Shown: in pieces, positions 1 to 64,000 of the stretch
How positions within the stretch are numbered: position 1 is the stretch's first letter
How the letters are laid out: each line of letters opens with the position of its first letter
The notes under the pieces: generated by a model
Told to the model about the DNA's origin: nothing
The model's database searches: none
Seen by the model: only the letters and a program-made list of their open reading frames with translations
NCBI GenBank assembly: GCA_905479105.1
Contig: CAJQLE010000001.1
Coordinates: 485,628-549,627 of the forward strand
DNA length: 64,000 bases
Direction of reading: 5' to 3'
Origin: an uncultured Flavobacteriales bacterium
GTDB taxonomy: Bacteria > Bacteroidota > Bacteroidia > Flavobacteriales_G > Salibacteraceae
Position numbers and translations under genes: made by a program

Positions 1-494
1 ATACCTATGTCTTGGAGACGCTCAGCAACTTCAACGATCTTTTTAGTGCTGTCATCCCAACCCAATCGTGTTTTCACCGTGACTGGAAGTTTCGTGCTAT
101 CAACAATAGCTTTGGTGAGGCTCACCATTTTAGGAATATTCTTCAATATTCCCGCTCCAGCGTCTTTGCAAACCACCTTTTTTACTGGACAACCAAAGTT
201 GATGTCTAAAATATCGGGATTAGTGCGCTCAACGATCTCAGCTGATTCACGCATCGGGCCTTCTTCACCTCCAAAAATTTGAATTCCGATTGGTCGCTCC
301 TCATCATAAATGTCAAGCTTCTGAACACTTTTAGCTGCATCACGAATCAGCCCTTCAGAGCTAATAAACTCTGTATACATAAGGTCTGCTCCATATCTTT
401 TGCACAGCGTTCTGAAAGGTGGATCACTCACATCTTCCATTGGCGCTAGCAACAGCGGAAATTCACCTAGCTCTATGTCTCCGATCTTCACCAT
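1..494 (-). CDS. dusB: tRNA-dihydrouridine synthase (DusB family), 3' end outside window
   Basis: This is the N-terminal part (about 164 codons) of a flavin-dependent enzyme that reduces uridine to dihydrouridine in the D-loop of tRNAs, acting in the cytoplasm. The ATG at 494 opens with MVKIGDIELG, followed by the typical Dus signature LLLAPMEDVSDPPFR (FMN-binding start of the TIM barrel). The NFGCP motif with its expected catalytic cysteine and a KVVCKDAGAGIL stretch follow. The frame stays open to the window edge, so the C-terminal half and helical domain are not visible. It is divergent from the CPBP protease gene, with only about 35 bp between the starts. The Dus family is certain; DusB rather than another subfamily is inferred from the N-terminal sequence. 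Confidence 0.93.
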   Translation of the reverse strand, partial: MVKIGDIELGEFPLLLAPMEDVSDPPFRTLCKRYGADLMYTEFISSEGLIRDAAKSVQKLDIYDEERPIGIQIFGGEEGPMRESAEIVERTNPDILDINFGCPVKKVVCKDAGAGILKNIPKMVSLTKAIVDSTKLPVTVKTRLGWDDSTKKIVEVAERLQDIG

Positions 495-504
495 TTTTGC
501 GCTG

Positions 505-512
505 CAAAGTTA
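505..512 (-). promoter_or_regulatory. -7 box TAACTTTG of the dus gene
   Basis: Read on the minus strand this is TAACTTTG, a full match to the Bacteroidota -7 consensus TAnnTTTG, 10 bp before the dus ATG. The -33 TTG is not present at the usual 19-bp distance, so the assignment rests on the -7 element and its position only. Confidence 0.45.
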
Positions 513-529
513 CATTCAATTCTAATCTT

Positions 530-1477
530 ATGCGAGACGCTCTTAAAAATGCTCATCCTCTAGTACAATTATCTGCATTGGTGCTGATTGGCTTTGTGTC
601 CATGTTCATTTTACTAGGCTTCGTGATGGTTGCATTTGTAATCAGCGGATCATCTATTGGCTTTCTCAGTAACCCAGGTTCAATATCTGACCCCAATGAA
701 CCGGCAGTATTCGCATTGAAAGTCATGCAAATCATGCAGGCGATTGGCTTATTTGTAATCCCTTACATCCTTTACAGATCATTACACAAATCGGATAATC
801 CATACAAACTGATTCACACAAAAGGACGGCTCGGTATGGCGCTCATTTTTGCGTTGACAATGCTTTCTGCCTTGCCGTTGATAAACTATTTAGCAGAATG
901 GAACAGCAGTCTATCCTTGCCAGAATCACTGCAAGGAATTGAGCATTGGATGCGTGAGATGGAAACAAATGCTGAGAACCTAATCAGAATCTTTTTGAAT
1001 ATGGAAACGGTTGGAGATTTGGTCTTTAACCTTCTTCTGGTTGCCATCATCCCAGCCGTTGCAGAAGAGGTGTTCTTCCGAGGCACCATGCAGCCTTTGT
1101 TTCTAAAGGTGACCAAGAACTATCACATAGCTATTTGGATCACTGCCTTCTTGTTCTCCTTCTTTCATATGCAATTTTTGGGCTTCTTTCCGCGCATGGT
1201 TTTAGGGGCTGTATTTGGCTATGCTGCTCATTGGTCGGGAACTCTTATACTCCCAATGATTGGCCATTTGATCAACAATGGGGTTGCTGTCTTGATCATG
1301 TGGTATATCGGTCAAGAAGCAATTGAAGAAAGCATTGAAACCATTGGGGCTAATGAAGGTGATGGTTTGTTCGCACTTATGAGCACCGCTGTGCTTTTAT
1401 CAGGTTTAGCCGCGGTATATTTCTCTTCAAGAAAGCTCAAAAGAAAAGCCCCAGAAACCGAAGTCTCTGAGGCTTAA
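530..1477 (+). CDS. CPBP family intramembrane metalloprotease
   Basis: A 315-residue polytopic membrane protein of the CPBP (CAAX protease and bacteriocin-processing) family, predicted to cleave within or next to membranes. The three family motifs are all present: AEEVFFRG (E179, E180, R184), FSFFHMQF (H213) and GHLINNG (H246, N250), which supply the metal site. Several hydrophobic segments precede them, including residues 11-38, 63-83 and 103-118. The frame is open further upstream, but the ATG at 530 gives a normal start just before the first membrane segment; a start at 419 would run into the divergent dus gene. The substrate is unknown; in other bacteria members serve in prenyl-protein processing or peptide maturation and immunity. 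Confidence 0.88.
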   Translation: MRDALKNAHPLVQLSALVLIGFVSMFILLGFVMVAFVISGSSIGFLSNPGSISDPNEPAVFALKVMQIMQAIGLFVIPYILYRSLHKSDNPYKLIHTKGRLGMALIFALTMLSALPLINYLAEWNSSLSLPESLQGIEHWMREMETNAENLIRIFLNMETVGDLVFNLLLVAIIPAVAEEVFFRGTMQPLFLKVTKNYHIAIWITAFLFSFFHMQFLGFFPRMVLGAVFGYAAHWSGTLILPMIGHLINNGVAVLIMWYIGQEAIEESIETIGANEGDGLFALMSTAVLLSGLAAVYFSSRKLKRKAPETEVSEA

Positions 1478-1494
1478 TCAAATCCAAATTCTAT

Positions 1495-1962
1495 TTATTT
1501 TTTAACCACCTTCTCTTTTGTCGAGTAGTTGATCTTTAATGCTTGAACTTTTCTGAGTTTTTGCTTCACTTCAGTCACAATTCCCATCTTGGTTTCTTTG
1601 TCAACTTTGAGTGAAACCGTGATTTTACCTTGAAGTTTTTCATCTCTATCTGCTCTTCTAGCAATGATATAGTCTTGAACGTCTTCGATGGTAGCAAAAT
1701 CATCGTCCAATTGAATTTTTGGGACTGTACCATACAGCTCGCTATTCATTGCTTCACCGATATAGATATAATCTACAAGCGCCTTATCTTCCAACTTATC
1801 AATTTCAGTTGCTTCTGGTTGGTCTAATTTAATTTTTAGATCAACTTCTCTCATCACAGTGGTAACCATGAAGAAGAATAAAAGCATGAAAACGATATCA
1901 GGAAGAGAAGCCGTGCTTACTGCCGGTGTTCCTTTACTATTATCCTTTTTAAATTTTGACAT
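1495..1962 (-). CDS. exbD: ExbD/TolR family biopolymer transport protein
   Basis: A 155-residue ExbD/TolR-type protein, the periplasm-facing partner of an ExbB/TolQ proton channel. A short cytoplasmic N-terminus is followed by one membrane segment (about residues 20-40, PDIVFMLLFFFMVTTVM) with the proton-carrying aspartate in SLPDIVFMLLFFF, then a periplasmic domain. It is the last gene of a four-gene operon (exbB, 4-TM protein, exbD, exbD) and starts 2 bp after the preceding exbD stops. Two different ExbD paralogues downstream of one ExbB are common in Bacteroidota and are thought to energise TonB-dependent transport. Its exact client is inferred. Confidence 0.9.
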   Translation of the reverse strand: MSKFKKDNSKGTPAVSTASLPDIVFMLLFFFMVTTVMREVDLKIKLDQPEATEIDKLEDKALVDYIYIGEAMNSELYGTVPKIQLDDDFATIEDVQDYIIARRADRDEKLQGKITVSLKVDKETKMGIVTEVKQKLRKVQALKINYSTKEKVVKK

Positions 1963-1964
1963 AA

Positions 1965-2579
1965 TTACCCTCCGATATCTTTAGGTTCTGCTTCTGAAAT
2001 TCTTTGAGGGTACACATCGCGTATGGCATCAATCATCTCAGCATACTTCCCTGATCCCTCTTCAGACTTCGCCATTTCTTCGATCTTCTTGTATCGCATG
2101 CCGAATTTCTGCATGGCCAAATCATCGCGCAATTCAGTATAGGCAGCTGCCAATTCGTTTTGCACTTGAATGTATAGGTCGTAAGAAGTTCCGTTGTCAT
2201 TTTGAAGTGAGATCACCTGCTTAGAAACTTGCATTCTTCCCAAAAGAGGAACATCAACTTCCTTAAATTCAGGTAAGTTTTCTTTCCGAGCTGGGTTTGC
2301 AATAAAATCTTTAGCTGCTTCTCTCAACTGATCGATACTAAGCAATTCGCCTTCTACCAAAAGTTGGTCGTTGGAATTCGCCAATACGACAAAAACGTTT
2401 CTGTCTTTAATCGGTGGTGGATCAGGCTGGTCTTCTAACATGGGTGGAGGCAGCTTTCGCGCCAAACCCCAACTTGTATCCATGGTAGTGGTAACAAGGA
2501 AGAAAACCAAGAGTAGGAATGCGATGTCAGCCATCGATCCTGCGTTGATTTCTTGTAATTCTCTTTTCTTCCTAGCCAT
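1965..2579 (-). CDS. exbD: ExbD/TolR family biopolymer transport protein, long form
   Basis: A 204-residue second ExbD paralogue. The N-terminus MARKKRELQEINAGSMADIA is typical of Bacteroidota ExbD, with the conserved aspartate in SMADIAFLLLVFFLVTTTMD at the start of the single membrane helix (about residues 18-34). The periplasmic part is about 50 residues longer than in the following paralogue and has a proline-rich linker (PPPMLEDQPDPPP) right after the membrane helix. It lies 5 bp after the 4-TM protein gene and 2 bp before the other exbD, so translation is probably coupled. Likely function is coupling proton flow to TonB. Confidence 0.9.
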   Translation of the reverse strand: MARKKRELQEINAGSMADIAFLLLVFFLVTTTMDTSWGLARKLPPPMLEDQPDPPPIKDRNVFVVLANSNDQLLVEGELLSIDQLREAAKDFIANPARKENLPEFKEVDVPLLGRMQVSKQVISLQNDNGTSYDLYIQVQNELAAAYTELRDDLAMQKFGMRYKKIEEMAKSEEGSGKYAEMIDAIRDVYPQRISEAEPKDIGG

Positions 2580-2584
2580 AATGC

Positions 2585-3022
2585 CTATTTAATAAATCTC
2601 GTGAGTGAAGAAGATGCAATAGATAATACAGCTAGAACAAATAAGATGTAAAATGCATACAAACCTGCTCCACTCAATTTAGAGGCGGTTTCAGTAATAT
2701 CACTTGCATAGTATGGCTCAACAGTAGCATCGGCCAATACATAGCTAATCACAAATACCAAAATCATTCCTCCCAAACCGATTAGAGATCCTTTCAATTT
2801 ACCGGGATTCATAATAGCCTGCATTACTGATCCTCCTAGAGCTGCCACAACAGCCAGAACGAGAAGAATATAGCTCAATCCAAGAAAGCTACCTACTGCT
2901 GCTCCGCAGTCTGTGCAATCGCTTTGCTCAGGAGTAAGTCCTGAAGACATGGTCATTATCATTAGGATTACTCCTATGACGATAAAGACAAACATGCCTA
3001 TCGTATTGATTTTTTGAAACAT
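2585..3022 (-). CDS. Four-helix membrane protein inside the ExbB/ExbD operon
   Basis: A 145-residue protein with four predicted membrane helices (about residues 9-27, 45-68, 81-97 and 118-139) and a CTDCG motif in the first extracytoplasmic loop. I do not recognise a named family. It sits between exbB and the two exbD genes with 5-7 bp spacings, a position in which Bacteroidota often carry a small uncharacterised membrane protein. The sequence shows no channel or enzyme motif; an accessory or assembly role in the ExbB/ExbD complex is only an inference from position. The two cysteines could form a loop disulfide. Confidence 0.8.
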   Translation of the reverse strand: MFQKINTIGMFVFIVIGVILMIMTMSSGLTPEQSDCTDCGAAVGSFLGLSYILLVLAVVAALGGSVMQAIMNPGKLKGSLIGLGGMILVFVISYVLADATVEPYYASDITETASKLSGAGLYAFYILFVLAVLSIASSSLTRFIK

Positions 3023-3029
3023 AAAAATT

Positions 3030-3866
3030 TTATTTAGTCAAGTTGTGCTTGATCATTATGTCAATTAATGAGATAGAAGCATTCTCCATGTCATTAACAA
3101 TGCTATCCATTTTCGCAACAATATAGTTGTAGAAAACCTGAAGAACCATTGCAACCAATAGACCAGAAACTGTTGTAATCAAGGCAACACCAATACCACC
3201 TGCAACAATACCCGGAGATATGTTATTTGCAGCAGCAATAGCATCAAAAGCTCCAATCATACCGATTACTGTTCCGAAGAAACCAAGCATCGGTGCAAGA
3301 GCGATAAATAACGAAATCCAAGAAAGGCCTTTTTCTAAAAGTCCCATTTGAACACTACCATATGATACAACTGACTTCTCAACCATTTCAATTCCGTGAT
3401 CAGCACGGTCTAATCCTTGGTAAAAAATACTCGCAACTGGACCTCTAGTGTTACGGCAAACTTCTTTTGCAGCATCCACTCCACCACTCTTAAGTGCGTT
3501 GTCTATGTCTTCAAGAAGTTTCTCGCTGTTAGTCGTAGCCATATTAAGGTAAAGAATACGCTCAATTGACATTGCTAAACCTAAAATCAAACAAATCAAA
3601 ACGAACGACATGAATTCAGGACCGCCCTCGATAAACTTTTGCTTCACTACTTGATGCAATGACTTATCTTCTGCTGAAGCCACTTCTTCAGCGGGCATTT
3701 CCATAGGTGCAGCGGCTTCTTGTTGAGGCTCTTCAGCCATTACTTCACCTGAGTCTGCAGCATTGCTTTCAGCTTCCATAGATTGTTCATCTTGAGCAAA
3801 TGACATTGACAAACCTGATACCATCAGAGTAACAGTCATTGCAATAGATAAAAAGGTACGTTTCAT
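3030..3866 (-). CDS. exbB: MotA/TolQ/ExbB proton channel family protein with signal peptide
   Basis: A 278-residue ExbB/TolQ-type proton channel, the first gene of the operon. The chosen ATG at 3866 begins MKRTFLSIAM and gives a clean signal peptide ending at about residue 24 (SMSFAQ). The frame is open 24 codons further upstream, but that extension is polar and would bury the signal peptide. After the signal comes an acidic, Ala/Pro/Glu-rich linker (about residues 25-68), then a first membrane helix and the ExbB core with the conserved stretch APMLGFFGTVIGMIGAFDAI and a third helix around GGIGVALITTVSGLLVAMV. It should form the proton-conducting pentamer that, with ExbD, powers TonB. Confidence 0.92.
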   Translation of the reverse strand: MKRTFLSIAMTVTLMVSGLSMSFAQDEQSMEAESNAADSGEVMAEEPQQEAAAPMEMPAEEVASAEDKSLHQVVKQKFIEGGPEFMSFVLICLILGLAMSIERILYLNMATTNSEKLLEDIDNALKSGGVDAAKEVCRNTRGPVASIFYQGLDRADHGIEMVEKSVVSYGSVQMGLLEKGLSWISLFIALAPMLGFFGTVIGMIGAFDAIAAANNISPGIVAGGIGVALITTVSGLLVAMVLQVFYNYIVAKMDSIVNDMENASISLIDIMIKHNLTK

Positions 3867-4182
3867 ATTAACTAATTTGAATTTGGATTTGCTTTTCTTA
3901 ATTAAATGTTCAAAATCGGCTGTAAACATATAAAGCACTAATGAATTGTAGCATTATGATTGTGTGATTTTTTTTCTGCGGCTTAAAAAACTACCGTATC
4001 ACACACCATAAATCTGCTCACTAGCTTCATGAGAACGCTCAAATGTATAAAAAGGGAACATTCCAAAGGTTGTAACATTTAGATTTTGGCAACGGATTCA
4101 TCTTTTACTGCAGGAATTTAGTCTTCTCTGGGAAATATTTACTTAGCTATTACAGGGGTAAAAGTCAACTAGAGGTGGCCTG
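3867..4182. other. Intergenic region between the divergent exbB and MbnP operons
   Basis: About 316 bp of AT-rich DNA without a credible gene. It must hold the exbB promoter; a weak -7-like TATGTTTA is readable on the minus strand near 3924-3931, without a -33 TTG at the right distance. No repeat, RNA gene or clear operator was seen. Confidence 0.5.
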
Positions 4183-4212
4183 TTGACTGTATTAAATAGT
4201 TTGCTATTTTTG
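4183..4212 (+). promoter_or_regulatory. Consensus Bacteroidota promoter of the MbnP/MauG operon
   Basis: TTG at 4183-4185, exactly 19 bp spacer, then TATTTTTG at 4205-4212: a full match to the TTG-N19-TAnnTTTG promoter used by the Bacteroidota primary sigma factor. Transcription would start near 4219, leaving a leader of about 38 nt before the ATG at 4257. Confidence 0.8.
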
Positions 4213-4256
4213 AACAACTTGGTCTTTTTGACCTTTAACAATAAACCCTGCCCTAC

Positions 4257-5258
4257 ATGAAAAAATTTTTATCCTCTGCGCTTGGCGTAATACTTTTTTC
4301 TTCCGCATTCAATATTTCCGCTCAAAACAATGTGAGTTTAGAAATTGTACATGCATTGAACACCAGCGAATTCGCTATGAACACCCAAGCTGAAACTCCT
4401 GAAGGAGTGAAATTTGATCTTAATAGACTAGAATATTATATTTCTGAGATCTCTTTAACCCATGATGGTGGAGTCGTTACCGACATTCAAAATTTATGGG
4501 CTTTAGTAAACGCAAACGACAACACTGTGATCGATCTTGGCTCTCTAGATGTTACTGAAATTGAAAATATTAAGTTTTCAATCGGGGTAGATCCAGAGCA
4601 CAATCACCTTGACCCTTCTACTTACGGACCATCGCATCCATTAGCTCACAAAAATCCATCAATGCATTGGGGTTGGACTGCTGGATACCGTTTCGTAGCA
4701 ATAGAAGGAAATGGCGGAGAGCAGCTCAATCAACTATTTGAGATTCATGCATTAGGTGATGGAAATTACTTTGATATTAATATAGCAGTATCTGCCACAG
4801 CAGAAAATGGAGCTCTTAATGCGGTGATATATGGTGATTACTGCAAAGCATTAGCTGGAATTGATGTTTCTACAGGCATAATTTCACATGGCGAAGTTGG
4901 AGAATCCATTGATCTACTTGAAAACTTTAGAGATTTCGTATACTCAACATCTTCTCCTATTGACACTACCGACACTGCCTCAAATGAAGAGCCTAATGGA
5001 ATATCAGAAGTTGCATCAGGATTGGAGTTTCAGTTATATCCAAATCCTGCCGTAAATGGAAGCACAATACTTAGTTCCTCATCTTTATCTCCTCAAAGTA
5101 TTGTTGTTTTTGACCTTACGGGTAAGCAACTGATTACTGAGACCCTGAACGCTGGGAAGCAATTGAATATTAATAATTTAGAATCGGGAGTATATTTTGT
5201 GCGTGTTAATGACCTTGTTTCAAATGAGGTATTGGTTAAAAAGCTAAGTGTACAATAA
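4257..5258 (+). CDS. MbnP-like protein with T9SS type A sorting domain
   Basis: A 333-residue secreted protein. Residues 1-22 are a signal peptide. Residues about 26-225 match the MbnP family by its landmarks: FDLNRLEYYISEISL (53-67), a late FSIGVDPEHNH (107-117) and the hallmark MHWGWTAGYRF (136-146). MbnP proteins are periplasmic copper-binding proteins first seen beside methanobactin genes; in the characterised case a diheme MbnH partner oxidises a tryptophan of MbnP to kynurenine to create the copper site. Here a Thr/Asp-rich linker (about 232-250) leads to a T9SS type A sorting domain (LYPNP at 260-264, ending KLSVQ), so the protein is predicted to be exported to the cell surface or medium. 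Two MauG/MbnH-type genes follow in the same operon. Copper binding and Trp modification are inferred. Confidence 0.82.
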   Translation: MKKFLSSALGVILFSSAFNISAQNNVSLEIVHALNTSEFAMNTQAETPEGVKFDLNRLEYYISEISLTHDGGVVTDIQNLWALVNANDNTVIDLGSLDVTEIENIKFSIGVDPEHNHLDPSTYGPSHPLAHKNPSMHWGWTAGYRFVAIEGNGGEQLNQLFEIHALGDGNYFDINIAVSATAENGALNAVIYGDYCKALAGIDVSTGIISHGEVGESIDLLENFRDFVYSTSSPIDTTDTASNEEPNGISEVASGLEFQLYPNPAVNGSTILSSSSLSPQSIVVFDLTGKQLITETLNAGKQLNINNLESGVYFVRVNDLVSNEVLVKKLSVQ

Positions 5259-6276
5259 GGATATATTCAATCGTATTATTCTTCTTGTAGGACTCGTTTT
5301 GCTCTTTTCTTGTTCCAAGAAGGATCTTCCTGCAATAATTGAGAATGAAGATATTGAGGCAGAATTAACAAGGGTTCCTGAAGGCTTTGAGTCTATTTTA
5401 TACCCCGAAGACAATCCGTTTACATTGAGCAAGTGGGAGTTGGGTAAAAAGCTGTTTTATGACCCTGTTTTATCTGTGGACTTTTCGATAAGCTGCGCTA
5501 CTTGCCATAAGCCAGAACTCGCGTTTTCTGACGATCAAGCAACGACCAATGGAGTAGAAAACAGACCGGGAACAAGGAATTCACCCTCATTAACCAACGT
5601 AGCTTATCACCCTTATTACACTAGAGAAGGCGGTGTTCCGACACTTGAAATGCAAATTTTAATTCCTATTCAAGAACACAATGAGTTTGGGTTCAATATT
5701 GTGGAGGCATGCGAACGACTTAAAGAAATAACAGAATATGTTGAAATGACTGAAGATGCTTTTGGCACAGAAATGACTCCATTTGCGCTTACCCGAGCGC
5801 TCGCAACATTCGAGCGCACTTTGATTAGCGGCAATAGCCCATATGACCTGCATAATCGAGGTGATGCATCGCTTTCATCTTCGGCTTTAAAAGGCATGAC
5901 CTTATTCAACAGCAGTAAAACAAACTGTTCATCATGCCACTCAGGATTCAACTTTACTGATTATAGTTTTAGAAATAATGGCTATGACTCAGGTGATATC
6001 GGCAGAATGCGCCTCACATTAGACTCTGCCGATTATGCTCATTTTAAAGTGCCAAGCCTTAGAAATATTGAATTGACCGTGCCATATATGCATGATGGAT
6101 CTTTTTCTTCCTTAAGAGAGGTGATTAACCATTACAACGCTGGTGGAAGCAGTGATTTAAAAGATCCTCTGCTTCAACCTCTCGGTTTGAGCGATTCAGA
6201 AATAGGAGACATCATCAACTTTCTAAAAAGCCTTACAGATCAAGAATTTATTTCGAATAAAAACTTTCAAGAATGA
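5248..6276 (+). CDS. Diheme cytochrome c peroxidase family lipoprotein (MauG/MbnH-like)
   Basis: A 342-residue protein with two c-type heme sites, CATCH (83-87) and CSSCH (227-231), the arrangement of bacterial diheme peroxidases, MauG and MbnH. The N-terminus is a lipoprotein signal with lipobox LLFSC (C22), so it should be anchored in the envelope. The conserved KVPSLRNIELTVPYMHDGSF stretch places the C-terminal heme ligand region. The GTG start at 5248 overlaps the MbnP stop by 11 bp; no ATG is better placed. Next to MbnP it is a candidate for the enzyme that modifies a tryptophan in MbnP, though ordinary hydrogen peroxide reduction is also possible. It is about 24 residues shorter than the paralogue that follows and lacks that protein's FWDGR motif (here YYTREGG). 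Confidence 0.88.
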   Translation: MYNKDIFNRIILLVGLVLLFSCSKKDLPAIIENEDIEAELTRVPEGFESILYPEDNPFTLSKWELGKKLFYDPVLSVDFSISCATCHKPELAFSDDQATTNGVENRPGTRNSPSLTNVAYHPYYTREGGVPTLEMQILIPIQEHNEFGFNIVEACERLKEITEYVEMTEDAFGTEMTPFALTRALATFERTLISGNSPYDLHNRGDASLSSSALKGMTLFNSSKTNCSSCHSGFNFTDYSFRNNGYDSGDIGRMRLTLDSADYAHFKVPSLRNIELTVPYMHDGSFSSLREVINHYNAGGSSDLKDPLLQPLGLSDSEIGDIINFLKSLTDQEFISNKNFQE

Positions 6277-7373
6277 AACTTAAAAAATCAGTTGTCCTAA
6301 TTGCTTTGCTCACTCCACTGGTGTTTAGCCTGTGTAAAAGAGAGCCGGAAATCGCGATTAACATGAGCAACAATGCTGCTTATGATGATACTCCATACGA
6401 TCTTGATTACGGTCGTTTTGCGGAACCAGATATGGGAGACAATGCATTGACCATCGAGGGTGTCAAGTTAGGGCGTTTGTTGTTTTACGAAACACAGTTA
6501 TCAAAAGACAATTCCATTTCTTGCGGAAGTTGTCATATTCAAGAAAAAGGATTTTCAGATCCTAATCGACTCTCTGAAGGAGTTGATGGTTCCTTAGGTA
6601 AGCGACAAGCAATGCCAGTATTTAACATGTTGTGGCATACGAATGAATTTTTCTGGGATGGCAGAGCTCATCTTCTCAGAGATCAATCATTGATGCCGAT
6701 TCAAGATGATTTAGAAATGAAAGAAACATTGGAAAATGTAGTCATCAAATTGAATGCGACTACCCTGTATCCTATTCAGTTCATTAAAGCATTTGGTGAT
6801 TCAGAAATAACATCAGAACGCATGTCATTAGCAATGGAGCAATTCATGAATTCGATCATTTCAAACCAATCAAAGTATGACAAGTACTTAGATGGCCAGG
6901 CTAGCCTGACAGACAGCGAGGAAAGAGGAAGAATTCTCTTCAGTGCTGAATACAATCCAGGCTTTCCTAATCTTTCAGGGGCTGATTGTGCGCATTGTCA
7001 TGGCGGAAATAATTTCGACAATAATCGATACATGAACAATGGTTTGGATTCGGAACCTAATCAAACCGATATAGGTAGAGAGGCTGTAACCGAAGATCCT
7101 AAAGATCGAGCTGCGTTCAAAGTTCCCTCGCTACGCAATATTGAACTGACGGCCCCGTACATGCATGATGGCCGTTTTACAACACTTGAAGAAGTAGTTG
7201 ATCACTATGATCACGGAATTGTGATCTCGGGATCTGTTGACCCAGCTTTAGCCTTTAGTACGCAAACTGGCTTACAACTTTCAGATCAAGACAAAATCGA
7301 CCTCATCAGCTTTTTGAAAACTCTTACCGATGAAGAAATGATTGCGGATGAGCGTTTCTCCGATCCTTTTTAA
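6273..7373 (+). CDS. Diheme cytochrome c peroxidase family lipoprotein (MauG/MbnH-like), second copy
   Basis: A 366-residue paralogue of the preceding protein, overlapping it by 4 bp (ATGA), so translation is coupled. It has heme motifs CGSCH (84-88) and CAHCH (239-243), a lipobox-like VFSLC (C21) and the FFWDGR motif (126-131) common in MauG-type enzymes and missing from the first copy. The KVPSLRNIELTAPYMHDGRF stretch is nearly identical to that of its partner. The differences in the FWDGR region suggest the two enzymes are not redundant: one may act on MbnP and the other supply electrons or act as a peroxidase. Which one corresponds to MbnH cannot be decided from the sequence alone. Confidence 0.88.
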   Translation: MKLKKSVVLIALLTPLVFSLCKREPEIAINMSNNAAYDDTPYDLDYGRFAEPDMGDNALTIEGVKLGRLLFYETQLSKDNSISCGSCHIQEKGFSDPNRLSEGVDGSLGKRQAMPVFNMLWHTNEFFWDGRAHLLRDQSLMPIQDDLEMKETLENVVIKLNATTLYPIQFIKAFGDSEITSERMSLAMEQFMNSIISNQSKYDKYLDGQASLTDSEERGRILFSAEYNPGFPNLSGADCAHCHGGNNFDNNRYMNNGLDSEPNQTDIGREAVTEDPKDRAAFKVPSLRNIELTAPYMHDGRFTTLEEVVDHYDHGIVISGSVDPALAFSTQTGLQLSDQDKIDLISFLKTLTDEEMIADERFSDPF

Positions 7374-7394
7374 ATCTCAATTACAAGCAAATAA

Positions 7395-7429
7395 AAAGCC
7401 GTGCGATCAAATTATGGTTGCACGGCTTT
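7395..7429. terminator. Bidirectional rho-independent terminator
   Basis: Perfect 10-bp inverted repeat AAAGCCGTGC / GCACGGCTTT around a 15-nt loop, between the convergent MauG-type and rhodanese genes. T-rich and A-rich flanks make it usable from both strands. Confidence 0.75.
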
Positions 7430-7449
7430 ATAAATCTTCAAAGAACTGT

Positions 7450-7761
7450 TTATCTCACCAAATTGTTTACTTGCAACCAGCCTCCTCCATTTTCACATTG
7501 AATGCCTTGTTGCTTCAAAAAACTCGTTGCTTGACCACTTCTCGCTCCACTTGCACAGCATAAAACAACTGGCTTACCGCTCTTCTTAATCTCAGAAACG
7601 TTGCCTTGAATCCTTTGAAGAGGAATGTTTTTTGATCCTGCAACATGTCCACCTTGAAACTCAGCTGGTGTTCTAACATCGATAATCACTGCCCCATTGT
7701 TAAGCATTTCTTTTACAACAGCGCTGTTGTCATTTCCAAACATTGATCCGAAAAACCCCAT
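7450..7761 (-). CDS. Single-domain rhodanese-like protein
   Basis: A 103-residue single rhodanese domain, likely a cytoplasmic sulfurtransferase. IIDVRTPAEFQGGHVAGSKN (26-45) is the CH2A-type motif and VVLCCASGARSGQA (66-79) the active-site loop, with C69 as catalytic cysteine in a six-residue CASGARS loop as in sulfurtransferases rather than phosphatases. There is no signal peptide. It is a lone gene, convergent with the MauG operon and divergent from tex. Sulfur donor and acceptor are unknown; small rhodaneses of this kind belong to the PspE/GlpE group. Confidence 0.9.
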   Translation of the reverse strand: MGFFGSMFGNDNSAVVKEMLNNGAVIIDVRTPAEFQGGHVAGSKNIPLQRIQGNVSEIKKSGKPVVLCCASGARSGQATSFLKQQGIQCENGGGWLQVNNLVR

Positions 7762-7935
7762 ATTTATTCTTTTAAAATTTAATGCTGCAATGTTACATGC
7801 TCATTTTCTGTCGCTTTGTAACTAAAGTAACACAACTTCATTTAGCTGAGAAAAAGGCGGAAACAAGACTTCATTTGTTCATCGGGGTTGTCTGATCTTT
7901 CATCTTTTGTTGAATCTCAAATTTATCTTCGCAAC

Positions 7936-10053
7936 ATGCAAGCGGCACATATTATTTCTAAAGGACTTCAATTAAAAGAGTCTAACGTTTTAAGCGCCCT
8001 GGCACTTTTTGATGAAGGTGCGACCATCCCGTTCATTTCCCGCTATAGGAAAGAGCGCACGGGGGGATTGGATGAGGTGCAATTGCAAGCCATAAAAGTC
8101 TTCTACAAAACGCTGCAAGATTTAGAAAAAAGGCGAGCTTATGTTTTAGAGTCTATCGAAGAACAAGGCGCAATGACTCCAGAGCTAAAAGCAAAACTTA
8201 TAGCCTGCCAAGTGCTCTCAGAATTAGAAGACCTGTACTTTCCATTTAAAACAAAGCGTAAAACAAAGGCCGATACAGCAAGAAAATTGGGCTTAGAACC
8301 ATTAGCTGCGGCTTTAATGAAACAAGATGTTTCTGATCCAGAGAATTACGCTCAGCGCTTTTTGCGTGGCGAAGTCGTTGATACTGAAATGGCTTTATCT
8401 GGAGCGCGAGACATTATGGCTGAATGGATCAGCGAGCGAACAGTAGCCCGGGATATTGTGCGAAAACACTTTCAACACTCGGCAATGATCAAGTCAAAAG
8501 TCATCAAAGGGAAAGATGACCAAGAATCAAAATTTCGCGACTATTTCGATTTTGAAGAGATGTTATCCAGATGTCCAGGTTACCGCGTTTTGGCGATAAG
8601 AAGAGCGACAGAAGAAGGCGTGATTCGTATGTCCATTGCACCAGATAGACAATCAGGAATAGAAAGAGTTGAGCGGTATTTTGTTCGTCAACACGATGCA
8701 TCCAACGAGCAATTGCGATTAGCAATAGCGGATTCCTACAAACGACTTCTTGAACCTGCTATTGAGACTGAATTTAGAAATGCCTCGAAAGAAAAAGCAG
8801 ATATCGAAGCCATCAATGTTTTCGCAGAAAATTTACGTCAGTTATTACTTGCTCCTCCAATAGGTTCAAAGCGTGTTTTGGCGATCGATCCTGGATTTAA
8901 ATCAGGATGCAAAATTGTCTGTTTGGATGAGCAAGGAAGTCTTCTTCACAATGAAACCATTTATCCACATCCTCCTCAAAATGAAGGCAAAAAAGCGGCT
9001 TCAAAAGTGAGCACTTTGGTGCAGACATATAAAATTGAAGCAATAGCAATTGGCAATGGAACCGCGGGGCGCGAAACAGAGCGTTTCATTCAAAGTGTTC
9101 ACCTGCCTCCTGACACAGAGGCTTATGTGGTCAATGAAAATGGTGCTTCTATCTACTCCGCTTCGTCTTTAGCGCGGGCAGAATTTCCAAACTATGATGT
9201 GACCGTGCGAGGGTCTGTTTCAATTGGCCGCAGATTGATGGATCCATTGAGTGAATTGGTGAAGATTGATGCTAAGGCCATTGGTGTGGGGCAGTACCAG
9301 CACGATGTAGATCAAAAATTACTGAAAGAAAAACTGGATGCCACTGTAGAAAGTGCCGTGAACAAAGTTGGAGTCAACTTAAACACAAGCAGTGAACACT
9401 TGCTGCAATACGTAAGCGGAATTGGACCAAAACTCGGGGCGACCATTGTTGCACATCGCAATGAAAACGGACCTTTTGAATCTCGAAAGCAGTTGCTTGA
9501 AGTCACTGGATTGGGTGAGAAAGCATACGAGCAATGTGCAGGGTTTTTGAGAATTGCAGATGCTAAAAACCCATTAGACAACAGCGCTGTTCACCCAGAA
9601 AGCTATGCCGTAGTAACCAAAATGGCAAAAGACTTGAAGTGCGATATCAGAGACATTGTGCGCAACAACGAGCTGATTGACTCTATTCCAATCGATCGAT
9701 ACGTGAGCGATGCCATTGGATTACCTACGCTCAAAGACATTGTTGCCGAGCTTAAAAAACCAGGGCGCGATCCGCGAGGGAAAGCCAAGCTATTTGAATT
9801 CTCGAAGGATGTTCGAAAGGTGGAAGACCTTCAAGTAGGCATGATCTTACCTGGCATAGTAACGAACATTACACGCTTTGGTGCATTTATAGATGTGGGT
9901 GTAAAGCAAGATGGGCTAGTGCATGTGTCACAATTGGCCGATCGTTTTGTAAGTGACCCTCTAGAAGTTGTCAAGCTGAGTCAAGAAGTAAGAGTGAAAG
10001 TGTTGGAAGTAGATCTAGCGAGGAAAAGGATCGCGTTTACTATGAAAATCTAA
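7936..10053 (+). CDS. tex: Tex-family RNA-binding transcriptional accessory protein
   Basis: A 705-residue homologue of Tex (E. coli YhgF), a cytoplasmic nucleic-acid-binding protein. Domain order is typical: N-terminal helical Tex domain, with FISRYRKERTGGLDEVQLQ near the start, a YqgF/RNase H-like domain (RVLAIDPGFKSGCKIVCLDE), paired helix-hairpin-helix motifs (YVSGIGPKLGATIVAHRN and LEVTGLGEKAYEQC) and a C-terminal S1 domain (GIVTNITRFGAFIDVGVKQD). The frame is open upstream to a TTG at 7888, but the ATG at 7936 fits the family N-terminus (MQAAHIISKGLQL) and lies 5 bp after a -7-like TATCTTCG. Length matches the family. It is followed by a strong terminator. Confidence 0.95.
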   Translation: MQAAHIISKGLQLKESNVLSALALFDEGATIPFISRYRKERTGGLDEVQLQAIKVFYKTLQDLEKRRAYVLESIEEQGAMTPELKAKLIACQVLSELEDLYFPFKTKRKTKADTARKLGLEPLAAALMKQDVSDPENYAQRFLRGEVVDTEMALSGARDIMAEWISERTVARDIVRKHFQHSAMIKSKVIKGKDDQESKFRDYFDFEEMLSRCPGYRVLAIRRATEEGVIRMSIAPDRQSGIERVERYFVRQHDASNEQLRLAIADSYKRLLEPAIETEFRNASKEKADIEAINVFAENLRQLLLAPPIGSKRVLAIDPGFKSGCKIVCLDEQGSLLHNETIYPHPPQNEGKKAASKVSTLVQTYKIEAIAIGNGTAGRETERFIQSVHLPPDTEAYVVNENGASIYSASSLARAEFPNYDVTVRGSVSIGRRLMDPLSELVKIDAKAIGVGQYQHDVDQKLLKEKLDATVESAVNKVGVNLNTSSEHLLQYVSGIGPKLGATIVAHRNENGPFESRKQLLEVTGLGEKAYEQCAGFLRIADAKNPLDNSAVHPESYAVVTKMAKDLKCDIRDIVRNNELIDSIPIDRYVSDAIGLPTLKDIVAELKKPGRDPRGKAKLFEFSKDVRKVEDLQVGMILPGIVTNITRFGAFIDVGVKQDGLVHVSQLADRFVSDPLEVVKLSQEVRVKVLEVDLARKRIAFTMKI

Positions 10054-10079
10054 TGCAGTATCCGATTCACTATAAAACC

Positions 10080-10110
10080 AAAAAGGAGGAATATTGAATT
10101 CCTCCTTTTT
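10080..10110. terminator. Strong rho-independent terminator after tex
   Basis: A 13-bp perfect stem (AAAAAGGAGGAAT / ATTCCTCCTTTTT) with a 5-nt loop, 26 bp after the tex stop. The A and T tails let it also end transcripts of the convergent NHL-type gene. Confidence 0.85.
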
Positions 10111-10133
10111 GCAAATAATTAAACCTGATATTC

Positions 10134-12197
10134 TTAATGCACTACAAGAGGCGCTCGTTTAGGTTGACTGTTTTTTTCGTTGTCACTAAACTGAACAAAA
10201 TACGTTCCTGCAGCAAGATTTAAATTGATCGCAGATTGGCCAGGGCTGACTACCTTTTGAACTACAACTTGACCAACTGAATTCATAATTTCTAATTGAA
10301 CCTTAGAGTTTTCATTGTTTTGAATTCTCAATAATCCATCACTTGGGTTTGGATAAAATCGAATCGAAAGGTCATTTACTATGTTATTCACCCCCACAGT
10401 GCTGTCAGGCACCCAATCAAGTCGGTTTACGGTTTCAGTAGTATTATTCACGTACCAAATATGCCCGTCAGGGCCAATTGTTATCCCCATGATGCCTTCT
10501 TCTTCAATGGCAAGGCGCTTCAACTCCATTGCGGGACTAGCTGTCCGATCATAAATGATAATCTCCCCCGTTGCGTAATCGCTGATTAACATGTAATCAC
10601 CCATTAAAGCTATTCCAGAAGGCTCAATTAACTCTTCATCAACCACAATTTCCCATGTATAATCAACAACATGTTGATATTGAGCAAGCGTTTCAAAAGG
10701 ACCGTAGCTTGGAGTTCCTCCTAAGTTTCCAGATTTAGCGTCTATTTTTATTACCCGCTGATTTCCATAGTCAACTACGTACAACCAATCGCTTTCCTTA
10801 TCATATTCTAAATGACTGGGCACATGATCATTTGGATCTGCGCTAACGTTCTCATCAGAAAATCTCAGAATTTCACCATCGGCATGATCATCATTACCTG
10901 GTCCATGATCAGCAACAAAATCATAACGAACAATATCTCTGTTGTAACCATCAAAAACCCAAAAAGCATTTTCAGATTCATGTGCTATGCCTTGACATTC
11001 AGGACTTTCATGAAGCATATCCAAATGACTTCCATTTCCACCTGAAGGCTGAGCATACACTTCCGGATCGCTAGACCACAATGCTGGTCCTGTAAATGCT
11101 TGTCCTCCATTATGGTTTGCATCATAAACTCCAGGAGATGTGCCAAAGTTTCCATTTTCACTAAACGCAATTCCTGTTGAAAGGGACATAAAATGCCATG
11201 CATTGCCATCTCTTCGCCACAATTCACTTTGATTCGTTTCTCCAGCATTCGAAATGGTAACTGTGCTACTTCCGGTGTTCTCTGAGTCCTTATTCAGAAC
11301 CCACAACTCTTTCTTAGTTAAAACTGGGTGAAAATCAAGATCCGTTGGAATATTTACCATTTCTCCCGCGTCTGCAATTTGCACTACAAGTGGAAGCGTC
11401 ACCAAATATGAGTCAATGATGTTAGGTCGAATAGGCCCAATAAAAACGGCCAGGCTAGCATCATCATTAATTGGGTTAGCGTCCAGATTCCCTCCATTCA
11501 AATTACTGTGAGAAACCGTCAATTCGTATTCCCCGTCCGCACTAACTGTCCATGGAGATGGGTGGTCAACATGTGCGCGCTCACCGTTGGCAATAGAAAG
11601 TCCAGAAACAGTTTGAGTGACTGGGCTTCCCCCGTCAATAGTATAAGATAGGTCAAGACTAGTAATAGTTTCACTTCCAGCATTAAATACTTCTGCCCCT
11701 ATTTCGACATCTCCTTGCGGTTGATACGGAGCTGTATGAGCATGCAACATGATTAAATCGTATGCAGGCGGCTCAGCAGCCTCAAAAGTGAAGTAATCAA
11801 AGGACCCTAAGCTTTGGAACTCAGCCACCAGAAACCCGTTAATATAAACGAAGAATTCAAAGCCTCCATCACCCCAATCATCGACATATGCTATGCGATA
11901 GGTTTCATTTTCTACTAAACAAGCTGCACTTGACATAAACGTTGAGTTGTTGGCATATCCACCCGGCTGCTGAAGTTGCAACCCTGCCCCGCTGCACCCA
12001 ACCAAGGAATTACCACCACTGAGAATAGTTCCTTGCCCGCAAGTACTATCTGTGCTAACTAACTCCCAATACCCTTCATACCCGTAGGCATCGGAATTGA
12101 TTTCTATTTGAACTTCAACTTCTCCAGGAACGCACTGAGCATGAACTGCCGTGCAACCGAGAAGGCCGATGATAAATCCTATTATATTTTTTTTCAT
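10134..12197 (-). CDS. Secreted protein with NHL-like repeats and T9SS type A sorting domain
   Basis: A 687-residue secreted protein. A signal peptide (1-20, ending VHAQ) is followed by a Cys-rich N-terminal beta domain (about 21-140), a region resembling a CARDB/APHP-like Ig module (about 150-250), and then a beta-propeller-like region (about 270-600) with NHL-style blades such as PSGIALMGDYMLISDY and GIMGITIGPDGHIWYVNN. The C-terminus (about 610-687) is a T9SS sorting domain beginning IRFYPNPSDG. The protein should reach the cell surface or medium by T9SS. No catalytic motif is seen; binding or scaffold roles are possible. It is 51 bp downstream of another T9SS gene on the same strand and may be co-transcribed with it. 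Confidence 0.8.
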   Translation of the reverse strand: MKKNIIGFIIGLLGCTAVHAQCVPGEVEVQIEINSDAYGYEGYWELVSTDSTCGQGTILSGGNSLVGCSGAGLQLQQPGGYANNSTFMSSAACLVENETYRIAYVDDWGDGGFEFFVYINGFLVAEFQSLGSFDYFTFEAAEPPAYDLIMLHAHTAPYQPQGDVEIGAEVFNAGSETITSLDLSYTIDGGSPVTQTVSGLSIANGERAHVDHPSPWTVSADGEYELTVSHSNLNGGNLDANPINDDASLAVFIGPIRPNIIDSYLVTLPLVVQIADAGEMVNIPTDLDFHPVLTKKELWVLNKDSENTGSSTVTISNAGETNQSELWRRDGNAWHFMSLSTGIAFSENGNFGTSPGVYDANHNGGQAFTGPALWSSDPEVYAQPSGGNGSHLDMLHESPECQGIAHESENAFWVFDGYNRDIVRYDFVADHGPGNDDHADGEILRFSDENVSADPNDHVPSHLEYDKESDWLYVVDYGNQRVIKIDAKSGNLGGTPSYGPFETLAQYQHVVDYTWEIVVDEELIEPSGIALMGDYMLISDYATGEIIIYDRTASPAMELKRLAIEEEGIMGITIGPDGHIWYVNNTTETVNRLDWVPDSTVGVNNIVNDLSIRFYPNPSDGLLRIQNNENSKVQLEIMNSVGQVVVQKVVSPGQSAINLNLAAGTYFVQFSDNEKNSQPKRAPLVVH

Positions 12198-12248
12198 AAT
12201 AAGGTTTTTAAGTTTCTAATAAATTGATGTTTTAAAACTACTCTTTAC

Positions 12249-13106
12249 TTAATGTTGTTTTACCAACTTGATAGTTTGATCCTCAATTTTCAAGAAATAA
12301 ATATTCGGAGGTAAATTTGATAAATCGATTGTATTGATGTCAGAATTTAAATTTCCGAACATCACCAATTCCCCACGCGTGGAATAGATTGTAAATTCCT
12401 TTGAGGTTGATAATTTCAGTTCAATACTCAGTTTGTCATAAAATGGATTTGGATAAGCAATCATTTCCGAACTATTAGTTTCTTCTAATATAGCCGTTGG
12501 GGGGGTCTCATAATTGAATGCAAGGTCATCTGTTAACATTACGTTTCCAGGAATATTACCACCAACCTGAATCCACACTTCAACAGAATCTCCAGCCTTA
12601 GGGCCAAAATAGATTATTGGGATATCAAATTCTGTGTAATCGACGGTGCTGGCATGAAACGCTTGTGCCCCTAAACCAGTTAGACTGTCCCCTAAATAAA
12701 CATATACCACTATACTAGATGTATCTAGGCCTGCTAGGTCTTGTTTAATATAACCTGATAATGATAGCAAGTTGGAATTAATGTGCATTCGCGCATGATC
12801 CAAATCGGCATTTTTTAAATTTAACAAGGCAAACCCCGGTACTGTTTCTGATGCGCCCAATAAGGTTATCTCCTTTGATCTTAATTCCATTGCATAAGAG
12901 CCCGTATAAGCATCTTCAGACTTAACAATAAGACCATCTATAGATAAGCCTAAATCATAGTAAAACTGGGTGGTAAACTCACCCCAGTTGGCAGGTTCTT
13001 CTCCGCTAGCCACTTGAACCCAATTCTCAAAACTTCCATTTGGAATTTGTTGTGCCTGAATTGCAAATGTTGCTAAGAATGAAAAAAAGAATAATAAATG
13101 TTTCAT
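12249..13106 (-). CDS. Secreted protein with T9SS type A sorting domain
   Basis: A 285-residue secreted protein. The ATG at 13106 begins MKHLLFFFSFLATFAIQAQ, a clear signal peptide; an open stretch of nine codons upstream adds nothing useful. The mature part opens QIPNGSFENW, typical of Bacteroidota beta-sandwich proteins that resemble carbohydrate-binding or PCMD-like modules. The last 70 residues are a T9SS sorting domain (IAYPNPFYDKLSIELK to LVKQH). No catalytic residues are recognisable, so a binding role is an inference. It lies upstream of the NHL-type T9SS protein on the same strand. Confidence 0.75.
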   Translation of the reverse strand: MKHLLFFFSFLATFAIQAQQIPNGSFENWVQVASGEEPANWGEFTTQFYYDLGLSIDGLIVKSEDAYTGSYAMELRSKEITLLGASETVPGFALLNLKNADLDHARMHINSNLLSLSGYIKQDLAGLDTSSIVVYVYLGDSLTGLGAQAFHASTVDYTEFDIPIIYFGPKAGDSVEVWIQVGGNIPGNVMLTDDLAFNYETPPTAILEETNSSEMIAYPNPFYDKLSIELKLSTSKEFTIYSTRGELVMFGNLNSDINTIDLSNLPPNIYFLKIEDQTIKLVKQH

Positions 13107-13258
13107 GTTATTTGTTTTGTAGGTTTTCAACAAGAATATTTCATGAAGGTAATCTATTATTAAGTAAGATGTTGGCTTTTATTAGGAGAAGAAGGGTTTC
13201 CGAAAGTATTATGTAGTGGAGGGTGAATAGAATTTAAACAACTCTCAACCACCCGAAA

Positions 13259-13618
13259 TTATTCGAGAACGAGGGGGTCTTTCGAGAAATCAAGTTTACC
13301 ATAAAAACCTATCCTTCACATGAAGGAGTCACAAACGAGTTGCTTCGATTGAAAATGGGTGATGAATTGATTATTGGGGAATCCTGGGGAACCATTGGCT
13401 ACAAGGGTGAGGGCACATTCATATCTGGTGGTGCGGGTGTCACACCATTTATTTCCATTATCAGGCATCTCCATTTCAAAAATGAAATCGGGAATAACAA
13501 ACTCATTTTTGCCAATAAGCAAAAGAGCGACATCATTCTTCAGCGTGAATTTGAAGCGATTTTAGGTGAAAACTTCATCAACATACTTTCGGATGAAAAA
13601 ACCAAAGCTGCCTGCTAA
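13259..13618 (+). pseudogene. Remnant of a flavodoxin/ferredoxin reductase-like gene
   Basis: The + frame here reads as the middle of an FAD/NAD(P)-binding oxidoreductase: a substrate-side strand FTIKTYPSHEGVTNEL, the FAD-domain segment LKMGDELIIGESWG, then the NAD-binding start GEGTFISGGAGVTPFISI and LIFANKQKSDIIL. The N-terminal half of the FAD barrel is missing (an in-frame stop lies at 13235) and the frame ends at 13616-13618 before the usual C-terminal CGPP segment. There is no proper start codon. A further open stretch continues in another frame to about 13700 (starting PKLPAKALLLLKEKG), which may be a second remnant. I read this as a decayed gene. Confidence 0.75.
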
Positions 13619-13736
13619 GGCTTTACTGCTTCTTAAAGAAAAAGGTATGTCAAGAAAATTGACGGGAGCTTCGGGGTTCAGAAAATTAATTTTAATTTAA
13701 GTCAAAGTGAAATTACACTTCTTTTCAGCTTCTAAA

Positions 13737-16478
13737 TCAATTTGCACTTTGTGTATAAATTATTTCGACCCGCCTATTCATTGCTCTGCCTTCATCCGAA
13801 GTATTAGGAGCAATCGGATTTGTTTCCCCTCGGCTGATTATTTTCAAGTCTACATCTTCTATCCCGGCCCTTTCTAATTCATACAAAACCTGGGATGCAC
13901 GCAAGATTCCAACACGATCATTTACTTCTTCAGATCCTGCATCATCGGTATGCCCTTCCAAAATAATCAACATTTTATCAGATTCTCTATAGAATGGCGC
14001 TATCGTTTTAATAATATATGAAATTTGTGATTGTGTGATTTGAATGCTATTAAAATCAAAATGATAATTCACCCCTTTTTCAGTTTGAATAATTTTGGCA
14101 TAGCTTCCATCCTTATTAAGGAACTTATCATAAGAGCTTCCATATAGTGGATCTACAGGCGCTTTAAAGATAGCCCGTGGCAGGGCACTAAGTTTGTCAT
14201 TATAAGCAGTCCCTGAAGAAAGCTTAGGATCAGCGTTATCAATAGTTAATTCCACATCAACCGGCTCTTGATTGTCCATCGGATTATCAACTGCAGCAAT
14301 TGATCCTTCATCTGCTTGCTTCATCAAAATCGAATCTTGCTCAGTTTGTTTAGATTCCGCCCCCCCAACCACATGAAGAGAAGAGCTATCGTTAACAATG
14401 GTAACGTCCAAATTATTGGAGGAACGACTCGCTCGCGGATCCGCTGATACATCATTATTTATATCAGTTCCTTGAGCGTTATCAATAGTTAATTCCACCT
14501 CAACCGGCTCTTGATTGTCCATCGGATTATCAACTACAGCAATTGATCCTTCATCTGCTTGCTTCATCAAAATCGAATCTTGCTCAGTTTGTTTAAATTC
14601 CGCCCCCCCAACCACATGAAGAGAAGAGCTATCGTTAACAATGGTAACGTCCAAATTATTGGAAGAACGACTCGCTCGCGGATCCGATAATACATCATTA
14701 TTTATATCAGTTCCTTGAGCGTTTAAATCGTTAGGTTGATTAACTGGTAGACCCAAGTCAAATATTGTTTCATTCGTCAATGGCCTCTCATTATGACTAA
14801 TCATTAAATATTCTTGGAGTGAAATGATTTTTGGGTTATTGATTTCATTCCCGTTCATTGAAAATGAATACCGCGTTACTGAATCGAGAGAGCTCAAATC
14901 AAAAGTAGAATCCGAGACTACTTGCACGCTGATTATAGTTTGACTATTTTTATCTATTGCCGTTAGGCTGTCTATGCATCGGATAATGCTTTCGTTACTA
15001 TCTAAAATAACGCCTTCAATAATTTTTGTCGCGAGAAAAAGTTCTATTTTTTGCTCGTCATCGATGTGGACAATGAACTCGCTTAGATTTCCAGACCAAT
15101 ATTTATCTAATGAGGACTCATCCAATTGATCTAGCAGCTGAATAACCGCTGATTCTTTTTCAATTTCTTGAAAAATAAAATCAGAAAATACCGAAATGGA
15201 AACAGCTTCCTCCTCATTTCCATTTGCATCAACCAACCCAACTTTGACTTGACTAGATGTGTTTTCAGGCGTTGAATAAAAGACTTTTTGATTCAATGGT
15301 AAATTCTCAAAAGTGAAACTTCCTGCAGAATCCGTTCGGGTTTCCGCGATTTTGTTACCCTTGGCATCTTTTGCTTCAACTAATATATTGCTAACTGATG
15401 CATCCAGACTATCCCCTATTTTGATTTTCGCTTTGATATTATATATTGGGGCTTCAGCCTGAATTGAACCTCTCGGAATAAGTGAATTAGTTTTTGGTAA
15501 TTCGACTTTATATGTATTAAGTAATGCTGGAAGTTCTATTCTCTTGTTATCCAAGGGCCTTAATCTGCTAACATGCATTTGATCATCATATGAATCGCTA
15601 TGCCGCAATGCTCTTGGGGCTAGAGTAGTATATATTTGTTTACGCTCAGTTTCTCTCGAAATAAATGTATAGAAAGCAAAGCTGTCCTTGCAACACCAAT
15701 AATTGCCCTCGTAACCTGGTGTGTTTATACCAATCAACGGCAGCGGAGTTGACCAATTAATCAAAGACGTGTCCATTGATTGCGACATATAGATGTCATA
15801 ATTAATAGAATCATCATAATTAGTCGCTCCATAACTATTGGTTCGGGAGAAAAAGAGGTATTTACCATCCTCGGTAATGAATGGTGTGATTTCCGATGCT
15901 GTAGTATTTATATTTTGACCAAGGGGCACAGGCTTCTCATAATATCCTTCAAGTTTGTTTTTAAACGAGATATAAATATCATCTGATTGTTTCCTTTGTT
16001 TCTCCAATGAAATCAAGCACCAGTTACCCTTAGGGTGAACATATAGATCATAAAAAGGAGTTTTTGACGTCATCCCCTTCATCTTGATTTTTTTTGGAGC
16101 ACTCCAAACTCCATCAACAAGCGAACTGAATGAGAGCCCCTTCATGTTTGGATTACTATTGGAGGTTGATCCCTTTAAATAAATCGTATCAGCATTTTCC
16201 GAAACCCCAACAACAAAATTATATGGATTAGAATTTATCTCTGAATTTAATGCGGAAATTGAATCCCAATTATCATAAGCGCCAGAGCTAGTATGTACTA
16301 TCTCAGAGGTATAATCTCCATTTTCAAGCTGCGTTTCAGAAGTAAAATAAGCTTCATTTTTATTGATTAGCAAACCAGTTGATTGAAATTCAACTCCAAT
16401 TATTGGCGGCCAAATTGTCCTCTGAGCGTTAGCATTTAATATGTGAAGAAATAAAATTAAACAAACTAATATTTTCAT
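13737..16478 (-). CDS. PorE-like outer-membrane protein (PD40, carboxypeptidase-regulatory and OmpA domains)
   Basis: A 913-residue protein. The ATG at 16478 gives a signal peptide (MKILVCLILFLHILNANAQ); an upstream start would overlap the preceding gene. Domains in order: PD40/WD40-like repeats (about 40-300, with DGKYLFFSRTN), a carboxypeptidase regulatory-like domain (about 350-420, ending AGSFTFENLPLN), a long linker containing two near-identical 81-residue repeats (about 587-748), and a C-terminal OmpA peptidoglycan-binding domain (about 790-913, ILEGHTDDAGSEEVNDRV). PD40, CRD and OmpA is the order of PorE, the T9SS component that connects the machine to peptidoglycan; the TPR part of PorE is not evident. 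It is the third gene after a type B T9SS substrate and a PorP/SprF protein, so a role in anchoring that adhesin is likely. Confidence 0.85.
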   Translation of the reverse strand: MKILVCLILFLHILNANAQRTIWPPIIGVEFQSTGLLINKNEAYFTSETQLENGDYTSEIVHTSSGAYDNWDSISALNSEINSNPYNFVVGVSENADTIYLKGSTSNSNPNMKGLSFSSLVDGVWSAPKKIKMKGMTSKTPFYDLYVHPKGNWCLISLEKQRKQSDDIYISFKNKLEGYYEKPVPLGQNINTTASEITPFITEDGKYLFFSRTNSYGATNYDDSINYDIYMSQSMDTSLINWSTPLPLIGINTPGYEGNYWCCKDSFAFYTFISRETERKQIYTTLAPRALRHSDSYDDQMHVSRLRPLDNKRIELPALLNTYKVELPKTNSLIPRGSIQAEAPIYNIKAKIKIGDSLDASVSNILVEAKDAKGNKIAETRTDSAGSFTFENLPLNQKVFYSTPENTSSQVKVGLVDANGNEEEAVSISVFSDFIFQEIEKESAVIQLLDQLDESSLDKYWSGNLSEFIVHIDDEQKIELFLATKIIEGVILDSNESIIRCIDSLTAIDKNSQTIISVQVVSDSTFDLSSLDSVTRYSFSMNGNEINNPKIISLQEYLMISHNERPLTNETIFDLGLPVNQPNDLNAQGTDINNDVLSDPRASRSSNNLDVTIVNDSSSLHVVGGAEFKQTEQDSILMKQADEGSIAVVDNPMDNQEPVEVELTIDNAQGTDINNDVSADPRASRSSNNLDVTIVNDSSSLHVVGGAESKQTEQDSILMKQADEGSIAAVDNPMDNQEPVDVELTIDNADPKLSSGTAYNDKLSALPRAIFKAPVDPLYGSSYDKFLNKDGSYAKIIQTEKGVNYHFDFNSIQITQSQISYIIKTIAPFYRESDKMLIILEGHTDDAGSEEVNDRVGILRASQVLYELERAGIEDVDLKIISRGETNPIAPNTSDEGRAMNRRVEIIYTQSAN
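14233..14718 (-). repeat. Two tandem 243-bp direct repeats inside the PorE-like gene
   Basis: Copy one is 14233-14475 and copy two 14476-14718. They differ at only a handful of bases and the period is 81 codons, so the frame is kept. The encoded unit runs from AQGTDINNDV to VELTIDN and is hydrophilic, Asp/Asn/Ser-rich, without a recognised fold. The near identity points to a recent duplication of a linker segment. Confidence 0.9.
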
Positions 16479-16488
16479 TATTAATAGT

Positions 16489-17475
16489 TTAAAATTTAGA
16501 CCCTTTCCGGGTTGGTAAAATGTAAGCGAGATAAAATTCATGTGTAAGGCCAACGCCTGTCACCCCAAGAAAGCTTTTCTCTGCGGTGTATACAATGTTA
16601 AACCTTTGATTTATATGAGCCCCGAAACTTATATTCATTGCCTTACTAGATCTGTAGCCAAATCCTAACCAAACCAAATTATTATAAATCCCGCGAAATG
16701 AAATAGAATGATCGATTGGAGACCCAAAAGTGAATCTCGTAACTCCCGCAGCCGAAACGCTAAAAAGTTGATTTATATTATAGCGGTAAGAACCATTGAT
16801 TATTAAGTTTCTATCCACTAGAAGACCGGAACTATCAGCCCTGTTCCAAGATTGATTGAGGGCATCTAAAAACGCTGCCCCGAAGTAAAAATTTTGGGAA
16901 TGAACATTACCGCAGAAGCTAATATTTGCACTAGAGTTAGTAAGACCGCTTTTCTGTATTTGCCCCCACGCCACGTCCGTTCCATCCTTAAAGCTAAGCC
17001 TCTCTGGATCTAGTTGAAATCTAGAAAAAGAAACCACAGGACCCAATCCAGCGTAAATATCTTTTCCTATTCTTACTTGTGGTGACCAATGCAATCGTGT
17101 TTCCAACTTACTAAACGCCCCAGCTCTATCATTGATAATCGAAGCATTAAATACATGAAATAAACCTCCCTTGCTTCTCTTTTTCCCCCGTCTTAAGGCC
17201 CCGCTCTTGTATGCAGATTTAAGATAAGCGGGTTTATTATAAGTTGTCGAGAATATAAGCTGCTGCGTATTAGGGGTAGATTCTGACCCCAACCACTGAT
17301 ACCTATTGAAAAGCCCGAATTCTGGACCATCTTGAATCGCAGTTAGGCTTGGGTTGATCATCGATGGATTCACAAATGACTGAGACATAAAAAAGTCTTG
17401 CTGCGCATTTAACTTCCCCCATGAAAATAAAAACAGACTAATGACCACAATTGGTTTTAATTTTTTTTTGATCAT
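16489..17475 (-). CDS. PorP/SprF family type IX secretion membrane protein
   Basis: A 328-residue outer-membrane beta-barrel protein of the PorP/SprF family. It has a signal peptide (1-24, ending LNAQ) followed by the family hallmark QDFFMSQSFVNPSMINPSL, then alternating amphipathic strands ending in an aromatic-rich C-terminus. SprF-like proteins are dedicated partners for T9SS substrates with type B (CHU_C) sorting domains such as the adhesin SprB. Here the gene begins 3 bp after the stop of a 3220-residue type B substrate and is followed after 10 bp by the PorE-like gene, so this protein very likely serves secretion or anchoring of that substrate. Confidence 0.92.
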   Translation of the reverse strand: MIKKKLKPIVVISLFLFSWGKLNAQQDFFMSQSFVNPSMINPSLTAIQDGPEFGLFNRYQWLGSESTPNTQQLIFSTTYNKPAYLKSAYKSGALRRGKKRSKGGLFHVFNASIINDRAGAFSKLETRLHWSPQVRIGKDIYAGLGPVVSFSRFQLDPERLSFKDGTDVAWGQIQKSGLTNSSANISFCGNVHSQNFYFGAAFLDALNQSWNRADSSGLLVDRNLIINGSYRYNINQLFSVSAAGVTRFTFGSPIDHSISFRGIYNNLVWLGFGYRSSKAMNISFGAHINQRFNIVYTAEKSFLGVTGVGLTHEFYLAYILPTRKGSKF

Positions 17476-17478
17476 AAC

Positions 17479-20400
17479 TTACCGAATTAAAGAGATGCTA
17501 CCTGTTAATGTTTCCGCCCCTGGGACGCCTGTATCAATGAAGTAAAAGTATGCTCCAACAGGCATGTCCTTGTTTTTATATTTTCCGTTCCAAGGTTGTG
17601 AGTAACCCTTAGACTCGAACACTTTAGCGCCTAATCGATTTACTATGAGTACATTACAATCAATATAATAATCTAACCCATTGATTTCTAGATAGTCGTT
17701 TTGACCATCACCATTCGGAGAAAATGCATTATAAACAGTAACCTCATTCAAGACCAAAATACTCACACTATCCTCTTGTTGACATCCATCGATTGAATTT
17801 ACCATAACCCTGTAGGTTATGCTTTCAGTAGGAGTTGCAGTAGGGTTACTTGAGTTAGGGTTGTCCAGGTAATCTTCGGGAGTCCAATAATAACTAGACG
17901 CTACTGAATCAGTCTCAACAGCTAAGTTAATAACTGAACCACTAAATATGGTGGTGTCTTTACTAATTGTGATTTTCGGAGCACCACTCCTTTTAACATT
18001 GAAGTCACACGTCACACTATTACCCATGGTATCAGACATGGTATACTGAATCGCTGTTATTCCAATATCAAATCTGGCCCCACTCTCTATGCCATTGGTG
18101 AGAACTGAATTCACGTTTAAACAATTGTCTTCGGCCATTGGGATCTCATAATTAATAATTGAATCACAAGAGACGATGTCCTCTGGGCAATATGTAATTA
18201 TTGGTGATATTGTGTCTAATATTTCCACCTCAATTTCAATTGTTCCAATATTTCCATTTACATCAGATGCATATACAGATACATAATTAATCCCAAGGTG
18301 TGCACAAGAGAAGTAAGTTGAGCTCAAATAAATCGAATCAACATCACAATTATCTGTTGCTGATGCATTAATAAGATTAACCCCAAGAGTAAACTCACCA
18401 GCTAAATTTAAATACGCCTGATAATTCTCTGCAAACACCAATGGCTTAATGGTATCAGCGACTGTAACGCTAACAATACTGCTGTCGATATTTCCATTAA
18501 CATCTGATACCATCAGGTAAATGTCATTGACCCCAACCAAACCACAATTGAACAGGCTATCACTAAGGAAAATTGAACCAATTGAACAATTGTCATAACT
18601 GCCGCTGTCTACTTGGGGTACATTTAACATCGCCTGACCGTTCGCATCTAAATACACCGTTGGACTTTGTGAATAAATAACCGGTTTAATCGTATCCAAA
18701 ACAGTTATAATAATTTGAACTGAACTTGTATTCATTGAATAATCAGACACGGTAAAAGTGACGGTATTCTCTCCAACATCATTACATGTAAAAGTTGTGT
18801 CGCTTAGCGAATATGTCTCAATTCCACAGTTATCATAAGAGCCACTATCTGCAACTAATGGACTAACGCTTGCAGAACCATTAGAGTCAAGATAAATTGT
18901 GACATTTTGCGCTAAAGCTACTGGAGCGCTGGTTTCTAAAACAGTAACTATAGCGATGTTTTGGGACATATTGCCGCTAACATCTGTTACATATAAAATA
19001 ATCGTATCCAAGCCATTTGAATTGCAATCAAAAGAATAATTACTCAAATACATTGTATCAATTCCACAGTTGTCATAAGAACCATTATTAATCTGATTGA
19101 CAGTAATGTTAGCGACTCCGTTCGTGTCTAAATAGACCGTTAAATTTTGTGTTATTACAACTGGAGGAAGGCTGTCAATTATTACAACCTGAGCATCATT
19201 ACTTGAACTATTCCCACTAATATCAGTCATCGTCAGCGTAACTATATTTATTGATCCTGTATCCGAACAATCAAATATTGAGTCAGATAAAATACTGCTA
19301 GCAATTGTGCAATTATCGGTTGATGCACTATCCAAGTCTAACCAAGAAATAATCACTTGACCTGAAGAATCCAGATATGCGATAATATTTTGAGTAATAA
19401 CAGACGGGGAGGTTGTATCTACAACTAACAATTGTGCGGTTGCGGTTGAACTATTCCCGCTCACGTCAAAAACAGTAAGCGTAATGGTATTAATTCCACT
19501 GTCAGCGCAATTAAAAATGGTATCCGATAGGCTTAAACTAGCAACGTCACAATTATCATAAGAACCATTATCAACCTGCGAAGCTTGAGCGATTGCTTGA
19601 CCATTAGCATCTAAAAAGAGAGTTAGATTCTGAGCAATTGCTGTGGGGGAAATGGTGTCCAAAACAGTAATTAATGCATTGGCAGATGCCGAATTCCCAC
19701 TTATGTCAGTAATTGAGAGTGTAATGCTATTTGCGCTTACTGTGTCAGAACAATCAAAAATTGAATCTGATAATATCATCGAAGCTATAGCGCAATTGTC
19801 TGTTGAGGAAAGGTCAACCTGACTTGGCGTTACCGTTGCTCCACCATTTACGTCTAAGAAAATTGTGACATTTTGGGTCATCACAATGGGGGAGTTAGTG
19901 TCCATTACTGTAATTTGGGCACTTTGTGTTGCTGCGTTGCCACTCGCATCAGTAACAGTAACAGTAATTGTATTCACCCCAGTATCCGCACAAACAAAGT
20001 TGTAATTAGAAAGAGTTATTGTGTCAATATCACAATTATCAGTTGAACCGTTATCGACCTGAATAGCCGTAAGATTAGCAGCCCCTGAAGCGTCTAGATA
20101 TAGTGTAACGTTCTGAGTTATCACGACTGGTGCAATTGAGTCTATTATTGATACGATAAACTGTGCCGAATCTAAATTCCCATTATTATCTAATGCATAG
20201 AGCAAAGTTGGATTAGATCCAATATTTGCACAGTCAAATGAAGTGTTGCTTAGATAGATAGAATCGATAAGACAATTGTCCGAAGTTGCAGAATCGGCAA
20301 TAAATGCAGATAAGGTGGCCTGGCCAGAACTGTTAAGATAAACATTAACGTTAGAATGAGGAAAAACAGTTGGACTTATAGTGTCAATATAAATTGCAAT

Positions 20401-23400
20401 GGTATCAATACAGCTAGAAATTCCGTCAGAAATAGTTACTGTGTAGTTACTAGTCACAGCGGGTGAAACCGAGATACTCGGGCTGGTGTTGCTATTTGAC
20501 CACAAGAAAGAAATATTGGTTAATGCATTGTAGCCAACTGTTGCAGAAGTATTGATACAAATCATTGTATCGCCTTGAGCCAACACAGGATTGATGACAC
20601 TTACATTAACGGTATCTGAGCTAGTACATCCTCCGTTATCTGTTACAGTTAGAGAATATGGCCCTGTTGCAGTACATACTTTTGTTTGTGTTGTTTCTCC
20701 TGTTGACCAATTGTAGCCAACCCAAACAGCACCGGCATCTACCGTTACTGAATCGGCAAAACAAGTAGCTAAAACGGTATCGTTAGTAAATGTGAAGTTC
20801 GGGTCGTTAACCGTTATACTAATGGTATCAATACAGCTAGAAATTCCGTCAGAAATAGTTACTGTAAAAGCTGTTGTGGTGTTTGGTGATACGTTGATTG
20901 TACTTGTAGTATCTCCAGTTGACCAATTATAGTTAATAGCCGATTGGCCAGTAAAGCTGATGATCAATTTACCATTTCCACCATTTGAGCCAGAGCTTGA
21001 ATATGCGCCATAACCAATGCCTGTGTTATAAAGAGCATTAGAAGTACTTGGTGGAATGGCCGATGTGTTTGAAGGGCCATTTTGTCCGGTTGTTGTTACA
21101 CCTGAACTCACAAGAGTAGGATGCAAGTACCCTGAACCACCGCCACCTGGTCTAGCGTCAGAGAATCCTCCTTCACCACCAAAGTAGCCACCGCCACCGC
21201 CACCGCCATCTGGGCTTCCTGAATTTTGAGATCCACTGGCATCTCCATTACCGCCTTTAAGTGGACTTCCATCATCTCCATTTGTGCCCGTTCCTGCAGC
21301 AGTTGAAGTAGCACCATTGCCACCGGTTGTTTCACCTGCGTTTGTTCCACCACCGGCACCACCACCTCCAGAGTAAGCACAAGTACCGCCACCGCCTCCT
21401 GCAATTAGCAAGGCTCTTGATTGACCAGAAGCGTCAAATGTCATAGATGCTGCGCCAAGGAATAATCCAGTTAATCCTCCTCCAGATGCTCCAGAAGCAT
21501 CGCCATAAGTGCCGTAGCCACCGCCTCCATAAGTTGCAGAACCACCACTAGTAAAAAGTCCGACTCCTTGTCCAATTCCTCCTTGACCTACTACAACTTT
21601 TAATTGTTGACCAGGTGTTACTGCAATCGTTCCGGAAGAGAAACCACCGGAACCGCCTGCGTAAGAAGATGAATATCCTCCTTTGCCACCACCAGCGCCC
21701 CACGCGAGCACATTAATGGACGTAACACCAGACGGTACTGTAAATGTTTGGTCAGTGCCTGTGTAGTTAAATGCAATGGTGTCTGAACTAACAAAAATTT
21801 GAGAATTGATGGAAATTGAGTCTCCAATACAAATTGTCGTATCATTAGATCCAGAGTTGGTGTTAATCACACTTACGGTAACTGTATCCCAAGTTTCACA
21901 CTGACCATTGTTTGATACAGTGAGTGAATACACTCCTGAAGATGTGATAGAAGTTGTTTCTGTGGTGTCTCCGTTCGACCATAAATAATTGTCCCAAGTA
22001 GATCCTGCAGATACGTTAACTGTGTCTGAGCCGCAGCTCAAAATAGTGTCGTTAGTAAAGGTGAAGTTCGGGTCAACAATGGTTACTGTAATACTGTCAT
22101 AGCATTCGGCAAAGCCATCTGTTATGGTAACATAATAAGTAGTAGTGCTAATTGGTGAAACATCAATAGTGTTTGTAGAATCACCATTAGACCATAAATA
22201 CTCGTAAGAACCGCCACCACCAACGTTTCCTGCGCTAGGCGCTCCATACGCAGTTGTTATACCAAATCGATTTGCTATCGAAGTTTGTACATTTTCTAAC
22301 TCTACGGGAGCCAGTGTATCATCAAACATGATGACCTCCATTATATCCACATTAGAAAGTTCGTACAAATTTCCCGATCCATTTAGCGTGAATCCTCGTG
22401 GATCGGTGCCGGCATTGCTGTTACTCTTTGACTGAACAGTGGCGTTGCTGTAAAAATTCCAATTCGTTTGGTTTGCTTTCCACATAGTATGTATATATGG
22501 TACTTGCCAACCAGAACTCGAGGTTATACCCGGATACACTCTCCAGCCTTCGTAATGCGCAACATTTATACGATTTCCCCAGAATCCATGCAACCAATTT
22601 TGGTGATATGAACCAAATACACGTCCATTATTAGATCCTGTAGTTTTCGCTGCGGTAACCAAGGTAAATGGTTTTTGAAACATATAATTAACCGTATATC
22701 GGAGCTGCTGCGAATTGGTAAAATGTATGATAGGAGCTCCATAGGCTGAAGTCAGGACCAAAGTTGGTTGTCTGCTATTCGCGGTTTGAACCACATCCCT
22801 CGAGCTACCACTTTGGTCATACAAGGTTCTTACGTAAATGGTACTTACCCCAGCCCAAGATTCAATTGCAGCCACATTCAATTCACCATTTAAAAACCCG
22901 AAATCAGATAATGCATTATCGGAACTTCTTCTCAATTGAACTGCATTTCCGTTATAATCAGCGTTAATCAAACGAAGACCAAGAGCAAGTTTAAAACCTG
23001 CTTGTGTCTGGAGGGTGTTTCCTCCGCCAGCACCAAAACCTATTGTTGCTGAATCTCCAACACAAAAGGTAGTGTCGCCTTGAATAAGGATAGTGTTAAT
23101 TAAACCAACAGATACTGAGTCGCTTACAGTACATCCATATTGATTGGTTACTGTTAAATGATAAACACCAGATGCAGTTGTTGTAAATAATTGAGCGCTA
23201 TCTCCAGTGCTCCAAGCATAGTTTGACCATCCTGCACCAGCATCTATACTTGCTGTGTCAACATCACAATAGGCAAGTGTATCACTAGAAAAAGAATATA
23301 CAGGTGCGTTTACAAATACAGTCATTGTATCGTAGCACGTAGATATACCATCTGTAATGGTCACATAATAATCTGTTGTTTGTGTTGGAGAAACATTTAT

Positions 23401-26400
23401 AGTAGCAGTAGTGTCTCCGGTAGACCACAAAAATTGATAATTCAAAATAGGCGTGTATCTAATCACAACGATTCCTGATCCACCTTCGCCACCTTTATTG
23501 TTAGAGTTGAAGTGTGATCCGCCACCGCCACCGCCACCGGTGTTTGCGCCTGCGTTTCCGCCTGGTTTATTGGTTTGTGAGTTTGTGTTGCCGCCACCAC
23601 CGGGTGATCCATTGTTTAAGCCAGCGCCACCTGTAGTGGTGCCAACAGCGCCACCGCCACCGCCACCAATGCCTCCGTTACCACCAATAGTGCTATAGCC
23701 ACTGCCACCGCCACCACCAGCAAAATAATATGTCGTTCCTAAAACATCAGATTGTAATCCAGCGCCACCATTAGCATTGTAAGAGCCCCCATTAGGACCA
23801 CCACCGCCTTGACTGCCAGCGCCACCGCCACCGCCAGAGCGGTGAGAACCAGCTCCATGACCACCTCTGTTTCCTTGTCCAGCGGTTCCTAAACCAGCTC
23901 CAGAGCCATTGGGTGCACCGTATCCTGAACTACCTCCACCAGATCCGCCATTGCTTCCAGCAGATTGAGGAGTATAAGGCCAATAACTTGTTCCGCCTGC
24001 TCCACCGCCAATGGCAGCAAGAAGTGATCCTATAGAAGAATTACCTCCGTTCAAAGCAGGAATGCTGTATTGATGTCCACCTGGTTGGCCAAAAGTACCT
24101 GCGGCAGGAGCGCCTGTGCCTCCTTGACCAACAGAAATATTATATGAGCCTGCTGGCAAGATAAACGTAGTGTCAATGAAGCCTCCGGCTCCACCACCAC
24201 CACCCATATCCATACCACCGCCACCACCACCGCCCACTATGAGCGCACGCACTTGTGTAGTACTTGGGAAAACCAAGGTTCCGTCCGTTAAAAATTTATG
24301 CACAGCCTCTTGGCCAATAGTGTCAAGTATACCACCAGCAGCAAAACCACCAAGACTCAAGTAGCCAGCAGTAATGGTGTCGCCATTACAAATAGTAAAA
24401 TCATCTAACACTGGTTTTGGTAAACTAACAAACACCGAATCGGTAACGTCACACGAGCCATCATTTACCACAATATTATACGTTCCAGAATACCTGGCAG
24501 TACAAATTTGAGTAGTGTCTAGGTTGGACCATGAGTAGGTTTGCCAGCCTGCGCCAGCATCTATCAATATACTGTCTGCTATGCAGTTTGCTGTAATGGT
24601 ATCTAAATTAAATCCAAAACTTGGAGCTGTTACAATAGCTCTTACAGAGTCAATGTTTGGATTGCTTAGCAAGCATGGTGCAGCTGCGTCCACCACTTGT
24701 CCACCAGCGGTTTGCCAATTATATTGCGAAGCAATGCGGCCTTCAATGTATTCTCGCTCTGTGTCTGTAATTACATCATCGAAAATGAAAACCTCCATGA
24801 TGTCTACATTGGATGTTTGGTTATTTGCTGCGTAGCCATTCAATTGAAAACCATTTGGCGGCTGAGAATTTGCATTATTAATCGTGTTTGCAGGCCACTC
24901 ATTTCCATTATCGAAAAATCGGTGGGATGTGTTTGATGCACTCATAGAGGAGTGAATCCAAGTGTCAGAGCTACTAGCAGCCACCATATTAGTACCGCTA
25001 TTTGAAACCCAAGTATTAAAGTGATGCCGATTTACTTGATTGGAGTAAAAGGCATAAATGTAGTTGTTGGCAGCTCCAAAAACTCTTCCACAACTGTTAG
25101 TCGTTAATTTGGCTGCGGTTACAATTGACATTGGATATACAATATCATTTGTGGTGTATCTAAGGAACGTTCCCGTTACGAAACGCAAAACAGGCTTACC
25201 ATTCTCACCACTCAATATGAGCTGGGGCTGTTGCCCAGTGTTGGTGTTTAATAAATTACGGCCATTACCGCTTTGATCAAATATTGTGTGCACCCAAAGC
25301 GTACTTGCCGCCCCTGCCCATGCGTTAATGGCCGCTGAGTCTAGCTGGCCCAAAAAGTTGAATCCAAAAGATGCCGTATCATTTGCCGTTGCACTTTTTC
25401 TTAGTATTACTGCCTTGCCTTCATAGTCAGAAACGAGCAATCTTAAACCAAGAGCCAATTGCATGCTGTTATCAACGGCATCTGTCGGTGGGGTATAGGT
25501 TACATATTGAGAAGTGTAATAATAGGTTGTGGTATCGTTTAAGAAAGGCGTAGTAAATTCATTACCATAATAGATAGGCGTACCTCCAGTATCGGTGTCA
25601 TACCATACTGTTTGTATCAAGCTATCTGTAGTCGCATTAAATGTGAATGTGCCTGCGCAATGCTCAATATCGGCTAATCCTACGGGCATGTTTGGTACAC
25701 CAAAAACATAGATTTCTTGAGATAATGTATCTGCCCAATTTCCATTGGAAATAGTAACCGTATAAGTTGTTGTTGTTGCTGGGCTTACTTGTATAAAAGA
25801 CGTGGTGTCGCCATTGCTCCAAGCATAGCTTGAACCTGTAATAACCGCTAAACTTGCTGTTGCCGGAACTGGGCTGGTGGTAGGGTAAGAGGCAATTGTT
25901 GACGCCAAAGCTATTCTGCCTAAAGAACCTGAGCCTCCTAGGCCACCGCAACCATTAGGTGTGCCCGCATTACCGCCAAGGCTGGTGATAGTGCCATTGC
26001 CGCTGAAAACACTAATTAATTTTATAGATCCCCCGGCGCCACCACCGCCACCACCCATGCCGCATCCACCACCAGTTCCGTTGCCACCGTTTTGGCCGTT
26101 ACAAGTAATGGTGCCAGAATTTTGAGTAACCGAAGCACTAATGTAAATAATTCCACCACCATCTCCGCCATATCCAGGTTTCTGGCCATCTTCGTCACCG
26201 CCACCTTCGCCTCCAGCGCCACCCATGATCAATAATTCTAAGTTTGCTGTACCTACCGAAAGGCCTCCAGTGCCACCAAAATGACTACCCTGGTTAGTTC
26301 CGTTAGTTCCGTTTGATGCATAACCGCCACCAGCGCCTCCACCAGAATCTTGACGTCCGGTGCCGCCACCGCCACCATTGCCATTGGCGCCATTCCAAGT

Positions 26401-27141
26401 GACGCTGTTACTTCCGTTAGAGTTTCCTCCAACGAAGCCAGTACCATATATTCCTTCACCTTGAGCGCCATTCTTGTTGCGCCAAACTGCATTGTGACCA
26501 ACGCCTCGGTATCCTTTTCCGCTTGAAGTAATTGTTCCTGCGTTGGTTAACGTGCCGTTTGCTCTAAAGCACAAAACGCCTCCTGTTGAGCCATCCCATG
26601 TATTACAGGTAAGTGTAGCGCCTGCAGAAATAGAAACATTAGTGTAGTTAGGTACCTTAATGGCCTGATGGATTTGCGTGCCCGAAGCATTAAAAGCATT
26701 GGTTCTTACATTAGCCAGCGTAAATGTATTTCCACTGATAGCTGTGATGATGTTAAACTCATGTTTTCCTGTCGTATTACCTGATGGGTTGGCATCTACC
26801 ATTGTTATGATGATGATTTCGTCACCAATGCTAAATCCGCTGGACGATGAGACCGTCAAGGTGCTTGAGCCCGCTACATTGGTCCCTGTTACGCCAGTTC
26901 TTAATGCATCGGTGTATGCTGTTCCTGAGCCGACAGTAAGCGCTCCATCTGATCCATCACCATAATCCGCACCAACTGTACCCGCATTCAGAGTGGCAGT
27001 ATCACCTAAGCAAATGGAAGTTGTGCCTGAAGTTAAAAAGCCCGTTGTGTCTTGACCTTGAGAAGACTGATGCAAAAATGCAATTGCATTCATCAATATT
27101 AAAGCCTTGAATAATCCTTGACTCACTTTTAATTTACTCAT
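17479..27141 (-). CDS. Giant T9SS type B surface adhesin
   Basis: A 3220-residue modular surface protein. Approximate layout: signal peptide (1-29); Gly-rich region (about 170-410); LamG/arabinofuranosidase-like jelly roll (about 555-800, with DQSGNGRNLL); second Gly-rich module (about 937-1230, RALIVGGGGGGG); Ig/PKD-like modules with repeated WSTGDTT and VTITDG phrases; a second jelly roll (about 1380-1630, DQSGSSRDVV); a third Gly-rich module (about 1790-2060); further Ig-like modules; nine tandem HYR-like repeats of about 80 residues (about 2250-2980); a HYR-type module (TYCPEDIVSCD); and a CHU_C type B sorting domain (about 3132-3220, AFSPNGDGQNDYLEI). It resembles SprB-type adhesins. PorP/SprF and PorE-like genes follow directly. 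Ligand and role (gliding, attachment, polymer binding) cannot be read from the sequence. Confidence 0.92.
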   Translation of the reverse strand: MSKLKVSQGLFKALILMNAIAFLHQSSQGQDTTGFLTSGTTSICLGDTATLNAGTVGADYGDGSDGALTVGSGTAYTDALRTGVTGTNVAGSSTLTVSSSSGFSIGDEIIIITMVDANPSGNTTGKHEFNIITAISGNTFTLANVRTNAFNASGTQIHQAIKVPNYTNVSISAGATLTCNTWDGSTGGVLCFRANGTLTNAGTITSSGKGYRGVGHNAVWRNKNGAQGEGIYGTGFVGGNSNGSNSVTWNGANGNGGGGGTGRQDSGGGAGGGYASNGTNGTNQGSHFGGTGGLSVGTANLELLIMGGAGGEGGGDEDGQKPGYGGDGGGIIYISASVTQNSGTITCNGQNGGNGTGGGCGMGGGGGGAGGSIKLISVFSGNGTITSLGGNAGTPNGCGGLGGSGSLGRIALASTIASYPTTSPVPATASLAVITGSSYAWSNGDTTSFIQVSPATTTTYTVTISNGNWADTLSQEIYVFGVPNMPVGLADIEHCAGTFTFNATTDSLIQTVWYDTDTGGTPIYYGNEFTTPFLNDTTTYYYTSQYVTYTPPTDAVDNSMQLALGLRLLVSDYEGKAVILRKSATANDTASFGFNFLGQLDSAAINAWAGAASTLWVHTIFDQSGNGRNLLNTNTGQQPQLILSGENGKPVLRFVTGTFLRYTTNDIVYPMSIVTAAKLTTNSCGRVFGAANNYIYAFYSNQVNRHHFNTWVSNSGTNMVAASSSDTWIHSSMSASNTSHRFFDNGNEWPANTINNANSQPPNGFQLNGYAANNQTSNVDIMEVFIFDDVITDTEREYIEGRIASQYNWQTAGGQVVDAAAPCLLSNPNIDSVRAIVTAPSFGFNLDTITANCIADSILIDAGAGWQTYSWSNLDTTQICTARYSGTYNIVVNDGSCDVTDSVFVSLPKPVLDDFTICNGDTITAGYLSLGGFAAGGILDTIGQEAVHKFLTDGTLVFPSTTQVRALIVGGGGGGGMDMGGGGGAGGFIDTTFILPAGSYNISVGQGGTGAPAAGTFGQPGGHQYSIPALNGGNSSIGSLLAAIGGGAGGTSYWPYTPQSAGSNGGSGGGSSGYGAPNGSGAGLGTAGQGNRGGHGAGSHRSGGGGGAGSQGGGGPNGGSYNANGGAGLQSDVLGTTYYFAGGGGGSGYSTIGGNGGIGGGGGGAVGTTTGGAGLNNGSPGGGGNTNSQTNKPGGNAGANTGGGGGGGSHFNSNNKGGEGGSGIVVIRYTPILNYQFLWSTGDTTATINVSPTQTTDYYVTITDGISTCYDTMTVFVNAPVYSFSSDTLAYCDVDTASIDAGAGWSNYAWSTGDSAQLFTTTASGVYHLTVTNQYGCTVSDSVSVGLINTILIQGDTTFCVGDSATIGFGAGGGNTLQTQAGFKLALGLRLINADYNGNAVQLRRSSDNALSDFGFLNGELNVAAIESWAGVSTIYVRTLYDQSGSSRDVVQTANSRQPTLVLTSAYGAPIIHFTNSQQLRYTVNYMFQKPFTLVTAAKTTGSNNGRVFGSYHQNWLHGFWGNRINVAHYEGWRVYPGITSSSGWQVPYIHTMWKANQTNWNFYSNATVQSKSNSNAGTDPRGFTLNGSGNLYELSNVDIMEVIMFDDTLAPVELENVQTSIANRFGITTAYGAPSAGNVGGGGSYEYLWSNGDSTNTIDVSPISTTTYYVTITDGFAECYDSITVTIVDPNFTFTNDTILSCGSDTVNVSAGSTWDNYLWSNGDTTETTSITSSGVYSLTVSNNGQCETWDTVTVSVINTNSGSNDTTICIGDSISINSQIFVSSDTIAFNYTGTDQTFTVPSGVTSINVLAWGAGGGKGGYSSSYAGGSGGFSSGTIAVTPGQQLKVVVGQGGIGQGVGLFTSGGSATYGGGGYGTYGDASGASGGGLTGLFLGAASMTFDASGQSRALLIAGGGGGTCAYSGGGGAGGGTNAGETTGGNGATSTAAGTGTNGDDGSPLKGGNGDASGSQNSGSPDGGGGGGGYFGGEGGFSDARPGGGGSGYLHPTLVSSGVTTTGQNGPSNTSAIPPSTSNALYNTGIGYGAYSSSGSNGGNGKLIISFTGQSAINYNWSTGDTTSTINVSPNTTTAFTVTISDGISSCIDTISITVNDPNFTFTNDTVLATCFADSVTVDAGAVWVGYNWSTGETTQTKVCTATGPYSLTVTDNGGCTSSDTVNVSVINPVLAQGDTMICINTSATVGYNALTNISFLWSNSNTSPSISVSPAVTSNYTVTISDGISSCIDTIAIYIDTISPTVFPHSNVNVYLNSSGQATLSAFIADSATSDNCLIDSIYLSNTSFDCANIGSNPTLLYALDNNGNLDSAQFIVSIIDSIAPVVITQNVTLYLDASGAANLTAIQVDNGSTDNCDIDTITLSNYNFVCADTGVNTITVTVTDASGNAATQSAQITVMDTNSPIVMTQNVTIFLDVNGGATVTPSQVDLSSTDNCAIASMILSDSIFDCSDTVSANSITLSITDISGNSASANALITVLDTISPTAIAQNLTLFLDANGQAIAQASQVDNGSYDNCDVASLSLSDTIFNCADSGINTITLTVFDVSGNSSTATAQLLVVDTTSPSVITQNIIAYLDSSGQVIISWLDLDSASTDNCTIASSILSDSIFDCSDTGSINIVTLTMTDISGNSSSNDAQVVIIDSLPPVVITQNLTVYLDTNGVANITVNQINNGSYDNCGIDTMYLSNYSFDCNSNGLDTIILYVTDVSGNMSQNIAIVTVLETSAPVALAQNVTIYLDSNGSASVSPLVADSGSYDNCGIETYSLSDTTFTCNDVGENTVTFTVSDYSMNTSSVQIIITVLDTIKPVIYSQSPTVYLDANGQAMLNVPQVDSGSYDNCSIGSIFLSDSLFNCGLVGVNDIYLMVSDVNGNIDSSIVSVTVADTIKPLVFAENYQAYLNLAGEFTLGVNLINASATDNCDVDSIYLSSTYFSCAHLGINYVSVYASDVNGNIGTIEIEVEILDTISPIITYCPEDIVSCDSIINYEIPMAEDNCLNVNSVLTNGIESGARFDIGITAIQYTMSDTMGNSVTCDFNVKRSGAPKITISKDTTIFSGSVINLAVETDSVASSYYWTPEDYLDNPNSSNPTATPTESITYRVMVNSIDGCQQEDSVSILVLNEVTVYNAFSPNGDGQNDYLEINGLDYYIDCNVLIVNRLGAKVFESKGYSQPWNGKYKNKDMPVGAYFYFIDTGVPGAETLTGSISLIR
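18200..20385 (-). repeat. Nine tandem HYR-like repeats in the giant adhesin
   Basis: Nine consecutive units of about 80 residues (240 bp). Each reads roughly QNVTxYLDxNGxA, then DNC, then LSDxxFxC, then a TVxDxSGN strand and a VxDTxxPxV closing strand. Each unit has one Cys in DNC and one in FxC, suggesting one disulfide per unit. The units are diverged at the DNA level, so this is an old array, unlike the 243-bp duplication in the PorE-like gene. Confidence 0.88.
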
Positions 27142-27298
27142 AACAATATTTTAGAATCGACAAATAAACTTATTTTCTAAATGAATATGCATATTTTGTC
27201 AGGGCTTTTTTTTGAATATAACCCAAATAGGGTATTGCCTTGAGTAGCTCCTGCTGATATGTTTGCATTGTTATTTAAAATCAGTCTAAATAAAAATA

Positions 27299-27463
27299 AT
27301 GCTCGTATCAAAATTGTTTCCGCTGACTTGTATGGCTTTACTATTGGGGGTTTCTTCTTGTAAGGACGAAGTTTAAATACGCGAGAAGAAGTTTACAGTT
27401 CCCTCTACTTATTCCTTTGATAATGTTGATTATAGCTTGTCTCTGTGGGAAATTGTTTGGTGA
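27299..27463 (+). pseudogene. Decayed DUF4856-like lipoprotein gene fragment
   Basis: The ATG at 27299 starts a lipoprotein signal peptide (MLVSKLFPLTCMALLLGVSS then CKDE) that stops at a TAA at 27374-27376. The same frame continues past the stop with FTVPSTYSFDNVDYS, the sequence that usually follows the lipobox in DUF4856-type lipoproteins, then meets a second stop at 27461. The rest of the gene is missing. One nonsense codon plus a large 3' deletion is the simplest reading. The rest of the region (27142-27298 and 27464-27604) shows no gene; it must include the promoters of the giant adhesin and the TPR lipoprotein. Confidence 0.6.
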
Positions 27464-27604
27464 ATTCTAAGATATTCATCGGGAGTTCTGTTATTTATTA
27501 GAACGAATCGACCATCTCAGAATGTATTATATTTACGTTGCGGGAAATTGCAGGGGAATCAGAATAATTTCTATATTCATCCTCTAACTAACACAATATT
27601 CTTA

Positions 27605-28699
27605 ATGAAAAACTTAATGTTAACGGTCATTGCGGCCAGTTTACTTGCATCATGCAGTACTTTAACTTCAGATGAAGCGCGCGAATTTCAAACTTCGATG
27701 GAGAAGGCAAATGCAGTTACACAAGAGCATGCAGATGCATTCTATAATGCGCTTAATGACGACTTCGCTTTCTATAATGGGGCAACGGGGGGATTATGGC
27801 CAAAATCAGAAATAACCGTAACTCCGGATTGGTTTGATGAGGATACGACTTATTCGGAATTCTTAAGTACTCATGAATCGGGTAACGTGGTAAGTGCATT
27901 CGGTAAAGGAGTTTCTAAATACGGAATGTTCGAGATAAATACTCGGTTCCACGCACTTTATACAAAGGCAGATGATGGCTCTGTGAATTGGCTTAGAAAT
28001 ATGGCAATCAATGAGCATCTTTTGGCTTTCAGATGGATGGATTTGAGCATTAAAGATGATGACCGATTTAGTGAATTGTTTCAAGGAATGGCAAGGTCAG
28101 CAACTACGCTTCGATTCTCTACTGCAGCAGCGTATAGTGATTCACTAGCGTCAGAATATCCAGATTATGCACCTGCTCATTTTGGTCACTTTTTGAAAGC
28201 TTGGCAGGATAACGATGAAACGGGCATGATAGATTTGGTTGAGTCAATATCAGGCAAGCTAGATAATGAAAATCACGCTGAAACAGAATGGATGATGGGC
28301 ATCACTGCAGATAGTAAAGAGATGCGCACGTATCATTGGCAAAATGCTTTGAATTTATCTCCTAATGCGCCCCTGATAACTGTTTTTTATTCGTTTAATC
28401 AACCAAACGTCGCTGTTAAGGAAGCGGTTGTTCGAAGAGTTTTGGAAAGACATCCAGGGAATGCAGGATTGTGTAACGTTATGGGTTACATACTCATGGG
28501 TCAAGATAAAATGGAAGAAGCCAAGAAATATTTTGAATTCAATATGAATTACAATGATGATCTTGCTAATTCATTTGATTCAATGGGGGATTGGTATGCG
28601 AAAAATGGAGACTCTGAGAATGCTTTAGAGATGTTCCAAAAGGCGGCAGAAATGGATCCTGATAATTTCACATTTAATCCATCTCGCGTGGAAGAGTAG
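27605..28699 (+). CDS. TPR-containing lipoprotein
   Basis: A 364-residue lipoprotein. The ATG at 27605 begins MKNLMLTVIAASLLASCSTL with lipobox LLASC (C17); an in-frame TTG at 27548 would place polar residues ahead of the signal. The middle part (about 30-230) has no recognised domain but contains EFLSTHESGNVVSAF-type sequence reminiscent of SnoaL/DUF4440-like ligand-binding folds. The C-terminal part (about 275-355) has TPR-like helices (NAGLCNVMGYILMGQDKMEE, DSMGDWYAKNGDSENALEMF). It is probably on the inner face of the outer membrane or in the periplasm. It is monocistronic and its function is unknown. Confidence 0.75.
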   Translation: MKNLMLTVIAASLLASCSTLTSDEAREFQTSMEKANAVTQEHADAFYNALNDDFAFYNGATGGLWPKSEITVTPDWFDEDTTYSEFLSTHESGNVVSAFGKGVSKYGMFEINTRFHALYTKADDGSVNWLRNMAINEHLLAFRWMDLSIKDDDRFSELFQGMARSATTLRFSTAAAYSDSLASEYPDYAPAHFGHFLKAWQDNDETGMIDLVESISGKLDNENHAETEWMMGITADSKEMRTYHWQNALNLSPNAPLITVFYSFNQPNVAVKEAVVRRVLERHPGNAGLCNVMGYILMGQDKMEEAKKYFEFNMNYNDDLANSFDSMGDWYAKNGDSENALEMFQKAAEMDPDNFTFNPSRVEE

Positions 28700-29092
28700 A
28701 TTCTCTCCTAATTAAAAACAAGAAAGCCACTGATAGTATCAGGTTGAAATATTCAATCTCCTCAGTGGAGGTTTTAGTATATTCCTTAATCACTGAATTT
28801 GTGCCGATAATGAATTTATTGGCAAAAAGATTATTAGATCCTAGTGTATCAATCATGGACTATTTTCAGTTTTACTAGACCGTCTTACGTATTGAAAGTA
28901 GTTATTAGGAAATAATCAGCTACCCATGATCTGAATTTGCTGAGCCAGTAGCGTAACTCCCAGTTTTATGTCGACCCACTCCTCAAGCCAACAGGTGTAA
29001 AGCCAATGTTTTGAGCATGCTTTGTATGCAAATGCATTTAAGTAAAAAAAGGGCTCAGGAATTAATTATCCCCAAACCCTTTGTTCATATTG
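28700..29092. other. Intergenic region with possible weak terminator
   Basis: About 390 bp between the TPR lipoprotein and tRNA-Ser. CCACTGA at 28727-28733 pairs with TCAGTGG at 28762-28768, with a small TTGAA/TTCAA hairpin inside and TTTT shortly after, a possible but weak terminator. A 60-codon minus-strand reading frame here lacks convincing features. Nothing else is recognisable. Confidence 0.35.
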
Positions 29093-29177
29093 CGGAGAGA
29101 GAGGGATTCGAACCCTCGTTACGTTTCCGTAAACACGCTTTCCAGGCGTGCGCGTTCAACCACTCTGCCACCTCTCC
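29093..29177 (-). tRNA. tRNA-Ser (anticodon GGA)
   Basis: An 85-nt class II tRNA on the minus strand. The acceptor stem is GGAGAGG paired with TCTCTCC (one G-U) with discriminator G. The anticodon stem-loop is CACGC-CTGGAAA-GCGTG, giving anticodon GGA (reads UCC/UCU). A long variable arm (TTTACGGAAACGTAA region) and the T-loop GGTTCGAATCC follow, as expected for serine tRNAs. The 3' CCA is not encoded. Confidence 0.96.
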
Positions 29178-29220
29178 TAAATACCTTAAAATAAGGGCTG
29201 CAAAAGTAATGATTCATTGG

Positions 29221-31332
29221 TTAATTTCCACCAGGGCTAACGGAAGGGTCAATAGCCACAGCTTGCTGTATATAATTGTTTCCCCGCTGAATATCTCCCA
29301 GTTGATTGTAGAGTATGCCTAGATTCAGCAACACTCTTGCGTTCTCAGGTTCAATTTCTAATGCCTTACTGAAATTAATAATGGCTGAATCTGCTCGACT
29401 CATCATGGCATATACAATCCCTATTTTCTGATAAGCCGCAGCATTTTGCGGATCAACTTCTAAAGCTTTCGCTAAATACTTCTTGGAGTTGGCCAAGTCA
29501 TTCAAATTTTTACCGTAAACCTCGCCTAAACTTGAATAAATCCGCGAACGCTCCTTTCCTCGCTTAATAGCAATTAAGGCCTCATATCCTTTAATGGCCG
29601 ATTGTGGATCACCTTTTTCAGCAGCCGTATTGGCGACAACTTCCAAATTGGTAACAATCCTTGCATCATTGCTCTTCTTTTGAGCTGCTTGAATGAAGTA
29701 ATGCACACTATAGGGGTAATTTCCCATCTCAAAATAGATGTTCCCAATGATGTCGAGGGGAGGAAAATATCCTGGGTATATTTTCAATGACTGCAGGCAA
29801 TACTGTTCCCCTTCTTTTAAAATCTTAGCTTTTTGTTGTGGATTGGCAGTTTCTTTCGCCTTTTCCAGCAATTCACTTCCCATCGTCATTTTCACCTTTG
29901 CTGATCCATCAGAAGTATCGACATCCGCTTCAGCCAGTGACCGATCATTCTCCCATGCAAAATTTCTCGCAATGGTTTTTCCTGAAAATCCAACAAGCAT
30001 CGCGATCAATAAAAATGAACTGACCTTATTACCCAATTTCTTTTCAATGACTCCAGTAAACAAATACGCAAAGATTAGTGCATATCCTAGTGATGGAATG
30101 AACAGAAAGCGCTCATTCATAAACGCTCCAATGTCAAAAAAGAGGTTGCTGAACAAGATGAATGTGCCAAAATAGATCAGTAAGCCATAACCAATAATAC
30201 TAGCCGTTCTTCCTTTGATTCTTTGATAGAGCGTAAATAATCCATAACCAAAAATCAGCGCGTAAAGCACAAGTGATACCATAGACCAAGGATCTGACCA
30301 ATCAACATAAGGTCTCGCCCCTGCTTCTAGCTCAGCGAATGTTCTGAATGGGTGAAAAGGATAATAATCATGCGTCAACGGGTGAGGCCACACCATCAAC
30401 TTCAAGTAAATGCCCATTGTGAAGAAAATACTTGCCATACGCTCACTATCTGTCGCCTGCAAATAGGGTTTGTTCATAAGCTCCTGAGCCACATCAAGGC
30501 TCGCTCCTTGATCAGCAAAAACAACCAAGCGAATACCTAAATAAACCAGTGTAAAAAAGGCTATTGGTGCCATTGCGGTCAAAGATTCCTTCAGATTTCC
30601 CTTTGGGAAAAAGATCAAGGTGAGCGGAATCACTCCTAAAAATGTCACTGAAGATTCCTTTGAGAAAAGGCTCAGAATGAACCAAACTCCCGACAGCAAA
30701 AGCTCCTTGTTTGAGCGGTTGTCTATATAGATAAGCACAGATCTAAACGCGAGCAATGCGAACAGTAAACTCATGATCTCATCACGACTTTTAATATTAG
30801 CGGTAACCTCCGTGTGAAGCGGGTGAGCGAGATAAATCAGGACCGTTAAAAAGGCTAAACTCCACCACCATTTCTTCTCTTTCCATCCGAAAATGCGCCT
30901 CAATACTGAAAGCAGCAACACACCGATCAGCCCATAAAGAACTACATTGATAAAGTGAGATAATCCTGGGCTTTTTTCAAATAATTGCCACTCAATGGCG
31001 TGTGTTGTAAGAGCAAGTGGTCGATAACGACCTCCTTCAACCAAGTTTTTCTTTGACCCAAAAAATCCGACCATCAAGTCGTTGGTCCAAATGTCTTTGA
31101 TGCCGCTGAATCCCTTTTTGGTGAATTCATTAGCCGTGATATAGAGCTTGTCATCTAAGGCATACTCAAACGAAATGGTGTTGGCATAAAGCAAGAAGCC
31201 AAAAGCAAACACTAGGAAATAAGGTAAATAATTTTTCTTCGGAGCTTCCTCTACCTTTTCAATTGGCGTTTCTGGAGCCTCAACCTGTTCTGGTTCTTTC
31301 TTCTTCGGTGTATATCCTTTTCGCTTTGCCAT
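29221..31332 (-). CDS. TMTC-like polytopic membrane protein with C-terminal TPRs
   Basis: A 703-residue protein. A Lys/Glu/Pro-rich cytoplasmic N-terminus (1-34) precedes about ten membrane helices (about 35-470) and a C-terminal block of tetratricopeptide repeats (about 530-700, for example PENARVLLNLGILYNQLGDI). The first extracytoplasmic loop has the acidic pair in YALDDKLYI (D60, D61), followed by GGRYRPL, features of GT-C fold glycosyltransferases of the TMTC/DUF1736 group that transfer a sugar from a lipid carrier to protein. The donor and acceptor are unknown; O-glycosylation of exported proteins is common in Bacteroidota, so that is a plausible but unproven role. It starts just after the asparaginase stop, with 1 bp between the genes. 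Confidence 0.82.
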   Translation of the reverse strand: MAKRKGYTPKKKEPEQVEAPETPIEKVEEAPKKNYLPYFLVFAFGFLLYANTISFEYALDDKLYITANEFTKKGFSGIKDIWTNDLMVGFFGSKKNLVEGGRYRPLALTTHAIEWQLFEKSPGLSHFINVVLYGLIGVLLLSVLRRIFGWKEKKWWWSLAFLTVLIYLAHPLHTEVTANIKSRDEIMSLLFALLAFRSVLIYIDNRSNKELLLSGVWFILSLFSKESSVTFLGVIPLTLIFFPKGNLKESLTAMAPIAFFTLVYLGIRLVVFADQGASLDVAQELMNKPYLQATDSERMASIFFTMGIYLKLMVWPHPLTHDYYPFHPFRTFAELEAGARPYVDWSDPWSMVSLVLYALIFGYGLFTLYQRIKGRTASIIGYGLLIYFGTFILFSNLFFDIGAFMNERFLFIPSLGYALIFAYLFTGVIEKKLGNKVSSFLLIAMLVGFSGKTIARNFAWENDRSLAEADVDTSDGSAKVKMTMGSELLEKAKETANPQQKAKILKEGEQYCLQSLKIYPGYFPPLDIIGNIYFEMGNYPYSVHYFIQAAQKKSNDARIVTNLEVVANTAAEKGDPQSAIKGYEALIAIKRGKERSRIYSSLGEVYGKNLNDLANSKKYLAKALEVDPQNAAAYQKIGIVYAMMSRADSAIINFSKALEIEPENARVLLNLGILYNQLGDIQRGNNYIQQAVAIDPSVSPGGN

Positions 31333-31333
31333 A

Positions 31334-32356
31334 TTAACTTACAGAAAGTTCGCCTTTAAGATTCGTTGCAATTCTATCTCTTACCCACTCAGAATCATCA
31401 CTTTGTCCCAACAAAAACATCAGTTTGGTTACAGTAGCTTCTAAAGTCATATCTCCACAACTTACAACACCTGCACTCAACAAACCAACACTTGTTTCAT
31501 ACTTCCCTTGTTCCACGTTTCCTTTCGCACATTGTGTGACATTGACAATGACAACACCTCTTTTCACCGCGCTTTCAATGGCTGTCATCAACCATTGGTG
31601 ACGAGGAGCATTTCCTGATCCAAATGTCAAAATGATTATTCCTCTGAGGTTTTCATTGGTCAATACAGCCGTCACCAACTGCTCGGTGATTCCTGGAAAA
31701 AGGGTCAAAACGGCTATGCGATTATCAAACCCATCTTGTACCGAAAACTCTTCTCGCTCACAGCGGAAAAGCTCATTGAAATCAAAGTTCAAATTGACTC
31801 CCGCTTTCGCTAACTTAGGATAATTCGGTGAGATGAACGCGTCAAAAGCCTCAGTGCTAAACTTCTTAGTGCGATTCCCTCTGTAAAGCATGTCTTCAAA
31901 ATAGATGGCTACCTCTTGCAACACAGGCTCATCATGCATGCGTAACGTGGCAAACTCCACCGCTGTGATCAAGTTTTCACGAGCATCTGTTCTAATCATG
32001 CCAATGGGCAATTGAGACCCTGTCAATATCACTGGCTTCTTTAACCCTTCAAACATGAAGCTCAAAGCCGATGCCGTATATGCCAGTGTATCAGAACCGT
32101 GTAAGATCACGAAACCATCGTATTCTTCGTAATTCTGCTTAACAATTTCAGCAATGGCCATCCAATGTTCAGGCTCTATGTCAGAACTGTCTAAAGGCTG
32201 TTCAAACGATACTGAACTCAGTTTAGCATCGAGCTTTTTCAATTCTGGAACTTGTTCTAACACATGCTTCAGATTGAACGGAACCAACGTTTGACGGTCT
32301 TCCGACTCTATCATGCCAATGGTTCCTCCTGTATATATTATCAATATTGAGGTCAC
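31334..32356 (-). CDS. ansA: Type I (cytoplasmic) L-asparaginase
   Basis: A 340-residue asparaginase that hydrolyses L-asparagine to aspartate and ammonia. Motif one, IIYTGGTIGM, holds the nucleophile T12; motif two, LHGSDTLAYTASALSF, holds T90 and D89. No signal peptide is present, which fits the type I cytoplasmic class. Length is normal. The start codon overlaps the end of the upstream porin gene by 4 bp and the TMTC-like gene follows after 1 bp, so tatD, porin, ansA and the TMTC-like gene are likely one transcript. Confidence 0.95.
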   Translation of the reverse strand: MTSILIIYTGGTIGMIESEDRQTLVPFNLKHVLEQVPELKKLDAKLSSVSFEQPLDSSDIEPEHWMAIAEIVKQNYEEYDGFVILHGSDTLAYTASALSFMFEGLKKPVILTGSQLPIGMIRTDARENLITAVEFATLRMHDEPVLQEVAIYFEDMLYRGNRTKKFSTEAFDAFISPNYPKLAKAGVNLNFDFNELFRCEREEFSVQDGFDNRIAVLTLFPGITEQLVTAVLTNENLRGIIILTFGSGNAPRHQWLMTAIESAVKRGVVIVNVTQCAKGNVEQGKYETSVGLLSAGVVSCGDMTLEATVTKLMFLLGQSDDSEWVRDRIATNLKGELSVS

Positions 32357-33525
32357 CGTGCGAAGTTGAAAGTTTTATCGAAATAAACCCCAACTGTCGC
32401 CATTACTTGTGTTCTACCCGTCAACATTGGGTTAACTCCAGCTTCTCTAGATGAAAAACCCTCTGGGTAATTCGCTAAAGGTGAATTAGGGTCATAGAGC
32501 ATTCTGCTTTCTATTCTAAAAAATCCCTTTTCGCTCGGTTTGTACTCGAGGCTAATCGTTCCTCCATAAATAGTCATTCCACCATTCGCTCTCGATGTCA
32601 AAGCAGCCCTTGAGCTACCGTCAGTGGCAACAACTGGGTTTATTCTTCTACTATTGATCGATTGCTCGTCACTAAATATTTCTCCTCTTAAGCCAATTGC
32701 AAACTCATTATTCACATGATACTTCACCGTTGCCAATCCAGCAACTAGTGGCTCAGATAGCCAGTCTAAGTTGCGCTTCCATTCATTGGCAAAGGCGACA
32801 TCTACCCCCAATTGAACATCCACTTTTTTGAATGTGAGATTCGTGTAGACATTCTGATAAACCAAATATCCATCATCCAACAAGCCAACGTTCTCCTGGC
32901 CTGCCATTCCAGAATAACTTGTATACACCTTATCACTCCATTTCTTAGAAACAAGTAAACCAAACGTTTTGAATTCATTGTTATCAATGTGCAAATTGTA
33001 ACCGTTGATGGCGTGCGCCTCAAAATGCCAATCGTTTTTAGTGTCGTAAGAAAGTCGTGCACCACTCTGATAGAAAGGGCCGTAGAACGTTCCGAGTGAA
33101 ATGATACTCATCAGATTGTCTTTTGGCAAAAAGCTTTCTGTTCCCACGTGCGTTTTGAAAAAGCCAACATCTAACCATAAACGTTCGGCTAATCGAACCC
33201 CCGCATTCGCTTCTTGGATAAACCGATAGTTATTGGCCCATGTAATCGCTGGAATATCTCCAAAGTGAAACGTAGCCACTCCTCTCACCCTATCTGAAGT
33301 GTAGGCCCCTGTTACTTGAGCAATGTTTAATCCAAAATTGTTATGGTAAGCGCCAATGCAATCATGCTGTTGTTGAGCAACATCATCGCCCTTGGAGTAC
33401 CATGAATAATAGCCATCGGCATAAGCTCCAAAAGTTAATGTAGGATCTATATCAGCTTTTAGAGAATCTTGGGCCGAAGCATCAATCGTCCATAAAGTCA
33501 GTAAAAGCAGTAGCGTCTTCTTCAT
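32353..33525 (-). CDS. Outer-membrane beta-barrel porin (OmpL-like porin-2 type)
   Basis: A 390-residue outer-membrane protein. The ATG at 33525 gives signal peptide MKKTLLLLLTLWTIDASAQ; a start at 33555 is possible but adds a polar leader. The mature part shows the amphipathic strands of a porin and matches Bacteroidota porins with a YADGYYSWYS start, the GVATFHFGDIPA strand and a last strand ending MATVGVYFDKTFNFAR with a terminal aromatic pattern. The start lies inside the 3' end of tatD (44-bp overlap), and the stop overlaps ansA by 4 bp. The solute is unknown; the neighbouring asparaginase makes amino acid uptake a weak guess. Confidence 0.82.
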   Translation of the reverse strand: MKKTLLLLLTLWTIDASAQDSLKADIDPTLTFGAYADGYYSWYSKGDDVAQQQHDCIGAYHNNFGLNIAQVTGAYTSDRVRGVATFHFGDIPAITWANNYRFIQEANAGVRLAERLWLDVGFFKTHVGTESFLPKDNLMSIISLGTFYGPFYQSGARLSYDTKNDWHFEAHAINGYNLHIDNNEFKTFGLLVSKKWSDKVYTSYSGMAGQENVGLLDDGYLVYQNVYTNLTFKKVDVQLGVDVAFANEWKRNLDWLSEPLVAGLATVKYHVNNEFAIGLRGEIFSDEQSINSRRINPVVATDGSSRAALTSRANGGMTIYGGTISLEYKPSEKGFFRIESRMLYDPNSPLANYPEGFSSREAGVNPMLTGRTQVMATVGVYFDKTFNFAR

Positions 33526-34309
33526 GCGTGGGTATGTTAAGTTTGAAAAGGTCAATGCAGTTTTGTGTAGTCACTTGGATTATTTCATCCACATTTTTAT
33601 GATAGCAATCGGCTATTTTTTGTGCCACCAAAGCCGTGTATGCAGGTTCATTTCTTTTACCTCGATAAGGCACAGGAGCGAGATAAGGTGCGTCCGTTTC
33701 AAGAACGAAGTGCGATAAGTCAATCTCAGAAATATATTGATCAATCTTCCCGTTTTTGAAAGTAACTACACCGCCAATGCCCATTTTAAACGTGCCGTAA
33801 TCAATGATTTTTTGGGCTTGTTCTTTGGTGCCTGTGAAACAGTGAAAGACACCTCGTAAATGTTCATCATGCACGCGATCGAGCACTTCAAATATTTCAT
33901 CAAAAGCATCCCGCACATGAATTACAATGGGAAGCTTAAGCGCTTTCGCCCATTCAATTTGCATTTCAAAGGCTTTAACTTGGATGTCTAAGGTTGATTT
34001 GTCCCAATAGAGGTCAATACCAATTTCTCCCACCGCCCAATATTTTCGAACCGGCTGAAAAAGGTGCCGCTTGATGACTTCCAGTTGTGTTTCAAAATCA
34101 TCTTTAACGGAACAAGGATGCAGGCCCATCATGGGGAAAGCATGATCAGGAAGACGGTCTTGAGCGCGATGCATTTGTGGAATGCTTTCTACATCCACAT
34201 TGGGCATCAAGAAATAACGAACGCCTGCATTTCGTGCCTGTTCGATCATCTCAGAGAAATCATCATCAAACTCGGGAAGATAGATATGGGTGTGACTGTC
34301 AATCAGCAT
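33482..34309 (-). CDS. tatD: TatD family metal-dependent hydrolase (DNase)
   Basis: A 275-residue TIM-barrel metal hydrolase. Metal ligands and motifs are in order: DSHTHIYLPEF (H6, H8), GLHPCS, GEIGIDLYWD, IVIHVRDAFDE, HCFTGT and LETDAPYLAP. Family members have 3'-5' exonuclease activity or remove amino acids from D-aminoacyl-tRNA; the precise activity cannot be told here. The C-terminus (about 15 residues after LFKLNI) extends past the usual family end and is encoded by the same DNA as the start of the porin gene. It has a perfect promoter upstream (34314-34343) and leads the operon. Confidence 0.93.
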   Translation of the reverse strand: MLIDSHTHIYLPEFDDDFSEMIEQARNAGVRYFLMPNVDVESIPQMHRAQDRLPDHAFPMMGLHPCSVKDDFETQLEVIKRHLFQPVRKYWAVGEIGIDLYWDKSTLDIQVKAFEMQIEWAKALKLPIVIHVRDAFDEIFEVLDRVHDEHLRGVFHCFTGTKEQAQKIIDYGTFKMGIGGVVTFKNGKIDQYISEIDLSHFVLETDAPYLAPVPYRGKRNEPAYTALVAQKIADCYHKNVDEIIQVTTQNCIDLFKLNIPTHEEDATAFTDFMDD

Positions 34310-34313
34310 GATT

Positions 34314-34343
34314 CAAATGTAATGTGAAAGCTGTTGCCAGCAA
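34314..34343 (-). promoter_or_regulatory. Consensus promoter of the tatD operon
   Basis: On the minus strand: TTG (34343-34341), a 19-bp spacer, then TACATTTG (34321-34314), a full match to TTG-N19-TAnnTTTG. The -7 box ends 4 bp before the tatD ATG, so the transcript would be nearly leaderless. Confidence 0.75.
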
Positions 34344-34402
34344 ATGCCGCTTTTTGATTTTGCTCAGCTACATTCGTGCAAATTCGAGACCTTCGCTTTC
34401 CA

Positions 34403-35374
34403 ATGAACCTCACCAAAATACTCATCGTACGTTTTAGCTCAATAGGAGATCTGGTGCTTACTACGCCAATAATCCGTGCGCTAAAGACACAACTTGAAGG
34501 TGAGGTAGAAATCGATTTTATCACCAAAACGGTCAACGCTGCTATTCTTGAGGCTAATCCATACTTAACTAAGGTCATCTCTATTGATAAGCACGTGAGT
34601 GAAGTTGCTGAGTTATTAAAAGACAACACGTATGATTATGTGATTGACCTTCACAGCAATCTGCGCTCAAGGCAAGTGAAGCGAGCATGCAAATCATTAT
34701 CGTTCACACTGGATAAGCGAAATTTGGCAAAGTGGATTTACGTGAATACCAAGAAAGAATTACTCCCAATTGGGCATGTGGTGGAGCGAAGTTTTGCCGC
34801 GGTGCAAGGATTAGGAATTGAAAATGATGGCAAGGGTTTGGATTATTTCATTCCTGAAAAGTCAAACGTAGACTTGAATACGCTTCCTGAAGCTGTCCGA
34901 AATGGATATGTATGCTATGCCATCGGAGGCAAAATGAAAGGAAAAATTCTTCCGACAGATAAGATCATCGCCATTTGCAAGGCCATTGACAAGCCAGTGG
35001 TTTTGTTGGGCGGGCCAGAAGATAGGGCCGTTGGTGATGAAGTTGTAAAGGCCTGTGGAAAGCGTGTTTTCAATTCTTGCGGAGCGTTCAGTCTGCATCA
35101 ATCAGCGAGCATTTTAGCACAATCCGAAAAGGTGATTACACATGACACTGGTTTGATGCACATTGCAACCGCATTAAAAAAACCAGTGATATCTATTTGG
35201 TTGGCCACAACACCTCAAATTGGGTTCTCGCCTTGGCAAGCATCAGCAGGATCTCAAATCGTTGAGGCAGATTGCAATAAAAGACCCACGAGCAAACTAG
35301 GAAACCGTGGATATCAAGATGGCTGTGTGTTCAATATTGATATAAATCACGTGGCTCAATTGGCAAACGCCTAA
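34403..35374 (+). CDS. Glycosyltransferase family 9 (heptosyltransferase-like)
   Basis: A 323-residue GT-B enzyme of family GT9, which adds heptose or related sugars to lipopolysaccharide core on the cytoplasmic side of the inner membrane. The ATG at 34403 begins MNLTKILIVRFSSIGDLVLTT, the usual GT9 N-terminus; a GTG at 34376 is a worse fit. The C-terminal donor site is seen as VVLLGGPEDRAVG, then THDTGLMHIATALKKPVISI. It is divergent from tatD and overlaps the convergent alkyltransferase-like gene by 4 bp. The sugar is unknown. Confidence 0.9.
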   Translation: MNLTKILIVRFSSIGDLVLTTPIIRALKTQLEGEVEIDFITKTVNAAILEANPYLTKVISIDKHVSEVAELLKDNTYDYVIDLHSNLRSRQVKRACKSLSFTLDKRNLAKWIYVNTKKELLPIGHVVERSFAAVQGLGIENDGKGLDYFIPEKSNVDLNTLPEAVRNGYVCYAIGGKMKGKILPTDKIIAICKAIDKPVVLLGGPEDRAVGDEVVKACGKRVFNSCGAFSLHQSASILAQSEKVITHDTGLMHIATALKKPVISIWLATTPQIGFSPWQASAGSQIVEADCNKRPTSKLGNRGYQDGCVFNIDINHVAQLANA

Positions 35375-35706
35375 TCCAAACTGAGTTCAATCGTTGGATC
35401 CCAGAACAACTTTCGAAATTCCTTCACCTGATCTTTCTGTACTTCCACACCCTCTAATACAAGCAATTCTTCCATTTCATAAGGGGGTTTAAAATGCATT
35501 TTTCCAGTGAGTAAACCTTGACTATTCACTACTCTATGAGCAGGAACTGAGGGAGTTTGATCATGCGCGTTATTCATTGCCCAACCGACCATTCGAGCAG
35601 AACGCGGTGCGCCCAGATATTTTCCAATGGCTCCATAGTTAGTAACGCGTCCGCGAGGAATTAAGCGCACAACTTGGTAGACTTGATCGAAAAAATCCTT
35701 TTCCAT
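35371..35706 (-). CDS. Alkyltransferase-like (ATL) DNA-binding protein, MGMT family without active-site Cys
   Basis: A 111-residue protein with only the DNA-binding domain of O6-alkylguanine-DNA alkyltransferases. The helix-turn-helix region (RGRVTNYGAIGKYLGAPRSARMVGWAM) is intact, but the PCHRV active site is PAHRVV, with A56 in place of the nucleophilic cysteine. This defines ATL proteins, which bind alkylated guanine and hand the lesion to nucleotide excision repair instead of removing the alkyl group. Most ATLs carry Trp at this site (PWHRV); Ala is less usual. It starts 5 bp after a -7 box TACATTTG. The gene is convergent with the GT9 gene. Confidence 0.9.
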   Translation of the reverse strand: MEKDFFDQVYQVVRLIPRGRVTNYGAIGKYLGAPRSARMVGWAMNNAHDQTPSVPAHRVVNSQGLLTGKMHFKPPYEMEELLVLEGVEVQKDQVKEFRKLFWDPTIELSLD

Positions 35707-35711
35707 AAATA

Positions 35712-35741
35712 CAAATGTAAAATGCGCTGACTGTCACCGAA
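35712..35741 (-). promoter_or_regulatory. Promoter of the ATL gene
   Basis: Minus-strand TACATTTG (35719-35712), a full -7 match, with TTC in place of TTG at the 19-bp -33 position (35741-35739). The transcript would be nearly leaderless. Confidence 0.55.
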
Positions 35742-35798
35742 TGCACGTTTCACTTTATCTATCAAAAAATCTAATGATGTTCAAACTACTTTCGCGCC

Positions 35799-38222
35799 AT
35801 GAAGTCGTTCCGGGCATTGCCACTTTTCTTAATACTGATCCATTCGGTTATCGCCTCAGGGCAAGAAGATGTTATGCGCAAAACTATTCCAGCGACTCGG
35901 TCAAGTGAGCGACCCAAAATTGATGGCGACTTGAGCGATGCTGTTTGGGAGGCCGCGCCAATAGCAAAAGACTTTGTGATGTTTGAGCCTCAAAATGGTG
36001 GACCTGTAAATAAGAACATGCAGACTGAAGTGCGTGTGTTGTATGATGACAATGCCATTTATATTTCAGCGAAGCTTTTCGATCAATCACTAGATAGTAT
36101 TTTAACCCAACTAACCCAACGCGATTCTTACAATGAAAACAATGACTGGTTCGGGTTTTTCATCAATCCATATAATGATGGATTAAGCGATTTCAATTTT
36201 TGGATAACAGCTGCTGGGACACAAGCTGATGCAAAAACAACGGTCAATGGTGACGATTTCAGCTTGAATTCTGTTTGGAAAAGTGCCGTACAAATTACCG
36301 ATTGGGGATGGACGGTTGAAGCGGAAATACCGTACATCGCCCTTCGATTTCCCGAAACACCCGTCAAAGACTGGGGCATAAACTTCATGCGCAACGTTCG
36401 CAGAAATCGGGAAACATCCACCTGGAATTTTCTGGATAAAAGCTCGGGATATCGTTTTGAATACCAATGTGGCCTTCTTACAGGAATGACCAACATCGAC
36501 CCTCCTGTGCGTCTATCAGCAATGCCTTATTTATCCGCCTATGCTGATGATTTTGATGGTACTTCAAATTATGACATCAATGCTGGATTGGATCTTAAAT
36601 ATGGCATCAATGAAAGCTTTACGCTGGACATGACACTTATTCCTGACTTTGGTCAAGTAGCTTTTGATCAACAGTTTCTAAATCTATCCCCTTTCGAAAA
36701 TCGCTTCGATGAAAATCGTCAGTTTTTCACAGAAGGAACAGAGCTCTTTACTATAGGAGACTTATTATATACTCGAAGAATTGGTGGCGAGCCCAAAAAC
36801 ATTCGTGGGCAAGACCTGAATTCCAACGACAGCGTGTCTATCAAACAAGAATATACGCGCCTGCTTAATGCAGTCAAGGTTTCTGGTAGAACTAAAAACA
36901 ACTTAGGCATTGGAGTCATGAATGCCATAACGGATGATAATTTCAGCATTAAAATTGAAAATGGTGTAGAAACTAAATTGCTCACCGAGCCTTTGACTAA
37001 TTACAATGTGCTGGTGCTTGATCAGCGTTTCAATCGAAACTCATCCATAAGCCTGGTCAACACAAACACGATGAGAAAAGGTGCTGCTCATGATGCTAAT
37101 GTTGCCGCGCTTTTAGGTTCTTTCATTTCAAAATCAGGGAAATACTCTCTAAACGTTGCAGGAAAACAGAGTGCAATTTTTGAAAACAACACCATTGACG
37201 ATGGTTACAGCGGATGGTGGGAGTTGCAGGATGTGGATGGACTTTGGAGATGGGAAATTGGTCAGTGGATAGCTACCGATAATTTTGATATTAATGATCT
37301 GGGTTTTCAGCAGCGTAATAATGAACAAGTGCAATACGCCTCTTTGGAATATAGAAGCATTCAGCCAAAAGGAAAATTCAACCGAGTAGAACACGAGGTT
37401 TGGACTTCATATCGCTTTCTACAAAGGCCATATCGTTATGAATACTTGAGTTTTTTCTACCGGGTATTTGGATTAACAAGAAGCTTTTTTGCTTCAGGTG
37501 CGGATATAACTGTTCGACCGATAGATAGCTATGATTACTTTGAAGCTCGCAAATTTGGGCGTCAGTTTAAACTACCTCCCTTGGCCGAAGCGTCCTCATT
37601 TATCTCTACTGATTATAGGAAAACTATTGCCCTTGATGCAGGAGTGAGAGGTGGTTATCAATCAGATTTTGACCGTTATTTCTATTCCATCAGAGTGGCT
37701 CCGCGGTTTCGATTTGGCGACCATTTCTTTGCCGTAATCGAAAGCATCGTGACCGATACTCGAAATGATTATGGATTTGTTCCTGACACGATTGCTAACT
37801 CCATCTTCTTTGGTCGCAGAAATACGTTTTCAGTAGAAAACATCATCAACGCTCAATACGTCTTTACGCCCACTGCGTCACTCACGTTGGCATTGCGTCA
37901 TTCCTACACTGATGTGGATTACCAGTCATTCTACCTATTAGAAAACAGCGGTGATTTGACTCCAGCCAATCTAGGCGGAGTAAACGATCTCAACTTCAAC
38001 ACCTTTAATGTGGACTTCAAGTTTTCATGGTGGTTTGCCCCGGCCAGCCAATTGGTGCTGCTCTATAGAAATGTAATTGCCAATGCTGGAAAAACTGTTG
38101 GTGCGAGCTATTTCCAAAACTTAGATGGAACGCTGCAATCGCCTATGCAGAACAACATTTCTATCCGCCTTTCCTACTTCCTGGATTACAATACAACAAG
38201 GAATCGACTCAAAAAGAGCTAA
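35799..38222 (+). CDS. DUF5916 family protein with CBM9-like N-terminal domain
   Basis: An 807-residue secreted or outer-membrane protein. After a signal peptide (1-21), residues about 28-215 form a CBM9-like sugar-binding fold (PKIDGDLSDAVWEAAPIAKD, then LYDDNAIYISAKLFD). The remaining 590 residues are the DUF5916 region, with many alternating aromatic strands (for example FDQQFLNLSPFENRFDENRQFF) and a C-terminus SIRLSYFLDYNTTR that fits an outer-membrane beta-barrel. The function of the family is unknown; a role in glycan sensing or uptake has been suggested only from the CBM9 domain. A -7-like TACTTTCG lies about 10 bp before the ATG. Its stop overlaps the convergent trmB by 4 bp. Confidence 0.85.
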   Translation: MKSFRALPLFLILIHSVIASGQEDVMRKTIPATRSSERPKIDGDLSDAVWEAAPIAKDFVMFEPQNGGPVNKNMQTEVRVLYDDNAIYISAKLFDQSLDSILTQLTQRDSYNENNDWFGFFINPYNDGLSDFNFWITAAGTQADAKTTVNGDDFSLNSVWKSAVQITDWGWTVEAEIPYIALRFPETPVKDWGINFMRNVRRNRETSTWNFLDKSSGYRFEYQCGLLTGMTNIDPPVRLSAMPYLSAYADDFDGTSNYDINAGLDLKYGINESFTLDMTLIPDFGQVAFDQQFLNLSPFENRFDENRQFFTEGTELFTIGDLLYTRRIGGEPKNIRGQDLNSNDSVSIKQEYTRLLNAVKVSGRTKNNLGIGVMNAITDDNFSIKIENGVETKLLTEPLTNYNVLVLDQRFNRNSSISLVNTNTMRKGAAHDANVAALLGSFISKSGKYSLNVAGKQSAIFENNTIDDGYSGWWELQDVDGLWRWEIGQWIATDNFDINDLGFQQRNNEQVQYASLEYRSIQPKGKFNRVEHEVWTSYRFLQRPYRYEYLSFFYRVFGLTRSFFASGADITVRPIDSYDYFEARKFGRQFKLPPLAEASSFISTDYRKTIALDAGVRGGYQSDFDRYFYSIRVAPRFRFGDHFFAVIESIVTDTRNDYGFVPDTIANSIFFGRRNTFSVENIINAQYVFTPTASLTLALRHSYTDVDYQSFYLLENSGDLTPANLGGVNDLNFNTFNVDFKFSWWFAPASQLVLLYRNVIANAGKTVGASYFQNLDGTLQSPMQNNISIRLSYFLDYNTTRNRLKKS

Positions 38223-38926
38223 GCTTTTTTGAAGTCGTAGCACAAGTATTTGATTGACTTGCCTTGCTCAAGCCACATTTGCTCATAATATGTGCGGATA
38301 TTCATCACTTTTTGCATGGTTTCATCTAACTTATTGATGCCTTCTTCATACAGACGATCTGTATCAAACACTTTTTCGAAGTGATAGCCCGATCTTTCAG
38401 CATTGAATTCAGGAATAGACTCGTCTTTGGTATACTCGTACAATTCAGTGCTGTCTGATTTCAAATTCAATGTTCCGCCCGGTTTTAGAATGTGCTTGTA
38501 CCTGTCTAAAAACAACATGCTAGTGAGTCTTTTTCGCGGCTTCTCCATTTGAGGGTCGGCAAACAAAATCCAGATTTCATCTACTTCATTTTCTGCAAAA
38601 AATGAGGCGATCATGTCAATCTTTGTCCGAAGGAATCGAACATTCGTCATGCCTTTTTCTTCCACTTCAGTGGCGCCTGAAAACATACGCGCACCTTTGA
38701 TGTCCATTCCTATAAAATTCTTCTCTGGATAAATTTGGCCCATCCCCACAGCATACTCTCCTTTTCCGCATGCCAATTCGAGCACAATAGGATTATCGTT
38801 TCCGAATTCCTCCCTCCACTTGCCTTTCAATCGATAATCCTTATTCAAAATCTCCTTGAAAGGTGGTTCAAGGACGTGAGCCATTTCCTTGACTTTGGCA
38901 AATTTCATCAGCTTATTTTTTCCCAT
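38219..38926 (-). CDS. trmB: tRNA (guanine-N7)-methyltransferase
   Basis: A 235-residue SAM-dependent methyltransferase that makes m7G46 in the variable loop of tRNAs. The SAM-binding motif is LELACGKGEYAVGMG, and the TrmB hallmark IWILFADPQMEKPRKRLTS follows, with the catalytic Asp and the basic tRNA-binding stretch. The canonical PDPWPK is replaced by ADPQMEK, as in other Bacteroidota homologues. It starts 1 bp after the SDR stop and is probably co-transcribed with it. Confidence 0.93.
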   Translation of the reverse strand: MGKNKLMKFAKVKEMAHVLEPPFKEILNKDYRLKGKWREEFGNDNPIVLELACGKGEYAVGMGQIYPEKNFIGMDIKGARMFSGATEVEEKGMTNVRFLRTKIDMIASFFAENEVDEIWILFADPQMEKPRKRLTSMLFLDRYKHILKPGGTLNLKSDSTELYEYTKDESIPEFNAERSGYHFEKVFDTDRLYEEGINKLDETMQKVMNIRTYYEQMWLEQGKSIKYLCYDFKKA

Positions 38927-38927
38927 T

Positions 38928-39626
38928 TTAAAAATCAGGATTAATAGCTACTAAATCGATCTCTGATGGAACCGTTCCTCGCTTCATGGTCAATATGGTT
39001 GAAATCATGTCTGCTAAATCCTCTGGCTGAACAAACTCTTCTTTTGGTGCCTCCATTCCATCCCAGCTGGATGTATTGATGGATGATGGAAAGAATCCGG
39101 TAACCTTAACACCAAGCGGCAAAAGCGTTTGATGCAATAGTTTGTGATATCCCCAAAAGGCAAACTTAGAAATCGTATAACTCGCTGCTTCAACTCGTGG
39201 TTGGCGATTGACTACAGAGCAAATATTGAATATACTTCCTGACTTTTGCTCTTCGAATTTTTGGAGCAACTTCTGCGTTAAATAATAAGGTGCATAAAAA
39301 TTAACCGCCATCTGAGTGTCCAATTTTTGGTCCTCGCCTTTCAAATTGTCAGGAATATAAACCCCAACATTATTGACCAATACATCCACGGATTCGCACG
39401 CCTTCAAAATTTCGTTTGCATAGTTCTCAATTTGAACTTGATCTGAAAAATCAATAGCCTGAATCATTACTTCATTGCCGGTTTCAGCTTCAATTTCACG
39501 TTTGGCTGTTTTCAATGCGTCTTCATTTCGAGCTGAAATCCAGACCCTGTAGCCTTCAGAAGAAAGCTTCTCAGCAATGCTTCTTCCCATTCCCTTTGTT
39601 GAACCTGTAACTATCGCATTTTTCAT
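38928..39626 (-). CDS. Short-chain dehydrogenase/reductase
   Basis: A 232-residue classical SDR with NAD(P)-binding TGSTKGMG (7-14), NNVG (85-88), S137 and the catalytic Y150-x3-K154 (SYTISK). Arg33 after the second strand (ISARNED) suggests NADPH preference. The substrate is unknown; the FabG/3-ketoacyl-reductase-like group is the nearest guess. A -7-like CATCTTTG is 5 bp upstream of the ATG. trmB follows directly. Confidence 0.9.
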   Translation of the reverse strand: MKNAIVTGSTKGMGRSIAEKLSSEGYRVWISARNEDALKTAKREIEAETGNEVMIQAIDFSDQVQIENYANEILKACESVDVLVNNVGVYIPDNLKGEDQKLDTQMAVNFYAPYYLTQKLLQKFEEQKSGSIFNICSVVNRQPRVEAASYTISKFAFWGYHKLLHQTLLPLGVKVTGFFPSSINTSSWDGMEAPKEEFVQPEDLADMISTILTMKRGTVPSEIDLVAINPDF

Positions 39627-39775
39627 TTGGCAAAGATGGTGAGAATCTTTTCCTATTGCGAAGCATCTTTTTCTCCCTGATATTTATCAGAACTCCAATT
39701 TACAAGACAGTTTTTTCTCCTTATCGAATAGTATTTAATCACTGAACTATATATTTACCATCACCTAAACTAAAC

Positions 39776-40357
39776 ATGAGAGTATTAATTATTGGTATTG
39801 TCCTAATCGTCTTGGCCGGGTGTTCATCCTCCAAGAAAAAGCCTATTGAACAGGCTGAGGTTAATCCACTGCCTTCCATGCAAGAAAAAGCCATTGAATC
39901 AGAACCAACTCCAGAAACAGTAAAAGTTACTGAAAGCGAACTTTGGCATTCTTATAATGAAGCCGATTTGCCCGACCTTGAAAAACGAATTTCTCCTAGT
40001 TCTTTTGAGCTTTATCGATGTGACTACTCCTCTGTTGTATCTACTCTTCACTCTAATTCTGCAGAGTTAGAGCTTCCTACAAAACAAGGATATGTAATTT
40101 TCATTTTAGAAAACTCAAGCACCATGAATGAGGAGCTCGCAGCTAAATATCCTGAAATTAAATCTTTCAAAGGAAAATCTACAGACGGCCGCTTGAGTAT
40201 CCGCCTAGATACTAATGCAGAGGGTCTTTTTGCAGAAATAACAGGCATAGAAACAAAGCAATTAATATCTCCTTTATTAAAAGGAAATACAACTTTTTAT
40301 GCGCTTCACAACGAAGACGCTTTGCCCCAATCCCCCAGAGACGAATCATTTGACTAA
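39776..40357 (+). CDS. Lipoprotein resembling a stand-alone metalloprotease propeptide
   Basis: A 193-residue lipoprotein (lipobox VLAGC, C16), with a charged linker to about residue 52. The rest looks like the N-terminal propeptide of the metalloprotease encoded 7 bp downstream: ELAAKYPEIKSF (120-131) against ELSEKYPEIRTY (90-101) in the protease, preceded in both by a SFxxYxxD segment and followed by TGR/DGR-L-I-LT/LD-type strands and a closing FYALHNED/YHAYDRKD. No catalytic motif is present. An envelope-anchored inhibitor, chaperone or decoy for the protease is a reasonable inference; simple domain duplication without function is the alternative. Confidence 0.7.
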   Translation: MRVLIIGIVLIVLAGCSSSKKKPIEQAEVNPLPSMQEKAIESEPTPETVKVTESELWHSYNEADLPDLEKRISPSSFELYRCDYSSVVSTLHSNSAELELPTKQGYVIFILENSSTMNEELAAKYPEIKSFKGKSTDGRLSIRLDTNAEGLFAEITGIETKQLISPLLKGNTTFYALHNEDALPQSPRDESFD

Positions 40358-40363
40358 TTATTT

Positions 40364-42802
40364 ATGAAACATTTTTTTACTCTTTCAATCGCGATAATTT
40401 CTTCGTTAGGCTCCATGGCTCAAAACAGCATAATGGTGGCCAACAGCCAAATTAAAACTGATTACAAATCCTTCGTGTATGATTTGGATGAAGTGGCATT
40501 TCGTTCAGTGTTGGCGAGCGCGCCATTAGAAAACGCTTCGTATAAATCAGAAAGCATTGAAATATCGATTCCTTTTCCTGATGGATCAATGAAAAATGCA
40601 CGAGTAGTTGAAAGTCCAATTATAGCGAAGGAGCTTTCAGAAAAGTACCCTGAAATAAGAACGTATAAAGTAATTGGAAGTGGCTTCACGGGGCGAATTG
40701 GCCTTACCTACAAAGGCTTTCACGGAATACTCTTTTCAACTGAAGGCACGGTGTATATTGACCCTATAGAGGGTCAAGAAGGCACTTATCACGCCTACGA
40801 TCGAAAAGACTATATGGCATTTTATGCTCATTCAAAAGGTCATGAATGTTTGGTAAAAGATGAGTACACTGAAATGCAGGAGGTGATTCCGCATATAAAA
40901 GAGATGGGAAATCGCACAGGTGAGCAATTAAGAACGTATCGCCTTGCATTAGCTTGCACAGGAGAATACGCTCAGTTTCATGGAGGAACTATTCCGGGCG
41001 TCTTGAGCGCCATGGTTGTAAGCATGAATAGGGTAAATGGAGTGTACGAAAAGGATTTTTCAATCACGATGGAAATCATTGGCAACAATGATCAATTGAT
41101 CTTTTTGGATGGGAACACAGATCCTTACACCAATAATAGCGGAGGCACTATGCTTGGTCAGAATCAAAATACAGTAGACAATATCATTGGATCAGCGAAC
41201 TACGACATCGGCCACGTTTTCAGCACTGGTGGAGGCGGAGTGGCATTTTTAGGCTCTGTTTGCGGAGGGAGTAAAGCTGGCGGTGTAACTGGAGGTGGTT
41301 CACCAACTGGAGATCCTTTTGACATTGATTACGTAGCACATGAAATGGGTCATCAATTTGGTGGCAACCACACTCAAAACAACGATTGCAATCGAGTACA
41401 AAGTGCGGCTTATGAGCCGGGAAGTGCTTCTACAATTATGGGATATGCCGGTATTTGCGCTCCCAACTTACAATCCAATTCTGACGATTATTTCCATGCA
41501 GGGTCATATAATGAAGTGGTTGCTTTCAGCCAATTTGGTAATGGAAACTCATGTGCAACTGCTACAAACACAGGAAACACACCTCCTGCGGTAACCGTTA
41601 CGAATGAAGTTTATACAATCCCAAGAGAAACTCCGTTTGTATTGAGAGGTTCCGCAACTGACGCAGATGGAGATAACATCTCCTATTGCTGGGAAGAAAT
41701 GGATTTAGGACCTACAGGAGATCCTGATAATCCTTCAGGAAACGCGCCAATATTTCGTTCTTTCGACCCTCTTGGAATTGGTGAGAGAACATTTCCTGGA
41801 TTAATAAGCATCATTGGAAATACAACTGTAGTTGGTGAAACCTATCCAACTTATTCACGTGGCCTAACTTTCAGATTGACTGCTCGCGATAATAACATCG
41901 CTGGTGGAGGCGTTGCCTTTGATGAATTAGATATGCAAGTAGATGGCAGTAAAGGTCCTTTTCTTGTCACTTCTCCAGCAACAAACGAACAAGTTGAGGC
42001 AGGGACATTTTACACCGTTACATGGGATGTTGCCCAAACAGATCAAGCTCCTATTAACTGTCAAACAGTAAACATCTACTTATGCATCAGCAGTGGCTTG
42101 ATAATAACGGATACTTTGGCAGAAGGAGTGCCTAACAACGGAAGTTATACCTTACAGATGCCCAATGTTAACGGTGCTGGCAGAAGAATCCGCGTTGAAG
42201 CCGCAGACAATGTATTCTTCAATCTCAACCCTGGAGTTTTTCAAATTGTATCTCCAACGGCTATTGAAGGAGCAACAATTAATCTCAACCTGACTCCTGA
42301 CTTCGCAAGCAGCTCGCTTAATCTTGATTGGAACGATGATATTCCAAATGAGTCCAACTGGCATGTTGAGCGATCTGATAACACCACTGGAAACTTTTCT
42401 TTAATTGCTACCCTTCCAGGTAATACAACGAGCTATTCTGACGCATCGGTTTCGATGAATGGAACACCCTATTTCTATCGCGTATACGCTTCAAATGGTG
42501 CGGGAAATTCAGCATTCAGTAATGAAGTAACCTATTCTGGTGTTGGTATAAGTGAATTAGCTGCTTTAAATATTAAGGTATATCCTAATCCTGCCTCAGG
42601 CGTTTTATTCTTGCAATTGGACAACGGAATCATTGCGTCAGAAGCTAAAATCTTCAATAGTCAAAGTCAACTAATGAAGTCATTCAACTTGAAAAGTAAG
42701 ACTGATCAATTGAACATAAGCGACTTGTCTTCAGGGTTCTATTTTTTGAGTGTTCAGACAGACAAAGGAGCGGTAACAATTCCTTTCCAAGCGATAGATT
42801 AA
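40364..42802 (+). CDS. Secreted reprolysin-type (M12B-like) zinc metalloprotease with FN3 and T9SS domains
   Basis: An 812-residue protease. Signal peptide (1-20), propeptide-like domain (about 25-190), and zinc metalloprotease domain (about 195-400) with HEMGHQFGGNH at 326-336, the metzincin HExxHxxGxxH motif, and a Met-turn around M359 (STIMGYAG). A GGGGVAFLGSVCGG stretch precedes the active site, as in Bacteroidota reprolysin-4 proteins. Next come Ig-like modules, a fibronectin type III domain (about 645-730, with YFYRVYASNGAGNSAFSNEV) and a T9SS type A sorting domain (KVYPNPASG to the end). It should be an extracellular or surface protease. It is likely co-transcribed with the propeptide-like lipoprotein. 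Confidence 0.93.
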   Translation: MKHFFTLSIAIISSLGSMAQNSIMVANSQIKTDYKSFVYDLDEVAFRSVLASAPLENASYKSESIEISIPFPDGSMKNARVVESPIIAKELSEKYPEIRTYKVIGSGFTGRIGLTYKGFHGILFSTEGTVYIDPIEGQEGTYHAYDRKDYMAFYAHSKGHECLVKDEYTEMQEVIPHIKEMGNRTGEQLRTYRLALACTGEYAQFHGGTIPGVLSAMVVSMNRVNGVYEKDFSITMEIIGNNDQLIFLDGNTDPYTNNSGGTMLGQNQNTVDNIIGSANYDIGHVFSTGGGGVAFLGSVCGGSKAGGVTGGGSPTGDPFDIDYVAHEMGHQFGGNHTQNNDCNRVQSAAYEPGSASTIMGYAGICAPNLQSNSDDYFHAGSYNEVVAFSQFGNGNSCATATNTGNTPPAVTVTNEVYTIPRETPFVLRGSATDADGDNISYCWEEMDLGPTGDPDNPSGNAPIFRSFDPLGIGERTFPGLISIIGNTTVVGETYPTYSRGLTFRLTARDNNIAGGGVAFDELDMQVDGSKGPFLVTSPATNEQVEAGTFYTVTWDVAQTDQAPINCQTVNIYLCISSGLIITDTLAEGVPNNGSYTLQMPNVNGAGRRIRVEAADNVFFNLNPGVFQIVSPTAIEGATINLNLTPDFASSSLNLDWNDDIPNESNWHVERSDNTTGNFSLIATLPGNTTSYSDASVSMNGTPYFYRVYASNGAGNSAFSNEVTYSGVGISELAALNIKVYPNPASGVLFLQLDNGIIASEAKIFNSQSQLMKSFNLKSKTDQLNISDLSSGFYFLSVQTDKGAVTIPFQAID

Positions 42803-42827
42803 AGCCTTTAGCTTTCTTTGAAGTCGG

Positions 42828-43751
42828 ATGGTAAGCAAAACTGTTTTAGTTGCTCCTTTGCATTGGGGCTTAGGTCATGCAGCACGCTGTATTCCAATCA
42901 TTGAACAACAGCTTGCTGAAGGAAATAGAGTTCTCATTGCCGCGAGCGAAGGGCCGCGAGCCCTGCTAAAGCCGCGTTTCAATTCTAGGTGCACGTTTAT
43001 TGAAATTCCATTTATGAGGATCACATATCCTAAAGATGGAAACATGGCTCGTCATTTCTTCTTCAAAGGACCGTCATTATTGTGGAGTATATGGCGCGAG
43101 CACTTGTATCTGAGGTCACTTGTTCAAAAAGAAAACATAGATGCAGTCATTTCAGACTCAAGGTTTGGATTATGGAATAAGCGTGTGCAAAGCATCTTTA
43201 TCTCCCATCAAATAGAAATTAAAGCGCCACTATTTCAAGGGCTCATCAATGCACTCAATAGGTGGGTTATGAACCAATTTGATGAGATTTGGATTCCAGA
43301 TTATGCTGAAAAACCAGGATTAGCTGGTGATTTGTCTCATTCTCAAAAGATGCCATTGAGGTATAAATACATCGGCCCTTTGAGTCGTTTCAATAAAAAA
43401 ATAACTCAAGATACTAGTGCCGGCAAAGTAGTTGCGCTCGTGAGCGGGCCTGAACCACAGCGCACTCTTTTTGAAAACGAAATCATAGCTCGATTCAAAG
43501 CCTCTTCCGAAAAAGTAATCATCCTTTCAGGTAAACCCCACATAGAAAACAAGGAAGAAGCAAACAACATTATTATTGTCAACCATCTCAATGACGATGA
43601 ACTTGTCAAAGAATTAGAATCTGCATCAATGGTAATCGCACGAAGCGGATATTCTACCATCATGGACTTCCATGTATTAGGCGTAAATGCAGAATATATT
43701 GCCACTCCCGGACAAACGGAGCAAGAGTACCTGATGCAACTGCACTCCTAG
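42828..43751 (+). CDS. GT-B glycosyltransferase, MurG/GT28-like
   Basis: A 307-residue GT-B fold glycosyltransferase. The N-terminal VLVAPLHWGLGHAARCIPII is the glycine-rich acceptor loop of MurG-like enzymes, and the C-terminal half has VVALVSGPEPQRTLFE and MVIARSGYSTIMDF, the donor-sugar site. The family usually continues beyond the GQTEQEYL motif with another 30-50 residues; here the frame stops nine codons later at 43751, next to the convergent GSCFA gene, so the C-terminal helix may be lost. The acceptor is unknown. It lies 25 bp after the protease gene. Confidence 0.82.
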   Translation: MVSKTVLVAPLHWGLGHAARCIPIIEQQLAEGNRVLIAASEGPRALLKPRFNSRCTFIEIPFMRITYPKDGNMARHFFFKGPSLLWSIWREHLYLRSLVQKENIDAVISDSRFGLWNKRVQSIFISHQIEIKAPLFQGLINALNRWVMNQFDEIWIPDYAEKPGLAGDLSHSQKMPLRYKYIGPLSRFNKKITQDTSAGKVVALVSGPEPQRTLFENEIIARFKASSEKVIILSGKPHIENKEEANNIIIVNHLNDDELVKELESASMVIARSGYSTIMDFHVLGVNAEYIATPGQTEQEYLMQLHS

Positions 43752-43754
43752 AAA

Positions 43755-44741
43755 CTAGAGAATATAACCCCGAAAACTCTTTCTTTCTTCCTCCAAACTG
43801 AGCTGAGGGTAACTCTTCTCGAGTTGATCAATAATCTCCAACTGTTTTTTCAAAAATCTCTGAAAGGAATTGCTTTCTGGATCTAAAGGTCGATGAGATG
43901 CCGCTTGGATAACTGCAGAAATTTCCTTGCAAATAATTCTAGTCTCATCCGAGAAAAAACTGGTTTGAAACTTCTTCCACACATATTCTATCGCCTGTGG
44001 ACTTGGGTGAAGCATATCAGATGCATAAAAACGATAATCTCGCAAATCATCCATCATAAACTCATAGCCCGGGAAATAGTGGCATGAATCAAATTCATCG
44101 ACTACCGCATGAACAGCACTGAGCAATTGAGCTTTACTTCTTTGATTTTCAATAGCACCATCTTTCCAATGGCGAACCGGACTTACTGTAAATACCACTT
44201 GAGCTTTTAGCTTCTTCGCTTTAAAAAACTCAGGAATATGACGCAGAATCAAGTGTGTTTCTTGCTGAGATAGCAATTTTTTGGTGAATTCCTTATTCGG
44301 GATTTTATGGCAATTGGCCACTACTCGATCTTGTTCTTTATGATGATAAACCCACGCTGAACCGAGCGTTATAAAAATCACATCCGAATTCAACAATTGA
44401 TCTCTCCCCTCAACTAAGGCCTTATTAATAGCCTCAAGAGTCTCTAGCTTATCTGTTCTATTAAACCTTCCATGATGCTCAAGGCTAACCCAGTGTTCAC
44501 CAACATTGACCAAATCAGACGCTTCATAAGGCCTGTTATTAAGCATTCTTTCCAGCGCATTCATGATGGAAAATGGATTGAAAAGAATACCAAAAGGATT
44601 CACAAGCACGTCAATCTTCACTCCGTTCAATAACTCGCCCATGTTTTCTGCAAAACAAGACCCGATCATTGTTATGCGGGAACGATGATTAACGTCAAAA
44701 GAAAATTCAGGTGCTTCCACCTCCGTTCGAAACTGTTCCAT
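43755..44741 (-). CDS. GSCFA domain protein
   Basis: A 328-residue protein with the signature IGSCFAENMG (26-35), where GSCFA gives the domain its name, and a further conserved LGSAWVY and DMLHPS, which make it an SGNH-like hydrolase fold (Ser in GSC, then Asp-x-x-His near the end). A lipid or acetyl-ester hydrolase activity is inferred from the fold; no substrate is known. It lies 8 bp downstream of the histidine kinase gene on the same strand and may be read from the same transcript. Confidence 0.88.
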   Translation of the reverse strand: MEQFRTEVEAPEFSFDVNHRSRITMIGSCFAENMGELLNGVKIDVLVNPFGILFNPFSIMNALERMLNNRPYEASDLVNVGEHWVSLEHHGRFNRTDKLETLEAINKALVEGRDQLLNSDVIFITLGSAWVYHHKEQDRVVANCHKIPNKEFTKKLLSQQETHLILRHIPEFFKAKKLKAQVVFTVSPVRHWKDGAIENQRSKAQLLSAVHAVVDEFDSCHYFPGYEFMMDDLRDYRFYASDMLHPSPQAIEYVWKKFQTSFFSDETRIICKEISAVIQAASHRPLDPESNSFQRFLKKQLEIIDQLEKSYPQLSLEEERKSFRGYIL

Positions 44742-44749
44742 ACTTCTGG

Positions 44750-45796
44750 TTATTTCGACTTTTCTAGCGTAAACGAGAATGTTGTACCCTTCTCCACAAC
44801 GCTTCTTGCGCTGACGGTTTGTCCATGAGATTCAATGATGTGCTTGCAAATGGCTAAACCAAGTCCTGTTCCACCTTCGTGGCGAGATCTGCTTTTGTCA
44901 ACACGATAGAATCGTTCGAAAAGTCGTGGAACGTGATCTGGGCTAACGCCAATTCCATCATCGGCAACCTCTATCAAGATGTTTTGAGACATGTCAAAAA
45001 AGCGCACTTCACAGTAACCTTCTTCCTTGCCATAATTAATAGCATTCGTCAGAAGATTGGTAAGAACTTGCAAAATCTTGTTCTTATCCGCCTTGACCCA
45101 AATAGGTTTATCATACTTTTTATTAAACCTCAAGTCAATATTCTTTTCAGCCGCTCTGAGCTCAAATAATTTGAATAGCTCTTCAACGAGGTCTATCATA
45201 TTGAACTTCTCCAATTTCAGAACTTCACGACCAGCTTCAAGTTTAGAGATACTATCCAAGTCTTCAACGAGAGCGGTTAGGCGTTCTAAATTTTTATCGG
45301 CTCGTCCTAAATAATCATAGTTAATCTTAGGATCCTCCAATCCTCCTTCCAATAAGGTCAGCAAATAGCCTTGAATATTAAAAATTGGTGTTTTTAATTC
45401 ATGCGCTAAGTTTCCAATAAAGTCTCTTCTGAAACTCGCCTGCTCTTTAAGTGTCTGGATTTCGCTTTGTTGCACATTGGCCCACTCTTCCACATCTTTC
45501 TGCACATCACCCAATATATCGTTGGATTTTGAAACCTCTTTTAATCGCTCATCCATTTTGTCCTTTGAATGAATCGATCTAAATAAGAGTATAATTTTTT
45601 CATGGAGAAAATTCTCCACAGACCACCATGCTAAAAAATAGGTGCTGCTAGCCGTTAATAAAATATACGCAAACCAAAGCCATAATGGAAAGTATTGCCC
45701 CACCAGGAACTGAGCAAGCAGTAAAACTACAATACCTATAAATGTAAGGGCAATCGCAATGAATACTGCGATCTGTTTTGGATTTTCAATTTTCAT
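44750..45796 (-). CDS. phoR: Sensor histidine kinase, PhoR-like
   Basis: A 348-residue membrane kinase. Two membrane helices (about 9-31 and 38-58) with almost no periplasmic loop are followed by a HAMP-like/coiled linker, the HisKA domain (NLAHELKTPIFNIQGYL, phospho-accepting H132) and a HATPase domain (N-box LLTNAINYGKEEG, DDGIGV, GTGLGLAICKHI). The short sensor part with no large periplasmic domain and linkage to a PhoB-like regulator and to a Na/Pi transporter match PhoR in Bacteroidota. No PAS domain was recognised. It starts 29 bp after the regulator gene. Phosphate as the signal is an inference. Confidence 0.88.
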   Translation of the reverse strand: MKIENPKQIAVFIAIALTFIGIVVLLLAQFLVGQYFPLWLWFAYILLTASSTYFLAWWSVENFLHEKIILLFRSIHSKDKMDERLKEVSKSNDILGDVQKDVEEWANVQQSEIQTLKEQASFRRDFIGNLAHELKTPIFNIQGYLLTLLEGGLEDPKINYDYLGRADKNLERLTALVEDLDSISKLEAGREVLKLEKFNMIDLVEELFKLFELRAAEKNIDLRFNKKYDKPIWVKADKNKILQVLTNLLTNAINYGKEEGYCEVRFFDMSQNILIEVADDGIGVSPDHVPRLFERFYRVDKSRSRHEGGTGLGLAICKHIIESHGQTVSARSVVEKGTTFSFTLEKSK

Positions 45797-45825
45797 GATT
45801 TACAAGAAAAACAAAGTTAGGACGA

Positions 45826-46506
45826 TTAATCCTCAAACTTATACCCAACTCCTTTAATCGTTTTGATATGCGAACTACCAATTTTTTCTCGCAGTTTTCG
45901 AATATGAACATCTATCGTTCTGTCACCAACTACAACATCATCACCCCAAACAGAAGATAAAATACCTTCTCTTGTAAACACCTTGCCCGGAACTGAAATC
46001 AATAATGCCAGCAATTCAAACTCCTTCTTTGGCAGGTTAAGCTCAACATCATCCTTTATGACTACGTATCGATCTCTGTCGATACGTAGAGATTTTAAAT
46101 CCCTAGTGCCCATAGGCATGATGGCTCCTTCCTTTCTGCGCAATAGCGCTTTTATTCTGCTGATTAAAACTCTCGGTTTAATCGGTTTTGAGATGTAGTC
46201 ATCAGCACCGGCATCAAAACCTGCGATTTGCGAATAATCTTCTCCACGCGCGGTGAGAAAAGCAATAACTATATTCTTGGTGTCTGAATTATCTCTAAGC
46301 TGGATACACGTTTCCACACCATCCATTTCAGGCATCATAACATCCAATAGGATAAGGTCTGGCTTCTTTTTTTTCGCAATCTCAATAGCTTCTATACCAT
46401 TATTGGCGGTGTAAACTTTCGCCCCCTCTTTCTCAATGTTATAACTTAAGAATTCGAGGATGTCTTCCTCATCATCTACTACAAGAATTTTAGTCTTTGA
46501 AAGCAT
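45826..46506 (-). CDS. phoB: OmpR/PhoB family response regulator
   Basis: A 226-residue regulator. The receiver domain has the acidic pair D11/D12, phosphorylation site D55 (LILLDVMMPEMDG) and K103-type lysine in YISKPIKP; the C-terminal winged helix ends TIDVHIRKLREKIGSSHIKTI and GVGYKFED, as in PhoB. The start at 46506 is chosen because a -7 box TACATTCG at 46541-46534 sits 27 bp upstream; the alternative start at 46554 would lie upstream of that box. Three TAA half-sites with 11-bp period lie just above the promoter, suggesting autoregulation. It is the first gene of a phoB-phoR (-GSCFA) transcript. Confidence 0.88.
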   Translation of the reverse strand: MLSKTKILVVDDEEDILEFLSYNIEKEGAKVYTANNGIEAIEIAKKKKPDLILLDVMMPEMDGVETCIQLRDNSDTKNIVIAFLTARGEDYSQIAGFDAGADDYISKPIKPRVLISRIKALLRRKEGAIMPMGTRDLKSLRIDRDRYVVIKDDVELNLPKKEFELLALLISVPGKVFTREGILSSVWGDDVVVGDRTIDVHIRKLREKIGSSHIKTIKGVGYKFED

Positions 46507-46533
46507 AAGTTCAGTTTTGTCTGAGTTGTGCTT

Positions 46534-46588
46534 CGAATGTAGATTGGTAGACATGATGACAATTTATGTTAGCGTTATGAAAAGGTTA
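46534..46588 (-). promoter_or_regulatory. phoB promoter with 11-bp spaced TAAC half-sites
   Basis: On the minus strand three 11-bp units start TAAC (46588), TAAC (46577) and TAAA (46566). The -7 box TACATTCG is at 46541-46534, 25 bp below the start of the last unit, and no TTG is found at -33. This is the pattern of an activator-dependent promoter of the PhoB/PhoP type. The half-sites are short, so chance cannot be ruled out from this copy alone. Confidence 0.5.
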
Positions 46589-46712
46589 GACTTATTGCAC
46601 TCGCTCAAAATCTAATTTATTCGAATGTAAACACTTTTAAGCTAACGAGGCTGCACGCCTTACTGCTACTGCAAATTCGAAATAATGAAATTCGGCCAAA
46701 AATCATGAAACA

Positions 46713-46784
46713 TTAACGGAACACTTTCATAACATAGACTTAACCGCAGACTAATCCGCGGATAATCTATTGGCAATTCCTTTG
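46713..46784 (+). promoter_or_regulatory. Four tandem 11-bp Pho-box-like half-sites upstream of the beta-helix lipoprotein
   Basis: Four consecutive 11-bp units begin TAAC (46730), TAAC (46741), TAAT (46752) and TAAT (46763). A -7-like TTCCTTTG lies at 46777-46784, 14 bp after the start of the last unit, and there is no TTG at -33. Another TTAACGG at 46713 is out of register. An 11-bp direct repeat placed over the -33 region is what PhoB and PhoP boxes look like in other phyla. Confidence 0.6.
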
Positions 46785-46805
46785 CGCTAAATAAAATTTC
46801 AAACA

Positions 46806-48125
46806 ATGAAAAGAATTTACCTATCCCCAGCAAAAGTAATGGCAGTGATGATGTCATTAGGTTTTGCACTATCTATTTCTTCTTGTAAAAAAGAAGGATG
46901 TACTGATGAAACAGCTACAAACTATGACGACAAAGCCAAAGATGATGATGGCTCTTGCGAGTATCCAGTAGCTCAAGAAGGAGAAGTTACTAAAACTGGT
47001 TCTATTACAGCAAATGAAACATGGACTGCAAACAACATTTACTTTCTTGACGGAAAAGTTGTTGTTGAAGACGGTGCTACTTTAACTATTGAGCCTGGAA
47101 CTATCATTAAAGGTAAGCAAGGACAAGAAGCTGCTGCTTCTGCTCTAATTGTTGCTAAAGGAGGAATGATCATGGCAGAGGGTACTGCGGCTGCACCAAT
47201 CATTTTCACTTCCGAGTTAGACAACATTACTTATGGTGAAAAAAGAGGAACTAACCTTACGAAGACTGACAATGAAAAATGGGGTGGGATTGCTATTTTA
47301 GGTGACGCACCATCTTCTACTGAAAACGGTGATAAAGTTGGAAACCTAGAAGGTATTCCTGCAGACGAAGGATACGGTGAGTACGGTGGAGACAATGCAG
47401 CTGACAATTCAGGTGTATTAAAGTATGTTTCTATTCGCCACGGTGGTATCTCTATCGGTGAAGGAAACGAATTGAACGGTTTAACACTTGCTGGTGTTGG
47501 AAACGGAACAACAATCGAAAACATTGAGATCTACGCTACTCTTGATGATGGTGTTGAGTTCTTTGGAGGTACAGTTAATGCTAAGAACATTTTGGTATTC
47601 TATCAAGGTGATGATGGTATTGACATCGATCAAAACTACTCTGGAACAGTTGATGGTTTTGCTGTAATTCATGGAGATGGTATTGGAACAGACGAAGGAC
47701 TTGAAATCGATGGTCCAGAAGGATCTACTTATACTGATGGTCTTTTCACTTTGAAAAATGGTCTTTGTAAGAACGAAGGATCTGAAGGATCTGCTGCTGA
47801 TTTCAAATCAAAAGCGCAAGGAACAATTCAAAATGTGACGTTCGAATATGGTTCCAAGCCAGTTAAGTTAAGAGCTTCTTTTGATGAAACTTGTGGTGCA
47901 AAATCTGACGCTGCTAAATATGTAGCTGATGATAGATTAGTTTTTGACAACTGCAACATGAGCTCTGTCGAAGTTTATGAGAACGCTGATCCTGCAACTT
48001 GCATTTCTGAAACTGCTGCTGCTCAAACTGCTGCAGAAGCTAAGATTAATGTTAGTGGTTCAGGTGGTTCAGTTAGTCTTTCAACTTGGTCTTGGGGTGC
48101 TGCTGGAAACAACAATGAACTGTAA
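46806..48125 (+). CDS. Right-handed beta-helix lipoprotein, probably phosphate-regulated
   Basis: A 439-residue lipoprotein (lipobox SISSC, C27), with a short Cys- and Asp-rich segment resembling thrombospondin-type calcium-binding repeats (NYDDKAKDDDGSC, 40-52) and then a long parallel beta-helix with repeated IxFxxV and GVExFGGTV turns (about 60-340). Many Asp and Gly residues in the turns suggest calcium. No enzyme motif is present. It sits between the phoBR genes and a TonB-dependent receptor, behind the clearest array of 11-bp half-sites, so surface capture of a phosphate source together with the receptor is inferred. A terminator follows at 48150. Confidence 0.8.
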   Translation: MKRIYLSPAKVMAVMMSLGFALSISSCKKEGCTDETATNYDDKAKDDDGSCEYPVAQEGEVTKTGSITANETWTANNIYFLDGKVVVEDGATLTIEPGTIIKGKQGQEAAASALIVAKGGMIMAEGTAAAPIIFTSELDNITYGEKRGTNLTKTDNEKWGGIAILGDAPSSTENGDKVGNLEGIPADEGYGEYGGDNAADNSGVLKYVSIRHGGISIGEGNELNGLTLAGVGNGTTIENIEIYATLDDGVEFFGGTVNAKNILVFYQGDDGIDIDQNYSGTVDGFAVIHGDGIGTDEGLEIDGPEGSTYTDGLFTLKNGLCKNEGSEGSAADFKSKAQGTIQNVTFEYGSKPVKLRASFDETCGAKSDAAKYVADDRLVFDNCNMSSVEVYENADPATCISETAAAQTAAEAKINVSGSGGSVSLSTWSWGAAGNNNEL

Positions 48126-48149
48126 GTATTAAAGTATAGTATTTTATTA

Positions 48150-48178
48150 AAAGCCCTGTGATTAAGTCACAGGGCTTT
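48150..48178. terminator. Rho-independent terminator
   Basis: A 12-bp perfect stem (AAAGCCCTGTGA / TCACAGGGCTTT) with a 5-nt loop between the beta-helix lipoprotein and the TonB-dependent receptor. The receptor may still be reached by read-through, since only 35 bp separate it from the ATG. Confidence 0.8.
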
Positions 48179-48212
48179 ATCTGTTTACTAAGGAGAACTA
48201 ATAATTCAAATA

Positions 48213-51053
48213 ATGTCAAGAGTTTTATCATTCCTCGTTTTCTGTCTTTTTGCTACGTCTGTTCTAGCCCAAGAAAAAGGCTTCATTAGAGGTAATATTG
48301 CTGATGGTGATTTCGGTGGTCCTATGATTGGAGCTACCGTAACTGTTGATGGAATGCCGGGTGTTGGCGCGTCTACAGATTTTGATGGAAATTTTTCATT
48401 ACCGCTGGCTCCTGGTACTTATGATATCTCGATCTCCTTTATTTCTTATGCTACACAATCATACCCCAAAACAGTAGTAACTTCTGGTAAAGTAACAATG
48501 ATCGATGCTGTATTAAGTTCTGCCATTGAAGAATTAGCAGGAGTGGAAATTGTAGGTGAAGTGAGAAGAAACTCCGAGGTAGCCATGCTCATGGACATGA
48601 AGAACGCATCTACAGTGACGGATGGATTGTCTGCTCAATCATTTCGTAAAATCGGTGACTCTGACCTATCTGGAGCTATCAAGCGTGTAACCGGTGTTAC
48701 GGTTCAAGGTGGTAAATATGTATACGTGAGAGGTCTTGGAGATCGCTACACAAAAACCACGTTAAATGGCATGTCGCTCCCAGGTTTAGATCCTGATGTA
48801 AACGCTGTTCAAATCGACATCTTCCCAACGAATGTTTTGGAAAATGTTTCAGTTTCTAAGACTTTTTCACCTGATTTAGATGGTGACTTTACCGGTGGAC
48901 TGGTCAATGTGGTTACCAAAAACTTCCCTGATAAAAAATCTTCACAGATTGGATTTGGATTAGCGGTAACCCCAGGTATGACTTTTAATCCTGATTACAT
49001 TCTATATAACAGACAAGCAACGGCCTTTACCGGTTTTGATTTCGGAAATAAAGAGCTTCCCTTCAATCCTTATACGAATGAGATTATTCCAGACCCCGTT
49101 CTGAATGATAAGACCCAAGAAGATTTAAGCCGGAGCTTTGACCCTCAAATGGCAGCAAAGAAAAAAACTGCACTTCCTAATGGTTCTTTCTCATTCAGTC
49201 ATGGCAATCAAATCAATAAAGAGAGCGGAGCCACTTTGGGATATAATGCCGTATTCAATTATTCCAATGAAACTGTTTTTTACAAAGATTTTCAATCCAA
49301 CGACTATTTGAGAGATAACAATAAAACGGTCGAACCTCTCTTCCAACAAATCAGACGTATCGGAGATGTTGGGAAAAATAATGTTTTGTGGAGTGGGCTT
49401 CTTTCCGGGGCATACAAGAAAAATAACAATTCATACTCTCTAACTATCTTGAATAGTCAAAGTGCCGAGACATCCGCATCCATCAGAAAGAACCAAGACT
49501 TCAATCAGAATCAAGCGACATTAATTGAGAATATCTTAACCTATAGTCAACGCACGCTGAGCTCCGCTATAGTATCGGGTCAGCATCGCCTCGGAATTGT
49601 AGAATTAAATTGGAGCAATGCACTTTCTTACTCTCGTGTTTACGATCCTGACTTCAGAGAAACTAGAATCTCAATTACAGATGGTGACACTACATTGAGT
49701 ACTGGAAATGGTTCAGGGCTGTTCAGGTTCTGGAGAGACTTAGTCGAATACAATGAATCTTTTAAATTAGATGTGAAAGTTCCTATAGCGGAACGAGCCT
49801 TTATAAAGGTTGGAGGTATTGGCACTTATAAGGCAAGAACTTTTGAAACATTCTCTTATAAGCACACTCGTCAAAACCTAAGTGATATTGATTTTGATCC
49901 AAATTGGTATCTGCAAGAAGAGAATATATGGACTGCTGATGTTGAAAACCCAAACAATGAAGCGGGTACATATACAATAGGAACTTTTCAGCCTGCGAAC
50001 TCTTATGACGCCAGACAGGATTTAATTACCGGTTACTTATTGGTAAACCACTCACTATTCAACTTCATCAAGTTGATCTATGGAGCACGCGTTGAAAGAA
50101 CCAACATGTATTACACCGGAACAAACAATTCTGGATCTGTGGTATACAATGATTCATTGGTTTTGAATGAATTAAACTTGCTTCCTTCGATAAACGCTGT
50201 GTTCAGTTTAGGGAAGAAAATGAATCTGCGAGCTGGCGCTAATAGAACATTGGCAAGACCATCATTTAAGGAAAAATCTATCGCACAGATCTACGATCCA
50301 ATTACCAAAAGAACATTCACGGGTAATATTGACCTTCAGCAAACCATGGTCAACAACTTTGACTTACGATACGAATACTTCATTAGTTCAAAAGAACTCT
50401 TCTCTGTTAGTGCGTTCTACAAGCAGTTTGACGGCCACATCGAATTGGTTTCTTTTGCAACAGCTCCAGACAACCTTAAGCCACGAAACTCAGGATTAGC
50501 AGAAGTTTATGGTGTGGAAATAGAATTAAGAAAAGCCATACCTGGAGTAGAGTCAGGATTCTTCAGCCGCCTATTTTTGAGTACAAACGTTTCTTTAGTT
50601 GAATCTAGAGTTGACATGAATACTGTGCTGGTCGATAATTCTGGCACAACTGAACGCGAGCTGCGAGAGAACAATCTTCGAACCAATGAAACTCTTAGTC
50701 AGTTCAGACCAATGTCTGGTCAGTCTCCTTATGCTGTCAATTTTGCGCTTTCATATGAAGACATTGAAAGACAAGCAAATGTGAGTCTTGCCTATAACGT
50801 GCAAGGTGAACAACTTACAATTATCGCGTCTGGTCGTGTTCCAGACATATACACGATTCCTTTCAATAGCTTAAACTTTAATGCTTACAAGAGTTTCGGT
50901 GACGACTTTCAACACCGCTTAACATTTGGATTGAATAATATCATGAACGATGACAGAACGCTTGTTTACAGGTCATACGGGTCAGAAGATGGCATTTACA
51001 CAAGTTACAAGCCAGGAGTTGGCGTAAGTTTAAAATACAACTACACTTTCTAA
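48213..51053 (+). CDS. TonB-dependent receptor with carboxypeptidase regulatory-like domain
   Basis: A 946-residue outer-membrane receptor. Signal peptide (1-19, ending VLAQ), a carboxypeptidase-D regulatory-like domain (about 23-105, with GATVTVDGMPGVGASTDFDG), plug domain (about 125-240, with SGAIKRVTGVTVQGGKYVYV and VRGLGDRYTKTTLNGMSLPG) and a 22-strand barrel ending in a terminal aromatic (KYNYTF). No SusD-like partner follows, so it is not a typical glycan-uptake pair. Its neighbours point to uptake of phosphate or a phosphorylated compound. Powered by TonB, possibly through the ExbB/ExbD set at the start of the window. Confidence 0.93.
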   Translation: MSRVLSFLVFCLFATSVLAQEKGFIRGNIADGDFGGPMIGATVTVDGMPGVGASTDFDGNFSLPLAPGTYDISISFISYATQSYPKTVVTSGKVTMIDAVLSSAIEELAGVEIVGEVRRNSEVAMLMDMKNASTVTDGLSAQSFRKIGDSDLSGAIKRVTGVTVQGGKYVYVRGLGDRYTKTTLNGMSLPGLDPDVNAVQIDIFPTNVLENVSVSKTFSPDLDGDFTGGLVNVVTKNFPDKKSSQIGFGLAVTPGMTFNPDYILYNRQATAFTGFDFGNKELPFNPYTNEIIPDPVLNDKTQEDLSRSFDPQMAAKKKTALPNGSFSFSHGNQINKESGATLGYNAVFNYSNETVFYKDFQSNDYLRDNNKTVEPLFQQIRRIGDVGKNNVLWSGLLSGAYKKNNNSYSLTILNSQSAETSASIRKNQDFNQNQATLIENILTYSQRTLSSAIVSGQHRLGIVELNWSNALSYSRVYDPDFRETRISITDGDTTLSTGNGSGLFRFWRDLVEYNESFKLDVKVPIAERAFIKVGGIGTYKARTFETFSYKHTRQNLSDIDFDPNWYLQEENIWTADVENPNNEAGTYTIGTFQPANSYDARQDLITGYLLVNHSLFNFIKLIYGARVERTNMYYTGTNNSGSVVYNDSLVLNELNLLPSINAVFSLGKKMNLRAGANRTLARPSFKEKSIAQIYDPITKRTFTGNIDLQQTMVNNFDLRYEYFISSKELFSVSAFYKQFDGHIELVSFATAPDNLKPRNSGLAEVYGVEIELRKAIPGVESGFFSRLFLSTNVSLVESRVDMNTVLVDNSGTTERELRENNLRTNETLSQFRPMSGQSPYAVNFALSYEDIERQANVSLAYNVQGEQLTIIASGRVPDIYTIPFNSLNFNAYKSFGDDFQHRLTFGLNNIMNDDRTLVYRSYGSEDGIYTSYKPGVGVSLKYNYTF

Positions 51054-51072
51054 GGACAGAATTGAGCATAAA

Positions 51073-51099
51073 AAAAGCCCCGCTATTAGCGGGGCTTTT
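51073..51099. terminator. Bidirectional terminator between the receptor and the small secreted protein
   Basis: A 12-bp perfect stem (AAAAGCCCCGCT / AGCGGGGCTTTT) with a 3-nt loop, lying between convergent genes that end at 51053 and 51120. Confidence 0.88.
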
Positions 51100-51119
51100 C
51101 TATTTATAGTTTGTTTGAT

Positions 51120-51425
51120 CTAATCCTTTTCAGCGATAACAACCGGTGCAGAAGCATTTCCGACCATTGGATTATTAAATGATCCATAATCAACTACCTG
51201 TCCATTATCAAAACGAGCGTAAGTAGTAACTGAGTTTAATGTTCTTTCTTGGTATACTTTAACAAGTTCATTGCTGTAGACAACAAAAACATCAGCTCCT
51301 AAAGCATCAGTTCCTTGAACCTTGATCTCTCCATTTTCAAGTCGCGTAAGCTCTACATCCTGCGTAGACTGAGCTATCACAGCATTTACGCCTAACATTA
51401 ACATTATTGCAATTACATATTTCAT
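51120..51425 (-). CDS. Small secreted protein of unknown function
   Basis: A 101-residue protein with signal peptide (1-18, ending AVIAQ) and a short beta-rich mature part (VELTRLENGEIKVQGTD). I do not recognise a family. It is unusual in having a strong Shine-Dalgarno AGGAGG (51436-51431) 5 nt before the ATG, which is rare in this phylum, and in lying behind four 11-bp-spaced TAAC-type half-sites. It lies between the receptor and the Na/Pi transporter and may belong to the phosphate response. Confidence 0.75.
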   Translation of the reverse strand: MKYVIAIMLMLGVNAVIAQSTQDVELTRLENGEIKVQGTDALGADVFVVYSNELVKVYQERTLNSVTTYARFDNGQVVDYGSFNNPMVGNASAPVVIAEKD

Positions 51426-51430
51426 AACGA

Positions 51431-51510
51431 CCTCCTCTTTAATTCAACGTAAAGTTAACTATTTATTCGTTCAATGTTACGCCAATGTTAACTTAATTGT
51501 CTCAATGTTA
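51431..51510 (-). promoter_or_regulatory. Pho-box-like array and strong Shine-Dalgarno upstream of the small secreted protein
   Basis: Read on the minus strand, 11-bp units begin TAAC (51490), TAAC (51479), GAAT (51468) and TAAC (51457); the first two share TAACATTG. A further TAAC at 51510 is out of register. A -7-like TACGTTG lies at 51451-51445. The Shine-Dalgarno AGGAGG is at 51436-51431. The first two units (TTAACA-N5-GTAACA) fit a PhoP-type box closely. Confidence 0.55.
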
Positions 51511-51810
51511 TGGAGCGACTCCATTGAGCTACTGATTAATGATCGCTATTTCGACCTTAAACAGCTCATTATCATATATTTTAAATTTTTAATCGCTGTA
51601 TATGATGCAAATGATCTTTTTCAAAATTTGTATTAAAAAAAGCTCATTGTAACTAGAATGTTAACAGAATCTTTAAAAATCACGGGGAATTCCTGCACTC
51701 CTTAGAAGAATGAATTCACACAACTGACCCATTTAATGATAATATAACCTTATGAATCTCCACCGCCATATGCATGAAAGTACATTTGCTTCTTCACAAT
51801 TTATCTGTTA
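51511..51810. other. Intergenic region upstream of the Na/Pi cotransporter
   Basis: About 300 bp with no gene. It should contain the transporter promoter; TAAT at 51734 and TAAC at 51745 are 11 bp apart, and TAAC at 51650 and 51662 are 12 bp apart, but neither pair is convincing. No clear -7 box was found. Confidence 0.4.
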
Positions 51811-53508
51811 ATGGAAGAAACCTTTGGAGTATTTGAAACATTACGGCTGATAGGATCACTTGGCCTTTTCATTTATGGAATGAAAATAATGAGCGATGGC
51901 ATCCAAAAGGTTGCAGGGAATCGCATGCGAGAAGTATTGGGTTCAATGACTTCTAATAGGTTTACGGGAGTGTTTACTGGCTTTCTCACGACCGCCTTGA
52001 TTCAATCTAGTTCTGCTACAACAGTGATGATCGTAAGTTTCGTTAACGCAGGTCTGTTAACCTTGCGCCAGGCTATTGGTGTAATAATGGGAGCCAATAT
52101 TGGAACAACCATTACAGCCGTACTCATCTTGATATTTGGCTTTTCCAAGTTCAGCATATCAGATTATGCCCTTCCTCTTATAGCGATCGGGTTTCCTTTG
52201 TTATTTCTTAAGAATACGCAGCTCAAATCAGCAGGAGAAACCCTGATAGGCTTTAGTATCCTGTTTATGGGTCTTGATTTTCTTAAGGACAGTGTTCCTC
52301 AAATCAGCCATAGTCAGTTAGAATATCTTATTGGACTTACCGAATATGGCATCTGGTCTACTATTCTTTTCGTATTAATAGGTAGTGTCTTAACCATTGT
52401 TGTTCAATCGTCAAGTGCCGCTATGGCACTAACAATCATTATGTGTGAGCGTGGGATGCCGCTGGATATGGCTGCAGCAATTGTATTGGGAGAAAACATT
52501 GGAACAACTATAACCGCGAATTTGGCAGCAATCATTGGCAATGTACACGCAAAACGTGCCGCCCGGGCGCATCTCATTTTCAACCTAATAGGTGTGGGAT
52601 GGATGTTATTGGTGTTTCCATTATTCCTGTCGGGTATCAACTCCTATATGGAGACGACTTCTATTGGCATGCCCTCGGCCGAAAACAGTCAAGCCACAAA
52701 ATGGGCCCTTACTCTCTTTCACATGTCATTTAACATTGTTAATGTTACCCTCCTCATTGGATTCTTAGGAACCATAGCACAAGTTGTAACGAAAATGGTG
52801 CCGAGTAAGTCCGAAGAAGACGAACAATTCTCTCTCGAATATATCGGGGCTGGAATAATGAGCACTCCAGAGCTTTCTTTAATTGAAGCCCAAAAGGAAA
52901 TGGTAAAGTTTAGTCAAGTAACATATCGAATGCTTGGCTTTTTGAAGGAGTTGTTATTCGAAAAAGAAAAGAAAGAGCAGCGCATAAAAATCGAACGAAT
53001 AGAAAAATATGAGCAAATCACCGATAAAATAGAAGTTGAGGTATCTGACTATTTGATGACAGTATTGCAAGGTGAGTTGAGTGGTGAATCAAGTAAACGT
53101 ATTCGAAGTATGCTCGATATAGCAAGCGTAATGGAGCAGATTGCAGACGTTTTCTTTCAAATGTCATTGACCTATGACAGAAAAATCGATTCAAAATCGT
53201 GGTTTACTCTTGAGCAAAGAAGAAGCTTATTAGAAATGTATGATTTGATCGATCTCGTCTTTGAAAATATGATGATCAACCTTGAAAATAAGTACGATGA
53301 TATCGACTTAGAAAAAGCAGAAACCTTAGAGTATCAAGTTAATCGCTTACGCGATAGAATCCGGAAAGAGCATTTAGACAACATGGGTAAATCGGATTAC
53401 AATATTGACAGTGGAATGATTTATAACGACCTATACTCGTCATTAGAAAAAGTTGGAAATCACTTGCTCGAAATCAATGAAGCTATCGCTGGAAAGGTCG
53501 TGAGTTAA
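51811..53508 (+). CDS. Na/Pi cotransporter family protein with PhoU-like domain
   Basis: A 565-residue protein. Residues 1-340 are the NptA-type Na/Pi cotransporter with its two inverted QSSSA repeats (IQSSSATTVMIVSFVNAG and VQSSSAAMALTIIMCERG), each followed by GANIGTTIT or GENIGTTIT. Residues about 360-565 are a charged, helical PhoU-like domain (LFEKEKKEQRIKIERIEKYE). It should import phosphate with sodium, the PhoU part acting on the cytoplasmic side as a regulator. It lies at the end of the phosphate-response island. The ATG at 51811 fits the family start. Confidence 0.92.
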   Translation: MEETFGVFETLRLIGSLGLFIYGMKIMSDGIQKVAGNRMREVLGSMTSNRFTGVFTGFLTTALIQSSSATTVMIVSFVNAGLLTLRQAIGVIMGANIGTTITAVLILIFGFSKFSISDYALPLIAIGFPLLFLKNTQLKSAGETLIGFSILFMGLDFLKDSVPQISHSQLEYLIGLTEYGIWSTILFVLIGSVLTIVVQSSSAAMALTIIMCERGMPLDMAAAIVLGENIGTTITANLAAIIGNVHAKRAARAHLIFNLIGVGWMLLVFPLFLSGINSYMETTSIGMPSAENSQATKWALTLFHMSFNIVNVTLLIGFLGTIAQVVTKMVPSKSEEDEQFSLEYIGAGIMSTPELSLIEAQKEMVKFSQVTYRMLGFLKELLFEKEKKEQRIKIERIEKYEQITDKIEVEVSDYLMTVLQGELSGESSKRIRSMLDIASVMEQIADVFFQMSLTYDRKIDSKSWFTLEQRRSLLEMYDLIDLVFENMMINLENKYDDIDLEKAETLEYQVNRLRDRIRKEHLDNMGKSDYNIDSGMIYNDLYSSLEKVGNHLLEINEAIAGKVVS

Positions 53509-53545
53509 ACCTATGGTGTTCTGACACTGCTTGGAATACAGAAAT

Positions 53546-54049
53546 CTATAAGCTTGAAAAAACAAAAGGGCTGCTTACCACTCTGTTACTTTTATTCTCG
53601 GCATTATCTAAAATATAGGTCTCAAACCTTATGGTATCACTGTTTTGGCGAAGATTTGCCAGTCCAAAGTCCTGAACTATTGTTCCTTCCAATAACCAAC
53701 CAGCTCTATTTTTAGATGACCCTGGTATCACAGAAAAGAATGCCAATGTATCACTCAAATTCTCTGGCAAAGGATACCATCGCTCCCATTTATTATCTAT
53801 CAATTCGAATAAAAATGATCTAACAGTTCGTGTGGTATTAGAATCAATTGCTCCGATATGTCCAATGTCTCCTTGGCAGTCGGAAAACTTGACAGTATAG
53901 ATCAGTGTATCGCGCGAATTATTGAGCATTAATGTGTCAAACGTCAATTTCGGCTCTTCTTCTTCACAATTTGTGCGTTCACATGACATAATCAAAGACG
54001 CAAACAGCGCAATACCTACTAACTTTGAAAACACGTTGAGATTGATCAT
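53546..54049 (-). CDS. Lipoprotein of unknown function
   Basis: A 167-residue lipoprotein (lipobox LIMSC, C23), then an acidic stretch (TNCEEEEPK) and a beta-rich domain without recognised motif; Bacteroidota contain many such single-domain lipoproteins. The ATG at 54049 is chosen because it heads the signal peptide; the frame is open 26 codons further upstream into the divergent LuxE-like gene. Only 2 bp separate the two start codons. Confidence 0.72.
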   Translation of the reverse strand: MINLNVFSKLVGIALFASLIMSCERTNCEEEEPKLTFDTLMLNNSRDTLIYTVKFSDCQGDIGHIGAIDSNTTRTVRSFLFELIDNKWERWYPLPENLSDTLAFFSVIPGSSKNRAGWLLEGTIVQDFGLANLRQNSDTIRFETYILDNAENKSNRVVSSPFVFSSL

Positions 54050-54051
54050 AA

Positions 54052-55038
54052 TTGACACATTCGAAGTTACAAATAGCCCACTTATTAAAAGCCATAGGTT
54101 CAGACGAAGACTTTGAGACCTTGGCAAGTAAAAGTTTCGAGCATCAATACAAACGTAATAAGTCCTTTAAAACGTATATCGATCTCATTGGTAAATCAAC
54201 TGCGTCTGCAGCTGGGTCTCCAGCTTTTCTCCCTGTGGAGCTTTTCAAAACACATGATGTTAGGTGTAATGAACTAAACGACCTTCTCTTTTTAAGCAGT
54301 GGGACCAGCGCTGCAAGTGAGCGAGCAAAACACTTTGTTCACGATAAATTTTTGTACAAAGACCTAGCTACAGCTCATTTCGAAGAAAAATATGGACCTC
54401 TTGAGGATTGGGTTATTTTGGCTCTACTTCCTTCTTATATAGAGAATGGAGAGTCCTCTTTAGTTCTTATGGCTGATGGCTTTATAAAAACGGCTCATAA
54501 AAACTCGAAATTCCTTTTACACAAACCTGAAGCGCTTCTTGAGGAATTTAATCACTTGCGCAAATCGAATCAAAAAACACTTCTGATAGGCGTAAGCTAT
54601 GCCCTGCTCGACTTTTGCGAGAAGCATCCCATAAGTTTCCCAGAATTAGTCGTTATGGAAACAGGGGGTATGAAAGGTCGAAGAAAAGAACTCACGAGAT
54701 CAGAACTACACGATGCTTTAAAAAAGGGTTTTCCTAGCTCTGAGATCCACTCCGAATACGGTATGACCGAATTGCTTTCTCAGGCTTACAGCAGCGATGG
54801 AAAATGGTTTTCTCCTCCAAGATGGATGAAAGCATTTACTACAGAAGTAAGCGACCCATTCAAAGTTCTCGGACCGAATCAGCGAGGATTACTCGCATTT
54901 ATTGACCTCGCTAACTATCACAGCTGTTCATTTATTCAAACAAGAGATATTGGAGTAGTAAATGATCAAGGTATATTTACAGTAGAAGGTCGACTTGATA
55001 AAAGTGATTTACGTGGTTGTAACCTTTTGTACACTTAA
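54052..55038 (+). CDS. LuxE-like acyl-protein synthetase
   Basis: A 328-residue protein of the LuxE acyl-protein synthetase/PaaK-related family, which activates a carboxylic acid with ATP. Family features are the N-terminal FETLASKSFEHQYKRNKSF, the nucleotide-loop FLSSGTSAASERAKHF, VVMETGGMKGRRKELTRSEL and SEYGMTELLSQAYS. The TTG at 54052 is the only plausible start, since no ATG occurs in the first half of the protein. In Bacteroidota such genes occur alone, away from any lux operon; the acyl group may be destined for surface glycan or lipid modification. It is followed by a lipoprotein gene. Confidence 0.85.
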   Translation: MTHSKLQIAHLLKAIGSDEDFETLASKSFEHQYKRNKSFKTYIDLIGKSTASAAGSPAFLPVELFKTHDVRCNELNDLLFLSSGTSAASERAKHFVHDKFLYKDLATAHFEEKYGPLEDWVILALLPSYIENGESSLVLMADGFIKTAHKNSKFLLHKPEALLEEFNHLRKSNQKTLLIGVSYALLDFCEKHPISFPELVVMETGGMKGRRKELTRSELHDALKKGFPSSEIHSEYGMTELLSQAYSSDGKWFSPPRWMKAFTTEVSDPFKVLGPNQRGLLAFIDLANYHSCSFIQTRDIGVVNDQGIFTVEGRLDKSDLRGCNLLYT

Positions 55039-55078
55039 CTTAGCGCAATAAATGGCATTGTCTTTTAAAACTAGTTAT

Positions 55079-55606
55079 ATGAAACGCATTCTCTTTTCAT
55101 TGATTTTATTCCTTGGCCTCTCTAGCTGTTCGTCTAGGCTAATTATGAAGCAATCAGAAATTGAAAAATTTAAGCTTACTGAAAGTATCCTATCACAAGT
55201 GCAGCTTTTCAATTCTCATTATTTGGTTTTAACGCGCTATGAAAAGGGAACCGAAGATCAACTTGCCACTAAAGGAAAGGTAAACTTAAGCTATGGTCAA
55301 GAAGTCGATCAAGTTCTTATAAAAGACCTCACTAAAGGGAAAATCATAAAATTTATGGATGGTAACCGCATCGCTGTCGCATTTGAACCAGATGAATCAA
55401 AGTATCTCATTTTCGGGCCAAATGAAGGTGGTGACATTTACTTTCTTCAGGCCCTAAGTTGGGAGAATAGCCGCGGAAAAATTCAATACGGAGATAAGAT
55501 TTACTACACCAATCCTGATGTTTCAAAGTGTTCTGTCTTTTACAAATTGAAAAAGGAGTATCGTCAGAACAAAAATGTACGCACAGCAAAAGGGAATAAA
55601 GTCTAG
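55079..55606 (+). CDS. Lipoprotein of unknown function
   Basis: A 175-residue lipoprotein (lipobox LSSC, C17). The ATG at 55079 opens MKRILFSLILFLGLSSC; a start at 55052 would add nine codons before the signal. The mature part is charged and beta-rich (HYLVLTRYEKGTEDQLATKG, KYLIFGPNEGGDIYFL) with no recognised motif. It is 40 bp after the LuxE-like gene and may be co-transcribed. Confidence 0.72.
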   Translation: MKRILFSLILFLGLSSCSSRLIMKQSEIEKFKLTESILSQVQLFNSHYLVLTRYEKGTEDQLATKGKVNLSYGQEVDQVLIKDLTKGKIIKFMDGNRIAVAFEPDESKYLIFGPNEGGDIYFLQALSWENSRGKIQYGDKIYYTNPDVSKCSVFYKLKKEYRQNKNVRTAKGNKV

Positions 55607-55656
55607 CCCATCATCTTTCGTAGCCTATCATTAACCTATTAGAGATCACGCTTTCT

Positions 55657-55672
55657 TGTGACAAGAGTCACG
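55657..55672. promoter_or_regulatory. Crp/Fnr-like palindrome upstream of the DUF2892 gene
   Basis: TGTGA-N6-TCACG, with a perfect GTGAC-N4-GTCAC core at 55658-55671, about 56 bp before the DUF2892 ATG. This matches the layout of Crp/Fnr family sites. A -7 box was not clearly found, so its effect (activation or repression) is unknown. Confidence 0.5.
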
Positions 55673-55727
55673 CCCATCTCTCTAGTCATCATCTAGCTTT
55701 GACTTTCATTAATCAAAACACACACCG

Positions 55728-55937
55728 ATGAAAAAGAATATGGGCACGACCGACAAAATTGTGAGAATAACTCTGGCATTTGTGATTGCTGGTTTGTATA
55801 TCACAGGAATAATTAATGGAATAATTGCCATAGTAGGACTTGTTTTAGCTGCCGTCTTTATCCTGACAAGCTTCATCGGCACTTGTCCACTGTACTTGCC
55901 ATTTGGCCTCAGCACTTTGCGCAATAAGTTGAAATAA
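55728..55937 (+). CDS. DUF2892 (YgaP-like) small membrane protein
   Basis: A 69-residue protein with two membrane helices (about 13-30 and 32-50) and the family motif GTCPLYLPFGLST at the end of helix two. DUF2892 is the membrane anchor seen in YgaP rhodaneses; alone it has no known activity. It lies 128 bp upstream of arsR, behind its own terminator, so it is not clearly part of the arsenic operon. The single cysteine in GTCPLY is conserved. Confidence 0.88.
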   Translation: MKKNMGTTDKIVRITLAFVIAGLYITGIINGIIAIVGLVLAAVFILTSFIGTCPLYLPFGLSTLRNKLK

Positions 55938-55951
55938 ATAATAAGCCAAAC

Positions 55952-55985
55952 AATACAAAAGGCAACCGAAGTTGTCTTTTGTATT
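55952..55985 (+). terminator. Rho-independent terminator after the DUF2892 gene
   Basis: A stem of about 15 bp (AATACAAAAGGCAAC against GTTGTCTTTTGTATT, one G-U pair) with loop CGAA, 14 bp after the DUF2892 stop. It separates that gene from the arsenic operon. Confidence 0.85.
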
Positions 55986-56037
55986 TCTTGAACTCGTAAA
56001 TAAAAACCTCCCAAGTTTATCAGAAATCAATTCTTTA

Positions 56038-56053
56038 ATCGTAATATTGCGAT
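56038..56053 (+). promoter_or_regulatory. arsR: Probable ArsR operator overlapping the arsR promoter
   Basis: ATCGTAATATTGCGAT is a 16-bp palindrome with one mismatched pair, lying 12 bp before the arsR ATG. It covers TAATATTG (56042-56049), a -7 box with one mismatch, so binding there would block transcription. ATCG-AATATT-CGAT palindromes are a usual operator type for ArsR/SmtB repressors. Confidence 0.65.
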
Positions 56054-56065
56054 GAAGCAATCAAC

Positions 56066-56401
56066 ATGGGAATTACTAAAGCAGACCTCTTCACAGAAGA
56101 ACAAAATCATATCAGCTCAATCGCTAAAGTGCTTGGTCATCCAGCAAGAATTGCCATTGTTGAGCATTTACTGTCTGTGAATCAGTGCATCAATAGTGAT
56201 TTGGTGAATGAACTTGGCCTGGCCCAAGCAACCATCAGTCAGCACCTTAAAGAACTAAAGTCAGCCAACATTATACAAGGAACAATTGAAGGAACATCAA
56301 TGTGCTACTGCATCAACCCAAAAGAATGGGGTCTGATTCAAGGGCTATTCAATAATTTATTCAATCAATATCAGCACACCACCACAGGCGATTGCTGTTA
56401 A
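56066..56401 (+). CDS. arsR: ArsR family metalloregulator
   Basis: A 111-residue winged-helix repressor, first gene of the arsenic operon. The recognition helix region is LVNELGLAQATISQHLKELK (47-66). The canonical ELCVCDL metal site is replaced by QCINSDL, with only C41; other cysteines are C80 and C82 (MCYC) and C110-C111 at the very C-terminus. As(III) binding through a non-classical set of cysteines is therefore expected, as in other ArsR subtypes with relocated sites. It should repress the operon through the palindrome at 56038-56053. Confidence 0.88.
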   Translation: MGITKADLFTEEQNHISSIAKVLGHPARIAIVEHLLSVNQCINSDLVNELGLAQATISQHLKELKSANIIQGTIEGTSMCYCINPKEWGLIQGLFNNLFNQYQHTTTGDCC

Positions 56402-56411
56402 AATAGAAATC

Positions 56412-57302
56412 ATGAATACAGAACAAGAACTCAAAGAAATTGTACGAGAAAAGTACAGCAAGATCGCTCTGCAGGAAAAGGACTTGAATGCAGCATCATG
56501 CTGTGGCGCGACCTCTACTTCTAATAAAATCTACAACATCATGATGGACGACTACACTGAGGTAGACGGTTATGCCTCTGATGCTGACCTAGGGTTAGGA
56601 TGTGGATTGCCTACAGCGTTTGCCCATATTAATAAAGGTGATACGGTGATTGATTTAGGCTCGGGAGCTGGAAATGACTGCTTTGTAGCCCGCCATGAAA
56701 CAGGAGCCGAAGGCAAGGTGATCGGTATTGATTTTACTGAAGCCATGATCACCAAAGCAAGAGAAAATGCAGACAAATTGGGCTACAACAACGTAGAATT
56801 TCGCTCAGGAGATATAGAGTCAATGCCCGTTGTTGATTCAACAGCAGATGTTGTGGTCAGCAATTGCGTGCTTAACCTTGTCCCAAACAAACAAGCTGTA
56901 ATCAAAGATATTTTCAGGGTCTTAAAACCTGGTGGTCATTTCAGCATTTCGGATATCGTGTTGGTGGGTGAATTGCCTGATGCATTGAGAAAAGATGCGG
57001 AAATGTATGCTGGATGTGTAGCAGGAGCGGTTCAAAAGGGTGATTACTTAGGCTTCATTGAGCAGCAAGGATTTCATAATATCACTATTCAAAAAGAGAA
57101 AACCATCACCATTCCGAACGATATATTAGAAAAATACTTGACCACAGAACAGATGGACTCGTTCCAAAATGGAAATACTGGAATTTTCAGCGTTACCGTT
57201 TTTGCTGAGAAACCGGGCGTTAAAACACCCAAGTTCAAGGTAAAAATTGCCGACCTAAATACCTCATCAAACGCTTGCACACCTGAATCAGGTTGCTGCT
57301 AA
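56412..57302 (+). CDS. arsM: Arsenite S-adenosylmethionine methyltransferase
   Basis: A 296-residue methyltransferase that methylates As(III), making volatile or less toxic species. SAM motif VIDLGSGAGNDCF (79-91). The cysteines expected to bind arsenite are present: C64 (LGLGCGLP), C152 (SNCVLNLVP) and C202 (YAGCVAGA), with a further CC pair at 30-31. The C-terminus NACTPESGCC is Cys-rich. It starts 10 bp after arsR and 10 bp before arsC. Confidence 0.93.
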   Translation: MNTEQELKEIVREKYSKIALQEKDLNAASCCGATSTSNKIYNIMMDDYTEVDGYASDADLGLGCGLPTAFAHINKGDTVIDLGSGAGNDCFVARHETGAEGKVIGIDFTEAMITKARENADKLGYNNVEFRSGDIESMPVVDSTADVVVSNCVLNLVPNKQAVIKDIFRVLKPGGHFSISDIVLVGELPDALRKDAEMYAGCVAGAVQKGDYLGFIEQQGFHNITIQKEKTITIPNDILEKYLTTEQMDSFQNGNTGIFSVTVFAEKPGVKTPKFKVKIADLNTSSNACTPESGCC

Positions 57303-57312
57303 AAACACAATT

Positions 57313-57939
57313 ATGAAAGATCAACTCATCGCATCACTAAAGTCATTTGAAGCGAATATCTCTTCTCTGAGCGAAGAGCGAAAAGAGAAACTATTGCCTC
57401 TTGTTTATTACATCTTGGATAATCAACGAGATAACGATCCTTCTGAACTCATCTTTGTGTGTACTCATAACGCGCGAAGAAGTCATATGGCTCAACTATG
57501 GGCTGCAGCTGCTGCCTTGTATTGCGATCTTGAAAATATCGAAACCTTCTCCGGTGGTATTGAAGTAACGCGCATCCATCCAAATGCCTTGGCTTCGCTA
57601 GAAAGAAGTGGATTTGAATTTTCAGGCGATGATGATGGAAAAAATCCATCTTTTCTTGTACAACTCGGAGAAAGTATCATGCTTGAAGTGTTCTCAAAGG
57701 CTTATGGTGATGATACCAACCCACAAAAGAATTTCGCAGCGGTATTGGTTTGCTCAGAAGTAGCAGAGGCGTGTCCAAATGTTGAAGGCGCTTCTCTTCG
57801 TCTTCCTATATCCTATGATGATCCAAAAGAATTTGATGGGTCAGAAAAAGCGGAGGAAATGTATGATAAGCGAAGTGTCGAAATAGGAACAGAGATGCTC
57901 TACGTTATGAAAACTGTATCTGAAAAACTGGCTTCTTGA
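57313..57939 (+). CDS. arsC: Arsenate reductase (low-molecular-weight phosphatase fold)
   Basis: A 208-residue ArsC-like protein that reduces arsenate to arsenite. The P-loop FVCTHNARRSHMAQLW has the nucleophile C50. Further on, LVCSEVAEACPNVEG holds the second and third redox cysteines in the position seen in thioredoxin-linked enzymes, and ISYDDPKEF supplies the general acid. It is longer than the typical 130-140 residues because of an N-terminal helical extension (1-45), as is usual for Bacteroidota members. Its stop overlaps the acr3 start by 4 bp. Confidence 0.9.
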   Translation: MKDQLIASLKSFEANISSLSEERKEKLLPLVYYILDNQRDNDPSELIFVCTHNARRSHMAQLWAAAAALYCDLENIETFSGGIEVTRIHPNALASLERSGFEFSGDDDGKNPSFLVQLGESIMLEVFSKAYGDDTNPQKNFAAVLVCSEVAEACPNVEGASLRLPISYDDPKEFDGSEKAEEMYDKRSVEIGTEMLYVMKTVSEKLAS

Positions 57940-58958
57940 AAGGAATCAGCTTTTTCGAGAAATACCTGACGTTGTGGGTTGTTTTGTGCATTGGCTTTGG
58001 CATCGGAATAGGTGCATTGCTTGGTGATGATATTAAAATCATTGCCGACTGGGAATATGCACACGTAAATATTCCCGTTGCTATTCTTGTTTGGATGATG
58101 GTCTTTCCCATGATGGTTCAAATTGATTTTGGATCATTAAAAAATGTCCGTAAAAACTTGAAGGGATTAGGTCTGACCGTAATCGTCAATTGGTTGATCA
58201 AGCCTTTTACAATGGCGTTTTTCGCTTGGATATTCTTTGACAACATTTTCGCTGCATGGATAAGTCCTGAGCTTGCAGATGAATACATTGCCGGGGCAAT
58301 TTTACTCGGGGCAGCACCTTGCACCGCCATGGTCTTTGTGTGGTCGTATTTAAGTAAAGGAGATGCCAATTACACCTTGGTGCAAGTGTCGGTCAATGAC
58401 CTAATTCTTTTGGTGGCGTTCGTTCCCATAGTTCAACTACTCCTTGGAATTACAGATTTTCAAATCCCTTATGATGTGCTTGTTACTTCGGTCATAGCAT
58501 TTGTTGTGATTCCTTTAGCCGCTGGGTTTCTTGTAAATAAATGGCTCATAAGCGCTAGAGGACTGGAATGGTTTAATGCTCAATTTCTGCCTAAACTAAA
58601 GCCTCTATCAATTACTGCATTGTTATCGACTCTTGTGTTATTGTTTGCTTTTCAAGGTGATCAAATTCTGAACGCCCCATTCTTTATCTTGCTGATTGCC
58701 ATTCCGCTGACGCTTCAGACCTACTTCATCTTTTTCTTGAGTTGGTTTGCCGGCAGGTTTTTGAAACTGCCTTATCAAATATGCGCACCCGCGGCTATGA
58801 TAGGTGCAAGCAATTTCTTCGAACTTGCGGTTGCTGTGGCGATTGCACTCTTTGGCCTTAATTCTGGCGCTGCTCTTGTAACAGTTGTAGGTGTGCTAAT
58901 TGAAGTACCGATAATGCTTAGTCTGGTGAAAATCGCCAAGAAATGGAGCTATCGTTAA
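57936..58958 (+). CDS. acr3: Arsenite efflux permease ACR3
   Basis: A 340-residue transporter of the ACR3/BASS fold with ten membrane helices. The TTG start at 57936 overlaps the arsC stop (TTGA), giving translational coupling. The conserved cysteine is in LLGAAPCTAMVFVWSYLSKG, and the following ANYTLVQVSVNDLIL is characteristic. It should expel As(III) produced by ArsC. It is the last gene of the operon, 10 bp before the convergent tyrS. Confidence 0.93.
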   Translation: MKGISFFEKYLTLWVVLCIGFGIGIGALLGDDIKIIADWEYAHVNIPVAILVWMMVFPMMVQIDFGSLKNVRKNLKGLGLTVIVNWLIKPFTMAFFAWIFFDNIFAAWISPELADEYIAGAILLGAAPCTAMVFVWSYLSKGDANYTLVQVSVNDLILLVAFVPIVQLLLGITDFQIPYDVLVTSVIAFVVIPLAAGFLVNKWLISARGLEWFNAQFLPKLKPLSITALLSTLVLLFAFQGDQILNAPFFILLIAIPLTLQTYFIFFLSWFAGRFLKLPYQICAPAAMIGASNFFELAVAVAIALFGLNSGAALVTVVGVLIEVPIMLSLVKIAKKWSYR

Positions 58959-58968
58959 TCGATCTTTT

Positions 58969-60243
58969 CTATTCGGCAATCACCAAGAAGTAGTTCTTTT
59001 TGCCTCTTTGAAGTAGAAGGTATTTACCGGCAATTAAATTGGATGAAGAGGAGGTAAACGCATCATCAACTTTATTCTTGTTGATAGAAATTGAATTCTC
59101 CTTGAGTGCCCTTCTTGCCTCACCATTCGAAGCAAGGAAGCCGGTTTTCTCAGCAAGTAGATCTACAATGCTCATCCCATTTTCAATTTCAGCTTTTGAA
59201 ACTCGTCCTTGTGGAACGCCTTCAAAAACATCAAGCACGGTGGCCTCATTTAAACTCATCAGCGCCTCGCTTGTAGCCTTTCCAAACAGCACCTCAGATG
59301 CGTTGATTGCATTTTCCAAATCACCTGATGAATGCACTCTAGCGGTTAACTCATCAGCCAAAGCGCGCTGCATTGCACGTAAATGAGGTGCTTCAGCATG
59401 CTCGGCTTCCAATGCTTCAATTTCTTGTTGAGTCTTCAGAGAAAAAACACGCATATAGTTGCTCACATCGCCATCAGCGGTATTGAGTAAAAACTGATAG
59501 AATTTATACGGAGAGGTTCTATTCGGGTCCAACCATACATTTCCACCTTCAGTTTTTCCAAACTTCGTTCCGTCAGCTTTCTTAATTAATGGTGTCGTCA
59601 AAGCATATGCTTCCCCCGACCCCATTCTTCGAATCAGTTCCGTTCCCGTTGTAATGTTTCCCCATTGATCGCTACCACCCATTTGGATGTTGCACCCATA
59701 ATTCTTCCATAAATGATAGAAATCATAGCCCTGAATCAATTGGTAGCTGAACTCGGTAAAAGACATTCCATTCTCTTGTCTGTTCTTCACTGAATCTTTG
59801 GCCAGCATATAATTGATAGAAATATGCTTTCCTACATCGCGTATAAATCCTAGAAAATCAAACTCTTTAAACCAATCATAGTTATTGACGATTTTGGCTG
59901 CATGCTCCCCATCAAAATCGAGGAATTTTTCAAGTTGCTTTTTCTGACTATCCAGGTTATGTTGAAGTAAATCAACACTCAATAAATTGCGTTCAGCTAA
60001 CTTTCCACTTGGATCTCCAACCATTCCAGTAGCTCCACCAACTAATGCAATCGGATTGTTCCCAGTGCGTTGAAAGTGGGTAAGAGTCATCACCTGCACC
60101 ATGTTGCCAATTCCTAAAGAATCAGCGGTAGGGTCGAAACCGATATAGCCGGTGGCTCCTCCTTTCGCAACAAGTTCTTCTGTGCCTGGAACCATGTCTT
60201 GCAACATGCCTCTCCAGCGCAATTCTTCTACAAAATTGTTCAT
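58969..60243 (-). CDS. tyrS: Tyrosyl-tRNA synthetase
   Basis: A 424-residue class I synthetase that charges tRNA-Tyr. The overall sequence is typical ([43 protein letters not shown] as the KMSKS-type loop near residue 230, and a C-terminal S4-like domain about 355-424). The HIGH motif at 44-47 reads GIGN: the second His to Asn change is common in TyrRS, but the first His being Gly is unusual, because that His stabilises the transition state of tyrosine activation. Since the rest is intact, it is most likely functional. A -7 box TATTTTTG lies 20 bp upstream. Confidence 0.93.
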
Positions 60244-60263
60244 ATCTTACCTCGTTTGGGCGG

Positions 60264-60271
60264 CAAAAATA
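60264..60271 (-). promoter_or_regulatory. -7 box of tyrS
   Basis: Minus-strand TATTTTTG, a full match to TAnnTTTG, 20 bp before the tyrS ATG. No -33 TTG is present at 19 bp. Confidence 0.45.
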
Positions 60272-60304
60272 AGCTTATATCATCTTAAGGATAGGATGAT
60301 GTCT

Positions 60305-61300
60305 TTACTCATTTAGGATCTCGAAAAGCTTATCCAGGTTAGGAGTAAGTATAATCTCAATTCTCCTGTTCTTTGCTTTTCCCTCAGCCGTGCTGTTATC
60401 GGCAACAGGAATATACTCTCCTCGGCCAGCAGCGGTGAGCATTGTGTTGTCCATTCCACCATCATTGGTCATTATTTTAACAACAGATGTTGCCCGCACA
60501 ACAGAAAGGTCCCAATTATCCTTGATTGCTCCTGAACCATTGAAAGGATCTGAATCAGTATGTCCTTCTACCAAAATGGTTATGTCTTTTTCATTTTTAA
60601 TTACTGCTGCTAAATCAAGCAGCGCCTTTCTTCCTTCTGAATTAACCACAGTGCTGCCACTTGGGAATAATAATTTGGCCTCTAGACTAACGTAAATTTT
60701 GCCGTTGCGCTGCTCTACCGTAAGGCCTTTATCAGCAAAGCCAGTAAGCGCAGCAGCGATGCGATCTTTCAATGCACGCACAGCAGCATCTTTATCAGCA
60801 ATAATGCTCTCCAACTCTTTAACCCTTGCCTCTCGTTTTTCAAGTTCAACTTGAAGATCATTAAGTCTTTGCTCTTTTGCACCCAATTGTTTTTCAAGCT
60901 CTCTTAAATCATCCTCCCTTCTTTGCAGGTCGAGTTGAGTCTCCCTCAACGCTTCGAGTAATTCTCTATTTTCTCTATCTCCCTCGTTTCTTGATCGGCT
61001 TAATCGATCAGTCAATTCTTCGTTAAGCTTGTCTAAAGTCTTATACTTTGCTTCTACTTTTCTGTAGTACTTGCCATCTGTAGTGGTATCCTTCTTCAAC
61101 TGCTCGAAAACCTTGGTTAGTTGAGCCAAGTCCGCGCTTAGCTCTTCATTCTCTGCGGTTAGTTTTCTATTGGTATTGGTCAACGACTCTCTATCGTTTT
61201 CACAGCTTTCTTGTTTAGCCTTCAATTCTTGATACTGACGTGATGGAACACACGATGAAACAGTAATCATCACAATCGATAATAACACAATACTTCTCAT
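60305..61300 (-). CDS. OmpA-family lipoprotein with long coiled coil
   Basis: A 331-residue lipoprotein (lipobox VSSC, C17). The ATG at 61300 heads the signal; the frame is open 13 codons upstream. Residues about 25-190 form a long coiled coil rich in Glu, Lys and Leu, and residues about 215-331 the OmpA peptidoglycan-binding domain (LVEGHTDSDPFNG, AKNRRIEIIL). This architecture tethers the outer membrane to peptidoglycan, like Pal but with a stalk. It is a single gene; the substrate-binding gene upstream is on the same strand, 91 bp away. Confidence 0.9.
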   Translation of the reverse strand: MRSIVLLSIVMITVSSCVPSRQYQELKAKQESCENDRESLTNTNRKLTAENEELSADLAQLTKVFEQLKKDTTTDGKYYRKVEAKYKTLDKLNEELTDRLSRSRNEGDRENRELLEALRETQLDLQRREDDLRELEKQLGAKEQRLNDLQVELEKREARVKELESIIADKDAAVRALKDRIAAALTGFADKGLTVEQRNGKIYVSLEAKLLFPSGSTVVNSEGRKALLDLAAVIKNEKDITILVEGHTDSDPFNGSGAIKDNWDLSVVRATSVVKIMTNDGGMDNTMLTAAGRGEYIPVADNSTAEGKAKNRRIEIILTPNLDKLFEILNE

Positions 61301-61391
61301 ACCTTTTTGACTTTGAATATTTAGCAAAGCTACCGGCAAGAAGAACGAAGAAAATCAGAAGTAGCAGGAATTATGAACAGCCTCTTTTTCG

Positions 61392-63122
61392 TTATTCTGC
61401 AGCGTCCATTTTCAGGCTTTCATCAATCCAGACTTTTCTAAAGTCTCGATATTCTATACTATTTTGTGAAAAGCCTTTAACGTATTTTGGAAGTAAACGT
61501 GTAAACTCATCGTAGTATAATGGCATGATAACTGCGTCATTAATGAGCATTTGATCTAAGCTGCTAAAAATACTATAGCGCTTGGTCTCATTGAGCTCTC
61601 TGATTCCCATATGGTAAAGGCTGTCATATAATCCACTATGATAATTCACAGTGTTCAAATACGCTCCCGACTCATCTTCCATGTCTTTACCAAGAAACAG
61701 GCTTAAGAAGTTTTCTGGATCCGGATAATCAGCCAACCATGCACTCCTCCAAAATACAGAGTTTCCAGATTCAGCATTATCTGATTGTTGAGCCATACTA
61801 AGCACCTTGATGTCCACATTAACGTTAAGGTTGTCCTTAAGCATTTGCTGGATGACTTGAGCGATCACTTCATAATTTTGTCCTCCGCTGGCCGTTTCAA
61901 GAGTGATGGTTGGGAAATTTTCACCGTTAGGAAAGCCTGCTTGAGAAAGCAAATCCCTAGCTTTTTCTGGGTCAAAATCATTTCCTCGAACAACCTGATG
62001 CGGGTAGTTATTAAAGACTGGTGGTACTATTCCATAAACACCTGGTGTTCCTTCTCCTTGAAGCGTGTATTCGACTAACGATTTTTTATCTACGGCTAAA
62101 TTGAATGCTTTTCTAACTCGCACATCTTTGAAAAGCTCATTCTTATGCTGAAACGCGTAGTAATGGACGCTCAATGATGGAATTACCTGTGGACGATAAG
62201 AAATCACTTCCTTTTCTTCTGTGTCCTTTAAGCTTCCCATTACCTCTCCATACATGTCAATTGGAAGGGTGAAGATCATATCTAAATCACCGTTCTTAAA
62301 ACTTAGCAGCTCTGTCTTCTTGTCCTTAACAAAAGTCACTTTAATCGCGCTTAAATAAGGCAAGGAGTTTCCAAATTCATCAACACCCCAATAATTTTCA
62401 TTTCTCTGAAGCACAACCAATTCATCGCGCTGAAAAACCTTTAAATAAAACGGCCCAGTTCCAATTGCATTATTTCTTAAGTCCTCTCCATAAGTCTCCA
62501 CCGCTTCCTTTGGGTAAATGTAAAAAGCATTATGCCCCATGAGCCTTAAGAAAGATGAGAATGGAAAGTTGAGTTTGATTTTTACGGTATAATCATCAAT
62601 GATTTCAATGCATTCTAAGTCAGGTGGATTCTCTCCTTTAAGCTTAAGTTTATAGTAGTCATTTGCTCCTCTTAACCGATCCTTCACCAACCAAAACATT
62701 TGGTTATAAGGGCTTGGAGTGCAGAGTTGCTCAAAACAGTATTTAATATCATATGCATTTAGCTCTCTGCCTTTGCCCCCACTGAAACAGGGATCATCGT
62801 GAAACATAACTCCTTTGCGTAACCTAAACGTCCATTCCGTGGCATTTTCATTGGCTTCCCAGCTTTCAGCTAATCCAGGAATTGGCTCTAACGTAGCTTG
62901 ATCAAATCGCACCATGCTCTGATAAACCTGGCTCGCCACTCGATAGCCCGTTGCCTCAGTAATCTCTAAAGGGTGAAGGCTTCGAATATCCATGACTTCA
63001 TTTACACGAAAAACTCCTCCAACTTGGATGCCACCTTTGCCTTCTTTTAAAGCTGGTTTTTGTTCGCCCGCACAACCAAAAAGCATGATTGAAACGACAA
63101 TAGAAAATATTAGTCTTGTCAT
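61392..63122 (-). CDS. ABC transporter family 5 substrate-binding lipoprotein (OppA/DppA type)
   Basis: A 576-residue lipoprotein (lipobox MLFGC, C17) of the family 5 solute-binding proteins. Family features include SLHPLEITEATGY, GLAESWEANENATEWTFRLRKGVMFHDD and the KAFNLAVDKKSLVEY region. It probably binds oligopeptides in the periplasm or at the membrane. No permease or ATPase genes lie beside it, so it must work with components encoded elsewhere, as is common for this protein in Bacteroidota. Confidence 0.9.
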   Translation of the reverse strand: MTRLIFSIVVSIMLFGCAGEQKPALKEGKGGIQVGGVFRVNEVMDIRSLHPLEITEATGYRVASQVYQSMVRFDQATLEPIPGLAESWEANENATEWTFRLRKGVMFHDDPCFSGGKGRELNAYDIKYCFEQLCTPSPYNQMFWLVKDRLRGANDYYKLKLKGENPPDLECIEIIDDYTVKIKLNFPFSSFLRLMGHNAFYIYPKEAVETYGEDLRNNAIGTGPFYLKVFQRDELVVLQRNENYWGVDEFGNSLPYLSAIKVTFVKDKKTELLSFKNGDLDMIFTLPIDMYGEVMGSLKDTEEKEVISYRPQVIPSLSVHYYAFQHKNELFKDVRVRKAFNLAVDKKSLVEYTLQGEGTPGVYGIVPPVFNNYPHQVVRGNDFDPEKARDLLSQAGFPNGENFPTITLETASGGQNYEVIAQVIQQMLKDNLNVNVDIKVLSMAQQSDNAESGNSVFWRSAWLADYPDPENFLSLFLGKDMEDESGAYLNTVNYHSGLYDSLYHMGIRELNETKRYSIFSSLDQMLINDAVIMPLYYDEFTRLLPKYVKGFSQNSIEYRDFRKVWIDESLKMDAAE

Positions 63123-63259
63123 AGTGACCTAGTTCTACGCGAATAAATACCTAAGAGTTTTAAGAATTGCTATTCTCCAAGGCATCCTTTGATGTGAAAG
63201 ATAATTAATCAGTTGCACAAGTTATCTTAGTTGGGAAGCGTTAATTTGAAAGAATTTCA

Positions 63260-64000
63260 ATGAGTGCCCTGTTACGAATAATCTATGTGGCGTATAAGCC
63301 GCTGCTTATGCTTAGTGTTTTTACACTATGTTTTTCGGAGCTAAGTCGTGCGCAAAATCGAGTGATGGAGGGGCCTGAAACGATTCTTGACACCAATAGT
63401 ATTATTCCAGAAAGCTTTGAATTAAAGGGCTTAGAGCGGGATCAGTATTCAATTGATTTCGCAAAAGCATTACTGACCATTGAAGATAAATCCGTTGTTT
63501 ATCCATTAGAGATAACCGTGAATTTCAGAACCTTTCCTTTTAACTTTTCAAAACCCTACTTACACAAGGATGAATCGATCATCATTGCCCGTCAAAGAGT
63601 TTATAACCCTTTTAGGTCAAAGGTCGGGGATCAAAATGAAACACTATTAAATTTTGGTGATATTGAAAAACGGGGAAGCATTTCTCGCGGAATTAGCGCT
63701 GGGAACAACCAAAACTTGTCGGTTAATTCCAGTTTAAACCTCCAATTGTCAGGTCGTTTGAATGACCGTTTTAGTTTGGTAGCCGCAATTGCTGACCAAA
63801 ACATCCCCATTCAGCCTGAAGGAAACACACAACAACTTCAAGACTTTGACCAAGTGTACATTCAAATTTTTGATGCTAAAACGCGTATAACAGCCGGTGA
63901 TTTTCAAACCATCAGAAACGAAGGATACTTCATACGATTCAACAAACGCTTGCAAGGAGGAAGAGTTGAAAGTAAAATCGTTCCCTTTAACGGTGATACG
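63260..64000 (+). CDS. Large outer-membrane protein of Bacteroidota, 5' part
   Basis: An open frame of 247 codons from the ATG at 63260 to the window edge, with no stop. Signal-like residues 1-31 (ending SRAQ) precede a domain with KGLERDQYSIDFAKALLTI and then DIEKRGSISRGISAGNNQNL and LNLQLSGRLNDRFSLVAAIA, a pattern of alternating strands. I recognise this as the N-terminus of a conserved Bacteroidota outer-membrane protein of unknown function; the GNNQ and IPIQPEGNTQQ phrases are conserved. It is not SprA. A full length of around 1000 residues is expected but not seen here. Confidence 0.8.
   Translation, partial: MSALLRIIYVAYKPLLMLSVFTLCFSELSRAQNRVMEGPETILDTNSIIPESFELKGLERDQYSIDFAKALLTIEDKSVVYPLEITVNFRTFPFNFSKPYLHKDESIIIARQRVYNPFRSKVGDQNETLLNFGDIEKRGSISRGISAGNNQNLSVNSSLNLQLSGRLNDRFSLVAAIADQNIPIQPEGNTQQLQDFDQVYIQIFDAKTRITAGDFQTIRNEGYFIRFNKRLQGGRVESKIVPFNGDT

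Follow-up and report, generated by a model that had tools for sequence, protein, structure and literature searches.

Short TAAC-type repeats with an 11-bp period lie on both strands of the region between a phoB gene and a divergent lipoprotein gene in the window (the whole 64,000-nucleotide stretch of DNA analysed here), and they raise the question of whether PhoB of Bacteroidota recognises a Pho box of this form and whether it controls its own gene through it. The original prediction was that this PhoB uses tandem TAAC-type half-sites and autoregulates. Re-reading of the sequence confirmed the coordinates of both arrays and the distances from the start of the last unit to a -7-like box, which are 14 bp to TTCCTTTG in the lipoprotein promoter and 25 bp to TACATTCG in the direction of phoB. 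The reference for both boxes is TAnnTTTG, the flavobacterial -7 box (PMC9723704). A third array was found upstream of the gene for a 101-aa protein (Table 1). Judged from sequence, the arrays are very probably Pho boxes, made up of TAAC half-sites that recur head-to-tail every 11 bp and would be read by phosphorylated PhoB. They would then represent a conserved, widespread Pho box of Bacteroidia, an operator of a kind already known elsewhere.

Table 1. Arrays, -7 boxes and genes at the phoB locus (positions in the window)
Feature	Positions	Strand	Remarks
Putative Pho-box array, lipoprotein promoter	46730..46766	+	TAAC, TAAC, TAAT, TAAT; 11-bp period; starts 46730, 46741, 46752, 46763
Lipoprotein -7 box TTCCTTTG	46777..46784	+	One mismatch to flavobacterial TAnnTTTG
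phoB-facing array	46563..46588	-	TAAC, TAAC, TAAA; 11-bp period; starts 46588, 46577, 46566
Candidate phoB -7 box TACATTCG	46534..46541	-	One mismatch; inside probable N-terminal coding extension of PhoB
Third array	51454..51490	-	TAAC at 51490, 51479, 51457 (0, +11, +33); before 101-aa protein gene
phoR-like histidine kinase	44750..45796	-	Pfam
phoB, response regulator	45826..46554	-	Receiver + Trans_reg_C; Pfam
Lipoprotein	46806..48125	+	
TonB-dependent receptor	48213..51053	+	87 bp downstream of lipoprotein gene
101-aa protein	51120..51425	-	Signal-peptide-like start
Na+/Pi cotransporter	51811..53508	+	With PhoU domain

Gene starts and neighbours were assigned by simple ORF rules. The lipoprotein, for which 'beta-helix' is the label of the original prediction, gave no Pfam match and no PDB sequence match, and its gene and that of the TonB-dependent receptor probably form one operon. 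A lipoprotein relative and a TonB receptor were both present within the 4-kb flanks of 24 of 80 phoB loci of other Bacteroidota. Profile searches of the window's genome with TIGR00975 (PstS) and PF00245 (alkaline phosphatase) gave no match, and in this genome the link between the arrays and phosphate genes consists of the phoB-linked transport cluster only.

The rarity of the arrays was assessed in the genome and in shuffled DNA. Four TAAY units at 11 bp have a single match on both strands of the 2,787,496-base genome, namely the lipoprotein array, and the reversed control has none. When the 251-bp intergenic region was subjected to 5000 dinucleotide shuffles, four TAAY at 11 bp were never obtained, four at any one spacing of 5–20 bp were obtained in three shuffles, three TAAY at 11 bp in five and a TAAC pair at 11 bp in 65, with pairs on both strands in none. 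Shorter forms of the motif behaved differently in the genome: three TAAY at 11 bp were not enriched genome-wide, with seven matches (two within the lipoprotein array) versus 14 for the reversed control, and the bare TAAC pair is unspecific, as 54 such pairs are present. Half of these pairs (27/54) lie outside ORFs of at least 130 aa, 17 of the 27 with an ORF start at most 320 bp away, and three of the 54 fall within about 5 kb at the phoB locus. Pfam analysis of ten of the ORFs behind those 17 pairs recognised no classical phosphate gene. For the bare pair, reversing the pattern appeared to give a poor control (54 versus 275), as TAAC includes a stop codon that its reverse lacks; its place was taken by shuffles and a wrong-phase pattern. 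The genome-wide scan that had been proposed would have failed with the bare motif, and works only when the promoter phase is added to the pattern.

Conservation was examined in relatives, the window's own locus being excluded from the counts. After removal of three of the 80 phoB loci with less than 200 bp upstream, the remaining 77 phoB-upstream regions of other Bacteroidota contained 51 same-strand TAAC pairs at 11 bp, against a mean of 1.64 and a maximum of five in 50 shuffles; the pair is present in 40 of the regions and absent from 37. Pairs at other spacings were seen at 33 bp (28), 19 bp (14), 22 bp (13), 30 bp (9) and 39 bp (6), with 0–5 at each remaining spacing from 5 to 40 bp. The 19-bp peak, which comes from the same phoB-upstream regions (L002–L081), is out of phase with 11 and is unexplained. 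Upstream of the lipoprotein in 29 relatives, 28 pairs at 11 bp were found in 19 regions (shuffle mean 0.38). The consensus at the pairs is TAACATTaa...TAACAT with a weak third unit at +22 and, as the pairs were picked by TAAC, only its flanking bases are independent; around the pairs it is thus of the TAACATT type, and no E. coli-type CTGTCAT-like half-site was seen there.

In six sequences of the genus, the window's own included, hand counts gave four TAAY units in the lipoprotein array of four and three units in that of two, with a distance of 51 bp between the first TAAC and TTTGC in every one of the six. The same 51 bp separates the first TAAC from the start of TTTGC in the window and is one of the distances preferred in relatives. 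The array is therefore kept in orthologous promoters, upstream of phoB and of the lipoprotein and within the genus, which was the property on which the original prediction had been made to depend. Upstream of homologues of the 101-aa protein, the 11-bp pair was found in 10 of 10 regions, which come from nine other genomes of the family, and these 10 regions also contain nine TAAC pairs at 33 bp. The homologues are only 31–89% identical, yet the upstream pair has been kept. This array is the best conserved of the locus, and one relative (G011) has two copies of the gene.

The position of the repeats relative to the promoter was also found to be constrained. For 68 dimers in the upstream regions of relatives, 41 TTTGC boxes were located 15–110 bp from the dimer start and 29 of the 41 lie at 7 mod 11, mainly at 40 bp (11), 51 bp (5) and 73 bp (10), in a count that treats related and overlapping dimers as separate. 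The argument that both arrays sit on the same face of the helix, originally drawn from the 11-bp difference between the two promoters of the window, thus holds generally. A scan of 396 Bacteroidia genomes found dimer-N25-TTTGC in 150 and dimer-N36-TTTGC in 180, and the wrong-phase pattern dimer-N30-TTTGC in 57. The motif with an in-phase -7 box is therefore commoner than its wrong-phase counterpart, which answers the concern that it might be equally frequent at random positions. In the window's genome N25 and N30 are absent, and N36 occurs once, at what must be the lipoprotein promoter given the fit of the sequence. Among 30 listed loci for each pattern, the sites outside ORFs of at least 100 aa numbered 23 for N25, 27 for N36 and four for N30.

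The genes downstream of the listed sites were then identified. A phosphate gene follows 14 of the 30 N25 loci (21 of 22 downstream ORFs were submitted to Pfam, L315, inside an ORF, being left out), and these comprise 10 O/P-kind porins (five by Pfam and five by blastp to one of those), two PstS-like proteins, one PHO4 transporter and one PhoB orthologue (63.5% identical). For N36 the figure is 18 of 30, made up of nine porins, three PstS-like proteins, one purple-acid-phosphatase-like protein and five PstC-like permeases, four of which (L357, L359, L360 and L363) were labelled by likeness to the one that was scanned (L356). Five sites are common to the two sets of listed loci. For N36 and for the per-family sets described below, 20 chosen ORFs were submitted to Pfam and the other labels came from blastp with references partly taken from the N25 set. 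The N30 control had a phosphate gene downstream in none of its 30 listed loci (10 of 11 downstream ORFs submitted to Pfam; L329, with the leading sequence and length of L324, was left out). Fisher p values against this control were 1.7e-5 for N25 and 1.9e-7 for N36, but they overstate independence because L294–L303 and L354–L363 come from one genus.

When only the first match of each further family among the matches listed was taken, strictly defined phosphate genes were found downstream of two of 20 N25 sites (PHO4, porin) and nine of 25 N36 sites (four PHO4, two PhoB, two lipoprotein relatives and one porin), a total of 11/45 versus 0/30 in the control (p 0.002); five more sites in each set precede genes for TonB receptors or outer-membrane barrels. 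Some in-phase sites precede genes without a phosphate link, such as those for a transketolase (L301), an HlyD protein (L311), a GH3 protein (L396) and an MnmA-like protein (L401), and these, like sites inside ORFs, are as expected if part of the matches are due to chance. In family f10, represented by one genus, all seven sites that were read (L426 and L429–L434) precede TonB-receptor genes, and several of the matched strings there have a further TAAC at +33. A different pattern, with units at 0/11/33/44, was found in 12 of 296 genomes, with several matches in repeat-rich G084 and G079 and similar numbers for the controls, and was discarded.

The enrichment before phosphate genes that had been anticipated was thus found at the level of the class, while the upstream regions of individual gene types gave weak results, with an 11-bp pair in six of 30 PstS-like regions and in three of 29 alkaline-phosphatase regions (30 less L227, which is below the cut-off). 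Coding controls from the same PstS-like and alkaline-phosphatase loci contained no pair at 11 bp. The traits of a Pho box that emerge from the computation are 11-bp direct repeats, a fixed position upstream of the -7 box and, at the class level, phosphate-uptake genes downstream. With the array conserved in relatives, and with its in-phase form commoner than the wrong-phase control and placed before phosphate genes, the proposal that tandem TAAC-type half-sites form a Pho box is supported, with PhoB as the presumed binding protein. An origin of the arrays by chance, in intergenic DNA rich in AT, is hardly credible. It is true that neither bare pairs nor three-unit TAAY arrays are rare in the genome, but the four-unit array is missing from all of the shuffles, spacing and phase form peaks in relatives, the arrays are conserved in the genus and among homologues, and chance does not predict the gap between in-phase and wrong-phase patterns in either genome counts or downstream phosphate genes.

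A second alternative, that the arrays are read not by PhoB but by another response regulator of the OmpR/PhoB family, for example an ArcA-like one, is improbable. It would accommodate the 37 of 77 phoB-upstream regions that have no 11-bp pair, the fact that the DNA-binding fold of the window's PhoB is common to many regulators, and the DAP-seq motif of Riemerella anatipestifer PhoP, in which TTTAACA is most conserved and which its authors find most similar to that of E. coli ArcA (PMC9603813). However, the in-phase arrays were collected regardless of gene function and nevertheless precede phosphate genes at the frequencies given above, and PhoB orthologues (L313, L410 and L421) are among the genes behind them.

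If the arrays are Pho boxes, PhoR would phosphorylate PhoB at low phosphate, and PhoB molecules would line up on the tandem TAAC units. The units nearest to the promoter would cover the -33 position, so that bound PhoB might replace the missing -33 element and recruit RNA polymerase to the TAnnTTTG-type -7 box. The targets activated in this way in the window would be the lipoprotein/TonB-receptor operon, the 101-aa protein and, perhaps, phoB.

For phoB the evidence is divided. In the 77 phoB-upstream regions the pair faces away from phoB in 37 and towards it in six, three having both. By a simple ORF rule, the away-facing pair was found in 27 of 44 regions with a divergent neighbour and in four of 20 with a co-directional neighbour. 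In the family, nine of 29 relatives have a phoB-facing 11-bp TAAC pair, and the phoB-facing array is retained across much of the genus, with its units, by hand count, in phase with the box at the TACATTCG position in several relatives. This box, originally taken as the -7 box of the phoB promoter, lies inside probable coding sequence. An in-frame ATG matching that of phoB at 46554 was detected by script in 11 of the 12 genus loci and recognised by eye in the remaining one (L275), and codon position 3 is the most variable in the PhoB extension (1.04 bits versus 0.78 and 0.62), in an alignment that included only rows with the ATG at the expected place, so that the ATG is fixed by construction, and from which L270 (6-nt insertion) and L275 were dropped. 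As the ATG is shared and third codon positions vary most, TACATTCG is probably coding. The codons over it are nearly fixed in the genus (CTA in 9/11, CAT in 9/11 and TCG in 10/11) and neighbouring codons vary, and it is possible that a promoter element overlaps the PhoB coding sequence here in a dual use. The three codons form an LHS motif in the N-terminal extension, which occupies 46503–46554 on the minus strand of the window.

It may therefore be, and this is a serious though not the favoured possibility, that phoB is expressed from a promoter further upstream, and that the array facing it does not belong to an autoregulatory promoter but is incidental or serves another role. Such an arrangement would fit the probable coding nature of TACATTCG, the TTTACATTCGA-like block found further upstream of phoB in several relatives, the small number of phoB-facing pairs and the report that in cyanobacteria autoregulation is no general rule (PMC1906773). 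It does not readily account for nearly fixed codons amid variable neighbours, for in-phase units kept in several relatives, for the in-phase arrays before three PhoB orthologues elsewhere (L313, L410 and L421) or for the rise of Flavobacterium johnsoniae phoB at low phosphate (PMC8115612). Autoregulation by PhoB, the second part of the original prediction, is thus moderately supported, by the array kept in the genus and by the three orthologues, and is weakened by the ratio of 37 to 6 and by the probable coding position of the box.

Response regulators of the OmpR/PhoB family generally bind tandem sites of 10–11 bp, and the PhoP box of Bacillus subtilis is built of direct repeats of 11 bp around a core resembling TTAACA. 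The latter belongs to another phylum and another promoter type. The E. coli Pho box has two 11-nt direct repeat units with CTGTCAT and is bound head-to-tail, and the Bacillus PhoP box is described as having similar features (PMC4415409). The DNA-binding domains of E. coli PhoB and the window's PhoB are related and both boxes have 11-bp direct repeats, but E. coli uses CTGTCAT rather than TAAC and a sigma70 -10 box instead of TAnnTTTG. The cyanobacterial SphR box, tandem CTTAACCT with 8-bp units and 3-bp linkers, shares the 11-bp period and the TTAAC core, but at least three repeats are reported to be needed (PMC1906773), the promoter type is different, and TAAC is followed by CT in the SphR consensus and by AT in the Bacteroidota pairs.

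Within Bacteroidota, R. anatipestifer PhoP offers a parallel in motif and sensor. Its sensor is PhoR, TTTAACA contains TTAAC, and it binds its own promoter region in EMSA, but the available text states no 11-bp register, -7-box phase or link to a phosphate regulon (PMC9603813). In F. johnsoniae, PUSIV combines phoBR with a TonB receptor (Fjoh_0545) and a related kind of lipoprotein (FII, Fjoh_0546) in a cluster of similar make-up that, phoB included, is strongly induced on phosphate depletion, but no motif is given, 'motif' and 'pho box' each occurring 0 times in the main text (PMC8115612). Bacteroides fragilis PhoB (BF1576) shifts a pstC promoter fragment of 512 bp, and the mutant has almost no pstC expression; a table lists pst genes and a phosphate/sulphate permease with large negative values, the meaning of the column not being given in the portion available, and the box sequence is not defined there ('consensus', 'motif' and 'ttaac' 0 times) (PMC3547664). 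The findings in these three species count in favour of the Pho-box reading.

The half-site TTTAACA has thus already been published for one flavobacterium (PMC9603813), and the promoter register for the phylum was found unstated in the literature searched, which lay mostly outside subscription journals and yielded no paper that describes, for Bacteroidota, a Pho box of TAAC units at 11 bp in phase with the promoter. There is an even chance that one architecture serves the phosphate regulon in much of Bacteroidia, with TAAC every 11 bp, a dimer 40, 51 or 73 bp before TTTGC and PhoB acting as the -33 element, and that the TTAAC core seen in cyanobacteria and Bacillus may be ancestral and CTGTCAT derived. 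PhoB is important to the way in which Bacteroidota of soil and gut scavenge phosphate, and if phosphate promoters can be found from sequence alone, the regulon becomes predictable in many genomes and exact mutations can be proposed for testing. The pattern also connects phosphate starvation with an uncharacterised lipoprotein, the TonB receptor that goes with it and an apparently secreted protein of 101 aa.

Two further sites were observed. At L095 (G000:C1:407627–407652, + strand), TAAT, TAAC, TAAC at 11 bp precede a gene for a VTT-domain (DedA-like) protein; the dedA promoter is among the PhoP-bound promoters in R. anatipestifer (PMC9603813). At L105 (G000:C2:25574–25588, - strand), a TAACATT...TAAC pair is found 33 bp upstream of the start of a gene identified by Pfam as bacteriorhodopsin-like, which possibly reflects a link between phosphate and light, or chance.
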